Assembly: GCA_022835595.1 (NCBI GenBank) | Contig: BQUP01000002.1 | Span: forward strand, 2,032,534 to 2,096,533 | Direction of reading: 5' to 3' | DNA length: 64,000 nt | Origin: Cystobasidium ongulense | Lineage: Eukaryota > Basidiomycota > Cystobasidiomycetes > Cystobasidiales > Cystobasidiaceae | Part shown: positions 1 through 64,000 of the stretch, piece after piece | Position numbering within the stretch: the stretch's first letter is position 1 | How the letters are laid out: every line of letters begins with the position of its first letter | Made by a program: the position numbers and the translations under genes | The notes under the pieces: model-generated | What the model was told of the DNA's origin: nothing | Seen by the model: the letters and a program-made list of their open reading frames with translations, nothing else | Database searches by the model: none

Positions 1-53
1 GGCAGAAGAGAAGGCTCGACTTCGTCTTCGGAAGGAGGAGAAGCTCCCTGCAT
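1..53 (-). CDS. possible 5' end of a gene leaving the window
   Basis: On the minus strand an ATG at 53-51 opens a frame that stays open to the window edge (about 17 codons, beginning MQGASPPSEDEVE). The DNA upstream of it (60-500) is purine-rich on the plus strand, so pyrimidine-rich on the minus strand, as many fungal promoters are. The piece is too short to recognise a family, and an open stretch this short can occur by chance. Confidence 0.25.
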   Translation of the reverse strand, partial: MQGASPPSEDEVEPSLL

Positions 54-2521
54 GGAGGCCCCTCTGTGTGTATGAAGGAGTCGATGAGGCAAGCAGAGTG
101 GTTGGTCAGAAAGAAAGAGAGAAGAGCGGGATAAATCGAAATAAACCCAGGACGCCGCGTACTTATAAGCCAAACTGGGAAACCCACAAGTTCAGACGCG
201 CTTAGCTCGTCAGCCTGACAGGAAGCAGCGAAGATCTTTGACAGGACAGTGCAAGAGCCTGCAGCTCTTTCTGAGAGGAAGCTAGGTAAATGATTGCTGA
301 TTGACAGGAGGGCTTTTACAAATCTTCATTGATCCTACTGACTATAGCTAAGCAACGGGCGTGGTAGGAGAGTAGCCTGAGTGATTGTGAGGTGGTAGTA
401 TGAGGACTGGAATGAAGGAGGATAGAACGAGAAGCTAGTGTGCTACTTGTGTGTGAAAGGATAATAGAACAAGCAGGTTGAAGAGAGCGTGTGGGAATAG
501 AAGAAAGGTGAAAAATTCAGATGAATCACTGGGGGCGTCAAGCCCATCGGGTGAAGTTCGTCATGCGGGAAGGAAGAAGGTTCACGAAGCGTAGGAGTAG
601 AGCAAGATGAGGAAGGAAAGAAAGGGAAGGGAGGGGACGGGAATCCTGCATCTCATCGGTTGCGTCCAGACAATGCAGCATCATGAACATGCCAAAACAC
701 GAACAAGATGAAACATTTATACGGGAAAACTGGGGAGGCATGTACGACTTTGCAAGATAGTTTCAATAACTTTCACTATTGTACTTTTGCACGATCCAAA
801 AACCCAGTCATCAACAGACAGCAGCTTAGGAAAAGTAGTTCGTTCAATTCATCCTTTTCAAAGGATGAAAAGGATGAAAACTGATATCTACCTTCGCTGA
901 GTATCCCACTAGCCAAGTTCAAGGACTTTCATGATCGCCCTACTTCTTTCATTCCCCTATATATTTCCTCCCGGAAATAAGGCTGGTATTTGTTTATGTC
1001 TAGTCACTCTCCACCTTATGCTGAACGCCTTGAACTACAAGTCAATGCGATAATATGTGAGAGTTTCAGGTATCTTGGAGTGATGGCTGTGGAAATTGTT
1101 TGACCAAATTTTCCTACCGAGCTGTGTATACAAAAGGACTATGGTCCCATCGGTAACCGCCTAATGTGAGCTGAAGCCATGTTCTTTTGACCCGAGCTAG
1201 ACTTCCGTGGGATGGGAGAAAACGAGCATAGGGAAGAGGAAGAGGAAGAGACGACGAGTCTGACACAAGAACTGAGGAGCATTTAAGCTATTTATCCAAC
1301 GTTCGCTAGATGCAGTATAAGTTTTATACTGGTAGTGTGGGAAATAGACGAGCAACCAGTCACTTCTTATGTATAAAGGAGTCTATTGAAGGGCTGAAAC
1401 AAAGTCAGATCCTCAAATGACGATCCTGTGATGTGAAGAAGGATGTTGATGATGAGAGCAGGATTGGGGTGGGTGCAGAGAAGTGACTGATAACGAGAAC
1501 ACCTATTACAGGTTCAAGGAAGTACTTTTCCGAGTGCAAGAGGAAGGGATGGAAAAACGACCGAATTCGTGAAGTTCCTAGATCTCACTTCCCTCGAAAG
1601 AAACGATCATGCCGATTGTCGACTCTTAAAGTGACTTTCAAGTGAAACGTTCCCTACCCAATTTCCAGAACACCAACGACCTTTTCCTATCTCGAAACTT
1701 GATTGAGATGAAAGCGAAGTGTGTATGTGTGGAAGGGCGAAACGACGGGTATTCGAGTCAAAATGACTATACTCTTGTCGTTCTCCGAATAGTCTTGAAT
1801 ATACCACTTCGTAGGATCTCCTAAACCCTTTGAACACGTGTGTTGACTTTATTCGGGCTGGTTTCGATTGATAACCATGGACAGTGATGGGGCCGTCATT
1901 CGTTACTGTTGGACTTCGAGTGCCATTGTCCGTATAGCTCTGAACGAGGATCCATCACTGAAGGGGACAACCACCCTCTTGGAGTGCTGCGACTACCACC
2001 CCATCACACGCATTCACCTACCCGTTCACACGCGTCGATGGCAATGACGGCGTTTGATGAGAAGAGGAGGATGAGAGAGAGAGCGGCCAGGATAGCCCAC
2101 CAAGAGAGCTGAAGTGCAGGCAGACGATGTTTCCACCATCTTCTGTCCTTCACCTGGATTGGGAGAGACAAGCAGGGTGGAAGGAAGGAAGTCGACGAAT
2201 GTGGCCGATGCATGGTGTGTGTCTGTGCAGCAATGGACGGGCTTTGTCCAGCGAGCAAGGACGGAGGGAAGGCTGAGACTGGCGAGCGAGCGAGTGAGTG
2301 CGTGAGTGGTGGCCATCGAGTGTATCAGTGTGTCATGGTATCTTGTTGCTCGTTGCATGCATGTAGCATGGGATTGCAATATGAATGTGGTGAGAGAGCA
2401 AGCCGGCCTTGTAGAGAGAGCTTGGACATGATGGCGCATCTTGACCTTCATGCGACACATGCATCCAGCACACCCAGCGAGTGGTACAATCACAATGGCA
2501 TGACCTTTCCTTGCACCATCC
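54..2521. other. long gene-free region upstream of GUP1
   Basis: No convincing coding sequence is seen in about 2.4 kb. It contains GGAAGA-rich purine tracts (for example 1227-1243), a short inverted repeat around 1314-1332 (arms AGTATAA/TTATACT) and a small tandem AAGGATGAA repeat near 860. Overlapping short open frames at 2000-2500 lie in several registers on both strands and show no family signature. The region probably holds the GUP1 promoter and, if the minus-strand start at 53 is real, a divergent promoter. Confidence 0.5.
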
Positions 2522-5080
2522 ATGGCTCACTCGACTGGCAATGACCTCGAAATGAACGACATCGCCCACTCGGACCGTCCTGCACGCGATCACGACGACG
2601 ACGACGACGACCACAATATCGACAATGCTGCACATCCACTGCTCGCAGACGGTACAGGCTACATGATCAACACTGACAAGAAGCACTCCGCCCCACTCCG
2701 TCGCCAACTCTGCCCTGCTGGAATCGCATCCTTGACTGTCCATATACCAGACGCGATCAAGGATACAAAGCGCCAACTCTCTGGAACACCGTCGTCTAAA
2801 TCAACCAGCAAGCCTTCAAGATGGAATACTCTGGAGTTCTACTGCTATTATATCATCGTAGCCGTGTATCTCATATTGATGGTCAGGGCCGCTGTCCGGC
2901 TAAGTGATGGTGAGTACTGCTTCAACACTGGTCGACTACTTGTACTGATATGCGAACAATTCGTAGCTACCCATCCAAATTATTGGATATTCGAAAAACG
3001 CCTCTCTGATGGATGGATACTCGGGCGCAAGGTGGTGAGCAAATCCCAATGTTCCGTCTTTCGTGTCGCCTCAGTCAGGCTGATGAACTCGCTCCTCTTC
3101 TTCTCTAGGACAACACAGATCCCCAATTCCGCACTTTTAGGAATGGTCTGCCATCTCTACTAGGTCTAGCAACTGCATACCTCTCCGCATCATACGCGTA
3201 TTCCTTCTATCTTTCTCGTAAAAAGCGCAATGCACCCATACCACCTTCAACGCCCAACTTGAGCACGCCATATAAACGAATTCCCTTCCTCGTCACAAGC
3301 TCACTGGTCATTCTATTCATTCTGCATGGTATCTCGGCATTCAAGATTATCTTCCTCCTATACTTGAATTATACATTGCATTCTTGGACTGGTAATAGTC
3401 AAATAACACCATATGCGATTTGGGGTTTCAATATCTCTATGCTGTTCGGTAATGAGATCTTTGGAGGGTATCAGATAGGTGCTATACTTCCACAGTTAGC
3501 ACTCTTAGTAAGTATCCAAGTCTCTATAAATTGTGTTAGGGGACTTCTAGGGACTTCTACCTGACAATCATGGTATGAGCAGGACAAGCGCTTCTCTGGC
3601 CTCATACCTCGTTGGCACGTGACCTTCAATATTTCAATGCTACGAATGGTATCATTCAGTCTAGATTGGTACTGGGCTCGTAAACGGACGAACGAGGTAC
3701 GTCCTCGTCCATCTCTGTTTCAGACACTGGCTCGGGAAGAATTCTCACATCTCCACTGCTTGCCGCTGATATAGAAAGGAACGATAAACCTCCAAGACTA
3801 TACCTGGCAAAATTATCTAGCCTATGTACTCTATCCACCACTCTATATCGCAGGTCCAATAATAACCTTCAACTCATTCATTAATCAAGTTAAGAAGCGC
3901 GCGTCAATTCCAAAACGAGATATTATGACATACGCAATTCGTTTTTTTATATGTTGGCTTACAATGGAAATTTTATTGCATTATATTTATGTAGTTGCTA
4001 TTAAAGATTCTTGGGCTACTTTTTATGATACGAATGGAAGTCTAGTCAAACAATTAGCTTGGGAAGGGGATTCACCTTTTGAACTTGCTATGATTAGTTT
4101 TTGGAATTTAATTGTCATGTGGTTGAAGGTGAGCTATTTTCTTCCCCCTCTTGTCCTTTACGCCAATGCTGGAGCATCAAAGAACTGATTGCAAATGGGG
4201 TTCATTCCACATATGCTCACACAGCTACTACTACCATGGCGGTTCTTCAGACTTTGGTCTTTAATGGATGGTATAGACCCACCTGAAAACATGATTCGAT
4301 GCGTGTGGAACAATTATTCAATCAAAGGTTTCTGGAGAAGTTGGCATCGTTCTTTCAATCTTTGGTTAATCAGGTAAAATGACCTACCTTACCTTGTGCA
4401 GATATTTTGCACCTGTTCCCCGAATCCAGCTAAATCTTGACTTTTTTTTTTTATTCAATATTAGATACCTCTATGTACCAATCGCAAGCTCGACTAATGC
4501 CATATTAGCTACCCTTATAGTGTTCACTTTTGTGGCTCTATGGCATGATCTATCACTTCATCTACTGGCATGGGGATGGCTCATCACGCTATTCGTCCTC
4601 CCTGAAATGCTAGCAGTAAAAGCAATTCCGGAACAAAAGGTATGTTGACGCTCTACAAGCCTTTGTATCCAACTCAAGAATTCTCAACTGACTATTATGC
4701 GTTGGCAAAACAGTACGGTAATCGACCTTGGTATAGACGTTTAGCAGTTTTCGGAGCATTATGCAATATTTTCTTAATGGTAATCGCAAATACAATAGGT
4801 TTCGTATTAGGAATAGATAATACCTTAATCTTTCTAAAACAAGTTTTTGGAACTTGGCAAGGATCTTTATTCGTCATTCAAGCATGTATTGGATCATTTG
4901 CGGCTGTTCAAATCATGTTTGAATATAGGTGAGTGAATTCCCTTCTTCGTTACGAGTTTGTTGTTCCCAGTCTGCTCGGGTTGAATTTGATTTCGTGCTC
5001 CTAATCTTGTTTCACAAAATTCTCTTTTGTACAACAACAGGGAAGAAGAACTGCGTCACGGAATAGTCCGCAAATGCTAG
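2522..5080 (+). CDS. GUP1: MBOAT O-acyltransferase, GPI-anchor remodelling protein
   Basis: This is an ER multi-pass acyltransferase of the MBOAT family. In yeast, Gup1 adds a very long acyl chain to the lyso-PI moiety of GPI anchors. The start at 2522 opens an acidic N-terminus with a run of Asp, followed by hydrophobic segments. Recognisable blocks in order are [43 protein letters not shown] (about 3800-3855), and the catalytic region [20 protein letters not shown] followed by FVALWHDL with the conserved His (about 4330-4560). At least six short introns break the gene, for example after 2910 (GTGAGT) and at 4921-5040. The last exon ends HGIVRKC with a TAG at 5078-5080. The gene converges on GPI16, whose stop lies only 4 bp away. 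Family assignment is firm; minor exon edges are inferred. Confidence 0.92.
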
Positions 5081-5084
5081 TCTG

Positions 5085-7317
5085 TCAACTTAGACTACGA
5101 CAATCATCATCTGCCCTCTTGTTATTTGAAGCCTCTCTCGCATGGCCATTCGATCCAAGCACTTCTCGTTGCCCTATTGCATCCTTTTCAACAAGAGCTG
5201 GCGCCTTGGCGGTCTCTCGCATATCCACCAGCATCCACGTTCTAGTCATCATATTGAAGACGCTACCGAAGAAAAGAGCAATGACGGTACCTAGACAGCG
5301 GAGATGCAAGAGTTAGCTAGCAAGAAGCCTTACGGAAAACATGCGAGACTTACAAGTCAAGATAATGACATTATATGGCATTGAAAAATCCGGTTCTGGC
5401 ATATCGAGTAGTGTAGAAGTGGTATAGATGCGCCTACCGGTGCCATTTTCTTCCTTTGGAAGTATGATACCTGAAGGAACGTCAAAGCCACGTGCTGGAT
5501 CTGGTGGATAGTCCGTATAGCGGAGATATGCTCTATCTACATCTATCATGATGCGTACGATACTGTGAGGCGGTACAGCTAGATTGGCTTCTATGAGGGT
5601 TGGTCGCCCCCGAGTATGCGCTTGGCGATATAACATGTTTTTGAATATTTGATCTGAAATACGCAGAGAAGTAGGATTAGTCGCATTACGAGCGTGAAAA
5701 TGTAAGGTTTGTTGTAAAGAATGAACGTACTGTCTGGTATTTGCTGATTGTCTACCGTCACTCGCAAAGAATGCATGTATACCTTGATCCAAGCTGGCCA
5801 TTCTTCAAGCCATGTCACATTCTTTGGAGAATTCTCAGTATTCCAGATCGCAATGCCAAGAACGGCTCTTTCGAGTCCATAGCCTGTATTGATGCGTTCA
5901 GCGTATATTGAAGCTGGAATGTATGATTTGGCTGTATAGTCAAATTGTTTCAGTACCAGCTTTCATGAAACTGGAAGTGGTATGTTTGGAGTGGCAACTT
6001 ACGGAATTCAAAGCCTTCTGGTCGCATGACTGGCCAGTTCATATGCAAAGAAAGCGGCAAGGGCACTTCGTGAAGATGAACAGTGTCAGCAGCTTCTCCA
6101 TCACTACATCCATGTTCGGGTGCATGCCTACTCACTCGCATTTACATCGTAGAGAGCACTTGAATCAGTTGGCAATTGTATTTCTGAAGTCTTCGGTTCG
6201 AGTGAATAACCCTTTTCTTCATCTTCATTGCTTAGATCGACTTGTATACGACTTGAGCTTGCGACTGGGCAAGAATGTTTGATAGGTCGCCCAAAGAGGT
6301 TTTGAAAAGACCAATCTGAGAGGAAAGTTGGTCAATATTGTGTTAATCCTGTTACTCCCGGTCTGGCTGTAGGTAGAGCGCTTACCTCGCCGCCTTTGAC
6401 TGCCCGCTGATAATGTCATCCTGACTGGATCTTGAACCACTTCCATACTAAGCTTGATAGTCAAAGCACCACTCTCTATATCTTTCGTGATATGTACGAT
6501 AAGTCTTTGCCAATTTGCATCGAATAGTTTGTGTGGGTTAAGTAATTCCGCCAGGCCAGCTGCCGCGCGGCAAGGTAACAAACTGATGAAAGGAGTAAGA
6601 TTCTCCGTGCATGGCCTTTCTAGAGGTAGTAGAGCATGGAAGAAAGGTTGTCCTTCTGATGCTGAGTTCAAAGGTGTGAAAGTCTCTGTTGGTGAGACTG
6701 TTTTCTTCTCGTCTAGCTTGTTCAGACTTGAGCAGAAGAGGCCACCGAGCGCGTTTGTGAGACCTTTCCACTTCTTTTCGATGGATCTGGGTTGAAATGC
6801 GAGTCAGTATGTATACGGGTCTTGTTGTCAGCTACACGTGATATGAGAGAAGCACATACTCGTCATTGTCGCCTTTGAAATTGCTCAACCAAGCATAGAT
6901 TTCTCCTCCTGACGGTGAACCATCGCCTGCAGTCTCTCCCCATCGTGTATAGTCCCATCGACCAGCTGTCAAGCTGAGGTAGACCTCTTCCACATCGAAT
7001 GAGCGTATGATTGCCGAAAGCGAGCGAGGGAGTAGGCTTGTCTGGTAGGCTGCGGGCAAGAGTAAAGACTCAGCAAGGTGGATTAGTAGTATATGATGCT
7101 TCAAACGCGTACATGCTATGCCTTGATCCACTTGCAGACCCTCCCAACGCGCATGAGATCCAGTCGTTGTGAATTCGAAGCGAGACAGGACCTTTCCGTC
7201 AGGCAGAGGGCGGATGTAGAGGTGTTCTTGAAAGTCTTCGTCGTCTACTTGCAGGCTGTTGACGGTGCATAGACTGGCCAGCAGCAAGCTGAGCGACGCT
7301 GCATTCACCCATCTCAT
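5085..7317 (-). CDS. GPI16: GPI transamidase subunit Gpi16 / PIG-T
   Basis: Gpi16 (PIG-T) is the large luminal subunit of the ER GPI transamidase, which transfers preformed GPI anchors to proteins. The start at 7317 gives a signal peptide (MRWVNAASLSLLLASLC) followed by the family block DFQEHLYIRPLPDGKVLSRFEF. Further blocks are SLTAGRWDYTRWGE and GGEIYAWLSN (about 6880-6990), TRRIYTTSTLLD-like sequence near 5420, and a C-terminal membrane span beginning MPYNVIILTC that continues across an intron into TVIALFFGSVFNMMTRTW (about 5230-5400). Several introns are present, including one of about 64 nt at 7060-7120 within the first long open frame. The stop codon is at 5087-5085. The upstream side (7318-7740) is shared with the maltase gene. 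Confidence 0.9.
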
Positions 7318-7740
7318 GGCATGGATGCGACGCTGTGCTGATTGTCGTCGGTGGTCAGCGCAGAGGAGAGCTGCAAAGGTTGGGACTCGAGCGACGCCAT
7401 CCCCTCGTCAGCTTGGATCAGTCTGTAAGGCTGTAGAATGTCGTCCACGAAGGCCCAGTCCTTGCTCTGTGCCTCGTACGTGGTGTTCACGTCCATCCAT
7501 GCAGGCGATCACCTCTACATGACCGCAATGTAGCGCATACAGCACATCGACAGCTGAGCAAGGTCTAGATAGGGTCTACGGCTGTCTGAGAACTACTCCT
7601 CCTATCAAGCTTTATTATCTATGGCAACAGTTTCCCAAGTGCAATCGCCACCGTCATCACAAGCGGCTTTTGTAGAAAGAAAGAGCTGTCAACGTCGGAG
7701 CAGCATCCACAGCTCACCTTGAAGCTATATCGCGAAGAAC
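7318..7740. promoter_or_regulatory. divergent intergenic region between GPI16 and the maltase gene
   Basis: This 423-bp gap lies between two divergent start codons and must contain both promoters and 5' UTRs. No coding signal and no clear TATA box were found. Confidence 0.5.
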
Positions 7741-10219
<2,479 letters not shown>

Positions 10220-10386
10220 AAAGGTTGTATCCGCTACCCTAATATCATTCGAAAGAAATACGTGTTCGGGAGGTATCCTCGCCCTTGCAAGACGCTCTTT
10301 CTTGTTCCTATGTTGCAATTATCCGCTAGATTTCCGTCAATTCGATCTCGCTTAGGTATTTGTCTTGCTCAGGTCACTTGCGCTGA

Positions 10387-11713
10387 TTAGTTGCGATTCG
10401 TACCCACACTCTGCTCTTTCCACTCATGGCAGTCCTTCAAGGAGGTCTCGAGGGAGGAGCTAACGAACTTGTATGCATCGTCCTGTTTCAATATCAATGA
10501 ATGATATCAGGTCGTAGCCTGAACTCAAGGGATCGAGTCGCAGCTCACACCAATAGGCAATCTCTTGGGTAACGGTTTTCTTGCCTCGAGTAGCGATATG
10601 ATTCTTTCAGCAGCTTTGTTAATATCTCCTGGCTGGTTACCACTCTTGGCATTGAAGTTTTTCGTCCATGTATGCGGACCTTCGTAGTCTGGGATTTGGT
10701 TTGCTGGAATAATCATGTTCCCTGACGAAGCCACGGATGTAGCGAATGCTCCAAGCTAAAATGAAGCGGCTTTTAACTCGTTGATCTTCCTGCAGGAGCT
10801 CGCAGTCAACTTACTTGTATAGCGGTTACGTTGATACCGAATGGAGCAAGCTCTTTCTGCCAAGTGCCGCTGAGGCCTGTTATCAACCTGCATTAGCCTC
10901 AGAGCCTAGCGTCAGGAAGAGACCCGTCTCGACTTACTGTCAACTGCGGCTTTTGCTGCACAGTAAACACCTGCTCCCGGAATATCGATTGAAGCCCCCT
11001 TTTGTGGACAGACGACGCATAAGAAGAGCTCGATGGGTCAAGAGGTTGTAACGTGCGTACCATTGAGCTTATGTTGATAATATTTCCTGTCCCTTGCTGG
11101 CGTAAGTACGGTAGAAAGGCCGTCGTGAGGTTGATGGCTGTACTGGCATGCGCGATGGTCAGTAAGCTCATCGACAAGACTCAACAGCCGTCACGTACTT
11201 GCGAACACAAGCGTCGAAAACTGCTCAAAAGTTTCTTGCTCGCTAGTTGACAGCGGATAGCTTCAGTGCACTGACTTTAGCAATTTGCCCATAGTCTGCA
11301 ACAAGCTCACCTAGCTTCTTCTATAGCCCCGCCGAGGAGATAGCCGGCATTGTTGATGAGGACCTAGTTGTTGAGTTACTTAGCGTCTTCATAGCAATCC
11401 AGGACAAGCGTGGTCTTACATCGATTCGGCCGCTACAACACGTTGTCAGTGCAGTAATTTGCCACGTTCAGAGTGCTGTTACCTACTAAATGTTCCAAGC
11501 TTGTTTGGCGAAGGTTTTCAGGTCATCTCTTGGAGCATTAACATCAAGCTTCAAGACAGAAGCACCTTTCTCTTCAAGGTCCTGTATAGTCTCTAGCTTT
11601 CTTCCAGTTGCGATAACGCGGTGGCCGTGGGAAAGTGCTTTCTCTGCGAATGCACGGCCCAGGCCAGTGGAGCAGCCTGTAATGAGGAAGACGGCACGCT
11701 CAGGAAGAGGCAT
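10387..11713 (-). CDS. short-chain dehydrogenase/reductase
   Basis: This is a classical SDR, an NAD(P)-dependent oxidoreductase with a Rossmann fold. The start at 11713 gives MPLPERAVFLITG followed by the cofactor motif TGCSTGLG. Later exons carry NIINISS (the catalytic Ser strand, about 11070) and VYCAAK, which supplies the YxxxK active site (about 10960). The C-terminal exon after an intron at about 10470-10545 reads DDAYKFVSSSLET and ends at a TAA at 10389-10387. At least six introns interrupt the gene. An in-frame ATG exists further upstream (11818) but adds residues atypical of the family. The substrate is unknown. Its 3' end faces the maltase 3' end, about 170 bp away. Confidence 0.85.
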
Positions 11714-12306
11714 AGCTACTGAAATGCACGTTAAATGGATTGAGATGCTGCAGAGAAGACTGAAGGGCGCGACACCCGACCGGCTTCTACGGACTTGATC
11801 GGTTCCTGTTGAAATCACACCATCGATGAGATTGCTGATAAGAGGAAGAGTATGCTCAGTGAAAGCAGTCTATAATGCATTCAGTCTGAAGGGAGACTGA
11901 AGAGAAGCATCCCGCTTGCTCGAAGTCCCAAAGTGCGGCGGATTGGAAGGAAGCTAAGCCGTGCAAGCTGACAGCAATGCTGCACAGAGGATTTCGAAGT
12001 ATGAGTTAGGATATCAACAACGGCATTGTACATGTGCCTAAAAGCCACCGAAACTCCGAAGCTTTCACCAAGTCAATTTAAAGCTTGGAAGAAAACGGTT
12101 CTGGTAATGCTATCATGGCCGAAGTTAAGACTGGAACGGTTCTTATGCTACAAGGGTTTATATTCTCTGACGCACTACATCAACCCGCTGAATAAAACAT
12201 TGGCTCCTCACAGTATAAGCGGAGACAGCCTCGTTTACAAGGCAAATCTATCTGGTCAATTCAAGTGCACATATGCGACCTATCAACGTATACTGCAATC
12301 TTGTAC
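11714..12306. other. intergenic region upstream of the SDR gene
   Basis: About 590 bp between the SDR start and the 3' end of the PRELI gene. A 112-codon plus-strand open frame at 12026-12364 overlaps the PRELI 3' end and has no family signature. Nothing else is seen. Confidence 0.4.
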
Positions 12307-13505
12307 CTATCCATGCCTGGACCATTGCCAAACCCAGCTTTTGGACTTTCTGACTTCAGGCTGAGATGGTTCTTCATCCTGCTTGGGGATATTCTGATCT
12401 TGGTCCGCAGATTGCAGAGGCGAATCGCCCAAGCGAGAAGAAGGCGTAATAGCTTTGGGAGGGGGATGGACTATTTCTTCCTTTTCGACTTCTCGCATAT
12501 GTAGACGCCAACGGAAGAGACGAGCTCTTATGTTTGAAAGGCGTTCACTTGCGTTCTGTACGGTAACTGCACGTTTCTCCCTAAACCACTCTGTATATGT
12601 CTGTCCAGTGACAGCAGCTTGCTCAGGGGGATTTGGATCTGGCAAAAAGCGTTCTTTATCTCTATCATCGAAACCGTGTCCTGAGAAGCCGGATCCTAGT
12701 TCTTCCCAACGAGTGAGAGATTCTCCGATGGCAGGACCTAGCATCGCACTGAGAGGTGGGGCGGTACCTTCCAGAAGCGTTGCATGGAGAGTTGCGTTCT
12801 TCAAAAGGTCGATTATGCGGTGTATCTGATTGCGAGATCGTTCGACCGACAGCTTGTACCTGTTTATACTGAAAACCTCGATGCGTGATTGAAGTATGGA
12901 GAAGCCCACGCTTGATGTTGCCCGAGCATCCGTGTCGAAGTGTGTTCTGCGGATGTCATCGGATCAGTCCAAGAATACATCTTTTAGCCCTTGCACTCCT
13001 CCTCTTCTCACATTTCAGGCTCCTTTGCGACATCCGAGTAGATGAAGAGATCTTCCTGCAGATCCATCACATGGCGATGATCCAAGTTTCTCGTCATGAC
13101 AACAGCTTCATTTCCTTCGAGATCCACACAGCTTCTCTCGAATATCCAAGCTTCGGTCTTGCCGAGTATAGACTTTGGGAACCATTTCGGTAAAGCAGAA
13201 GCTGCTCCACGTTTCAAGATGATCCGGTCGGTGTACAGACAGCCTGATTGCAGCGAGACTTGACGCGAGACGACATCCACGCTGACGATGTGTGGAGTGA
13301 GTGGATTAGGATAGCGGAGTGTGAATGCGAGGACTGCTGTCGCGAACGAGGAGCTGCGAGTTGTGGTCATATTTCAGCATGATGGATGTTGTTAGAATCT
13401 ACTACCCAGCTAGATGCGTGTATCCTCGAGGAACAGCATGCAAGACTGGACAGGCAGAGCGTACACTCACTCGTATCGACGGTAGTGCTGCCATGACTCG
13501 GGCAT
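12307..13505 (-). CDS. PRELI/MSF1 domain phospholipid-transfer protein (UPS family)
   Basis: PRELI/UPS proteins shuttle phosphatidic acid or phosphatidylserine across the mitochondrial intermembrane space together with Mdm35. The signature SSFATAVLAFTLRYPNPLTPHIVSVD is split over about 13290-13350. It is followed by LPKWFPKSILGKTEAWIFE and MTRNLDHRHVM (about 13070-13180), all typical of the family. After a further exon the C-terminal part (12307-12870) is charged and ends WVWQWSRHG, which is longer than yeast Ups1. The start is uncertain. An ATG at 13370 gives a short N-terminus. A 35-nt exon at 13505-13471 (MPESWQHYRRY) with a GTGAGT donor splices in frame to an acceptor before the SSFATAV block and fits the family length better. 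It lies upstream of the SDR gene on the same strand. Confidence 0.85.
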
Positions 13506-13709
13506 TCAAGCGCATTCGTGTTCGCCTGGCTGTCAAGGCTCGTCCATCCACAGACGGGCGAAGTGAAGAAGAAGAAGTTGGAATGAGCAAGACAAGCAGG
13601 ACGGCGTAAAGGCGAGGATTTCGTCGCATCATGAGTGATTGATACAGCTACATTAACGAGTGTAACAACAAGATACTGCTAGTCCACCTGAACATCATGA
13701 TTCGCACTT

Positions 13710-14523
13710 CTATTGCCCTTCCAGCTCGTCAATCTTCGTCTCCAATTCAGCTTCACGCTCTTTCAACGAGTCGAGCTCCATTTCCAGCGTAAGGTTGGCA
13801 ATCTCCAGCTGGACATTCCCAGACACCAACGTCGACCACTTTGTCTCCAGCGACGACAGCTGCTCGCCGACTTGTAGCTGTTTCAATAATTGATGATTGC
13901 CAAAAGGTTGATCGAAAGCATTAGCAGTGTATTCAGGTGTGCAAGGCAGCAGCAGGCAGCATGCAACATACCTGATTAGCCTTGCGTGATCTGTTCAAGT
14001 CCTCTGTCTGCTTCACAATCTCCTCCTTCCGCCTCTGCAGTCGCTCAATCTCCTTCTCAAGCAGAAAGTTGTTCGTTCTCCAGGCGTTTGCGCCATACTT
14101 GTTGAGCAGTTCCAAGTTGCCTAATCTGATTTTTTGGTGTTCTAGCTGACTAGCCGCATTGTTGGTCGCCTTGTTCCATGCCTCCAAAGGCGCACTCGCC
14201 GGCGGGACAGGCAGAGTATAGCGCACACTGTCTAGCCCTCCCTTTGCCTTTGCTTTGCTTTGTAGACGCTTGATTTCGGCAGCGAGAAAGGCGTTATCTG
14301 AGAAGAGCGGTGGTAATTCTGCTGGTAGACGAGTTGACAGCGCTTCCTTGTCTTCGTTTGTCATCTGGGCCAGCTCGTCGGCAATCTCCTGCTCGAGGCG
14401 GTCACGGAGGCCTATCCTTCGTCCATCAGCATCGCTCGAGCTTGTACTGCATGCAACTCGACGCTCACCATCCTCCTTGTCTATGATAGTGTCGTAGTAC
14501 GGCAAACTATCAATCTCAGCCAT
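13710..14523 (-). CDS. pre-mRNA splicing factor SPF27 / BCAS2 (Cwf7)
   Basis: SPF27 is a small coiled-coil subunit of the Prp19 (NineTeen) spliceosomal complex. The start at 14523 reads MAEIDSLPYYDTIID, the family N-terminus. An intron at about 14410-14465 follows KEDG, then GLRDRLEQEIADELA continues. The middle part has PLEAWNKATNNAASQLEHQ and LLNKYGANAWRTNNFLLE. A second intron around 13890-13970 leads to a final exon with heptad-like GEQLSSLETKWSTLV and KEREAELETKIDELEGQ, stopping at 13712-13710. The length (about 220 residues) matches the family. Confidence 0.9.
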
Positions 14524-15123
14524 GGTTGCGAGTATTTGTGTTGCATCGAGTATAAGGACGGTACTTTGCCATCAAGCGGATGTAGAGAGATTTGCCACTG
14601 ACCCGAAATAACGGTTTCTACGAGCTACAACAGCACACTTCGCATACTTCGAGTGTGAATGGTTGCCGAGCATCTCCAGAAGCGGGACTGCGCTGCTTCG
14701 TCAGGCCAAGTGGGTCTGGGACAACTTGTGTGACTGTTTACCGCCTTCTGCATCAGGCTCGAAAAGGCACCATACAAGACCGTATCATAGGCAGCATCTC
14801 CGTCACGTACATTTGAGAATGTACTCGCTTTGACGAGTCATCTTGCCTGTCTTGGAGAAGAGGAAGAAGTCATACTGTATCACAGAAAAGGCTGAATCAG
14901 ATCTTGCTCACGTTCAAACGGAAATCCAGGGAAACGTTTCCAAGACATGTACAGGAGCGTGCGCGTGCCTGACCATGTACCTGTGTCTTTATTCGGGATG
15001 GCTGACAAGAGGAAAGTGCAAGGGCTCTTCTTCGACCGCCATATTACATGATAGCAAGAATTCTTATAAGCGAAATTGCGAATGTCGTTGCAGGACAGAA
15101 GCGACAAGGACACGATGATCTCT
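14524..15123. other. intergenic region between SPF27 and GCD11
   Basis: About 600 bp upstream of SPF27 and downstream of GCD11, both on the minus strand. Only short frames without family features are present. It presumably holds the SPF27 promoter and the GCD11 3' UTR. Confidence 0.4.
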
Positions 15124-16912
15124 CTATTTCAGTACTACATCACCTGCCGAAATCGTACCCCAACCAACCAATCTCCAGTGCTTGAGAATTCTGCGCGATA
15201 GTGCAACATTTTCACCAATTTCCGTGCATGCAGGAGAGATGAGCGTAATCTTAGCCAAATCCGCTTTTACACTTGTGACTTTTCCTCCTGTTGATGTCGA
15301 TCCAATGTTGACCATCAGAATTTCTCCCTTGGCAAGCGGGGCGACCTTGGCCTTTTTCTTGTCGTCTGTCTTTACACCGAGCAATCGGCGGAGCAAGTAG
15401 TAGTTGACCTCGAGCTCGAGATAGATTGAAGGAAGCTTGCCGACTGCTCCTAGGACTTGACCGACCAGACGATCTGCTCGGCACAATTGAGGACTGCAGT
15501 GGAGTGCTAGGTCAGTGAAGGAGACAAACTAAGACTATTAAAAGACTCACTCAATCTTCGTACCGACACCAATAAGCCCTCCTGGCACGGCGAAATCCAT
15601 GGTGTTCTTCTCAGCGAGAAGCGTGACAATCCTGCTGAAGATCGGCGTGCATTTCGTCTTTCCTTGCTCGTCTTTCGTGATCAGACCGGGTCGAATTTCA
15701 ATTTCCTGTCCCAGCTTCAGGACTCCCGACAAGATAGATCCACCAGCAACACCACCCTTCAGATCATCGACTTCGGCACCGGGCTTGTTCACATCGAATG
15801 AACGGATGACAATAAGACGAGGGGAAGAGGTAAAGTCGCGAACGGGTACAGGGATGTGCTTGACGATATATTCGAGCACAGCATCGATGTTGTATCGCAG
15901 TTGAGCAGAGATAGGAACAATGGGAGCTGAATCGGCGATTGTGCCTTTGACGAATTTCAAGATTTGTAGGTGATGTTCTTCGGCTTCCTTTTCTTGAATC
16001 AAGTCGACCTTGTTTCTGCATCGAAAACGTTAAAGTTAGTATCAGTTCCATGTAGAACATCGAATAGCGACTTACTGCAAGATAATAATGTGCTTCAATT
16101 TCATAATTTCGATGGCAGCCAAATGTTCCGAAGTTTGAGGTTGAGGGCAAGTTTCGTTGCCAGCGACAAGGAGAAGAGCAGCGTCCATGACAGCGGCACC
16201 GTTCAACATGGTTGCCATCAGAATATCGTGACCGGGGCAATCGACGAAAGAGACATGTCTGAGTAGCTTCATTCTTCCACCGCAGCCGGGCACCTCGCAT
16301 AGTGGTTCGGGTTCCTTGTCGCTCGAGTACGACCTGTACGATCCTGGCCGTTCGCATTTTGGGTTTTGGCAGTGGTAGATCTGTAGGTATACGGTTTCAA
16401 CAATTAGTTCGAAAGTCGGGTAGCTCAAACACAGCCTATACGGCCATTCGTACGCACCTTTGCATTCGCATATCCAAGTTTGATGGTGATATTTCGCTCG
16501 AGCTCATTCTTGAATCGCACAGTCTGGACGCCAGAGATGGCCTTTACGACGGTGGATTTACCGTGTGCGACGTGTCCGATGGTACCTGTGTGAGGGAGAG
16601 CGCGAGCTCCAAGTCAGCCTTTTGCGCCTTCGATTGCTTGCTGCTTGCCTCTGGTTGCAGGTGAATAGGCATTGCACAGGCAGGCAGCGCAGAGGTGAAC
16701 AACGCACCAATATTGATTGTGGCCTGCTTCTGGATGACCTCTGGACTCAGCGGGTTGAGCTGGGTCACGTCAATCTGGAGTTCTGGGAAGGACTCTTGCT
16801 CCATGCCATTGTCGAGACCGCTGTCCGAGCCTGAATCGCTCGAGCTGTCATCGTCGTCGCTGCTCGCGTCCGAGAGCGGTGTGCGCTTGCTGAGCTTGCT
16901 TGCGGGAGCCAT
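15124..16912 (-). CDS. GCD11: translation initiation factor eIF2 subunit gamma
   Basis: eIF2-gamma is the GTPase that binds initiator Met-tRNA and delivers it to the 40S subunit. The start at 16912 ([10 protein letters not shown]) opens a Ser/Asp-rich acidic tail. Then come the P-loop [11 protein letters not shown] (about 16555-16580), the zinc-knuckle region [12 protein letters not shown]...CEVPGCGG (about 16280-16370), the G3 box [22 protein letters not shown] and the G4 box [14 protein letters not shown]. The EF-Tu-like domains follow ([48 protein letters not shown]), and the end is [13 protein letters not shown] at 15124. At least four short introns lie between these blocks. An alternative upstream ATG at 17050 is in frame but not family-like. 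It is divergent from the PPR gene. Confidence 0.95.
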
Positions 16913-17097
16913 GGCTGCGCTCCTTGTGAGTCGACTAGGATGCTTGATGTGCAGCGAGTTGGCACACGAAAGAGAGCAAGCGACCTTCTTGAAATTTGGC
17001 AGAGGCAATCCCTCACCACCCTGCTTTCTTTCCAACTTGCTCACAGTCAAGCAGCAGGACTGACTGGCCGCGACAAGAACATGCTCCAGACGCGGAT
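16913..17097. promoter_or_regulatory. short divergent promoter GCD11 / PPR-like gene
   Basis: Only about 185 bp separate the two preferred start codons, so both promoters and 5' UTRs must overlap here. A longer in-frame start for the plus-strand gene at 16996 would reduce the gap further. Confidence 0.5.
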
Positions 17098-19765
17098 ATG
17101 TGCTCGCAGTGCTCGTTCCAGGTAATTCTGAGAAGCCTGCGCTTCCACCAGGCGAAACACTCGCATCATGCTGGACGCTTTACACGGCGAAGGAGCGACC
17201 GAAGAAGCTTTTCCACCTCTTTGGCGCCTAAAGCCAGTTCGGCCGCTATCCTCCTACCGCCCCGCAAGCCTGCATCATTCACACTGCCCTCACTTCACTT
17301 TCTGTCCCAATCCTACTCAATATGGAACACTCGAAAGTCTTCGCCACCTGTACCTCTCCCACAGGAAATACTCGCAGACAACCCCTTCGCTTCTCACCAT
17401 GATGCAGCTAGGCTGTTGTATTCACTGTCAAGCCATCCCACGGCCCTGTCAGATATTGATAATGTGATCTGTCCGACCCTAGCTGGCCTACTCTCTGTCC
17501 ATCATTACGCCGGCGCAAGAGCTGTACTCGAAAGAGTGTTACATGAAATGATCCAATATCCAGCCCATAAACTGCCAGTCGGCAGACAAGCACTCAACAA
17601 AGTCATATCAACCCTCGTAGGAACAGATGAATATCGCAGACTGCCACACTGGGAGCTACATTCTCTCCCAGCTATGCGTTCAATGCTGTTCCTCATCCTG
17701 CAATACCTCGTTCAGTATCCCGAAAAGTTCTCCCTCTTTCCGCAACACGCCCAGACTCTAGTCTGCGTACCCGAATACCTGGATCTCCAGTCGATGACTC
17801 TGGTATTACAACTCTTCGACAAGGTGCTCAAGGATCATCCGCAAGGCCCGAGTCTAGGCTATAACATACCCACGCTGCACAATATCATGCGCGTATACGC
17901 TCTACAGGGCGACCCGAAAGGGGCAGGTGAATGGATGAGAGCTATCTCCGAAGCGACAGATGCAAAGCGCGCGCGCGATGCAAAGCGTGCGCGCGAGACA
18001 ACTCAGCGCGCATCGTTGACAGAATGCGAGAAGCCACTCGAGAAGACAAAGCTCTCAAAGGCATCTTCTCAAAAGGCGTCACAATTTAATAGGAGGAAAT
18101 CTATAGCTTCTTCAGCTGAACTACTCGGCACTACCTACATCAGCTCTCTCGCTCATTTGAATGACGAAAACGGCAAGCCGGTATCGACTATAGACTCAAA
18201 AGCAGCTATGAAAGTCTTTCAGGAGCTGTGGCGGCCGGGTGGTACGCAACAGGACAGCTCAAGCGAGTTAGAGCCTAAATTGTCCGATGCAGTTGTCAAC
18301 TTGGATATATTTACTTGGTCTGCCTTGCTGCACGCCGCAGCATTGGATTTAAACCAAATATCGTCGGAGAGATTGCTAGAAATTCTTCATACATTGGAAA
18401 GATATCGTGAGTTCAGCTTGTACCAAGCTTTGGTTCATGTCTTTCATGCTAACGAGCTTTCAAAACCCGCTAGCATCGTTGCCTGAACCTAATACAGTAG
18501 CGTATACTGCTGTTCTTGGTGGACTGAACAGACGAGGCGACTATCATCTAGCGCGGCAGCTCTTTGAGTACGAAATTCTTCCGAAAGCCATCGTTCAAGC
18601 TAGACAGGCCGTATCTGGGATTCGGATCGATAAGCACGCCGACGAAAGCATCGTTATAGACTCGCAGTTACTGCAAGCTGTCGTCTACACCTGGACTGGC
18701 TTGGGAGATATCGAGATGGCTGTTGCAATAATAAGATGGTTTGGCCGCAAGAAGAACCAAGATGCTGCGGTCGAGCGTGGCGAAGCTTCTGCTCTGAGCA
18801 GCACAACGTCCGTCGAAGCAGAAGCGTCAAATACTGCAGCAACACAAGCAAGCTTCCCTGAAAGCCTACGAGGAACAGTCAAGGTTGATACTTTGCTTGT
18901 TAACCAGCTTATGACCGACTTGGCCAAAATGAATCGCTTCAACTCGGTCTACAACCTTTTCAGTTCAATGACAAGCTTGTACAGTGTCTACCCCGATGGG
19001 GTCACTCTTGCGATACTCGCAAAGACGGCCCTAAGCTCTGCGAAGATGAGGAAAAAGGGCCTTGTGCCTGATCATGCTGAAGACATCTGGCGATCTGACG
19101 ATGGTCCTCCGTTCCCAGAGTCAGCGAGGGATGTGTTCTTCTCGCATAATAGCGAGTCGACACGTTCAGGTCTGCGGGACGGCCAAGAAGTGAGGGAGAC
19201 TGGCATATGGGACGGTAAAGAGCCCGTGCAAAGGGTGATGGCTATGTACTGGTGTATGCTGGAGCAAAACTTTGATGTTGCGCATAGCATAGCGGTACAA
19301 GACAGCATGCAGGTTGCGTCCAAGGGATTTTTTTCTTTCGGAAAGACAGAGGAGGCAACGGATGAGCTTGATGCAAACGAAGCGTCAATCCCAGTCGAGC
19401 AATATCACTTCACCTCTGGACTTGAAGGTGCAATGTCACCAGAAGATTACATCTACAACTGGCCCTCTTTACATCCTACACTGGTCAACATGCACATGCT
19501 TGTCATACTATCAGCGTACTTCGGCAGAGGGTCTGATATCCCGCTTATTTTATCGCACATGAAAGCACTCCACATGATCCCAATGAAAAAGACGCTGTGT
19601 CTGGCTTTGTGGGCGTTCGAAGAGACGGGCGTGTATTCGCAAGAGATGAAAACGTTTAGAAACTGGTTGGTTGATTGGCTTGCAGACGTACCTGATGATA
19701 AAATGGTAGGAGAATTCCGAGCTAGACAGTGGGGAGGTCGTAATCAACCTGGTGTTAGGAAGTGA
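17098..19765 (+). CDS. mitochondrial PPR-like protein
   Basis: This is probably a mitochondrial RNA-binding pentatricopeptide-type protein. The start at 17098 (MCSQCSFQVILRSLRF) gives a basic, Arg/Ser-rich presequence (FTRRRSDRRSFSTSL) typical of mitochondrial import. The rest is helical and repeat-like, with PPR-style phrases such as VAYTAVLGGLNRRGDYHLAR (about 18500-18560) and LLQAVVYTWTGLGDIEMAVA (18670-18730). One intron at 18407-18473 (67 nt) joins two long exons in frame (LERYP to SLPEP). A direct duplication DAKRAR DAKRAR lies near 17958-17995. The stop is at 19763-19765. An in-frame ATG at 16996 would add 34 residues. The specific target RNA is unknown. Confidence 0.75.
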
Positions 19766-19904
19766 ATCAGGCAGCAGAAGTGTTCAGTGCTGTTGTACTG
19801 TTTAGGGAAAATGATCTGCGCTGTCTCGTCGATCAGCTGCATTTATTGCGCCTGAAAAGCGACAACTTGCTTGTCACGATGTTAATGACCATCTGGAATA
19901 CGCC

Positions 19905-21536
19905 ATGTCGCGCGTCCTCAAGACGACCCTAGTGCTCACGCTGCCAGTGGTGGTGCTCAGCACGCCTCTGCTGCTGCTCTGCGTCTTCATCCCGTTCGTG
20001 GGCTTTCTCGCACTTCCAACCGTGCTGGCATGCTCGGTGTATCTGCTCTACGGGACGACCTGGCTGTGCTATCTCGTGCTTTCGCCTCAGTCAAAGCTTC
20101 CATACTCTCCCAAAAGATGCTACAAAGTATGCCGCGAAGCTGCGCGATGGCTGTACGAGGCATATCGACTGAATGCTGCTGGACTCGCGATGGACTGGGC
20201 CTATCGGCGCGTAATGGTACTTGGAAGCAAAGGGAGAGACCAAATCATACGCGAGAATCTACCGTATGGAAGCTATAAAGGAGACAAGAAACTAGATGTT
20301 TACCTCCCTCCGTCGACGTTCACATCTCACAAGCGCGCTGAAGATGCAGAGGATGACAAGTGTGACGGTGGCGAATCGACAACATCGGCCACAGACGACC
20401 CAGCTCCTGTGATTGTGCTCATCTGTACAGGAGGATGGGGTGTATTCTCAGACAAGAGGTACTTCGTGCAGATTGCTCTGACATTGCGGAAGAAAGGCTT
20501 CATAGTGGTAGTTCCCGATATAGTATGTTCGGACAACCAAAGTTTATTTACCAGGAAGGAGGCTAATAGGTGCTTTTCAAGACTCTCTACCCCGAAGGCA
20601 AAGCGGTAGACATGGTCGCAGACGTCCGACGCGTACTAGCTTGGACAGCTAGAAACGCCTCTAAATATGGCGGCAACTCAGAGGCTATCTATCTCATGGG
20701 TCACGGAAGCGGGGCCCATTTGGCTCTGCTGACGGTAGTACAAGAAGCTGTCGTCCGTTCGAGAGATGCCTTCTGGTTCTCGTCCTACGTCAAAGAGGCT
20801 GAACAAGGCAGAGCAGCGAGAATGAAGGCTTCTCCCGGACCGTACGAAGATCACGATGACCCATCAAATGACAACGATTCATTCGCAGATCAATCAGTCA
20901 ATGCAGATAGCACCAAAAACAACATAGAAGTATCAGCGGGCATACGAAGGCTGGAAATTTGGGGAGGAGAAAACGTCGAGATCCCAAAAATCAAGGGCAT
21001 GATACTCATGTCTTGCATAAGCGATGTTATCAAGCATACGAGAAATGAGTTCAAGAATGGGTTGGAACAGATAAGTCCCTTGCGGAAAGCTTTGGGACCT
21101 AGTCATGCACAGTGCTTGATGGCTAGTCCGTCGCATGTACTGTTTGGGGCAAAGCAGGTGAGCATATCGAACTTCGAGAGTTTTGCCGCCCGCTAACTGC
21201 ACCGTTCTTGCAGATCATCAATCCCAAGTCCCTGCCTCCGCATATCCTCCTTATTCACGGTGGTCGGGATCAGAGTGTCCCCATAGGTGAGCTTCTCTAT
21301 ACTGCTGGAATGATAGATTCTTAACTCTTAACTATGCTTGGCTATTGTCAGTCCAAAGCGTGCTCCTGAAGACCCTCCTTCAAGGCGTCAATGTGCGCGA
21401 TGTCACCCTCAAAGCATATCGCGACCTGAGTCACATGGAATGCCTGACTGCGCTGTGTGGCCGAACCAGCAAGTACTCTTCCATGATAGCTGGCGAGATT
21501 GTTGGACTCGTTGCGAAGGGTGAGGGGTGGGTGTGA
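19905..21536 (+). CDS. membrane-anchored alpha/beta hydrolase (isoprenylcysteine methylesterase-like)
   Basis: Two hydrophobic helices (LKTTLVLTLPVVVLSTPLLLLCVF and a second reaching about residue 60) precede an alpha/beta-hydrolase core. The core has LDVYLPP, the oxyanion-loop-like TGGWGVFSDKRYF, the nucleophile elbow GHGSGAHLALL (about 20700-20730), the Asp strand LLIHGGRDQSVPI (about 21240-21285) and the His in LSHMECLT (about 21430), so a full Ser-Asp-His triad is visible. Introns occur at 20524-20570, about 21160-21213 and about 21285-21350, and all keep frame. Order and motifs resemble prenylcysteine methylesterase-like hydrolases. The substrate is not established. An acidic low-complexity insertion (about 20845-20910) sits between elbow and Asp. 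Confidence 0.8.
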
Positions 21537-21834
21537 GTCCCTCCTCGAATTAGTGGTAAGGCTTCTCTCGGGTTTCAAAGCTTTTCCTTGTTGCTTGTAT
21601 ATTACCCAGGTTCGAATAGCGCGCGCAAAGTAGCGGACCGCCGTGTTCGTATAGTGTCCAGCAGAGTGTAGCTGTCGTTTATAGCATATCCCGAAGCAAA
21701 GCTGCAATACATCGTTCCCTGCTATATCAAAGCGACTCGATCACCCTTCGACATTTTCTTCCAGAAGAAATGGAGGGCCATCCGCGACCTGACTTTTGAC
21801 CATCAATTGCACACCTCGAAACCAGTTCGCAATC

Positions 21835-22427
21835 ATGTCTACCGATCTCCTATGGCTCCTCCTACGCAACAACAACTCCAAGTTGGTCAAGCGCTCCGGC
21901 GTTAGAAAGCAGCTGTCCGCTGAGAAGGGCAACTTGGCTGTGAGTGTGGGCGGGCGAACAGCGTTGATGGAACAGCATGCTGATGTTACATGTTGTAATA
22001 ACCACAGAACACCCACTCCTTCCACAACAACGGCTTCATTCACGCCAAGACCGTCGATGTCTCCCCCAACCCATCCGGCCAAGGTGTCGTTCTAACCACC
22101 CGCAAGCAGAAGGCTGGACCCAACCAGGTCAAGAAGGCCGCCTATGTCCAGAACTTGAAGGCTGGCTCTTCCCGCAAGACCTCCGCTGCCGTCAGAAACT
22201 CTGTCAAGAGCTACCGACCTGAGCAGGTCACTGTGCGTGATTGTGTGATTGGAGCATGATGTACAAAATGCTGATTTGGATCACCTTGACAGCTCGCCGT
22301 CGCACGCGCTTCAGGCATCCTACGATCCCAAAAAGCCGCCAAGAAGAGCAAGTCCACCAAGGCTCCTCGAGTACGCAGCGTCAAGGCAAAGAAGGCTGCT
22401 GCCGCCAAAGCCAAAGCCTCCGCATAA
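21835..22427 (+). CDS. RPL28: 60S ribosomal protein L28 (eL28)
   Basis: This is a large-subunit ribosomal protein of the L28e family. There are three exons: 21835-21939 (MSTDLLWLLLRNNNSKLVKRS), 22008-22232 (NTHSFHNNGFIHAKTVDVSP, TTRKQKAGPNQ) and 22293-22427, with an Ala/Lys-rich tail ending KAKASA. Both introns (68 and 60 nt) are GT-AG and fall in phase 0. The length of about 154 residues fits the family. The symbol is given by the eL28 family name; in budding yeast numbering RPL28 means a different protein. Confidence 0.92.
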
Positions 22428-22907
22428 GTTTGATGTCGTCGGCTTGCTGGACTAGATAGCAGTACTATTGGCAAAAGCGCGGGAGATGGAGGCATAGATG
22501 CTAGCACAGAGATGAGCAGATGCTAGCCGTGACTGTGGCTAAGTGAAGGTCAGGTCAATCTGATTAGTATTGCTGTCGTATCTTGCAATTCACTGTCCGT
22601 CTGCCTGGTTCTTCCAACACACCACTTAACCTGGCGCACAACAATCAGCTCGCACACTCTGCCTTGACCTGTCATTGCTGATGAATTGAAGGGTCGTCGG
22701 GCTATCTACATGTCATGTCGGCGAATACTTGCTCGCTTGCACGATGGTCGATCGCCTTCACCTCGACATTGCTGCGCATCTCTGCTGCACGTCTGGATGC
22801 ATGCTGTCTATTTTCGGACTCGCTCGACACTGGTTGCTATCAATACCAACTGTCGCCTGCTATTGAAGCCCTCCGTCTCCACGGTTTTTTCAGTCACTGC
22901 GCGAGGC
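22428..22907. other. intergenic region upstream of the PSD gene
   Basis: About 480 bp. The frame of the PSD first exon is open back to 22686 but shows no family-like sequence there, so I treat it as promoter and 5' UTR, or possibly an extended N-terminus. Confidence 0.4.
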
Positions 22908-24993
22908 ATGGGCTTCCACTGGATTCACAAGACGGCAACGCCGACGAGCCCGCCAGAAGCTGAGCACGACAGGGCAGAGCTCCCACAAGAGGCTCAGAAC
23001 GCAGCTCATGCACTGCAGCATGTGCGTCGGACAGTAATATAACAGCAGAATCCAGGCCAGGTTCATTCTGACCACGTCTTCTATGAATAGGCCATCACAG
23101 CTTCTGAACAGCCAGGCGCACCTTCCAAAGTCGGAATACTCTCGCACGCAGATCGTATAGTGCGCTCGACAGCCCACTCATGGCTGAAAGAACTGCTGCC
23201 TGAGCTCGAAGAGAGAACTGCAGTGCGTCGTGCCGTTCCTTCTTGAGCATTATCCTTGTTGCCACGTGCTAAGTATACTATACGTTTTGTTTCCAACAGG
23301 AAGAAGAATACGGCAATTTCGTAGTGTCTGACAGATATACAGGAGGGAAGAAATGGGAGTCGGTCCCTCTGTATGTGCGCGTAGGGGTGAGTAGGGCCTC
23401 TGACGGTCAGGCGAGACACTGTAGCTGAGAACGGTCTACATTGCACGTGTCCGAAGATGAGCCTGCTCTTCACAGGAGCTGGCGACCAGCTACTGGGATA
23501 CAACTACATCTCCAAGGTGTGTGGTCAACTTGAGATCAGCTTTTACCGACTTGCGGCCTGCCTGATGAAACTTGCTTCCATTCTATCTTTAGCTCTTGAT
23601 CCAGCAATCCATTAAACAAGGGAAGCTCTTCGACTCGGAGGTTGGAGCACATGTATGTACATCATCCTATACACCATCAAAATTGTTTGACTGATGTTGT
23701 CAACTATCCCAGGAACACATAGTCGAATTCGTCAAGGCCTACAGTCTCCAAGAGTCATTGCCAGAGCTAGCAGAACCCGATTTGACAAAATACAAGACTT
23801 TTAATACTTTCTTTTCAAGAGCGTTAAAGCCAGGTGTAAGACCTCCTGCTGGTGGAGATAATACAGTAGTTAGTTCTGCTGACTGCAGGTATGTGACGTC
23901 AAGCCATGATCGCGCTGAACCTCATTAACGAAATAACGTCTGCTTTCTGCCAGATTGACTGTATGGGAGAACGTAACTTCTGCAACGCAATTCTGGATCA
24001 AAGGAAGAGGTTTCACAATACCTAACCTCCTTCAGGATGACTCGATCTCTCATAGACCTGAATTCAGTCAGGGCGCTTCCCGTGAGCAGCTCATCCTTAC
24101 CGATTTGAAATTCAAGGACCTCATCTAACGTATTGCTCTTTTCATAGTCGCTATATTCCGCTTGGCCCCTGTGAGACTCACCTTAATGACATGAAAAGGA
24201 GAGTATCATCAGCTCACACCATGTATTTCACCCTTTCAGCAAGATTACCATAGATGGCACAGCCCCTTGAAGGGTGCGATGGGACCAATCAAGCCTATAC
24301 CTGGCCAACTATACAGTAGGATATGTACTTGAGCTATCGAGTTTCGCGTCTAACACCTTGTGCTCTACAGCTGTAAATCCGATGGCGGTACGAAACAAGG
24401 ATGTAGATGTTTTCACCGCCAACAAGGTAAGCACGTACAGATAATCTTTCCTTTTCCTGAACCACAGCTAAATATATTTCATCTCATCTTGTCAGCGCGA
24501 TATTCGTCTGCTTAGTACACCGCATTTTGAAGATAGTAAAGATCCTGTAGTTATTCCCATTGTCTCCGTCGGAGCGATGCTTGTGGGTAGTATTGGACAT
24601 ACCCGGGCGGAAGGCACGCAAGTGGAAAGAGCCGAAGAATTGGGGTACTTTGCATATGGAGGTAGGATCCCCCACTCTGTTCTGAAAGATATTACGAGAT
24701 TAGTCTAAAAGGCACCATTTTCACACAGGTTCGACCGTAATTGTGATCTTCCCTACCGGATTCATCAAGTTTGACGAGGTTTGTATCCCGTACATGTGCA
24801 CTGCTACAAGACGTGCCTGACCATTTACACAATCATTTCACAGGACCTCGTCAAGTACTCAAAGGAGGCAATAGAGACTGTTGTCAAGGTAAGTAGCATT
24901 GCAAGAGAAGCTTCAAGAGCCTCAACTAGCGGGGAAACGAGCTGATTACGGTGTCGGCAGGTCGGAGAAAGTATCGGTACTAGACTTTACTGA
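22908..24993 (+). CDS. phosphatidylserine decarboxylase proenzyme
   Basis: This enzyme converts phosphatidylserine to phosphatidylethanolamine. The start at 22908 (MGFHWIHKTATP) is the most upstream family-plausible ATG. Blocks are KTFNTFFSRALKPGVRP (about 23790-23850), SADCRLTVWENV, FRLAPQDYHRWHSPLKGAMGPIKPI joined across a 70-nt intron at 24170-24239, VNPMAVRNKDVDVFTANKRDIRLL, VGAMLVGSIGHT (about 24570) and YFAYGGSTVIVIFP (about 24655-24755). The GGST is the autocatalytic cleavage site that generates the pyruvoyl group. The last exon (24961-24993) ends VGESIGTRLY. About eleven introns are present, and no N-terminal C2 domain is seen. Whether it is the mitochondrial or the Golgi/endosomal form depends on the unresolved N-terminus. 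Confidence 0.92.
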
Positions 24994-25459
24994 TCTACGA
25001 CCGTGCATCAGCTATCCGCTTCCTAGTGTATCGGTATGTGCCAAAGCTCGGATCCAGGAAGCAAACTTTCAGTTTCGCCATCCCTTGCTGAGTCTTGTGT
25101 TTGTCTGAAGTCACTTCTACTAGGTATGCACCCTGACATTCGGGCGAGAGCGATTGTTCATAGATAGACAGGCAGGTCATTCGGTCCGTTACGGCCAGGC
25201 CATATTAAGAAATGGCATATGCAGTGCAAATCGACCACTCGGGGGACAAATGACGAGACTCGTCCTCTGTTCCTTTTCGCTGTTGGAAGTGGCCATTAAG
25301 CTCAGGCAGCCGAGCACTAACTTCCGACTTTGGTGACGTTGTTGACGCCAGATTGAGTCTGAGTTGTATAGCTGACTGGAGTAGTTCTGCTGTCAAGTCC
25401 CCTTGTCTTGTCCACCTGCTTTCCCCTTACGATTGCGCACTGATCTGTACATCTATGAT
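24994..25459. other. intergenic region between PSD and the nickel transporter (convergent)
   Basis: About 465 bp between two convergent stop codons. Only short frames without recognisable features are present. Confidence 0.4.
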
Positions 25460-27191
25460 CTAGGCCGTTGTAATAGCGGCTTCCTGCTTTGCCATAGCTT
25501 CCAGCTTCGCGATCTGTTTCCGGCGGTATTTACGCATACCAATATAGACTGCACCACAAAGGAGCATTACTCCTACTATACCAGCACCTATATATCCACT
25601 AGAATCATTGCAAGCTGCCCAAAATCTCCACCATCGTCCATCAAGTCCGCTTGAACTTTCAGCGGCTTCTGCACAAGAAGCGCATTTCTCCAATGCTATT
25701 CCCATAAATTCAATGATTGAAATTGCAAACGCTACAAGGATACTAATTATTGTTAGAACGATGGAAAGTTCAGAATAGAGTTGCGCTTTGGCTGGTTGTA
25801 TCATAGTCTTAATAGCTGGATTTGCTTCGCTCGTGGCTTGTGGAGATTTTTCGAGGTCTGTATCATCTGTATTTTGGAATTGTTTCGGTGTCTCGGCTTC
25901 CTGTATTTCTTCAACTGGAACGGAAGCTTTGGCTATTGCTCCATTGTCACCTGTGATCTCCGGTACTAAAGAGGTGACTACTGGTAGCTCGTATTCAGGA
26001 AGTTGTTCTTGCTTTGCCTCGTCGTTGGATGTCTCTTTTTTGCGCCAGAGTATTTTCCAGTGCTCCTCGCCGCGCTGTGGCATGGCATATCCCCAGAGCA
26101 TGAGTGTCGAGTCGAGCTGCATTAGATGCGGAATGGGCGAAGTAAGGTTCTGAAAGCACTATGTACAAGTAGATCAGAAGGTAAACTTGCTTACACTATC
26201 TACCAGAGCCATCCCAGCTGTAAACAAAGCAGGCAGGATGATGATCTCGCTATTTTTGATTTGACCGCCGCCGGAAGGTCTGATAGCAACAGCTGAGACG
26301 CCCAGTAGTGTGATTTCGGAAGCAGTATCAACTGTGTACTAAACCTTAGCGATATTCTGGGTAACCGGTATCAATTCTCAGCTTACAACCGAAGCCAAAG
26401 AGAATGCCAATTGGGTACAGCTTCCATGGCTTATCAATGAGTTTCAGAAGCGGTCTTGCAATACGACCCATACATCCCCATACTTGCGTTTGTTCTATAC
26501 TTTCACCACGCTTAGTATGGCGACGGTCTCGGAGGATCTTGTATAGAATGACCGAATTTATAGCCGCGAGAAGAAAGAGGAAGGAAGCAGAGACTGAGAT
26601 TCCGATGATTCCACCGACGCTCGAGACTGGATCTAGCTTGTTCGCTACAGAGATGGAGATAGCCACTGCCATCGTGACTGCTATGACGATTGTAGAATGG
26701 CCAAGCGAGAAGAATAGGCCACATGTGAGGCTGTAGTTGCAAGGCGTGTCAGCTTGGTCGAAAACGACATAAAAAGTACACACGGTCTCTGGCCTTTGGC
26801 GACCAATTGCCGCGTAGCATTGTCGATGGCACTTGATGAGCAGAGTCATGAAGTCAGTTGTTCCAGTTTGTGCTGCAAGTCTTCCATATACTAATGGACA
26901 GACCTGATGTGATCGGCGTCTGCAGTAATCATTGTGAGCGCTGTCCACCTCGCTTTCAACAAGAATGTGCCTACCTAGAGCATGCCTGAGTCCCAAAGTA
27001 TACGCTATCGCTGCCAGAGAAAGAACGCGACTTCTCTCGGAGGTAGAGAAGAGTCCGATGGCTACCAGCCAAACTGCCAGGTTGACTGCAACCAAGGAAG
27101 CGATCAGAAGGTAGCTTCTGCCCACCAGAGTGAGCTGTCTGTTAAAGAGCATCGGTTGTTGGAAAGGAGTGTGGTGTGAGTACAAAAGCAA
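25460..27191 (-). CDS. nickel/cobalt transporter of the NiCoT family
   Basis: This is a plasma-membrane Ni2+/Co2+ uptake permease; in fungi, nickel serves urease. The start at 27191 leads to hydrophobic helices. The NiCoT signature LRHALDADHISAIDNATRQL is assembled from three exons, the middle one only 16 nt (26904-26919). Further blocks are LTCGLFFSLGHSTIVIAVTMAVA (about 26640-26720), YPIGILFGFGFDTASEITLLG (about 26300-26420), ALFTAGMALVDSLDSTLMLWGYAMP across an intron at about 26120-26190, then a long charged loop and three C-terminal helices ending near 25470. An in-frame second ATG at 27152 is possible. It diverges from the unrecognised region that follows. Confidence 0.92.
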
Positions 27192-27334
27192 GCTGCTTGA
27201 GAGTAAGAAGCTTCAACTGCGTTCTTTCTGCCTGCTCTTGTCCCCGCTGGCCTACAACGTGATCGATGAGAAAAGATAACGAGCGGGAAGAATACCACCA
27301 CCGGCTTGGACACTCTCCAATACCTCAGACTACA

Positions 27335-27520
27335 ATGCTCATTCAGCCCGCGACGTTCGCTCGCAATCATCCTCTAGCTATGCTCCGTTCCTGCTATGCT
27401 GCTGCGAACGCGACGAAGACGACAAAGTCCAAAAAGAAGCAGGCTCCGCCAAGACGGAAGTCCAGTCGCTTATCTTGCTATTCACCTCAAAGCTTCCTTA
27501 GGCAAATGAGAGCCTCTTGA
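27335..27520 (+). CDS. short open frame with a mitochondrial-presequence-like start, possibly a truncated exon
   Basis: This open frame reads MLIQPATFARNHPLAMLRSC, then a Lys/Arg-rich stretch with TKSKKKQAPPRRK, and stops after 61 codons. The N-terminus (basic, Ser/Ala-rich, no acidic residues) resembles a mitochondrial targeting peptide, and it begins about 145 bp from the divergent nickel-transporter start. No continuation in a recognisable family was found downstream. It may be the surviving first exon of a lost gene or a chance frame. Confidence 0.3.
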   Translation: MLIQPATFARNHPLAMLRSCYAAANATKTTKSKKKQAPPRRKSSRLSCYSPQSFLRQMRAS

Positions 27521-27698
27521 CCTCACATTCAGATGGCCTTTCTTCAGCTGTACTCCTCCTGCATGTGGAGATAGAAGGGAAATCTGACTCATGGAAGTAT
27601 CCATCAGATATCCGCCAATGTGGAAGCGAGAGCCAGTGTCCTGACGCTGACTGATATTGGAAGCTACACCCTTCCAAGTCCGCCTTCCGATTTTGGGG

Positions 27699-27706
27699 TA
27701 TAAAAG
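27699..27706 (+). promoter_or_regulatory. TATA box
   Basis: TATAAAAG preceded by GGGG and followed by GGAGGG is a near-ideal TATA element. It lies about 540 bp upstream of the first long unrecognised frame (28239). I saw few equally good TATA boxes elsewhere in the window. Confidence 0.45.
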
Positions 27707-28238
27707 GAGGGCAAGAGCCCGTGTCGCCTCTTGCCTCTTGAAGTCTTTACCAACTGATTAAGTCGCGGGCTCGACACCTTTACTAATGTGAACTTCAAGT
27801 CAAAATATAACAGTGAATTCGAAACAGCTTACAAGCTTCGTGACCATCGAAGGAATGAAGCCTTAAGGAGCCTACACAACAATGCCTTCCACCTGAAGCA
27901 GTAAAGGTAGCATCTCCTCGCCCTCGCTCCCAAGGGACTCCAGCACTGTGCAAAGCAGTAGACCCTGTCATGGAAGCGCAGTATAGAGTTTGGAAGCAGC
28001 AACCAGTAGCCAAGATCGGACAGCTAGCTACACCCGAAGTGCTCGAAGAAGTCAAGAAAACCCACACAGCATTCCATTGCAATTCCAGCGGCGGAGTGGA
28101 TCTCTTTTGGGTGAAGAAAGCATGCCCCGAGAGGCACTAAAATATAGCGAAGTGGACTAGTGGACAGGAAAAGCTGGTCCAGGACCGCAGCTCGAGCAAG
28201 AGGAAGTAGTAGCTATCCATAATGTCCCGCTGGATGTC

Positions 28239-28706
28239 ATGGAAACGATCAGAGAGACGAATGAGCACTCACTCATCGCACACTATATTTACCCCTTTAT
28301 CGATTTCTGGAATCTAGTTGAATACCATATCCTCATCTGGATTGCATGCGTTTTCTTCTCAGGAACTCTCTTCATCACTCAGCCGATTCTTATCGTATGC
28401 GAAAGCAGTAAGATGACTGGGCTGTATATTGAGAAATACTTCGTACGCCTATATCAAGCTGGTATCGTCATGGCAACCTTCCAAGCATTCTTAGATGCAC
28501 AATTTGACATGGCTTTTCTAGAAGCAATGTGCATCATTCTTGAACCTACGCCGACCCTCACATCTCCCATTATCACCGACCCGGCTGTCGAGCCCGAAAT
28601 GCCTGTCGATGGTGCTACGGCTATGGCGAACGGTGATACCACCTCGCTGCCAAGAAAGCAAAGACGGATCAAGGCAAGGAAGGCAAGAAACCGAAAAAAG
28701 ACGTAG
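28239..28706 (+). CDS. unrecognised frame with a hydrophobic segment
   Basis: An open frame of 155 codons starting METIRETNEHSLIAHYIYPF contains a hydrophobic stretch (EYHILIWIACVFFSGTLFIT) and a Lys/Arg-rich C-terminus. Two further open stretches lie just upstream in other frames (about 27805-27903 and 27904-28139, the latter with VMEAQYRVWKQQPVAKIGQL). No family is recognised. It appears to continue into the next frame without an obvious intron, so the locus may be a broken gene, an old mobile element, or a gene with a sequence error. I assign no function. Confidence 0.4.
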   Translation: METIRETNEHSLIAHYIYPFIDFWNLVEYHILIWIACVFFSGTLFITQPILIVCESSKMTGLYIEKYFVRLYQAGIVMATFQAFLDAQFDMAFLEAMCIILEPTPTLTSPIITDPAVEPEMPVDGATAMANGDTTSLPRKQRRIKARKARNRKKT

Positions 28707-28738
28707 CTCAGCAGCTCCGTGCCGTCTTCCCTACAAAG

Positions 28739-29931
28739 ATGCACAGCAGCTGGCTCCCGGCTTTTCTGAAAAACCAGTCCCTACACGACATCGGAGAGGA
28801 GGACAAACCACTTCTCCCTCGCATACAGCTCTGTACGTACGCGAAACGTCTATCGATCAAAGAAACTATACTTCCGGTATGTCGAGAATATTTCCGTCGC
28901 CTCTTTTCGGATCCTGCCTGTCGCTACCTCTACAATTTCCGCACGTTCGCCGCTACCAAGTCGGACAACGAAAGTGTCCTTTTCCGCAACATCACCCGAC
29001 TGTTCTGCGCAGCCCCACCTACTGTCAGTGGCGGTGCGCCCATCAATCTCTCGTTCCGCACCTATCAACATAGATATAACCTCGGCCAGAAATCCGCTCT
29101 AATGTCGACGATCAAGGATGCTTGGCTCGAGCACTTTGTGCCAGATACAATGGCAGCTTCTGCAACTGAAGTCGGCCAGCTTAGAACAGCTGCTTCTATA
29201 GTCATGCTATTAAAGCTGGATACTTACCATTTAAACGTAATCGCACTATTCAATGATGACAAGAAGTACAAGTACGACTGTGTTTTGATGGATCTTGTCG
29301 ATGAATACTTCAAATTAGAGTCGACCTTTGCATCGAATGTCAGAGCGCCGATTGCTCCGTTTCTATCTAGCAAGCATGTGCGTTACCGCGGTGGTCCAAT
29401 CTACAAGGCAGTCAAATCAAAGCTCAGATCCAGACCACTCCAAGAAGCATTGTCGTCTTACATCCTTGGACAGTGTCAGTGTGCCATTCCATAATGGTCG
29501 CAATGACAATCACAATGATAGCTTACTGCTCGCTACAAGAGGACGTCACTCCTGGAGCGGTGTTCGGCGACCTGGCCTTGCAACGTATCTTCCTCACAGC
29601 CATTCGAGCTCACTCCCGCAAGAAGACTGACAGAAGAGAGGAAGGGAACAGGAAACAGCTGCTCCGAGAGCTAGATCGATCTCTCAAGCACACCAGCGTT
29701 GCCCTCATTAGCTACATTACCTCGATAGCGACTCAAAGGGAGTACATTCGCCCTAACCTATCGGGAACTGCCCTTGCTCGCGCTAAGCAGGATTTTATCT
29801 TGACTACTTATGCTGGACAAGTCTACAAACTACCTACATTACAGTACTCGGTCTATCTACAACTGGGAAAGCGGACTTGGCTGGGGGGGCTTCGGGAACG
29901 CCGCCTCCACCGCCAACGGTCACATTCCTGA
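28739..29931 (+). CDS. unrecognised protein, probably part of the preceding locus
   Basis: The frame is open for about 250 codons (YFRRLFSDPACRYLYNF, SFRTYQHRYNLGQKSA, DAWLEHFVPDTMAASATE, MDLVDEYFKLESTFAS). It can be joined by a plausible GT-AG intron of about 47 nt near 29477-29523 to a second stretch (EDVTPGAVFGDLALQR, RKQLLRELDRSLKHTSVA, NLSGTALARAKQDFILTTYAG). Composition and length without stops look coding, but I recognise no domain. A third open stretch follows to about 30144 in another frame. Function is unknown. Possible origins are a lineage-specific gene or a decayed mobile element. Confidence 0.45.
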
Positions 29932-30537
29932 CGAGGAGATTGCCCCATGTACCACTGAACTCTCGTCCGTTACGCCCACCCCATCCGTCTATTCGCTTTA
30001 CAGTCTCTCGTTCATCACTGCTTGTTTCGGTAGCCGAATGGAAAGGAAATTCCCGGAACCTTCGACTGGGATGATGATGATTTACCTCTTCATCAGAGGT
30101 GGCAAGATGAGCGAGGAAAACGGAGCGTGGAGTCACGCTTGTTAAGGTGCGCAAGTCAACGACATGTTCTGGCTTGTATCGCTACAAAGCGGACGTATGT
30201 CTGTCAAAGCCTGTCTGGATCTGCACTTCATGGGGCCAACGACAGGACCTACAGCTGCTGTGTAGACAATCAAGCGACATGCAACGTAGAATCGTCTTTC
30301 GCTGAGTTTCTGCCGTGGTACCGGCTAGATCTCGAGATTGCGTATTTCAAGGAATGCCACCTAGATGCTTTTCTTCTGCAATTTGCCCATCTCCTTGGCT
30401 CTTCCTCTAGGTATGACGATACTGATATTATCTTTTTTCGATTTGTGGTAATGCGGGACAGATCAGAAAGTCGCCTACCTGCATGCTGGTAATAAATTGC
30501 GGTAGTATGTTGTTTCAGTTTGTGCATGTGGCCTTTG
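29932..30537. other. region between the unrecognised locus and the Cir_N gene
   Basis: An open stretch continues in another frame to about 30144 (FGNAASTANGHIPDEEIA and onwards). Beyond that only short frames occur, and no family signature is seen. Confidence 0.3.
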
Positions 30538-31714
30538 TCAACGATAGTGCCTTTGATCTCTTCGCTCGTCATCCCAGCGCAAGCCGGAATATCGCTTTGC
30601 TTCGCGTGTCTCTGAGCGATTGTACATGCCGGTCTGATAACCGAACTCGCTACGTGGTGTAGAACTTGCGGAATTGGAATCTCGTTTGCGAGCGGCTAGA
30701 AGAGCTCTAGCGCGATCTCGTTCTGATGTCTCTCGTTGTCGAGCAACTTCCTCTATAGACAGAGGCACTTTCGTAACTGGCGGACGTGCTGGCCCTTCTT
30801 CTTGATTATCAGATGGTGAAGGAGTTCGTCTGTATTTGCCATGTCTGTCTTTGCGTCGGATAAGACGAGACGGTTCAATCGGTGTGCGGTCCAATTTGAG
30901 TGTACGCGGCGTATCATCCCATGGATTTGCCTTGTGTCTTTCTTCCGCTGCTTTGATTTCATCCCTTCGTTTGAGATAAGCTTGCATGGTAGCTAGTGGA
31001 TCTTCAATCTTCTTCAACTCGTTCGCCTTGTATGCTTTCTCCAAGCGCTGATCGTCTGTCTGCTGGCGCTCAGCCGGCTTTAAGCCATCTTGCGAGTCAT
31101 ACCATGTCTTGGGAGGTGCTTCGATATACATGGTAATCTGTCTGTCCCATTTTTCTTCTGCTGCTTTCTTCTCTGCCTCATAGTCTGCATTCCGCTTATC
31201 CCGCCGTGAACTTGATGCAGCGGCTGGGCCTCTCTCAAGATCAGCAAAGAAATTAACTAGCAAAAGATATAGTCAGTTTGAGGATGCATTTGCTTGTTGT
31301 CAGCCTCCTCACAATGACCGTCTGCGGTGGTAATGGTGACATTGGTTTGTTCAGGCTTTCTCGCCACTAATTCGGCGGGCTCTTGCTCTTCTGCCGCCTC
31401 AGGCCGACCTTTATTGTGCAGTTGTCGCTCAAGAGCCTTCTCGGCTTGATCTTCTTCCTTGGATTTGCCCTTCTTGGCTCTCTTCCTCAACAAAGCTATT
31501 CGAGCTTCCGAATCCGCTTGCATCACCTTGGCTCGGTCGCCAGACTCTTGCGCTTCCGCTCTCTCTTCATCGCGGCGCACACGTTCGATGTTCTCGGATT
31601 TGTAGGGATGGTAGCTCTTGTGGTGGGCGATGCTGTAATATACAACGAGGTCAGCTTGGCTGCTGCCGCCACCACCTTGGTCTATCCAGGCTGAACGCAC
31701 TTGAGTTTGCCCAT
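30538..31714 (-). CDS. Cir_N domain protein, LENG1-like
   Basis: The start at 31714 gives MGKLN, spliced to IAHHKSYHPYKSENIERVRRDEERA and SEARIALLRKRAKKGKS, which is the Cir_N (CBF1-interacting co-repressor) N-terminal motif. After an intron at about 31255-31312, the sequence HFNFFADLERG, YEAEKKAAEEKWDRQITMYI and LKPAERQQTDDQRLE follows, matching the LENG1 arrangement rather than Cwc25. The remainder is charged and Arg-rich, with DPLATMQAYLKRRDEI and a C-terminal SGLRWDDERRDQRHYR. Related proteins are linked to nuclear RNA processing. A role here is inferred from family only. Confidence 0.8.
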
Positions 31715-32104
31715 GATGACAGCAGGACTGGGCAGCTGTTCGTGTCAGTTTCCAGAGTACCTCAAGAGCTCTCGGCCTGCACTGTATTACAGCTCAGTCA
31801 GATTGGAGCTGAATCAGACTGGCACTGGCAGGCGTTTGCGAAATCCAGCAGGTTGATCGAGAATGGCCGAGTTCTAGATGAAGCGCTTACAACAGGTTCG
31901 CGAAAGCCAGGGAGAACGTATCTTGTCTGTACTCGTGATAGGCGTTTCAAGCGCTGTAGAAGCTCGACGACTTTGCCGTCGACGGTCTGGACGAGCCGGA
32001 TTGATCGACGGCAAAGCTACGTACGGGTGCAATGCAAGTTGAAAGCAGGTGTAACGGCGGCGCGACTTTTTGCCTCCAGACCATACAAGCTTGCCATTTT
32101 CACC

Positions 32105-33418
32105 ATGAGCCCACCCAACTACACCCTAGAGCTTGACCACGCTCAGCAGCGACCACCGCTTGCTGAACCTACATCCGCCACCATTCCGCGCGGATTGCCA
32201 GAAGCAAAGCATCATCATACACATGCTGCATTTCCCGTCAATGGACAAGTCAAGCATGAAGATCCTACCGAGTTGTCTATTTACTTTGTCGGCACAGTGA
32301 GACACTGGCCTTGTCGCTAACTCGAGAGCTTCGGCTGACTGCCGTTCCTTGCCTTCATTATACAGGCGACGACGATCTTCGAGAACAAATACTTTGTGCG
32401 CATACTAACTAATCATGAGCGCAGATGTGCTGTTACTGAGCTCGACTGTATTAGCGTATTATGACAGACCCAAACTTCCTGCATGCGGGCGAGTTCTCTG
32501 GTTCCTGACAATGCGGGGCATATGCTGACTTTCCGTTAATATATCACAGGCGATCATGTCCATCTAGGACCCGGAGTCACAGCGCAAAGAAAGACAAACC
32601 CAGCAGTCTCAATGAATGAGCTGCCCTCAATTGATGCCATACTGTTATCGCATTTCCACGAAGGTAAGATTACTAATACGACAATGGCTTGTCAGACTAA
32701 CTCTCTGCGCAGATCATTTCGATAAAGAGGTACAAGAGAGACTACGCAAGGATTTACCTATCGTCACCACTTTAGAAGCGTGCAAGCCATTGGTGGAGCT
32801 AGGCTTTTCAGAAGTAACTGGTCTCAGCACGTGGGAATCCGCTCTAATCAAGTTCAAGACTGAAGACAAGCCCAAGTTGAGTTTACGCGTAGTGTCTACT
32901 CCCGGCAAGCATGTCGCTGGACCTATCATTGAGGCCTTGAACGACTTTATGGCTGCCGTACCTCCAACGACTGGATTTGTGCTCGAGTTCCTGTGGGACA
33001 ATAAGCCAGAGCAGGAAGCCGCCTTCAGAATCTACATCTCTGGAGATACGCTATTTGTGAAAGATCTAGAGGAGATCCCGAAGCGCTACCCTGACATTGA
33101 CCTTTTGATAGTTCATCTTGGAGGCACTACAATTCCTGGACCTCACCTTCCACTGCTTATGGTGACCATGGACGCAAAGCAAGGTATCAAGCTCGTCCAA
33201 CTTATCAAGCCAAAAGTGACACTCCCTGTTCATTTTGATGGTGAGTAGACTTTCTCTGACGACACTAGAGGAAGCTTGAGCTGAAGATGTCAACAGATTA
33301 CGATGTCTTCATGTCTCCTCTCGAAGATTTTAAGAAGGAGATGACTAGTGCCGGGCTGGCAGATAAGGTCGTGTACATGGATAGAGGCGAACGCTTTGAC
33401 TTTTCCATCCGGTCATGA
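32105..33418 (+). CDS. MBL-fold metallo-hydrolase
   Basis: The start at 32105 (MSPPNYTLELDHAQQRP) is followed by LSIYFVGTATTIFENKYFRIMTDPNFLHAGDHVHLGPGV, assembled from three exons. The metal-binding motif AILLSHFHEDHFDKE (HxHxDH, about 32640-32720) comes next, then FRIYISGDTLFVKDL with the bridging Asp and LLIVHLGGTTIPG. The last His comes from LPVHFDDYDVFMSP at an exon junction (about 33225-33310). The protein ends GERFDFSIRS. Related fungal enzymes act on lactones or phosphodiesters; the substrate is unknown. One intron (32489-32549) needs a GC donor to keep frame. The frame is open upstream to 31742, but that part shows no conservation-like sequence. Confidence 0.88.
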
Positions 33419-33793
33419 GTGGCGAATTCGGATGTAACGATATTGTATCTCGATATTAATCTTAATTCTTCGAGTCAGCTCACTGCAGATGGAGTCGTTA
33501 TCTCCAACTAATCAAGCCAACTCACTGATGAAAAAGCCAACTCACTGCTGAAAAAGAAGCTTTCGCACACCGCGTACAAACTTCTCCAAGCTCTCCTTCC
33601 AAGCGCGTCAAGAAGATGTAGTCCTTCCATAATGTAGCTAGAGTCGACATCACATGTAGCTAGTCGTACAGTGCAAGCAATGTATCAGAATGAACCTGTC
33701 CGCCACCATTTCGGAATTTCTTCGTAGAAACCACAGAACGACAGCCGAAGTTCATAAAAGTCATTTTGCAAATGCAAATCATCAATCCGTTTA
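33419..33793. other. intergenic region upstream of the tRNA gene
   Basis: About 375 bp with no coding signal. It contains the 20-bp tandem repeat and two copies of ATGTAGCTAG at about 33632-33665. Confidence 0.4.
33514..33556. repeat. two-copy tandem repeat, 20-bp period
   Basis: The unit AAGCCAACTCACTGATGAAA is followed immediately by a second copy with one substitution (CTG for ATG). It lies downstream of the MBL gene and outside any gene. Confidence 0.6.
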
Positions 33794-33809
33794 GGGAGGA
33801 TGGCCGAGT

Positions 33810-33871
33810 TTGTCTCTATTCATCTACGAATCATTAATCTTCTCGTACTTACAATCTTATCATCATCAGGT
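33810..33871 (+). other. 62-nt insertion in the D-loop of tRNA-Leu
   Basis: Removing 33810-33871 restores a standard Leu D-arm (GCCGAGT-GGTCTAAGGC). The insertion is pyrimidine-rich and poor in G, holds a 5-bp hairpin (TACGA 33825-33829 with TCGTA 33843-33847) and ends CATCATCAGGT. The exact edges are ambiguous by one base because T flanks both sides. A GT-AG reading (33812-33869) is also possible but would leave four extra D-loop nucleotides. Confidence 0.75.
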
Positions 33872-33893
33872 GGTCTAAGGCGCTGGTTTTAGG

Positions 33894-33904
33894 ACATATA
33901 AGTT
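33894..33904 (+). other. canonical tRNA intron, 11 nt
   Basis: The sequence acatataagtt lies between G37 (33893) and C38 (33905), the position used by the eukaryotic tRNA splicing endonuclease. Its removal gives the standard loop TTTAGGC. Confidence 0.85.
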
Positions 33905-33948
33905 CACCAGTCTTCGGGCGTGGGTTCGAATCCCACTTCTCTCAAATC

Positions 33949-33952
33949 TTTT
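33949..33952 (+). terminator. RNA polymerase III terminator
   Basis: A run of four T lies 5 bp after the discriminator base of tRNA-Leu. Four T is the minimum efficient Pol III stop. Confidence 0.55.
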
Positions 33953-34523
33953 GCTCCGGCTGTCTAGGGATCTAGCTCTGGAGCTTCTGTCTTTTTTCCT
34001 CTTCCTGCGTTCATGGTCCCGTCGGTTCGGTTGATCGCCACAAAGACTTTTTTTCTTCTGATGCTTCTGGCATTACAGTCAGCTGTTGAAAACATGCTAC
34101 ACTTGAGCCTATGCTCTAAAGGTCGTCTTCTTGAGGACGCCGATGCCTTCCTGATTAAAGCACTTGCCCGATATTTGAGAAGAGGGCTTGGCGTCGCCTG
34201 AAACCAAACCACCTACCTCCATTAGTACTAAACGGTTCACAGTGTAATTTGTAGCAGCAGAGTCCACCATATACAATCCTCCTGGTGTTACACGAAGCAG
34301 GCTTACTGTTGAAGCTGTTTTACATACGTGGCGATCAGCGACTCCACCACCTGCCGGTCCAAGCGCCCTCTCCAGAACAGAAAGAAGCTCGCTACATGTT
34401 TACACAGTGCAAATGCAAACAATCTTCTATTACATGCTCAATGATTGAGTCAATTCCTAAGCTCCTCAGAGAGTCAGATCTCCATTGATGCTTTCCAATC
34501 TTAAACTCGCGCTGGAGGCGAGT

Positions 34524-34680
34524 AGAGCTACGAACGTCTGCAGTATCTGCTCGCATGGATGGTACATGGGTTGTTGATTGGGGCTTTCAGGTGGAATGTT
34601 TGAAATTCCGCCTGAAAGCTTCAATTAACAACCCACGATACCCAGCCATGCGAGCAAATACTGCAGACGTTCGTAATTCT
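34524..34680. repeat. long imperfect palindrome (foldback element)
   Basis: The left arm 34529-34597 and right arm 34605-34675 are reverse complements with roughly 88 percent identity by eye and a 7-nt loop (GTTTGAA). The perfect outer segment is TACGAACGTCTGCAGTAT on the left. The inner segment is GCTTTCAGG(T/C)GGAAT. Weaker pairing extends outward to 34524 and 34680. No target-site duplication is evident. Transcribed, it would form a hairpin of about 70 bp. It could be a MITE-like foldback element or a local inverted duplication. Confidence 0.8.
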
Positions 34681-34685
34681 GGTGT

Positions 34686-34715
34686 TGGACGGTCTCATCT
34701 TTGCGATACCGTCCA
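34686..34715. repeat. 8-bp stem hairpin
   Basis: TGGACGGT (34686-34693) and ACCGTCCA (34708-34715) are perfect inverted repeats with a 14-nt loop, directly after the larger palindrome. Confidence 0.6.
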
Positions 34716-35201
34716 GCTTCACATTTGCCATCAATTGCGCCTCTTCCATCACGCTCGATACTGCAGCATTCCAGAACATATTTCCAGCGTTGGTTAGCTG
34801 GTTTGAACGATGCAAGCGTTTTCGCTCATGAAGCCGTGACTGCCTTTCAATTGTAATCTAGGCTTTCTAGCTTATGTTCTTACATCACACGGCACTGCAA
34901 AGATTGATCGACGCTCTGACTGGAACTGGACGTGCTGCCATGCTAAGGGCAAGCGTCGGTATATGGCAAACTTTGATAGCCTAAAACAGGCTCAGATAGC
35001 AAACACTTATTGCGTAACCCTCAAGCTATTGCTCCTTCGCTATGACGGATAGTCTCGATATTACCTCAGGCTCTTAAGTGTGTAGGATCCGCTTCTCATG
35101 CCAATTTGACCTCTCAGCGCTCGTCATGTTCAGCCTCAAGATGGGTATTCCTTCGCATGCCCTGCCAATTAAACGGCAGAAGCCAGGTCGGTGCTCTCGT
35201 T

Positions 35202-35732
35202 TCAAGCAAGTTCGTAGATCACGCGTATACGCTCGGTGCAGCCATCGCACTGTAGAAGCACATCGCCATTTCCGTCTTCGAGCTCGCTTGCGTCCACTTC
35301 GAACTCGCCACCGCATCTTGATGGAAAGCAGTACTTCTCGACGCCATCTTCGTCTTTGGCTGTAAAGTCAGAGAGGGATACGATGTGGGAGACTGCTGAT
35401 GTATTACTTGAAGCTTCAGGAACTATGTGCGACAAGGTCAGGACGACTTCAAGCCTCAATGTGCGTGCACTTTCACCCACTTAGCCTGAGCTTCAAGGCT
35501 TCATTATAATCGGCACGCGCAGCAGGGTCTGACAGGACTGCGTATGCGACATTGAGTGCTTCTGCATATTTATTCGAAACATCCTGCTTGAGGCTACTCC
35601 TCTTGTCTGGATGGTGCACCAAGATCAATCGCCGGTAGTTCTGCTTGATCTCTTCCTGGCTTGCATCTTCCGCTACCTCGAGCGTCTCATAATGCGTCCG
35701 AGACGCGCCATCGCCCTCCAGCTTGTTATGCT
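35202..35732 (-). CDS. DPH4: diphthamide biosynthesis protein 4 (J-domain, CSL zinc finger)
   Basis: Dph4/Jjj3 is a J-protein that donates electrons and iron and assists the first steps of diphthamide formation on elongation factor 2. The J domain reads THYETLEVAEDASQEEIKQNYRRLILVHHPDK with the HPD motif (about 35600-35690), then LNVAYAVLSDPAARADYNEA. The second part has the CSL zinc-finger block YCFPSRCGGEFEVDASELEDG and VLLQCDGCTERIRVIYE, ending at 35202. The join between parts (about 35465-35495) needs either a very short intron or an unusual splice. The first exon with the start codon is not resolved: the frame is open upstream of 35700 but lacks an ATG before a stop near 35790. Confidence 0.82.
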
Positions 35733-35903
35733 CTTCGACGAGTAATGGTAAATGCGCTTTGCCGTGATATTGCGCGTTCTTATCGGGTTATTGGTATCGA
35801 CAAAAGCAAAGCTGTCCGAGCGTTGTCCTTTGGCTTTGGAGAAAGACCGCCACTGCTCGGTGTGTCCTGCAAGTCAGCTTCAAGCCAACACAACACTGGC
35901 AGC

Positions 35904-36965
35904 ATGGCAAACGCCCAAGATGGTACGCTGAAACCCCTGGCCCACCAAGTCGCTGGCCACCCTGGATCTATCATGACTGCCGACGACGGATCCACCATTG
36001 TCAAGCCGAGCCTGCCGCTTGAAATCGAGTTCTACAGCAAGACCGCACCAGTGCACTTCCCTGAGCTCGCTGAGAAGGGTCTGATATGCAAGTATTATGG
36101 TACTGAAGTACACACAGAGGCCCCTAAAGAGGGCAAGGTGAAACTCGAGCAGGTGTGTCACTTAGCTGGCATTGGCAACTATGGAAGATAGTGGCGAAAC
36201 AGGAACAGCCGCTGATTGCAACGATGCCCATTTCAACAGGCCATCAAGCTAGAGAATGTATCTCACGAGTTCCAAAAACCAAATATAATTGACCTCAAGC
36301 TCGGAACGCGCCTGTTTGATGCACAAGATCCAAACTTAACGCCTGACAAGCAAGCTAGAATGGAAGCCGAGTCGGCCAGAAATACCTCTGGCAGCGATGG
36401 CGTTAGACTGACCGGTTTCTCTGTAAGCTATGATACCATCTAAGACACGTTCTCAGCATCTTACAACTGTCTAACAACTGTTCTTATGCAGGTGTATGAT
36501 GCCAAGACCGACGACTGGGTGCGTACACCTAAAGAATACGGCAAAGTACTTCCTTCGTCCGAGCTAGTACACGGCTTCAGACGATTCTTCCCATCATCGG
36601 AAGAGTCTCCCGAAGTGCATACACATTCAGACCTCACTCCTGCCCCGCCCTCGGGTTTACCAGCTGCAATCCTTCTGCCAACTCTCAAAGCAATCCTTGC
36701 TGATGTGAAAGACTTCTTAAAGACAGTGGAGAATTACGAGTGGAGAGTCGCTGGTGGATCACTACTGATTGCGTACGAAGGGCAAGAAGGAGCTCCAGCT
36801 CAGCACAAAGTCAAGATGATAGATTTCGCTCATGCAAGACATCTACAGGGCGAGGGTCCAGACGAAGGTTTACTCAAAGGCGTACACACTATCATTAGAC
36901 TGCTAGAAGGTCGCATACAAGAACTGGAGAACCTGCCTAGCGTTCAAAAGACAGAACAAGCTTAA
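35904..36965 (+). CDS. inositol polyphosphate multikinase
   Basis: This enzyme, called Arg82/Ipk2 in yeast, phosphorylates IP3 to IP4 and IP5 and feeds the inositol pyrophosphate pathway. The start at 35904 gives MANAQDGTLKPLAHQVAGHPG. The inositol-binding signature PNIIDLKLGTRLFD (PxxxDxKxG, about 36275-36315) follows the first intron. A second intron at about 36423-36491 leads to VYDAKTDDWVRTPKEYGK. The C-terminal lobe has EWRVAGGSLLIAYEG (SLL motif) and KMIDFAHARHLQGEGPDEGLLKGVHTII with the catalytic Asp. It ends at 36965. The gene is divergent from DPH4. Confidence 0.93.
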
Positions 36966-37276
36966 AAGTAGTCGTTGTGCCAGCCCGGTAGCATATTTGT
37001 CCAAGGAAGGGTGTTTGACCCAATCTGAAATATGGAAGGATCACGCGAGCGATATGTTGTTTTCGCTTTCTTGTTGCAGACCTTCGATGCTGCTGCTCGT
37101 GACTGTTTGAGTACCACATTGATAAGCCATGCCCGGTCCTGAGATACTTCCCACATGTGGCCTTCCACAGCGGAAGATGTCCTCAACAGAAGCTTGCATA
37201 CAACAACAGAACACACATCATCACAGGTTCCTAAAGCTACATCGTGAACAAAGATAGGAAAAGGGAGTGTACATTC
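36966..37276. other. intergenic region between IPK2 and ADA2 (convergent)
   Basis: About 310 bp between convergent stop codons with no recognisable feature. Confidence 0.4.
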
Positions 37277-39561
37277 CTACTCTTCACCGCTGCTGGACTG
37301 ACCATTGCTCTGGTCCAGTTGCATTTGCTGCTGAGCAATTGCCTCCTGCAGTTCGCCCATAAGATCACCCTCATCTTCTTCGCTGCTCGAGTCGCTATCG
37401 TCCGAGATGTCGCTGCTATCGTCCTCGTCGAGAGCTGCAGCTAGCAGATCGGCATCTCCTTCGAGGTCTACGCTCTCCGGCGCACCGAACAGGTGATCCC
37501 AAATCCGGCTGACGATGTTGCCGTCAACCTTGGAGACCAGCTCGAGAGCATTCTCCTTCTCCAGTCTACCTCCGCAGCGTGCGAATTCCCTCAATAAGCT
37601 TTGCTTAATATACAGATACGGCTTCGGCAAGATGTGCAGTTCAGAACATAGCTTGACTTCATCTTCTGTGAGTAGCTGCAGAGAGGCAGCATTTGCAAGC
37701 GTGAGCTGGGCAGGTTTACGACCATGAGCCGGGCCTAGCGATTTTGCCGGCGTGCCTTCACGGCTGGAAGGCCCATTGCGATTGAATGCAGAACGCGAGG
37801 ACAGCAGCATAGCTTCGCGATAGCCTTGGGCTCCCCGCAGCGCGATCTAGGGACAGCGTTAGCGAACTACGATGTGAGAAAGCCTTGACAGTTGCAGACT
37901 TACTCTTTGACCCTTCTCTTTCTCGTATTTGTCAACTTCGGCAAAAGTCGTCAAGCCCGCTTGACGGTATTCCTGCAGCTCGGAAATGTGCTTCCGCAGC
38001 GCTTGCTCATCTGCGGTGAAGTCAGCAAGGATGCAGATGCTTTGTATGCTTCTAAAACCCACATAGCATTCCGTTGACCATCTCTTCTTGATCCTCTGCA
38101 GTCTGCAGACGTGCAAAAACTTTCATGCGGTTTAGCAAATCTCGCTCTTCTCGTGGTCTCTTCTTTTCTTGAGCAGCAATCTGGAAAGACAGACGGATCA
38201 GCTTGCTTCCTCGGCTACAGCAGCTTGGGGTCCGCTCGCCTTCTTGTAATCCAGCAGACCTCGGTCGAAGATGAAATTCTTGGCTTCTAAACGCCTTGAT
38301 ATCCGCTCGTTGTAGATCTCCATGATGGTAAGCTTCAATTCAAGGTCATCGCTCGTCTCATCCCAGATCTTCAAAGCCTCAGCAGGTGCTTCGTCTACTT
38401 TGCCCGCATCGTCTGCATCTTTTCCTTTTGAGGCCGTCTGAGCAGCTGCGTTTGCATCTGCATTTGCCAGTATTTGCCCAGCTTCCTGTCCTCCTATACC
38501 CCGGTTTGAAGGTGCCGCTGCTTGAGGTTGTCGAGCGTCCATAGCGGCGGTCTCCTCATGCGTTCGGTCCGAAGTTTCTCCTAACGCCTCCTCTCTCGTT
38601 GGCTGGTTGTCTCCTCCATAGCGATGAACGAGACCAAACTCCATATCCTTAATAAGTGCTTCAGCATCATTCTCCCATTCCGTTTCGAATTCCAAACGAC
38701 CAGGCATGAATCCTGCGATTTCGTGGCAGGTAGGCGCAGAAGCCAAAGGCTTTGGTGGTGGTATTGGTACAGGCCGTTTTTGTGCTTCTTCTATGCGTGC
38801 TTTCTTTCTCGCTTGGAATGTCTCTTGGTCTACTAGCTTTACATCCGTAACCTGTTCGATCAGAACGTACTTAGCTTTAGTTCTCTGCCACGAGATGTCA
38901 AGTATATTACACTCACAGGCAAAGGGAAGTCAGGCGACTCGATATACGTTTCGAGATAATGCGCTTCGACTTCTTCTTTAGTTCGATAAGATCCTATATG
39001 TTCGGCTATATCTCCCCAATTGCCCAAGCCGAAGGTCTGGCATGCCGAGATGAGGAGCAGTTCTCTGAAGACAGACGTTGATCAGACGTGAATCAAAAGG
39101 CTTCTTACTGGCCAATACTCACTCATCGGCTCCCCAATCGTTTGTGAATATTGGGTATGCGTGTTGTGTCTATGGACAGTCCACCAGTTGGCGTTCAGTC
39201 TTGTACGAGATCATAAAGATGCATATACACTCACAACTACTCTATAGTCATGCCACCGCTTGTGCTTGCCCATCTCTTTGCCCTCGCAGAAGCAGCTGCC
39301 ACATATATCGAACTCGTCACACACTGGCACCAGGCCATCGCTGCGAGGTCCCGAATGCAGCACATCGAGCGGCTCGTGTTTCCTAGTGGCTGCACCAGAC
39401 TCTATGCCTGCTGCAGCGTCCTTGTCGGTATCTAGAGAGGCGTCTGGATCCTGCTGCTGCTGCTGAGGCGGCGGGCCAAGCTGGGCACAGCGTATTCTGA
39501 GCGTGTTCGTGATGTCCATGCTGCAGCAGCTGCAGAAGACGGGCTTGCGTTTGACCGACAT
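37277..39561 (-). CDS. ADA2: SAGA/ADA transcriptional adapter Ada2
   Basis: Ada2 is the co-activator subunit that stimulates Gcn5 acetyltransferase. The start at 39561 reads [19 protein letters not shown], a ZZ zinc finger interrupted by a Gln/Asp-rich insertion and completed by [28 protein letters not shown] (about 39240-39330). A SANT domain follows ([43 protein letters not shown]; about 38930-39160). The central part [24 protein letters not shown] (38620-38720) and the C-terminal SWIRM domain [34 protein letters not shown] (about 37490-37650) complete the standard order. The end is acidic and Ser-rich. Six or more introns are present. It faces the Arp9-like gene head to head. Confidence 0.94.
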
Positions 39562-39756
39562 GATGGCAGCAGTAGCAGCATTGAAGTGCTATGCAAGCTA
39601 GTACCAGCGTCTGTGTTGCTGCTGCTGCTGATTGTGCTCAGAAGCAATGCTCAAGAGGCAAAGAGCTGCTGGTAAAAGGCAATCGCGAAGGCGCTTTGCA
39701 CATTGCATCAACACCAACCACAACCACGACAGCGAACATCTTCACAAGCTGTCAAG
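39562..39756. promoter_or_regulatory. shared divergent promoter ADA2 / Arp9-like
   Basis: These 195 bp separate the two start codons. The segment contains a CTG/CAG-rich run (about 39605-39630) and a CAACCACAACCACGACA tract near 39712-39730. No TATA box is apparent. Confidence 0.55.
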
Positions 39757-41705
39757 ATGAGGGAAGACTTCTTGGTCATGCTCGACTGGCAGCCTCATGT
39801 CATTCGTGCAGGCGTGGGCATGGGCGAAGTGATACCGCAGCCGCACGTGGTGAGTGGTGCACTTCCTCAAGCAAGCAGGTGCGTCTCCACTGACGCGCGT
39901 ATACCTAGGAAATCCCTGCTCGTGCAGCATACAGAAAAGCCTCCAGCACGGCCAGTGGCTCAGTCAGGCGCGCTGCTGATTACCTCGTCGGCCCAGCTCT
40001 GGATGAAGCTGAGCGGTCCGGAGAAGAACTCGAAATCGTCTGGCCTCTTCGGGCAGACTACAGCGAAGACATCATAAGACCAGCAAAGCGACATTCAGAT
40101 GATATGAAAGTCGAAGGTACTGAAGAAGTTGCAGCAAGCAAGAGCAGCCAGGCCACTTCATCAAGCGTCCAGGATTGGGCTGCTCTGGAAGCTTTGTTGT
40201 GAGTATGCAGTAACATAGTCTGGTAAAGCTATCGCATGCTTTAAGCTGAAAACAACACGTTCAGCCGATATATCCTGTTTACCGCTCTTCAATTGCCTTC
40301 CAAGCCAGTCAACTACATGATCCTTCTCGCCGTGCCAGCATACCTATCTCCCACACAACACGAGGAGATTACGCAAATGTTCTTCGAGGGCTTTTTCATT
40401 GCGAATTTCCTTATAATTGAACGGCCCGTGGTGCAGCTTTACTCCTGTGCCGCTATGAGCGGGGTGGTTGTAGATGTGGGTCAACACGCGACCGACGTGG
40501 CCGTCGTGTACGAAGCAGAGCTGCTACAGCCAAGCGTTCTGCGGTGCAGCATCGGAGAGCAGGAGTGCAATGAGTACCTTGCGAATATTTTGCTCGAAGC
40601 GAACCCAGACCTGCCTGCGTTATTAGCGCCACCTGCGCAGGATTCCGATGGCAGTTCCGCTGGCACACCTCTGGAAGGAGAAGCACTCTACCGAGCCATA
40701 TTGCATCTCATCAACATCCTCAAGGATGGCGAACACATTCGCTATCAAGTTGACAAGTCTATTGTGGGAGCACAGGACATCAGCAGACCGAATAATGGGC
40801 AAGCTATCGACGGAACAGGACTAGCGGAGCCAGAAGAGGAAGAGGAAGAAGGCTTGACAGATGTTGCAAAAGCGCTCGCGTCTGGCAAGGTCAACCAAAT
40901 CCTATCAGCTGGCCAGAACTCCAACGTGACAACCCTCGAAGGTGATAGGCTAGAAATTGAGAACCTTTACTCCGCGTCCTTACCTCCCATCATAATTGGG
41001 CCCGAACGTCATCGCTACCCAGAGCCTCTCTTCAATCCCTCCTTGCTATCACAATGCACCCGCTTCCCGCAATCATCGGCAATTCGATACGCAAGTGCAC
41101 CGAGCGTGCCGGAGGTTGTAGCAAGTGCCGTCAGCACGTTGCTTGAGGTCGAAAAACGAGGGATAGTGTGGGAAAACGTCGTTTTCACCGGTGGTATGGC
41201 TCGAGTGAAAGGTGTGTTTCACTGCATGCATGCGGTACGAATCCACTGCTGACACGCTTTCGATTTCTTCCGTCAAGGTGTAGCCAGTGCCATGACAGCG
41301 TCTCTGCAAAGATATGCTGCAGATGTTCCTCCTCCCCTCGAGAATGCACCCTTGCAATATACACGGAGAGCGAAGCATGCAAGAACGCCAGATTACTTTT
41401 CAGAGTTTCGCGAGCGACCGGACCTCACTTCATTCCTTGGCGCGTCGATATATGCAAAGGTAGGTTCTTTCGGCACCCGACACACCTTGATGCTGATAGA
41501 CTGACGTTGCACCCCTCGCACTTCTTCATACATGGTCACAGCTCGGATTTATGGAGTCGCAAGGAGGAGAGTGGATGACCAAACACGATTACAATGTATG
41601 TCCATTCAAGCTTCTGAGATGTCTTGCGTTTGTCTGACCCTGCTTCTTTCCTTTGTTATATAGGACAACGGGCCATCAATAGCGACACGCTTAGTTCCAG
41701 CATAG
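39757..41705 (+). CDS. actin-related protein, Arp9-like
   Basis: This is an actin-fold subunit, probably of SWI/SNF or RSC-type chromatin remodellers. The start at 39757 gives MREDFLVMLDWQPHVIRAGVG, the actin-like first strand. An intron after PHVV and another at 40201-40262 lead to NYMILLAVPAYLSPTQHEEI, VVQLYSCAAMSGVVVDVGQHATDVAVVYE (about 40420-40520, phosphate-2-like loop) and, after an acidic insertion (PEEEEEEGLTD), ENVVFTGGMARVKG (about 41170-41210) spliced to ASAMTASLQRYA. The C-terminus is DYFSEFRERPDLTSFLGASIYAK, LGFMESQGGEWMTKHDYN and RLVPA. The divergence from actin and the insertion favour Arp9 over Arp4 or Arp7, with moderate certainty. Confidence 0.8.
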
Positions 41706-42641
41706 TTCTACCCGCAATGTGCTTTACAGGAATTAGAATCGAATTTTGGGAAAGGCATTGTCCCGCCTGCCCTACAGCCAAACAAGGCCGTTCAGTCTTG
41801 CAGCCGTGATATCCGGCCAGATCTACTGACCCTCTCAAACGTGGTCGGGCAACGGAAGACTCACCCTCTGAATACCTTCTAGTGCCGAACGTAGGAGGAA
41901 GCGGGCATGACGATAGCCACTAATGCGAGGATGGTGACGAAGTAAGGTTCGCTGAAGTACACATATTGCTTACGCCGGCTAGCAGGCACAAGAATGCAAG
42001 TACACCGCTTCATGCTTAAGGCAGCATAGACAGGACAAGAAGTTGTTGCGTGACGTTGTTTGGCGAGGTTCGAGGCGGGGCCTCACCGAGCGCTTGGTGA
42101 CTGGTTTAATTGGGAGGCACCCAAACACTGCAATGACACCGCTGGAATTGATATTAAGTGTACTGTGTCAGCGAGAACAAGCTTGCAGACTAAGCGAGCC
42201 TTCCTTCTAGCTTCTACTCACAGTCGCTTCATGCCGCTCTACCCGCTGTCACTTACGGATGTGGTCCAAATACTACCTGCACTATGCAGGCTTGATCGGA
42301 CAGAATTTATCAAGTCCGTCAGCTGCTGCAAGGCATCTCCAGTCATCTCAAGTCATGTCAAGGCGTCCATATACCGTCAACTGCACATCAGAGTGACTTA
42401 TCCTCCCACTGACCATCGTCCCAGCCCTCGCGAGGCCGTAAAGACCGAGATTGATTGGCAGCTTCTCGACTGCTAGCTGTCAAAGACGCCAGCCTATCGT
42501 CGCACACCGTTGACATCTTCACGTGGTACGAAGAAACGCGTAACGATATTGCTACCATCACGTCTAGGCGGAAAGAAGCTCGCCTTTACTCTCGAGCTTC
42601 TGTAGCTGGATCAAACGTTCTCTCTCTGGATTGACCGTCTG
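41706..42641. other. intergenic region downstream of the Arp9-like gene
   Basis: About 935 bp. It holds one small minus-strand hydrophobic frame (41879-42013, listed separately) and a 138-codon plus frame (42060-42476) without family features. Otherwise it is probably the promoter of the following gene. Confidence 0.4.
41879..42013 (-). CDS. possible small membrane protein (44 codons)
   Basis: A minus-strand ATG at 42013 opens a frame MKRCTCILVPASRRKQYVYF followed by a clean hydrophobic span (PYFVTILALVAIVMP) and the end ASSYVRH. Basic residues before a single span are typical of small membrane proteins. The segment could also be the last exon of a longer gene, since an AG acceptor precedes CCGGCGTAAG. 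No family is recognised. Confidence 0.25.
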   Translation of the reverse strand: MKRCTCILVPASRRKQYVYFSEPYFVTILALVAIVMPASSYVRH

Positions 42642-44171
42642 GTGGAGACAGACAGTTCCATTATGGCATTTTCCAATCCAGGCTATCAACGCAATCCGAG
42701 GCACACAGCATCAAGCTTGGACCATCGTGGATCATACAGAAGCTCGGGACATGGCTTAGACGACCAACGATATAACGATCCTTTTGCTATTCCGCACGAC
42801 AATGTCGGCCTACCGCCTCCTTTGCCTCCACTGCAGCCTCTCAGCAATCCCAACAGACGCCTTCGCAAGCACAGTAGTTCGGCCTCCCTACGAGGTGGAC
42901 TAGGCGGAGAAGGATTATTTCCGACCTCTACGAACTTACATGGCTCCCTCGCGTATAATAGTGGTTGGCCATCAATCTCCACTAGCAACCTTCCTCCTCT
43001 GCCACCTCTGAGCAGCAACTTAAGTCTACCTGCATTGGGAAGCTATCCCAATCCACCTCCTTCTGGCAGCTATTCAAACTCTCCACCGTTGTCGAATTCA
43101 CGGTTCTCGCCACTCTCTTCGACTCATCCGAGACGAAGTGACACTGGCCGTGGGCATGGCTATCATAACAGCCTTGGAAGCTACAATCTATTGGATTGTG
43201 CTTCAATCTTGGAAGATCAATCAGAGTCAAATGGACTCGCAACAGTCGCCGCTGGCCAATCAGTAGCCTCTACTATTGCGATGTCTCCGGGACCAAGCCG
43301 CCCAGCAGCCCGCAGACTACGACGAAGGGGTTCGACTATGGACTTGTCCCCTGGACGAACTTCCAGCATAGAACTCGGGGCTTCTCAGAGCCCCATGTCC
43401 TCAATTTCTCTGCTTCCATTTCCCACGCGAATGCAAATGCAGATGCAAGGCAGTCTGGATACCATTCATCATACTACTGGGATGCTGCCTATACCACCGT
43501 TGCGCAGCTCGAGCTCTCGTAGCGGCTCAGGTCACATCGTCTTATCCACCGACTACCGCGTATTGCGCCTCTCCCGGAAAGTGCTCATGTGGCTTGAGTA
43601 TTCGTCAGGCGCCATCACTGGCGCGAGCAGTGGTTTCATTGCTCTTACTGGACGACCGATTGCGAGTATAGTAGCTGCTTCGGACCAGTTACTTTTCGGT
43701 GACTACCTCGCAGAATTACATGCTGAAAGGAGAAAAGCGGAAAAGATGAGGCTGAGTACACTGTCCGGTGGTGGGGAGGGCTTAGCCAGGGGAGTCTGTA
43801 AGTCATATTCAAAGCTTTTTACCCCTCCATACCTGTGCCGGTCTAATTATCGTCACGCCTCTAGCTACCACTGTCAATTTCGCAACAGGTAACGGAGGCG
43901 CAAAGTGAGTAGGGACGGCCTTTGCAGTAGCACGATAACGCTGACGCTCTGGTCTACCATGCTAGGCCATTTATGCTTACAATGTAAGTCAAATGACGTT
44001 GGCCGAATGCGAAGCTTAGGCTGATTTTTGAGATGAAATGTTTGGAATGTCAAATACAGCTGGCCTGTGACTCGACGCATACAAGGTTACGATCAATCAG
44101 TTCTGACTGGCGAGCTTATACCAGCCTTCGCGGATGCACTGTCACCAATGAGCAGCGTGACACCTCTATGA
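42642..44171 (+). CDS. low-complexity protein with a possible PAS-like domain
   Basis: The long first exon (from 42642, METDSSIMAFSNPGYQ) is rich in Pro, Ser, Gly and Asn (PPPLPPLQPLSNPNRR, LPPLPPLSSNLSLP, YPNPPPSGSYSNSPP), so likely disordered. From about 43545 a structured part appears: ILSTDYRVLRLSRKVLMWLEY is followed by SSGAITGASSGFIALTGRPIASIVAASDQ, reminiscent of a PAS core. Further exons splice in frame to TTVNFATGNGGAKPFMLTIW and PVTRRIQGYDQSVLTGELIPAF, ending SPMSSVTPL at 44169-44171. A regulatory role is a guess from composition only. Confidence 0.65.
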
Positions 44172-44642
44172 CCGCCACTACAGCGCAGAGATAACTTACC
44201 GACACGTTTCATACTTGCGCGCTGCAGCATGCAATTGCAACACTCCCGTAAAGTCTGGTGCAGGCGTGAAGCTGGCAAAGCTCCTGGGTTTGATAGCTGT
44301 GTGTTTCCAATGAGCCGTCTAGGAGCTATAGGATTGACATTGGTCTATATTTCTGGCTCGGTAGCTCGGTACTGTATGGAAGCTGGTCAATATCCTAGCC
44401 TGCAGATTTTCAGGACCTCATTGGCGTCGTTCGTGTTGTCGTGCGCTCAGTCTGAAGACAGAAAGAAAGCTGCCTCGTCTGCCTGCCTCTGCACGCGCCT
44501 AAGGCTGATCGAGCAGGATACCGCGTTTTCGCACCTCTTGCTTTCGACTTTTGACACACTCCAACCGGTCGCGACTTGCATTTCATTGAAACACTCTCGC
44601 CCAAGCTTGTTGCATTCGCCGTACAGCCCACTCCCGTCAATC
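44172..44642. other. promoter region of the first phosphomannomutase gene
   Basis: About 470 bp with no convincing coding sequence other than a frame that simply runs into the PMM start. Confidence 0.4.
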
Positions 44643-45874
44643 ATGTCTGTCCTTCCATTCAACGAGAGACCTCAGGGCGACATCCTCGTGCTTTTCGACG
44701 GTGAGCTATGAGCCGGGCATTCGAAGCAGGCGTGTAGAGACCATGGCAGCTAAGGCACACGCACACAGTCGACGATACCCTCACAAGGCCTCGTCTGGTG
44801 AGTTTGGCTGTATTCGCAGCTGCCGCCTGCAGTCTTTCCGCGTGCCTGGCGTATCAGCTTGCAGAATCCGACATCTCAACAGACACGTGACACTGACGCG
44901 AACGTGCGATTTATTGTATCCTCTCTCAGCCCGCATCACAGGAGATGCTCGACCTCCTGCAAGCACTCCGAAAGAAGGTCGTCATCGGCTTCGTCGGCGG
45001 CTCCAACCTCGTCAAGCAGATCGAGCAGCTTAGCGTCCGTGGACACGATAGTGAGCTGCTTGCTTTGATGATATACGGGCGAGTCAGGCATACTAATAGC
45101 ATCTGCTTTTCTACCTCTTCTTAACTGCTTGGCCTTTCTATCACTCACCATTCGATAGTCTTCCAAGACTTCGACTACTGCTTTGCAGAAAACGGCCTAA
45201 CTGCATACAAGGCTGGCAAGGAACTTGCCTCGCAGTCCTTCATTGGATGGATTGGTGAAGAAAAGTACAAGCAGATGGTCAAATTCATCCTCCATTACAT
45301 TGCCGATCTCGACATCCCCATCAAGAGGTAAGATGTCTCCTTCGACCGGCAAGACCAGGCGCTGACATTCCCGATCTTCCACTTCGCAGAGGTACATTCA
45401 TCGAATTCAGAAATGGTATGATCAACATTTCGCCCATTGGCCGTAACGCAAGGTATGTATCTTCAGTACTTGGTCGTTCCTCAGAACGCCCACTGAACTG
45501 ACACGCTGCTGCCGCTGCCCCTTACGCTGAAACGTAGCACGAAAGAACGAGAGGACTTTGAGAAATACGACAACGAGCATCACATCCGACGAGACTTTGT
45601 CGCTGCTCTCAAGGAAAAATTCGGCGATTTTGGCCTTACCTTCTCTGTTGGTGGTATGATCTCTTTCGATGTCTTCCCAACTGGATGGGACAAGACATAC
45701 GCACTACGACATGTAGAGCAAGAAAACTTCAAGGAGATTCACTTCTTTGGAGACAAGACGCACAAGGGTGGCAACGACTACGAGATCTTCAGCGACTCTC
45801 GAACAATCGGACACACCGTTGTGGGACCTGAAGATACCATGAAGCAGCTCAACGAGATCTTCATGAAGGAGTAA
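44643..45874 (+). CDS. SEC53: phosphomannomutase, copy 1
   Basis: This enzyme converts mannose-6-phosphate to mannose-1-phosphate, feeding GDP-mannose, dolichol-P-mannose and GPI synthesis. The start at 44643 reads [19 protein letters not shown], then the HAD nucleophile motif DVDDTLT across an intron (canonical family form DVDGTLT). Next are [52 protein letters not shown] and [22 protein letters not shown], then [18 protein letters not shown]. It ends FMKE at 45874. Two signature positions differ from copy 2 (DVDD for DVDG, GGSN for GGSD). Catalytic Asp residues are kept. It is followed head to tail by copy 2, 469 bp away. Which copy is the ancestral orthologue is not clear. Confidence 0.93.
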
Positions 45875-46343
45875 ATCGAACCGTTACAACAATTCTCGCA
45901 TAGACAATCCTTGTGGTCTGATTCTTCTTTCACTCATTCCACCTTTCACTCCCATTCCTATCAATGCGGCTCCTTTCTTAGAAGTTCCAAAATCTAGATG
46001 GTATACCAGCATTGTCCGGCGCAATTAAACAGATGCCTGGCTAAATTTTATGCACTAATTCGTTATTCATACTAGCACATCCTTCATTTCGAACTTGCTT
46101 GAAATTAAGCTGGGTTGGGACTGATGCGAAAGCGGTACGAAGCGATCTGACTCTCTCGGACGCCGATCATATTAACTTTCTTTTACGAGCTTGTCGGTCA
46201 AGTCGAATGTCCTTGTCCTTTGACACCTCTTGTACACACCTTCTGGGCTGTTCTCGCTGCTCGTAGATCATTAAGCCCGGACTATCTCTTTGCTTGCAAC
46301 CGCCTGCAGCCCCGCAAGTCTATAAGCGCGATAGAAAGCAGTC
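45875..46343. other. spacer between the tandem phosphomannomutase genes
   Basis: About 470 bp, AT-richer than the flanking genes, with no open frame of note. It contains the 3' UTR of copy 1 and the promoter of copy 2. Confidence 0.4.
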
Positions 46344-47504
46344 ATGTCAGCCCTACCATTCTGGGAACGACCGAAAGGCGATATTCTCGTACTCTTTGAT
46401 GGTCAGTAGCCAGCGAACTCATATGTTGCCATGAGGCTGAAATGGGTATATCAGTCGATGGCACTCTCACGCCCGCTAGAAGAGTAAGGCTTCTCGCTAC
46501 CCCTTATAATCGAATAACCTGGCGTCTACTCAGCGAGCTTACTTTGTTTCCGTCGGAACGTGAAAACAGGAGGTTTCACCAGAAATGCTGAAGCTTCTTA
46601 GCCAATTAAGACAGAAAGTAGTCATCGGCTTTGTTGGAGGTTCCGACTTGGTAAAACAGCAAGAACAGCTAGGTGTGGGCGGAACAGACGGTAAGCTGTA
46701 AACAACTCTCAACTACAAGTGGCCAACTGACGCATCTAGCTCCTGGCTGCTCCAAACCTACATTGAATAATAAACACCAGTTCTGCAAATCTTCGATTAT
46801 TGCTTTCCGGAGAACGGCGTGACGGCATACAAGATGGGCAAACTTGTGGCTTCTGAATCTTTTATTCAGAGGATAGGAGAAGACAAGTACAAATTGCTAA
46901 TCAATTTCATGCTGCGGTACATCTCTGAACTGGACTTACCGATAAAAAGGTTCGTCTGGAGCACCCACGTGATCCAACCGTATAGTAGAATTTAAGGGTC
47001 TTTGACATCCGGCTGTTTGATGCAGAGGCACATTCATCGAATTCCGTAAGAGTATGGTCAACGTATCACCAGTTGGAAGGAACACGACGTAAGCTGCCCG
47101 AACTATCGGAATCTCATATGGAATGCTAGGATGGATGGCACTAAATGCGAAAGGACATTCTCCATAGAACCGAAGAGCGCAATGCGTACGAGGCATTCGA
47201 TAAAGCACACCACACACGAGCAGTCTTCGTGCAAGCTTTACGAGATTACTTTCCTGACATTGGATTGACTTATTCTATTGGTGGTCAAATCTCCTTTGAC
47301 GTCTTCCCGAATGGATGGGACAAGACCTACTGTCTTCAACATGTAGAAAATGAGAATTTCAAGGAGATTCATTTCTTCGGTGATAAGGCTTTCCAAGGTG
47401 GTAATGATTGGGAGATTTATAACGACCCTAGAACAACTGGTCATGCCGTCAAGAATCCGGAAGAGACCATGAAGCTCTGCCGCGAGCTTTTCTTGACGGA
47501 TTGA
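46344..47504 (+). CDS. phosphomannomutase, copy 2
   Basis: A second complete phosphomannomutase. The start at 46344 gives [19 protein letters not shown], then [18 protein letters not shown] after introns, [16 protein letters not shown]-like sequence, [40 protein letters not shown] joined to [18 protein letters not shown], and [40 protein letters not shown]. It ends FLTD. Intron positions (G|TC inside the DVDG Val codon, before the PEM block, before the FDYCF block, after the IKR block) match copy 1, so the duplication followed intron gain. Both copies look functional. Confidence 0.92.
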
Positions 47505-47826
47505 ACAAGGAGACGAGTCAGATTCGAGGAGACAAGTCGGAGTATCAACATTGCGAGCAGAGATATACAAGTGTTCGTTGTCAGCGACACACGTTGATGG
47601 CAAAATATCCATATGTCATGGTGCACATTGTGATAGACCTTGGTGTTTTGTCAGTCTTGCACCAGAGGCTGCCGCCGCGAGAGCGCATACGATAGCCGAA
47701 AAGAACACGAATTGCATGCAAAGACAGATCGAAAGGATAATGAAAAAAGAACAAGAAGCTAAAACAAAGTCAAAACATCACAAAGCCTAGCTTTCTTGAC
47801 TTTCCGTATAACCGTTCCATCTTTCT
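47505..47826. other. intergenic region between PMM copy 2 and RPL30 (convergent)
   Basis: About 320 bp between convergent stop codons. Nothing recognisable was found. Confidence 0.4.
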
Positions 47827-48883
47827 TTACTGAACCATGCTGAGGATATCAGAGTCACCTTGGTCTAGGATTGTCATGACACTGGTTGACAGGAAACCAA
47901 CAAGGTCAGTATTCTGGTCGCACGCATCGTGTGTCGGGTGCGAGGTGTCGGTTGGGCATGGAAATCGTTGATCATTCGGTTGCTCGTATCTTGCTGAAAC
48001 GACTGTGCGAAGACTGGGTCGCTGCTGTCGACGACGGTCTTGAATCTGTTCGCGTAGGAACATTGCGTGTTGGATATGCAAGTATAGGTTCTCCCTATCT
48101 CTGGTGTTGCATGGACCTGTGAGATTCAAGCTGCTCAAATGCCTTGAGCGCGCTTTTCAAGCGCTTTGCAGGAGGCTGCGCCATTGAAGGACGTCTATGG
48201 CATGTCCCGTCACTGCGTTGCTGATGTCTGATTCCATCCTCCGAGGCGGGGTCGTCGCGCGAACTCGATGCCTTGAAGAAGAGTCTTTGCTGTTCCGTTT
48301 TTGCTTTTCCATGCCCAAACGCAAGCACACTCTGCACGACGCCATAAGAGTAAAGGTGACTCACCCAACACGGAAGAGCTTTCCTGAAGCTGTGCCGAGA
48401 GCGACGTTGTTACCAGCGTATAGGTGAACTGGGGTTTTCGAAAGCATGGCGTAGTATTCGAGCTCTGATCTACGGAGAGGTGGGCAATTGCCTGAGATGA
48501 GGACGAGCTTGGCTGTGGGATTGGAAGCACGAGTAAGCCTTCACATCCACCTGCTATCTACCGCTGCCTTGAGTGACTGATGTATGCGCACCCTTTCCGC
48601 TTCGCATGCTCTTGAGTGTCGACTTGTATCCTAGCTGGAACTTGCCGGACTTGATTGTCAGGGCAAGACGGGAGTTGACTGCGTTGAGGGACAGCACACG
48701 ATGTCAAGATATCAGCACCCTGTTCACTCCACTTCTATCTCGTCTGCAGGTCCAGCTGTTGCGCACCATTGTCCGCGGACTTCTTGACCTTCTTTGGGGG
48801 CCTGCAGCACGCACAAACAGCACACATCGTCAGCATTCCCGTCCCGACAGCATGCATGTCATCAGCACGATGGTCACTCACAT
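47827..48883 (-). CDS. RPL30: 60S ribosomal protein L30 (eL30)
   Basis: This is a large-subunit ribosomal protein. After splicing the protein begins [12 protein letters not shown], then [77 protein letters not shown] and [17 protein letters not shown], a full-length match. The initiator codon is split: AT at 48883-48882, then an 80-nt intron (48881-48802), then G at 48801. The last intron (48364-47882, 483 nt) is far longer than others in the window. In yeast, L30 controls splicing of its own pre-mRNA. Whether that applies here is unknown. Confidence 0.9.
47898..47982 (-). ncRNA. candidate box C/D snoRNA inside the last RPL30 intron
   Basis: On the minus strand a C-box-like ATGATCA (47975-47969, one mismatch to RTGATGA) and a CTGA D box (47909-47906) lie 70 nt apart. 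They are flanked by CAAC and GTTG (47982-47979 and 47901-47898), which could form the terminal stem. Size and position within a ribosomal-protein intron fit a box C/D guide. Short motifs like these occur by chance, and no rRNA target was verified. Confidence 0.22.
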
Positions 48884-49300
48884 GATGGATGAGATGGGCT
48901 GGTAAAAGTTCAGTCTAGTCTGAAATCAAGCAATCCTCGTCGTCGTTGGAGAGTCTCGCCCAGCCTGTCCAGTGCAGCCAACTTTTCGATCACTCTGGCG
49001 GGCCACCAACGCCACCAACTTCAGAGGGCCACGCAGAAATGTGAGCCTTCCTTTGCTCACAAAATTCATTTCCTTCCATCGCAAGTCGCAGGTGGAGGCC
49101 TTTTTCAGTCTCCCAGAAAATACAGAAAATAATAGAAAATTCAGCATGGTGCAAGGATGACCATTCCCGCTCTAGAGTGTACACGGCTGTCTACAACATC
49201 TCATGACGATACTACTTCCCTGATGCAGCGAATAACACGGGTTTACCACTCCAAAAAACCGCGCTCTGCTCCTTTGCGCTTTCTTTGCCCAGACGTCCCT
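48884..49300. other. intergenic region upstream of RPL30
   Basis: About 415 bp between the RPL30 start and the ERG26 stop. No coding signal. It must include the RPL30 promoter and the ERG26 3' end. Confidence 0.4.
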
Positions 49301-50908
49301 TTACGCCTTCACCTTCTGGGCTGCCGCCTGCTGAGCATCAATCTCGGCCTCGTTGGCTTTGTACCACTGCGAACACAAAATACTTTAGTATAGTCCGAGT
49401 AATCAATAGAGATGCAAAATTGCCGCTCACAGCCACAGCTTCCTTCATGCCGTCTACAAGCGAAGTTTGCGGCTCATATCCAAGCACTCTTCTCGCCTTT
49501 TCAATGTTATAATACCTCCTCGCTGTAGAGTAATACACGCTTGCGACAGGCAGACTCGACTCTTTCCCAACTAAGCAGCAAGCCGCCGAGAGTACTCTAG
49601 CGTAGATCAATCCAACCTCCGTAGGCAGATTGATCATTTTCTGGTCGTGTCCCGCGTATTCGTACCATAATGCCCTAGCCCAAGACCAGAATGGTATAGG
49701 CTCGCCATTCGTGATGTAGAAAGCCTGTCCTGCAACTGTCACCGTACTGTTATCCGGTTCATCCTCTGCAGCAGCGGCGCGATAATTGAAAAATTGGTCG
49801 AATCTGTTTCGTGCAGCTGGAAGAGGGGGATCGATCTCTTCACCGTGCTGTGTAAGTGCTGCTTCTGCTTCTTTCGCGTCGGATGAGGGTGCTGTGACTG
49901 ATGTGGGTATCTTCCGTCGTGGCACACTGCCTTTGACAGGTCGCAGCCGATCTTCAAACGAAAGGCCAGACACGCTTGTGCCCAGCTTTTCAATAGCTAG
50001 CATATGTGCGTACACTACGTTGCCGACATAAGTCCAGTCGAACATATTCTTGCCTCCCCCAATTGTGAACTTGGTCTTGCCAGTCTTGTAGACCTTGAGG
50101 AAGCCAGGAATATTTTGACGGTCACCAGGTCTGTTTGCATAAGTAGACGTAATGAACAGAGGTTCAGCATAGATATTGGCAGAGACACGGTCAGCTCGTC
50201 CAAATGTGCTTATGCACTGAAACTGCCTACCCGAAGATTCCGGAAGGTCGAATAGCGCATGTCATTAGACCATCATGATCGTTGGCTTCGAGTACAATAG
50301 CTTCTGCTCGTGCCTGCATACCATATCGTGTTCACAAGGTGCATTTGAAGGTGTTCAACACGTTCCGGATTGGATATAATGGAATGAACAGGGTATCGAG
50401 ATAGTTGCCACATGCGTCAGTAACGGGCGCGCTTCAAAGCGGTTTCCCAACGACAGCAACTGACCTTGGTATCATTGTACGGATCGATAGGTTTGAGAGC
50501 GGGTGTGCAGCGTTCATCGACGTTGATAAGGTCGGAACAATCGAATGGTATCCCCGCTGAAGAGGTATACACTAGCTTTTTGATGCCCAACTTCTTGCAT
50601 ACATCAACAATGTTCCTAGTTCCTTCAACATTGACTTTTTCACATAGTTCTTTGGTACCTCCGATATGAGGACTAGCTGTATGAAAGACGCCAGAGATGC
50701 CTTGTCCCAATGCGTTCGAAAGGCTCGCTTCATCCGTTAAATCGCACGACTTGAACTCCCACTCCCCCTTCTGCGGGTAATGTCGCTGGACAACGTCCAA
50801 TGATAAGATGCGGCACTGACGATATCGTTCATGCAATGCTAACACGATAGCGTGTCCCAGGAAGCCTTCACCGCCAATGACGGCGTACGTGTCTTGCCTG
50901 CCCGCCAT
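49301..50908 (-). CDS. ERG26: sterol-4-alpha-carboxylate 3-dehydrogenase (C-3 sterol dehydrogenase)
   Basis: Erg26 oxidatively decarboxylates 4-carboxysterols in ergosterol synthesis as part of the ER C-4 demethylation complex. The start at 50908 gives MAGRQDTYAVIGGEGFLGHAI with the Rossmann GGxGxxG motif. Then come KSCDLTDEASL, GVFHTASPHIGGTKELCEKVNVEGTRN, KLVYTSSAGIPFD, PYNDTK (the YxxxK active site, about 50470-50490), AIRPSGIFG with GDRQNIPGFLKVYKTGKTKFTIGGGKNMFDWTYV, VYAHMLAIE, a charged insertion, GQAFYITNGEPIPFWSWARAL and KARRVLGYEPQTSLVDGM. It ends QWYKANEAEID and QKVKA. Several introns are present. An insertion of about 45 residues (KEAEAALTQHGEEID region) lies before the GQAFYIT block. 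Confidence 0.9.
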
Positions 50909-51404
50909 GTTTGAGTGGAACGAGGAACGGCCTCGAATGAGCGCAAGGCCTGACTGTGTCTTTTCAAGCGCGACGGAAGGAAGCACAGTTATGTAATAGG
51001 TGAGAGAACACAATAAACAACCTTGGTTGATAGAGGTAATCAAGCCAAGTCGGTGTCCGGAAGAGCAGCCCATTGCCGGGTGGACGCAAGCCGATCGCGA
51101 TTTATGCACGTGCGAGACAATGAAGCAAGATGAAGAAACGCTAAGTTATTTGCTTTGTGACAGTGCGATGTTGGCTATATCGGTTTACGCGATGATGGCC
51201 GTATTTGTTTATGCGATAACGGCCGATATTAGTACTCATTACTTGAAGTTGATATGACGATATGCTATGAAGCTACATTCGACAGCTAATGCGAGTGTCG
51301 CTGATTAACACAGGTTCTAAATGCTGATATTGAACGACAAGACAGAATGATGTTGCTATGGTGTGTAAAGCTATGAGATGTAAGTATGATGTAAAGCTAT
51401 TAAT
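50909..51404. other. intergenic region upstream of ERG26
   Basis: About 495 bp between the ERG26 start and the MFS transporter stop. It holds two GATGGCCG/GATAACGGCCG-like repeats around 51195-51230 and nothing coding. Confidence 0.4.
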
Positions 51405-53903
51405 CTACTCATCCAACACCATGGCGTTCTTCGACATTGATCGGATCTTTCTTCCGTACTTGTATAGAAGGAAGGGAACAGGTAAGAAGACAAGAGCTAG
51501 TCCACCAAGGAGTGAAGAGGCTCCTGGGACCCCGAGCTTGTTGTACATTTGCGTGGCGAAGAGTGGGAAACCAGCACCAAAGGCGGACCGGACTACAGTG
51601 TTGATGGCCAAAGCTGACGCGGCAGATGCTAGGTATGAATCACTGTGCATTGAAAGTGTCAGCTAGAGGGAAGTATATATCGTTCAATTCTAGCTGGTGT
51701 CACTTACATCAAGTAATTGAAAATGGACAGGAACATGAACAGGATCGCAAAGCCCATCAAGGCGATCGCAATGAGTGGGGAAGCGGGATTGATAGACGGG
51801 TAGTACGTCCAACCAACTGTGCGAAAGGTAAATACTGCGTCAGACGGTGACCTCAGTGTGAGGTATGGTAAACAACTCACCCCAGAAGAAGGATATGGCA
51901 AAGGCTGGAGCAGCTACCATCAAAGGTTTTAAACGCTCTTCGGGAGGCACCATTTTACCCTTCAAGGCATGATGCTTGCGCATGTAGATCTTGTTGAAGT
52001 ACATGGCGTATACGACGACGGCTACGGCACCTCCGATGGGCAGGCCAAGGAAAGCGAGTCCGCCTTCGAGCGGATTCCAGCCGTGAGTCTGTTGGAAGAC
52101 TGTTATCGTTTTCGTTAGCGTGGATAAGAGGCATTACTAAGCGCCAATGCTTACTGATAGGAATAGCCTCGAAGAGTAGATACACGATACCATAGACGAA
52201 AGCCAAGTACAGTGTCATAACCATCAACATTGGCTCTTGGAAGAACATGATAAAAGGCTAACGACAAAATTTTCGGGGTCAGCATTATCCCTCAGATAAG
52301 CCAAAACTTCGGAACCAAGCAAACTCACTTTGAGAATGGTATGGTTGAGAGTCTCTCGGAAAGTGACTTTGTGGTCAGGGTGCTCCTGAGCAGTATGCCA
52401 TCGATCGTCACCGGTCTCCTTGCGGAGTCGCTTTGCTTCCTTGTACAGGAGATAAGGGACATACGTCTCGGGGACGACGAATATAATAATGGCGAGACAG
52501 ACACCAGCGAAGATGGCTAAGATCCAGAAGATCCACTGTAGATCAAGTTCAAATTAGATTGTACCTCGCAACAAGTCTGAAGAATTCAACTTACCCTCCA
52601 GTCAGTACCGGTAAGTTCCAGCGCACCAGACACGATGGGCGCAATAGCTGGACCGGCGAAAGGAGCCAGACTGAAGATTGCCAAAGCAATACCTCGTGTA
52701 TCGGCATCCCATAGATCGGCAATGACCTGCATCGAATTTGCGTCAGTCGCTTTCGCCAAGATTGGTGAAACCCAATTTCTTTCGACTTACACCGCCAGAA
52801 TTCGTCAAGGGCGAAGCCGCGAAGCAACCTCCAATGAAGCGGAATGCTAACAGAGCACCGATATTGGGCGATAAAGCGCATCCAACTTGGAAGCAAGTGT
52901 ATGGGAAGAAGGCGGCGATGAAGACCAGCTTTCGTCCAAAGCGTTCAGATAGGGGACTGATAGACGGTATTAAAACCATTGTTAACGACAAATACCTCCA
53001 CCAAAAAGAGAAACGCACTCACCCCCAGAAGAGAGGGCCCACGCAGTATCCTGCGACAAAGAGTGCGATAGTCAAAACACCAACTTCTTGCGAGACGCCA
53101 AAGTAGGTGATAATGCTAGGAATGAGTTGAGAGGGCCCGGAAGATGCGAAGGTGGCGTTGAGAACGAAAAGACCCATGAGGCCGGTGACAAACCATCGGT
53201 ATGCTACACTCCAGGTGTGAGGGTTGAGGTGACTCCGACCATCGAGCGAGACTAGGAATTTCTCGTCAAATTCACGCTTTCGTTGTGTGGTCGACTTTCT
53301 CTTCACTTCCTGACCGCCCTGCTGCCCTTCTTCGCCGCCAACAACCGCTACATTATTACCATTCTGTGCTCTTCCGCCTTTCTCCAAATCTTTCTCCCTG
53401 TTACTTTCTCCCAGCAACGCCTTCTCCTTCAATGGAGGCTCTCCGACCACAGGCTGCGAGTCGCGGTCGTTGGTCTCGTCGCCATCGGCACCTAGGGTGC
53501 GTGAGCTACTTTCGCTGGGTTGCCTGGAAGGTTGCGTAATGGCCGCCGCATTGGCAGCAGCAGCAGCATCATCATCCTCGTTTGGGCCTTCAGGAATCAC
53601 CGCGCTGTGTCCCGACAGTGTGCGTCGAGGAAAGCTGCCACCGCTTCCTGCAGCGTTGTTGGAAGAGGTCGAGGGCGATCGCTTGTCTTTGTAGCCTGGC
53701 CATTCCTGGCGTTGGAGGACAGCAGGAACAGGCGAGGGAGTGATGAAGAGAGCAGGTTGGGAAGATGGAGTGTACGTTTGGGGCTCGCCAGTGCCGCCTG
53801 GGCTCGAAGATCCAGCTACAACCCGACTCTGGCTACGTGTGCGAGCACGCTGAGCGGCGATGAACTCTGCCGAATGCGACCTTGCGAGGCCTTCGAAAGG
53901 CAT
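51405..53903 (-). CDS. MFS transporter, DHA1 drug:H+ antiporter type
   Basis: A 12-helix major facilitator of the fungal DHA1 (polyamine/multidrug) group. The start at 53903 leads to an unusually long hydrophilic N-terminus of about 200 residues (Ser, Ala, Asp/Glu and Lys rich). The first helix is YRWFVTGLMGLFVLNATFAS. Blocks include GPLFWGPLSERFGRKLVF (loop 2-3 motif A), PNIGALLAFRFIGGCFAASPLTNSGG, IADLWDADTRGIALA, PIVSGALELTGTDWRWIFWI, VPETYVPYLLYKEAKRLRK and LYLAFVYGIVYLLFEAIPI. The C-terminal half ends YGRKIRSMSKNAMVLDE. Seven or so introns interrupt the gene. The exported substrate is unknown. Confidence 0.9.
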
Positions 53904-54980
53904 TGTGGAAGCTTCTTCAGGGAGGAAGGTGTCCTAAAGACTTTAATGGACAGAAACAAAGAGTCGCTGCTTGTTAATAAGTTCTTGCAGCAGAGAAAGA
54001 ATGCCAGCTGTTGACTGCTTTAAAGCCGCCTTTCGCCTTTTCTATATCAAGAGTCTGAAATTTGTCGACGCTGTTTATGTATGATGGATAAATCTAAAAT
54101 TGCACCTTGCGCTATATAAGCAGCGTTTTCGTGTTGAGATCTTTCACCTTCTCTGAGCGAAAGAGAGCGAATATCGATGACGGAGTGGATGACAAATCAT
54201 ACAGTGATCACGTGAAGGTGGCGATTTCGGCACGGATAGAAATAGTCACTTCGGTTGAAGCGCTCGGACTTTGCTCTGTAGAAACGAAGTTGGGATGATT
54301 AAGTACAACAGTCTCGAATACCCAGCTGCTATTGCTACCAGTTACTGGAAAGCTGGGAAGAACTTACTACGTATTATCCTTGACCACTCTTTCTGTCTCT
54401 ATCTTTGACGCTCAGCTGCCGATCCAGCTGGCTCACCTGCACGACAAGGAGGAACCCGAGCACCTTCAGACTTCGATACTTTGGAAGCCAGCGACAACTT
54501 CTGACGATAACCTCTTACAATTTAAGCTCGTCGCGGCTCGTAGTCAGTTCTCATGAAATGGGAACATAGCCCTGGCTTCCGATCAAGGGCGAGGGCAAGG
54601 TCGCTGCCAGCCAGCCAGGATCTGAATCACATCCTCGAATGTCTAGCGCTAGCAGGCTGGAGGTAGAGATAGTAATTGGTATGACTTGAGCTTATATGAC
54701 AACCAGCTTAGAGGGCCATTCTGGTCAACCAGAATGCAGGTCAATGTAGGGAAGTTTCTTCCTTGAAATTACGTAGTATACCATAGTCCGTTCAAACCAA
54801 ATACAGTTTGGTCTCGCATTTTCCTAATCATCTGACAACATCTTACTGTTCTGATTCACGAAAGTTCGTATCAACCCCTTCAGTGTCGCTTGTAGCTTGT
54901 AACGCAAGACGCTGGGCCAAGGAGTATCGATCCATGTCCATATCGTCTCCAGCAAAGCGGCTTTGTGTTAGGCAAAGCTC
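53904..54980. other. 1.1-kb intergenic region upstream of the MFS gene
   Basis: No convincing gene. Short frames on the plus strand lack any signature. It presumably contains the MFS promoter and the HSE1 3' UTR. Confidence 0.4.
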
Positions 54981-57470
54981 TTATGCGAAGCCATTCGCTT
55001 GTGGTTGCTGCTGCTGGGAAGCATAAGCCTGATGATGCTGTCCCTGTGCTGACGTCGCGTGATGAGCATATCCAGGTTGAGGCAAACCAGGGGTGGGTTG
55101 CATATTTGCGTACTGTCCCTGCTGAGCTTGCTGTTGCGGTGAAGAAGCTCTAGGATCGCTCGACGGAGGAGGCAGACCTTGCGTTTGACCGTACCCTGCT
55201 GGCTGCTGTACGTAGGATTGAGAATTGACTCGCTGCTGTTGTGTCGAACCATATGACTGTCCGGGCTGGCTGTACTGTGGTGCCTTGATTGGACCAGACC
55301 CAGGCACCGGACTGACGCTTGGGCCACCTGCATATGAGATCTGGGCAGCACCTCCCTGTGGAGTAAGGTACGGCCCTCCGGGCTGTCCTGCATAAGTCTG
55401 CGGTGGCTGACCAGCTTGAAGGCTGGGTGGTACTTGTCCAGGATACCTGAGAAAGAGCAACTTATTTAGCCCGTTGCATATCACTTGAGTGAATCCCAAC
55501 CTTACTGGCTTTGCGGTGGAGCGCCTTGCGTTTGCTGGGTATACGCATAGGGAGAAGCTTGGCCAGCATAGGCTGGCTGTTGCGCGTATGGAGTCTGAAG
55601 TTGACTAGTCCTTTGGTAGCTCTCCTCGAGCATAGCGTCATAAGCGGTCTTTGCAACCTTAAACTTTTCATGCAGACCTGACAAGTCCTTCTGCTTTTGA
55701 TTGTATTTATCTAGGAGCTTAACGATCTTAGGTCGAAGCAGGATGCATTGATGGTATAACTCCTGTGCGTCGCAAGCGCGTTAGTGAAAGCAGGACGGGT
55801 CATCACATGGCTGGACGGGGACTTACCATAAGATCATCGTCTTCACTGATACTGCTCCCCTGTGCATCGGCTGCACTTAGCATCGCCAGCAAGCGGTCCA
55901 CATTACCAGCTTGAGCGAAGACTTGCGCTTCCATATCTGCATCCCTAGCTATACTTTCAGGCGTAGGATCAGGTATAATTTCCTGTGGGTCAAATAGGTT
56001 AGCGAATGTCAAGGATGTATGTCACGGGATCGACTTACAATATACGTCAAGGGAAAGATACCAACTCTGCCATCTAGTTCACCTTTCCACCACCCTTCGT
56101 AGGCCGAGTTGACCACGCGTATAATATCACCTTTTCTGAACGCCAATTCTCCCTCTTCTTGCGGTTCAAAATCGTACAAAGCTTTTACACGCGACGGACT
56201 TTGAGCAGGCGAAGCTGTTGGGGCGGAGGCTGTGATCTGCTGATTATGATCCTGCTGAATGTCGGGTAGTGCTTTCCCATCGGATTGCATAAAGAAGTTG
56301 GTACCTGATGTGCTCGCAGCTGGCACTTGGTAACCGCCTGACTGCTGGCCATACGATGTAGATGCTGCGGGTACGTATCCTGATCGACCCTGCTGATTCC
56401 GTGCCAAAGCTTCAGATTCTGCTATCGCACGCTGAATATCCTCCTCTTCTTGCTTGAGAACTGATACTGGAATAGCTGCAGGTTCATTGCTAGGTTCGTC
56501 AAAGCGGTCTGCAGGGACGATAACATTGAATGCACTCGTTAGAAACCTCCATCATACTCATTTCTCGGGCCGAATAGCTTATACTAACAGGTCTTCTTCA
56601 ACTGATCATACGTCTCTTCGACGATTCCAAGCGTCTCATCTTTCTTGAACTGGCCCGACCACTTCTTGAGCAATTGCATGATGCGCTTCTTGACTTTGTC
56701 ATGTGTAGTCTGTGGCAAGTGTAGCGGTCAGCGAGCCATGACCATCCATCCCAGCGCCATCTAGATGGCCAGACCTACTCTATCCTGGACAAGCCGACTT
56801 AGTGTCTGTGTAAAAGCTCTGCTTGAGATCTCGCGGTGCAGGTCGACCTTGCAGTTCATGACAAGCGAATCTGCAAGCTGGTTATGAACAAGGGTTGTCA
56901 GTGGCGTTCCAGAACTGGCGACACCATCCAAATCGCCCTCACAGTCAAGGAGTACAGCTGAACATTCGCATTGCGATGTTGCAGTCTCTTCTGAATGGCC
57001 GTGATACAGTTGCGAGCGCTGTGAGAGATCGAGTGACAATGTGTTGGGAGTGTGCGCCGACGCGATGAGGAGTTTGTGCAGTAGTAGAGCGAGGTCAGCC
57101 ATGAGAGAGTCTTGAATTGAAAGACCAGAACTCACCCAGTAGGTCCATCATCGTTGACCTTGTCCCAGACTGTATTGAGTATTGACATCCGTTATACGCA
57201 GTCAGCAGCGGCGTCATTTACCTGGAGCGTGACCGGTGTCGCCAGCTTACCTGTAGCGAGAACGCCCCAGTCTTCGCTTGTTCTGGCGACACGAAAAGGC
57301 ATGTAAGCCAAAGCCTTGCGCTTGCAGCCATTTGCTATCTTACTGGTTCTCGTCGGTCGCCTTGGCTAGACAGGAAGCATACGGTGAGTGACTGTGATTA
57401 TGCACGCTTGTCGGCGAGATTGCTGCTCACCGACGATGTCGTCGTACGGATTGGCAGCAGTTCGGAACAT
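54981..57470 (-). CDS. HSE1: ESCRT-0 subunit Hse1 (VHS, UIM, SH3)
   Basis: Hse1 (STAM) with Vps27 sorts ubiquitinated cargo on endosomes. The start at 57470 gives MFRTAANPYDDIV, then AKATDENQ, TSEDWGVLAT, VWDKVNDDGPTG and ARNCITAIQKRLQHRNVQLYSLT, a VHS domain spread over small exons (57470-56940). Then come QLLKKWSGQFKKDETLGIVE, a ubiquitin-interacting motif EEEDIQRAIAESEALARN (about 56405-56460), and an SH3 domain with SRVKALYDFEPQEEGELAFRKG and GWWKGELDGRVGIFPLTYI (56040-56190). The GAT-like helical region is DMEAQVFAQAGNVDRLLAML, ILLRPKIVKLLDKYNQKQKD. The tail is Gln/Pro/Tyr-rich, ending QQQQPQANGFA. It is head to head with the UBP gene. Confidence 0.92.
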
Positions 57471-57989
57471 ATCGACTGCGTGGACCTGTTGGGGTGCTGA
57501 GGGGAGTGGAGCAGAGGTGTACACTGACTGATTGATCACGCGTCGCTGGCGGTGCAGCACCAGCTCTGTTCGGCAGGACAGCTTTCCACCACTCGACACG
57601 GCACCATCAGCTGGACAAGCACGCGCTCATCATCGTCGATACAACACACTGGCATCATTCTCTCGCTCCTATCTGCGAGCTCCGAGAGCCTCGTCGGCAA
57701 AGTGTCCTCATTGTTACCGTTCGCCACACAGTGCCAGGCATTCACCATGAGAAAGCAAGACCCAATTCTCAGTTGACAGGAAGGCGTGGTGGCAGGCCTG
57801 AAGCTCGAGTGAGCTGCTATCTAGCTATCTTCATCTCTCGCTCTGCGCCTGTCATGAACTGCACATGCAACTGCTGCAACGGAATTCCGGTCGATTGGGT
57901 TTTATTCACCTTTCTCTGTTGCTGTCCAGCATCTACAACTTGCAAGACTGTCAACAACGGCAACGAGCACAGCGCAGGACACGCTCACC
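57471..57989. promoter_or_regulatory. divergent region between HSE1 and the UBP gene
   Basis: About 520 bp between divergent start codons. Open frames here on both strands overlap one another without family features. An upstream non-coding or coding exon of the UBP gene cannot be excluded. Confidence 0.4.
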
Positions 57990-60900
57990 TTGGACGGGTC
58001 GACGCAGTTGATGCTTCCGCATACCCTCGTCAAGCGGCGCGAGAGGAGTCCAAGCGCAGAATCCGTCAACTCGACTGCATCCAACAAGCGAAGCAACAGC
58101 GGCAGCACCAGCGCTACCAGCCAGCATCAGCACTTGAGCCCTCCACAGTCGCAGCACAACAGGATGGCGGCCATGGACATCAACCCAGGGAGCAACGACG
58201 GCTCGAGCAGCTCCTCTACCGAGCCGCTCATGTCTGAAAACGGCGAAGCTGCATCAACTTCACATGCTATCCCAGCCAGGTCCGCCCCGCCTGCAGACGG
58301 CCAGGTTCAGTTGGAAATGGTGCTTGAGCCTGCGAAAAAGCCGCTCGAAGAAGGAGATGCGTGGTTCATCGTCGACAGAAAATGGTTCAGACGCTGGCAA
58401 GCAGCTTGCGGATCATCCAAGGGTGACGACAGCGACGACGCGAAAGACCTTCAAGACATCTCCATGGACGATGTGGGGCCTATAGACAACTCCAAGATAG
58501 CCAGTCCTGCCACTGGTAAACTTCTACGACCAGTTGTGGAAGGCCAAGATGTCGTCTTCCTCCCTGGCGAGTCGTGGCATTTGCTTGAAGCCTGGTAAGT
58601 CCTGGATGACCGAGCCGAGTACAGGTTCCCGCAAGCCGCCTACTCTACCATACTGATTGTAATTACAATCACAATACGTTCAATTTTACAGGTATGGCAC
58701 CACTGGCTGTCCCATCAAGCGGCAAGTGATTCGTCTAAAGGATGGTCTCTCCCTCGACCTAGCACCACCTCGCGTGACCGTATGCAAAGTAGTACCAGCC
58801 AACTCAGCCAGTGTCCCTTCACAACCGAAACAAATCCAGACGTCATCGGCCTGGACCATCAAGCATCTGAAGGAGAAGATGGCAGAAGCTTTAGACTGCG
58901 ACACGCAAGCTACTTCTCGGATATGGCAGCTCGATAGCGCGACGTCTGAAACTGGAATCAGCTCAACGGTGTCGCCGGAGAGCATGTCCCACGCATGGTT
59001 AGAGCCTGCAGGAGATGAAGAGGTCCTACGTTATTCATCTGTGCTCGACGAGGCCACTTTGGTTCTCGAATGCGCCAATGCAGATGGAAGCTGGCTATTA
59101 AAAAATAGCTCAACCGACACTCCTCCAGAGCCTGCGCAACCAAAGAAGAAATCCATCTTTGGAGGTACAAGCTTCTTGGACCAGATTGCGGCCAAGGCTC
59201 AGCCCAAGAGAGCAGCTTTGACTACGGTCAATATGAACAATCGAGACGATCAACCAGTCGCTTCCACTTCAAGTTTAGGTGCTCCGCCTATGCGTATGAC
59301 TAGGAGCCAAACAGGCTCGTCCGGGAGCAAAAAGGGTCTGGTTGGCTTGCAAAATCTAGGCAATACGTGTTTCGCAAGTCTAACCCAATAAGATCATAGT
59401 ATGTACGGCTCAGCTAATGTGTTTCTGGTCTGCAGATGAATAGCGCTCTACAGTGTCTCAGTAATACGCCGGCCCTTCAGGAATACTTCCAAAGTAGGTT
59501 ATATCATCGCTTCGTTTGAGTATATTAGTACTGACTCGGCTGTTGTATAGGCGGGTATTGGGAGTCAGAGCTAAATCCTAGCAATATTCTCGGCATGAAA
59601 GGCGAAGTGGCACGTGCATACGGACACCTGATGGATCGAATATGGAACGGTTCCCAATCGGTGACTACACCACGAGAGTTCAAACAAACTCTTTCCAAAT
59701 TCGCCCCTGCATTTTCAGGATGGCAACAGCATGATAGTCAGGAATTGATCGCTTTCCTCCTTGATGGTCTACACGAAGATCTAAATCGCATCAAAACGAA
59801 GCCATACGAAGAAGTTCCCGACTGGAATGGCGGAGATGAAAAGGCTGAATTAGAACTTGCGAATCTCAGCTGGGAAATCTATAAGAGAAGGAACGACTCA
59901 GTTATTGTGGATCTTTTCCAAGGGCAACTGAGAAACCGTCTCATATGCCCAGAATGTGGAAAGGTAAGTTTGTTAATCACTAGAGGGTTTAGAAGTTGCT
60001 CTGACACGATTGTCGTGCAGATCGCTATCAAATTCGACCCCTTCATGTATCTCAGTCTGGCAATCCCACAAACCAAAAAGTGGACAGGCGATGTTCATGT
60101 TATACCGCTTGATCCACGCAAGCCTGAAATTAAAGCTACTTTGGAGCTGCCTGCGAACTCTTCCATCAAGAAGCTCAAGCAGGCTGTGGGAGATCTGACT
60201 GGCTATGATCCAAAGAGAGTAAGTCGGATCACTTGCATTCAAGGAGCTGAATGATGTATGTGTGAGAAGCTCGGACTAATGCGCTCCCATTCTTCCCTCA
60301 GCTCTTCATGACGGAGGAGTATTCTCATAAATTCTACAAGGTCTGGTCAGATACTGAGACGCTTGGCAAAGTTCAGCAGCATGACATTCTAATAATGCAC
60401 GAATTACCCTATGAAATTGACCAACCTGCATACCGACCCACAAAAGGCAAGACTCCAGAAGAGGAAGGTAAAATCTTTGTTACTGTAGTCAACATGAAGA
60501 CTCCCAGTGCTTCTTCGAATTCGTATCAATCTCGAAATCTGTTCGGAAAGCCCTTCATCCTTGCTCTCACTGCTGAAGAGGCTTGCGATGTCAACAAGAT
60601 CGAAGAGAAGCTATGCGAAAGATTAGAGAGCTGGGAAGGTGTTGGCAAGAAGATCTGGTCTACCCCTTCGCCCAGCGAGGCCGGTTCGAAGTCGAGCGTC
60701 AAACCTTCAAGTCGGCCTGTGATTGCCGATGACGAGGAAGATGCACCACTGGTGGAGAACAGTAAAGATACTGAAATGGAGGATGCGCCTACCACAGCTT
60801 CTGATTTGCCTCGATCTGATACTAAAGCACCCAACAGAAATGCCGTCTCGTTTCAAGTCGCGAAGAAACCGTTTGCAAACTATGATTCAAAACCTTTCCT

Positions 60901-62511
60901 TGACACTATCGCAAACGATCGTTATACCTTGCAAGAAAGGTTGGCGGATGTCTTGGCCCACGAAAATAAGCCATCTGTTACGCACACACCACTGCCGGGC
61001 AGTTTCAATCAAGACGAGGTAGATGATCTATATGGTGACACTGAAGAGGAACCAAGCGAGAAGACAATTATCCCTGAAACGCCGGAAACATCGATTTCAC
61101 CCATACCTATTTTGAGAACTGGAGAGACCATCCTCGTCGAGTGGAATGCGCGCTTCGCGACTGAGTGTTTCGGTACGGATGCAGATAAATCGAGAAACGA
61201 GAACACCGAAAGATTTGCAAAACAAGAGCGTATTGTTGAACCTGCCCTTGCTGTTCGTCGCAAACTAGGCAATACAAAAGCAGACAAAGCAGCGATAACA
61301 ATAGAGAATCTACTTGATGAATTCGTCAAAGAAGAAAAATTGAGTGAAGATAATATGTGGTATTGTTCTTCATGCAAGAAACATCAAGAAGCTCCCAAGA
61401 AATTCGATCTTTGGAAAATGCCCGATGTTTTAGTTATTCATCTTAAAAGATTTAGTAATGAAAGAGCTTTCAGGGATAAGATTGATACTTTTATCGATTT
61501 CCCTGTCAATGGACTCGATCTTACCGATAGAGTGGAGGGAAAGAAGGTAGCTGCTAAATTGGCAGCTGAAGGTGATGCTGCCGAATTGATTGAAGAGACC
61601 GGAACGAATGATAGTTTGGTCTACGACCTTTTTGCCGTGGACAACCATTTTGGCGGACGTGAGTGGTTCTGTTCTTTGCTTTGTATTGAAGTGGCAGTTG
61701 CTGACGAGTCTACCGATTGCAGTTGGCGGTGGGCATTACACTGCATATGCCAAAAATATACAGGATGGCAAATGGTACAATTTCGACGATGTAAGTTCCT
61801 GCGTCCATCATAATGGAAAGCTTGCAGTTTCTGATCGTCTGTAATGTTCCACTCGCAGTCACGCGTCGCTCCGGTCTCGAATATAGATGATATCAAGACG
61901 CCCGCTGCGTACCTCTTGTTCTATGTACGCAGGACCAGCAAGCCCATTGGTGGCAAGACGCACGAGATTTTGGCATCAAAGACAGTCACTCCTGCAATGT
62001 CTGCTTATGGATCCGGATCGAGGCCTGCTTCTCCACCTCCTTACGAGAGCAGCGGTGTGGACTCGACGATGCTTCGTGATAATGGTAAGCTACCGCTGGA
62101 GTGTTGAAGGAATTCGCAATACTAGCTAATTTCATCTACCTCTCAGCCGACAACGAGGACTCGGATGATATCTTTGATGCTGGCATAAATAGCATGACGA
62201 TGCCTTCTCCAGCTCTCAGCGCAAGTGACGATGACTCGGATGGTCTGAGAAGCTCTGCTGGGATCCGCAACTGGCAGAGTGGGACCATGTTCGGACATGG
62301 ACCTGATAAATCAGGTTCCTCGCTCCGATGGAACTTTGCCAATAATTCTGAATCTGAAGATGCTGTCATGTCTTCGGGATTGAGATCACCTAGAAGGGCA
62401 GGAACGAGCTCCCCAGCTGCGGTGGAGATCAGAGTGGATGAAGGGGACGTTGCGGAAGCTGCTAGTGGGGTTGATATGAGTACTTCGTCCCATATGGATG
62501 AGCTGGAGTAG
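57990..62511 (+). CDS. ubiquitin carboxyl-terminal hydrolase, UBP12/USP15 type
   Basis: A large cysteine deubiquitinase. The likely start at 57990 is followed by a Ser-rich basic segment; a later in-frame ATG at 58164 ([10 protein letters not shown]) is possible. A DUSP domain is seen in [17 protein letters not shown] and [20 protein letters not shown] (about 58350-58730). The Cys box [21 protein letters not shown] is joined across an intron at 59374-59435 with a GC donor. Then come [39 protein letters not shown] (zinc ribbon half), an acidic insertion, [31 protein letters not shown], and the His box [12 protein letters not shown] followed by GKWYNFDD (about 61725-61795). The C-terminal tail is Ser/Asp-rich, ending SSHMDELE. 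Confidence 0.93.
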
Positions 62512-62895
62512 GTAGAGGGGTAGTAGACATCATTTCAAGCATGTACTGTACGATAAATACAAAAGGGACGTCTTACCGTCGTTTGCTGAAGGTGGTGCCC
62601 AGGCAATGTGATTTGCATACTCGCAGTTTGAAAGGTAGTCAGGGTGTTAGTGGGATGCCTTTCCAGTAAAAGTGCCTATTTGTCCTCTCTTCTATGTTTT
62701 GCCACTGTAATGCCGCAGCTTGTAGGATGGACAGAAAGCCCTTGGAAGCTGCAGGTAACCCGGCGCTTATACGGCATTACAAGTACAAGCTGTATCAACT
62801 CTGCCTGCAGCAATCTCCTGGACATTCGAGGGCCCCATAGTCCATCCCGCATCAGCTTCTCATCTTTCTTTCTTCCTCCCACCATATTCAATTGC
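62512..62895. other. intergenic region upstream of the aminotransferase gene
   Basis: About 385 bp; no coding feature seen. It should contain the UBP 3' UTR and the aminotransferase promoter. Confidence 0.4.
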
Positions 62896-64000
62896 ATGAA
62901 CACCCGCGCCGAAGCTCGCTTGTCCTCTGTTGCAGGACACCTCAGCAGCACCGTCGCACACCCACCCGTCAAGTCGCAAAAGCCAGCTACTGCTCCCATG
63001 GCCTCTTCATTCAAGCAGGAAGCCCACCAGCTTCTCGGTGCGTCGTCGCGCCCCGATTGCACCGTCCGCCATGCAGCTCTGGCGGAGATATGCCCGGACT
63101 GACCTGTGTGCTTCAAACTGCGTGTTGTGTGACGCTGTACAGTCATCCCTGGCCCAAGTAAGTCTGCCTGTCCAGCTTGCACAGCTCTCGCTGCCATGCT
63201 GCTACTAGAATGCGTGTTAATCTGTATTGCCGGAATGGCTGTCATCTATTCCAGTCGAGGTCGCCAACGATGTTCTATACGCAAATGCGCATCCAAGCAT
63301 GTCGCACATGGCTCCTGCAGAACGTCTATTTCTCTCCCATATGCCGCTGTGACTTAGGCTAACCTCGATCTCATTACAGTTCGCCGGCGTCTTCCAGGTA
63401 GGCTGTGTATAGGAAGATACTAGCTTGTTGAAGACAGCTAAAACCTGTCTACCGCTTCCAGGACTGCCTCAACAAGCTAAAACAAGTGCTCTACACCGAA
63501 AATGGTCAGCCATTCCTCGTCGCTGGTAGCGGTACTCTTGGCTGGTGCGTACCATCGCATTCTCGTTCATGATGTACAAGTAGTTAACGCGCTCAGCAGG
63601 GACATGGCAGCCTCCAATCTTGTCGAGCCAGGCGAGAACGTTCTCGTCTTGAATACCGGCTATTTCGGTGACAGCTTCGCCGAATGCTTGTCCATCTATG
63701 GTGCCAATGTCGACCAGCTAGGCGCCACTGTTGGAGACAAGCCTACAGTCCAGCAAATCGAAGAGGCTTTACAGAAGAAAAAGTACAAGCTACTCACTTT
63801 TACACACGTCGATACCTCTACCGGTGTCCTAAGCAACGCAAAGGAAATTTGCGCTGCAGTCAAGCGCGTCTCTCCAGAGACGCTCACCGCTTTGGATGGC
63901 GTCTGCAGTGTCGGAAGTGAGGAAATTAGAATGGACGCCTGGGGTGTAGACATCGTAAGTCGTGATTTCCTATTTCCTCTTCTTGTACTGAACTTACTAA
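62896..64000 (+). CDS. alanine-glyoxylate / serine-pyruvate aminotransferase, 5' part
   Basis: A PLP-dependent class V aminotransferase that detoxifies glyoxylate to glycine. Blocks are HQLLVIPGPIEVANDVLYANAHPSMSHMAP, FAGVFQDCLNKLKQVLYTENGQPFLVAGSGTLG, AASNLVEPGENVLVLNTGYFGD, KLLTFTHVDTSTGVLSNAKEI and LDGVCSVGSEEIRMDAWGVDI with the PLP-pocket Asp. Very small exons occur: 15 nt (63143-63157) and 18 nt (63380-63397). Two in-frame starts exist. The ATG at 62896 adds 34 basic, Ser/Ala-rich residues resembling a mitochondrial presequence, and the ATG at 62998 gives MASSFKQEAHQLL. The gene continues past the window edge, so the PLP lysine and C-terminus are not seen. Confidence 0.9.

Follow-up and report, generated by a model that had tools for sequence, protein, structure and literature searches.

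The tRNA-Leu(UAG) locus

The window, meaning the whole 64,000-nucleotide stretch of Cystobasidium ongulense DNA that was analysed, contains a tRNA-Leu(UAG) gene that is interrupted twice (Table 1). The initial annotation had described positions 33794–33944 as a tRNA-Leu(UAG) with a 62-nt insertion in its D-loop, and the sequence reads exactly so; the insertion is real. Removal of both introns yields an acceptor stem of 7/7, a T stem of 5/5, an anticodon stem of 5/5 and a D stem of 3 pairs, which bears out the earlier description of pairing stems with a canonical intron in place. Because a GT lies on either side of the insert, it has three equivalent placements. The length of 62 nt stands, and the placement originally given, 33810–33871, is one of the three; only the placement in Table 1 both starts with GT and ends with AG (GTTTGT...CTTAC...CATCAG). 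ARAGORN called no tRNA on the raw locus, and with the D-loop insert taken out it called a tRNA-Leu (tag) with an 11-nt intron. The B box in the T arm of exon 3 is intact. A bacterial-mode tRNA scan of the whole window returned no tRNA, which is expected where a gene is split. The genome search for a further tRNA-Leu(UAG) gene that the initial annotation had recommended found none: the window gene itself was the sole match of a DNA search, and a Leu(UAG) D-stem/anticodon pattern gave four matches, of which the three besides the window gene have no T arm.

Table 1. Features of the tRNA-Leu(UAG) locus and its surroundings (window positions).
Feature	Position	Strand	Basis
Open frame with Lactamase_B_2 domain, upstream of the tRNA gene	32616–33245	+	
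TCATCAA motif, possible Pol III start region	33779–33785	+	Upstream-motif counts; role inferred
Exon 1: acceptor 5' strand, D stem 5' strand, start of D loop	33794–33807	+	
Spliceosomal-type intron, 62 nt, in D loop	33808–33869	+	GT-AG, CTTAC, tRNA restored on removal
CTTAC branch-site motif, candidate branch A at 33851, 18 nt from intron 3' end	33848–33852	+	
Exon 2: remaining D arm, anticodon stem 5' strand, TAG anticodon (33890–33892), G37	33870–33893	+	
Canonical 37/38 anticodon-loop intron, 11 nt	33894–33904	+	ARAGORN call after removal of D-loop insert
Exon 3: anticodon stem 3' strand, variable arm, T arm, acceptor 3' strand, discriminator A	33905–33944	+	
Pol III terminator-like TTTT	33949–33952	+	Downstream TTTT counts
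Long inverted repeat	34521–34682		

The inverted repeat begins about 580 bases downstream of the tRNA gene. It has weak matches to miRNA families, one of them on both strands, and is perhaps a miniature inverted-repeat element or a hairpin RNA. Rfam matches near the tRNA were below gathering scores, and most were to this repeat. The upstream open frame had no match among solved structures; the Lactamase_B_2 fold is found also in tRNase Z. The window also holds an Erg26 fragment, whose best six matches are metagenome proteins (97% to 74%); among named organisms, Microbotryomycetes and their kin match at about 50%. On this one protein, the host probably belongs to the Pucciniomycotina yeasts.

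A class of split tRNA genes

At least 20 tRNA genes in the genome are split by GT-AG inserts, with 25 inserts in genes of 18 anticodons on 10 contigs. The inserts are 55–67 nt long and sit between tRNA nucleotides 7 and 46. None of the 25 is at position 37/38; by hand numbering, the outermost sites are at about 7/8 (in Ala-UGC) and 46/47 (in Ile). In many split genes an anticodon-loop (37/38) intron is present as well. The insert in the window gene is not an isolated case, and it is not a classical tRNA intron either.

These figures refer to a single genome (19.77 Mb in 19 contigs) and to a census of genes that is pattern-based and incomplete, its loci having come from B-box and Rfam searches and not from a random sample. 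The B-box pattern GGTTCRANYCC gave 79 matches, and patterns with three other stem pairs followed by TTTT gave 24, 21 and 20 rows, and the places from all four patterns were screened; from an earlier, wider B-box pattern, 100 of 167 matches were listed. The Rfam tRNA search returned 32 matches, with 63 of 554 candidates scored.

Reading of the loci gave 15 split genes with 19 inserts. One insert is present in each of Leu-UAG (the window gene, L001), Ser-AGA (L100), Arg-CCU, Arg-UCU (where the GT-AG placement is arguable), Lys-UUU, Cys-GCA, Phe-GAA, Gln-UUG, Asn-GUU and the two Gly-GCC genes; two inserts are present in Leu-AAG, in Trp-CCA and in each of the two Ile-AAU genes. By eye, the introns of Leu-UAG and Ser-AGA occupy the same site (GCCGA/GTGG) and have 20 of their last 22 bases in common, which suggests that they share an origin or that one passed between type II tRNA genes.

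A structure-first screen took 44 T arms with five pairs and looked upstream of each for an acceptor strand that pairs 7/7 and has TRG directly after it. Such a partner was found for 31, at distances falling into two groups, 15 at 53–95 and 16 at 113–199; the far group consists of the 15 known split genes and a previously missed Met-CAU gene. A relaxed look at the other 13 T arms found an intact partner for seven, a split Ala-UGC gene for one and nothing for five. Four more T arms came from 22 leftover B-box places, one belonging to an intact gene (L147, read by hand as Thr-AGU) and three to split genes. Counting the T arms whose acceptor partner pairs 6/7 or 7/7, there are 20 split genes and 23 intact ones. 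Five genes (Met-CAU, Tyr-GUA, Leu-UAA, Thr-UGU and Ala-UGC) were found by structure before their inserts were inspected, and all five have GT...CTNAY...AG.

The elongator Met-CAU gene (L026, contig C7) has a 62-nt insert in its D stem (GTAAGT...CTGAC...AATAG); ARAGORN found nothing in the raw gene and a tRNA-Met after splicing, other cuts tying with the GT-AG cut. For the remaining four genes only GT-AG removals of 45–90 nt, single or paired, were tried, so that the outcome is the best such cut and does not serve as a control. The best products were tRNA-Tyr (gta) for Tyr-GUA (L140; two 60-nt introns, 137 removals), tRNA-Leu (taa) for Leu-UAA (L141; 27 removals) and tRNA-Ala (tgc) for Ala-UGC (L023; 38 removals). 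Thr-UGU (L145, C7:1420-1870; 9 removals) was labelled Ala (tgc) by ARAGORN and reassigned by hand. Its intron lies between nucleotides 32 and 33 and adjoins a separate anticodon-loop intron, placing two kinds of intron in one loop.

Other loci gave additional observations. Two facing Ser-like tRNA copies 3 kb apart (L027 at C4:1303576, minus strand, and L028 at C4:1306601, plus strand) each contain a long anticodon-loop intron; a search for a partner to their acceptor stem at 6/7 was negative. A partial-looking copy (L082, C9:333621, plus strand) of the Gln-CUG gene at C9:330809 differs in its 5' part and provides a pseudogene contrast.

Removal of the inserts restores the cloverleaf

In the 15 genes first read, removal of the inserts restores 251 of the 255 pairs in the acceptor, T and anticodon stems. 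The four missing pairs belong to the Lys and Cys genes, whose ends had been set one base off; the structure-first screen gives 7/7 for both. ARAGORN reported the expected isotype for none of the 15 raw genes and for 11 of the 15 after splicing.

As the lone judge of junctions ARAGORN proved too permissive. Among 19 scans, only that of Lys-UUU put the GT-AG product alone in first place (of 3035 products); for Asn its rank was 1201 of 4055, and for Arg-UCU ARAGORN did not call it at all. A restricted count and a structure filter were used instead. Considering only removals that keep the anticodon and the gene ends, the chances of finding the GT-AG product among those scoring at least as well as the model multiply to 10^-14.8 for ten introns in nine genes, out of the 15 that had been modelled by then. 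This count omits Arg-CCU, Arg-UCU, Leu-AAG and Trp, which ARAGORN misreads or misses even when spliced, and the second Gly and Ile genes, which are near copies.

Arg-UCU is an exception: with the GT placement its D loop is 12 nt long, and it is a 59-nt GA-AG placement that yields a product called tRNA-Arg (tct) by ARAGORN. For Trp, the script obtained 5/5 with a 4-nt intron, at the price of an overlong variable loop; our reading by hand has a 37/38 intron of 15 nt and a single T-T mismatch in the stem.

The inserts carry spliceosomal signals

A GT...AG placement is possible for all 25 inserts, strictly for 24, as Arg-UCU fits the tRNA better as GA-AG. The 3' ends are CAG in 17, TAG in 7 and AAG in one (Ala-UGC). 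The donors comprise GTTAGT (11), GTAAGC (4), GTGAGT (3), GTAAGT (2) and five others once each. Every insert has a CTNAY branch motif with its A 15–23 nt from the intron end; 24 of 25 have it at 17–23 nt, compared to 12.1% of shuffled introns. A minor-spliceosome (U12) reading was dropped on the strength of the branch motif, since CTNAY is unlike the long branch motif of U12 introns.

For comparison with the host we relied on consensus counts, as alignment of Erg26 homologues to the window yielded exons, with introns too scarce for statistics. Host candidates starting with GTNAGY peak at 55–69 nt in the window (33, versus 8 in a reversed-sequence control), and GTRAGT...CTRAY...YAG candidates in 165 kb of host DNA number 45 versus 9 in the control. 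The tRNA introns match these mRNA-intron candidates in length and branch spacing. They differ in composition, with a G content of 8.3% versus 21% (Mann-Whitney p 6e-10, the sequences not being fully independent), although the host set includes false introns, on the control count of 9 versus 45, which may inflate its G content. Over all 25 tRNA introns G content is 8.6%. It is plausible that G-poor introns would not pair with the tRNA, leaving the splice sites and the cloverleaf free. The donor also differs: GTTAGT begins 8 of the 19 tRNA introns in the first set, whereas host intron candidates starting with it are not in excess (2 versus 4 in the control).

GTTAGT, the commonest tRNA-intron donor, is under-represented in the 165 kb of host DNA (29 occurrences, versus 82 for GTAAGT, 89 for GTGAGT and 97 for GTCAGT), and so, accordingly, is its complement, ACTAAC, which resembles a branch site.

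Function of the split genes

The ARAGORN census of loci includes intact genes for Lys-CUU, Met, Val, Thr, Asp, Ala, Pro, Gly, Leu-CAG, Gln-CUG, Glu and Ser, among others. We reassigned three labels of the census by hand: L018 from Cys (aca) to Arg-ACG, L113 from Ile (aat) to His-GUG with a 13-nt intron, and L021 from Ile (gat) to an Ala-CGC-like gene. Judged by its T loop, L004, the intact Met gene, is the initiator. Within this incomplete census, pattern and Rfam searches turned up an intact gene for none of Phe, Trp, Cys, Asn, Tyr, Ile and elongator Met, the result for Tyr coming from the general searches. A pattern for an intact GAGC-type D arm with a C32 anticodon loop had 113 matches versus 107 in the control, and two of the 100 listed were the known Lys-CUU genes; a second such pattern had 91, all listed, versus 103. 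ARAGORN called none of 20 places fetched from these patterns a tRNA. The sequence TRGCTCAGNNGGNNAGAG had four genome matches (control 0): three are the split genes for Asn (one) and Ile (two), and at the fourth no tRNA was visible.

The exons of the two Ile-AAU genes are identical at 74/74 positions (29/29, 18/18 and 27/27), and their flanks are unrelated (36/124 upstream, 32/66 downstream). Intron 1 has diverged to 46/63 with its GTAAGC, the CTTAC region and the AG kept, while intron 2 is near identical (63/65). The Gly pair is identical in its exons (19/19 and 52/52) and close in its intron (62/63), with flanks matching at 52/100 upstream and 39/60 downstream. The closeness of the Gly pair and of Ile intron 2 indicates that recent duplication or conversion also plays a part. 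Lys-UUU is split by an intron that is absent from the two similar Lys-CUU genes. The split tRNA genes are very probably functional.

Transcription signals

A TTTT lies within 45 nt downstream of all 15 split and all 21 intact genes compared with 22 of 166 random sequences, a difference that is partly built in by a search pattern requiring TTTT. TTTTG is found downstream of 14/15 split and 19/21 intact genes and in 8/166 random sequences. Upstream, TCATC(A)(C)AA occurs within 60 nt of 6/15 split and 4/21 intact genes and in 1/166 random 60-mers, and TATA-like motifs at 4/15, 7/21 and 5/166, respectively. The B boxes are intact, and the A box is interrupted in several split genes, including the window gene. 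As a result of this interruption the strength of the Pol III promoter is uncertain.

Discussion

Taken together, the splice signals, the restored cloverleaf and the conserved exons make it highly likely that the inserts are U2-type spliceosomal introns in functional nuclear tRNA genes and are removed by the spliceosome. In the pathway that we propose, RNA polymerase III would transcribe the gene, in which the B box and T-run are kept; in the nucleus, the spliceosome would recognise GU...CUNAY...AG and release the D-arm intron as a lariat; tRNA endonuclease and ligase would then take out the 37/38 intron, and RNase P and tRNase Z would trim the ends. One reading in the initial annotation was a further, non-canonical intron whose route of removal it left unspecified. 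The kind of element was correctly named, and the route, most likely the spliceosome, is one that it did not consider. Its remark that intron-dense host genes make intron gain plausible pointed towards the spliceosome, yet the GT...CTTAC...AG signals were overlooked.

Spliceosomal introns could instead reside in RNA polymerase II precursors from which the tRNA is later cut. Pol II transcripts are the usual substrates of the spliceosome, and the interrupted A boxes fit this arrangement, but the T-runs that follow split and intact genes and the kept B boxes make it rather unlikely. The inserts could also be ectopic tRNA-type introns, with the tRNA splicing endonuclease cutting at bulge-helix-bulge-like structures. 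This would agree with the anticodon-loop introns kept by many split genes and with the many tRNA-body positions that endonuclease introns occupy in archaea, red and green algae and nucleomorphs, as described in the portions cited (PMC4090602, PMC3978253). The bulge-helix-bulge check that had been suggested for the window gene nevertheless turned out negative: a strict motif, with sliding allowed, fits none of the 25 junction pairs (0/19 and 0/6), and none is visible in the window precursor fold. Moreover, we know of no requirement of the tRNA endonuclease for GT-AG ends, a fixed branch motif or a host-like length, and we consider its involvement decidedly improbable.

The other reading in the initial annotation was a gene killed by a very recent insertion that has yet to decay. 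This has support from a review, which in the part cited describes eukaryotic D- and T-arm insertions as occurring mostly in one of many synonymous copies and as taken for pseudogenes (PMC4090602). With 19 more such genes besides the window gene and, within the census, no intact gene found for seven indispensable tRNA species, a pseudogene reading is hard to hold. The identity of the Ile exons beside diverged flanks and a diverged intron 1, and the GT-AG ends open to every insert (arguably to Arg-UCU), also count against it, leaving it very unlikely. An assembly artefact or misread sequence has a negligible probability, as the 20 loci on 10 contigs follow one grammar and both Ile and both Gly copies carry introns at the same sites.

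A literature search, covering its best matches and few subscription papers, found no paper that describes spliceosomal introns for nuclear tRNA genes. Introns are known from the snRNA genes of Rhodosporidium, and the U6 snRNA gene of S. pombe has an mRNA-type intron; that is a spliceosomal RNA encoded by a single or few genes, in contrast to the many ordinary tRNA genes here. The same distinction applies to the U2 gene intron of Rhodotorula hasegawae, which is named in a reference title (PMC2586383), and here several tRNA genes have two introns. Fungal rRNA genes, as far as the cited parts go, have spliceosomal introns in genes outside Pol II transcription, as here, although in rRNA (PMC2586383, PMC11782384). 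The introns of U6 snRNA and rRNA genes are the nearest precedents for the inserts.

Canonical 37/38 introns are present in many of the same genes but differ from the inserts in position, length and removal machinery. Cyanidioschyzon merolae, prasinophytes, nucleomorphs and archaea have tRNA introns outside 37/38, several per gene, as is the case here, and in the passages cited these are ascribed to bulge-helix-bulge structures or an unknown mechanism, with no mention there of GT-AG or branch signals (PMC3978253, PMC4090602). Those of the Guillardia nucleomorph are 3–24 nt long in the same passages, compared to 55–67 nt here (PMC3978253, PMC4090602). The permuted tRNA genes of these four groups were placed with the ectopic-intron systems for comparison.

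ARAGORN misses the raw split genes, so tRNA finders would overlook real genes, and this may explain tRNAs reported as missing in other fungi. The tRNA set of C. merolae looked incomplete to a standard finder, according to the text cited (PMC3978253, PMC4090602). In the sections cited, the Leu-UAG gene of Cryptococcus neoformans is reported absent (PMC8963569), and Phaffia is credited with 49 tRNAs of only 12 anticodon species (PMC5103461). These gaps may hide split tRNA genes.

On the evidence of the genome sequence, tRNA production in this fungus probably depends on the spliceosome. More tentatively, and as a possibility that we would not yet favour, much of the tRNA supply in this basidiomycete lineage may have come under spliceosome control through repeated intron invasion of Pol III tRNA genes at different sites. 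The introns would later have become specialised (G-poor, with a GUUAGU donor, and tuned to spare tRNA folding), translation would be coupled to splicing capacity, and the missing tRNAs of other basidiomycetes might likewise be hidden. Spliceosomal introns in many tRNA genes would in themselves mean that translation needs the spliceosome in a second way, and these genes would offer a natural system for the study of intron gain in Pol III genes.
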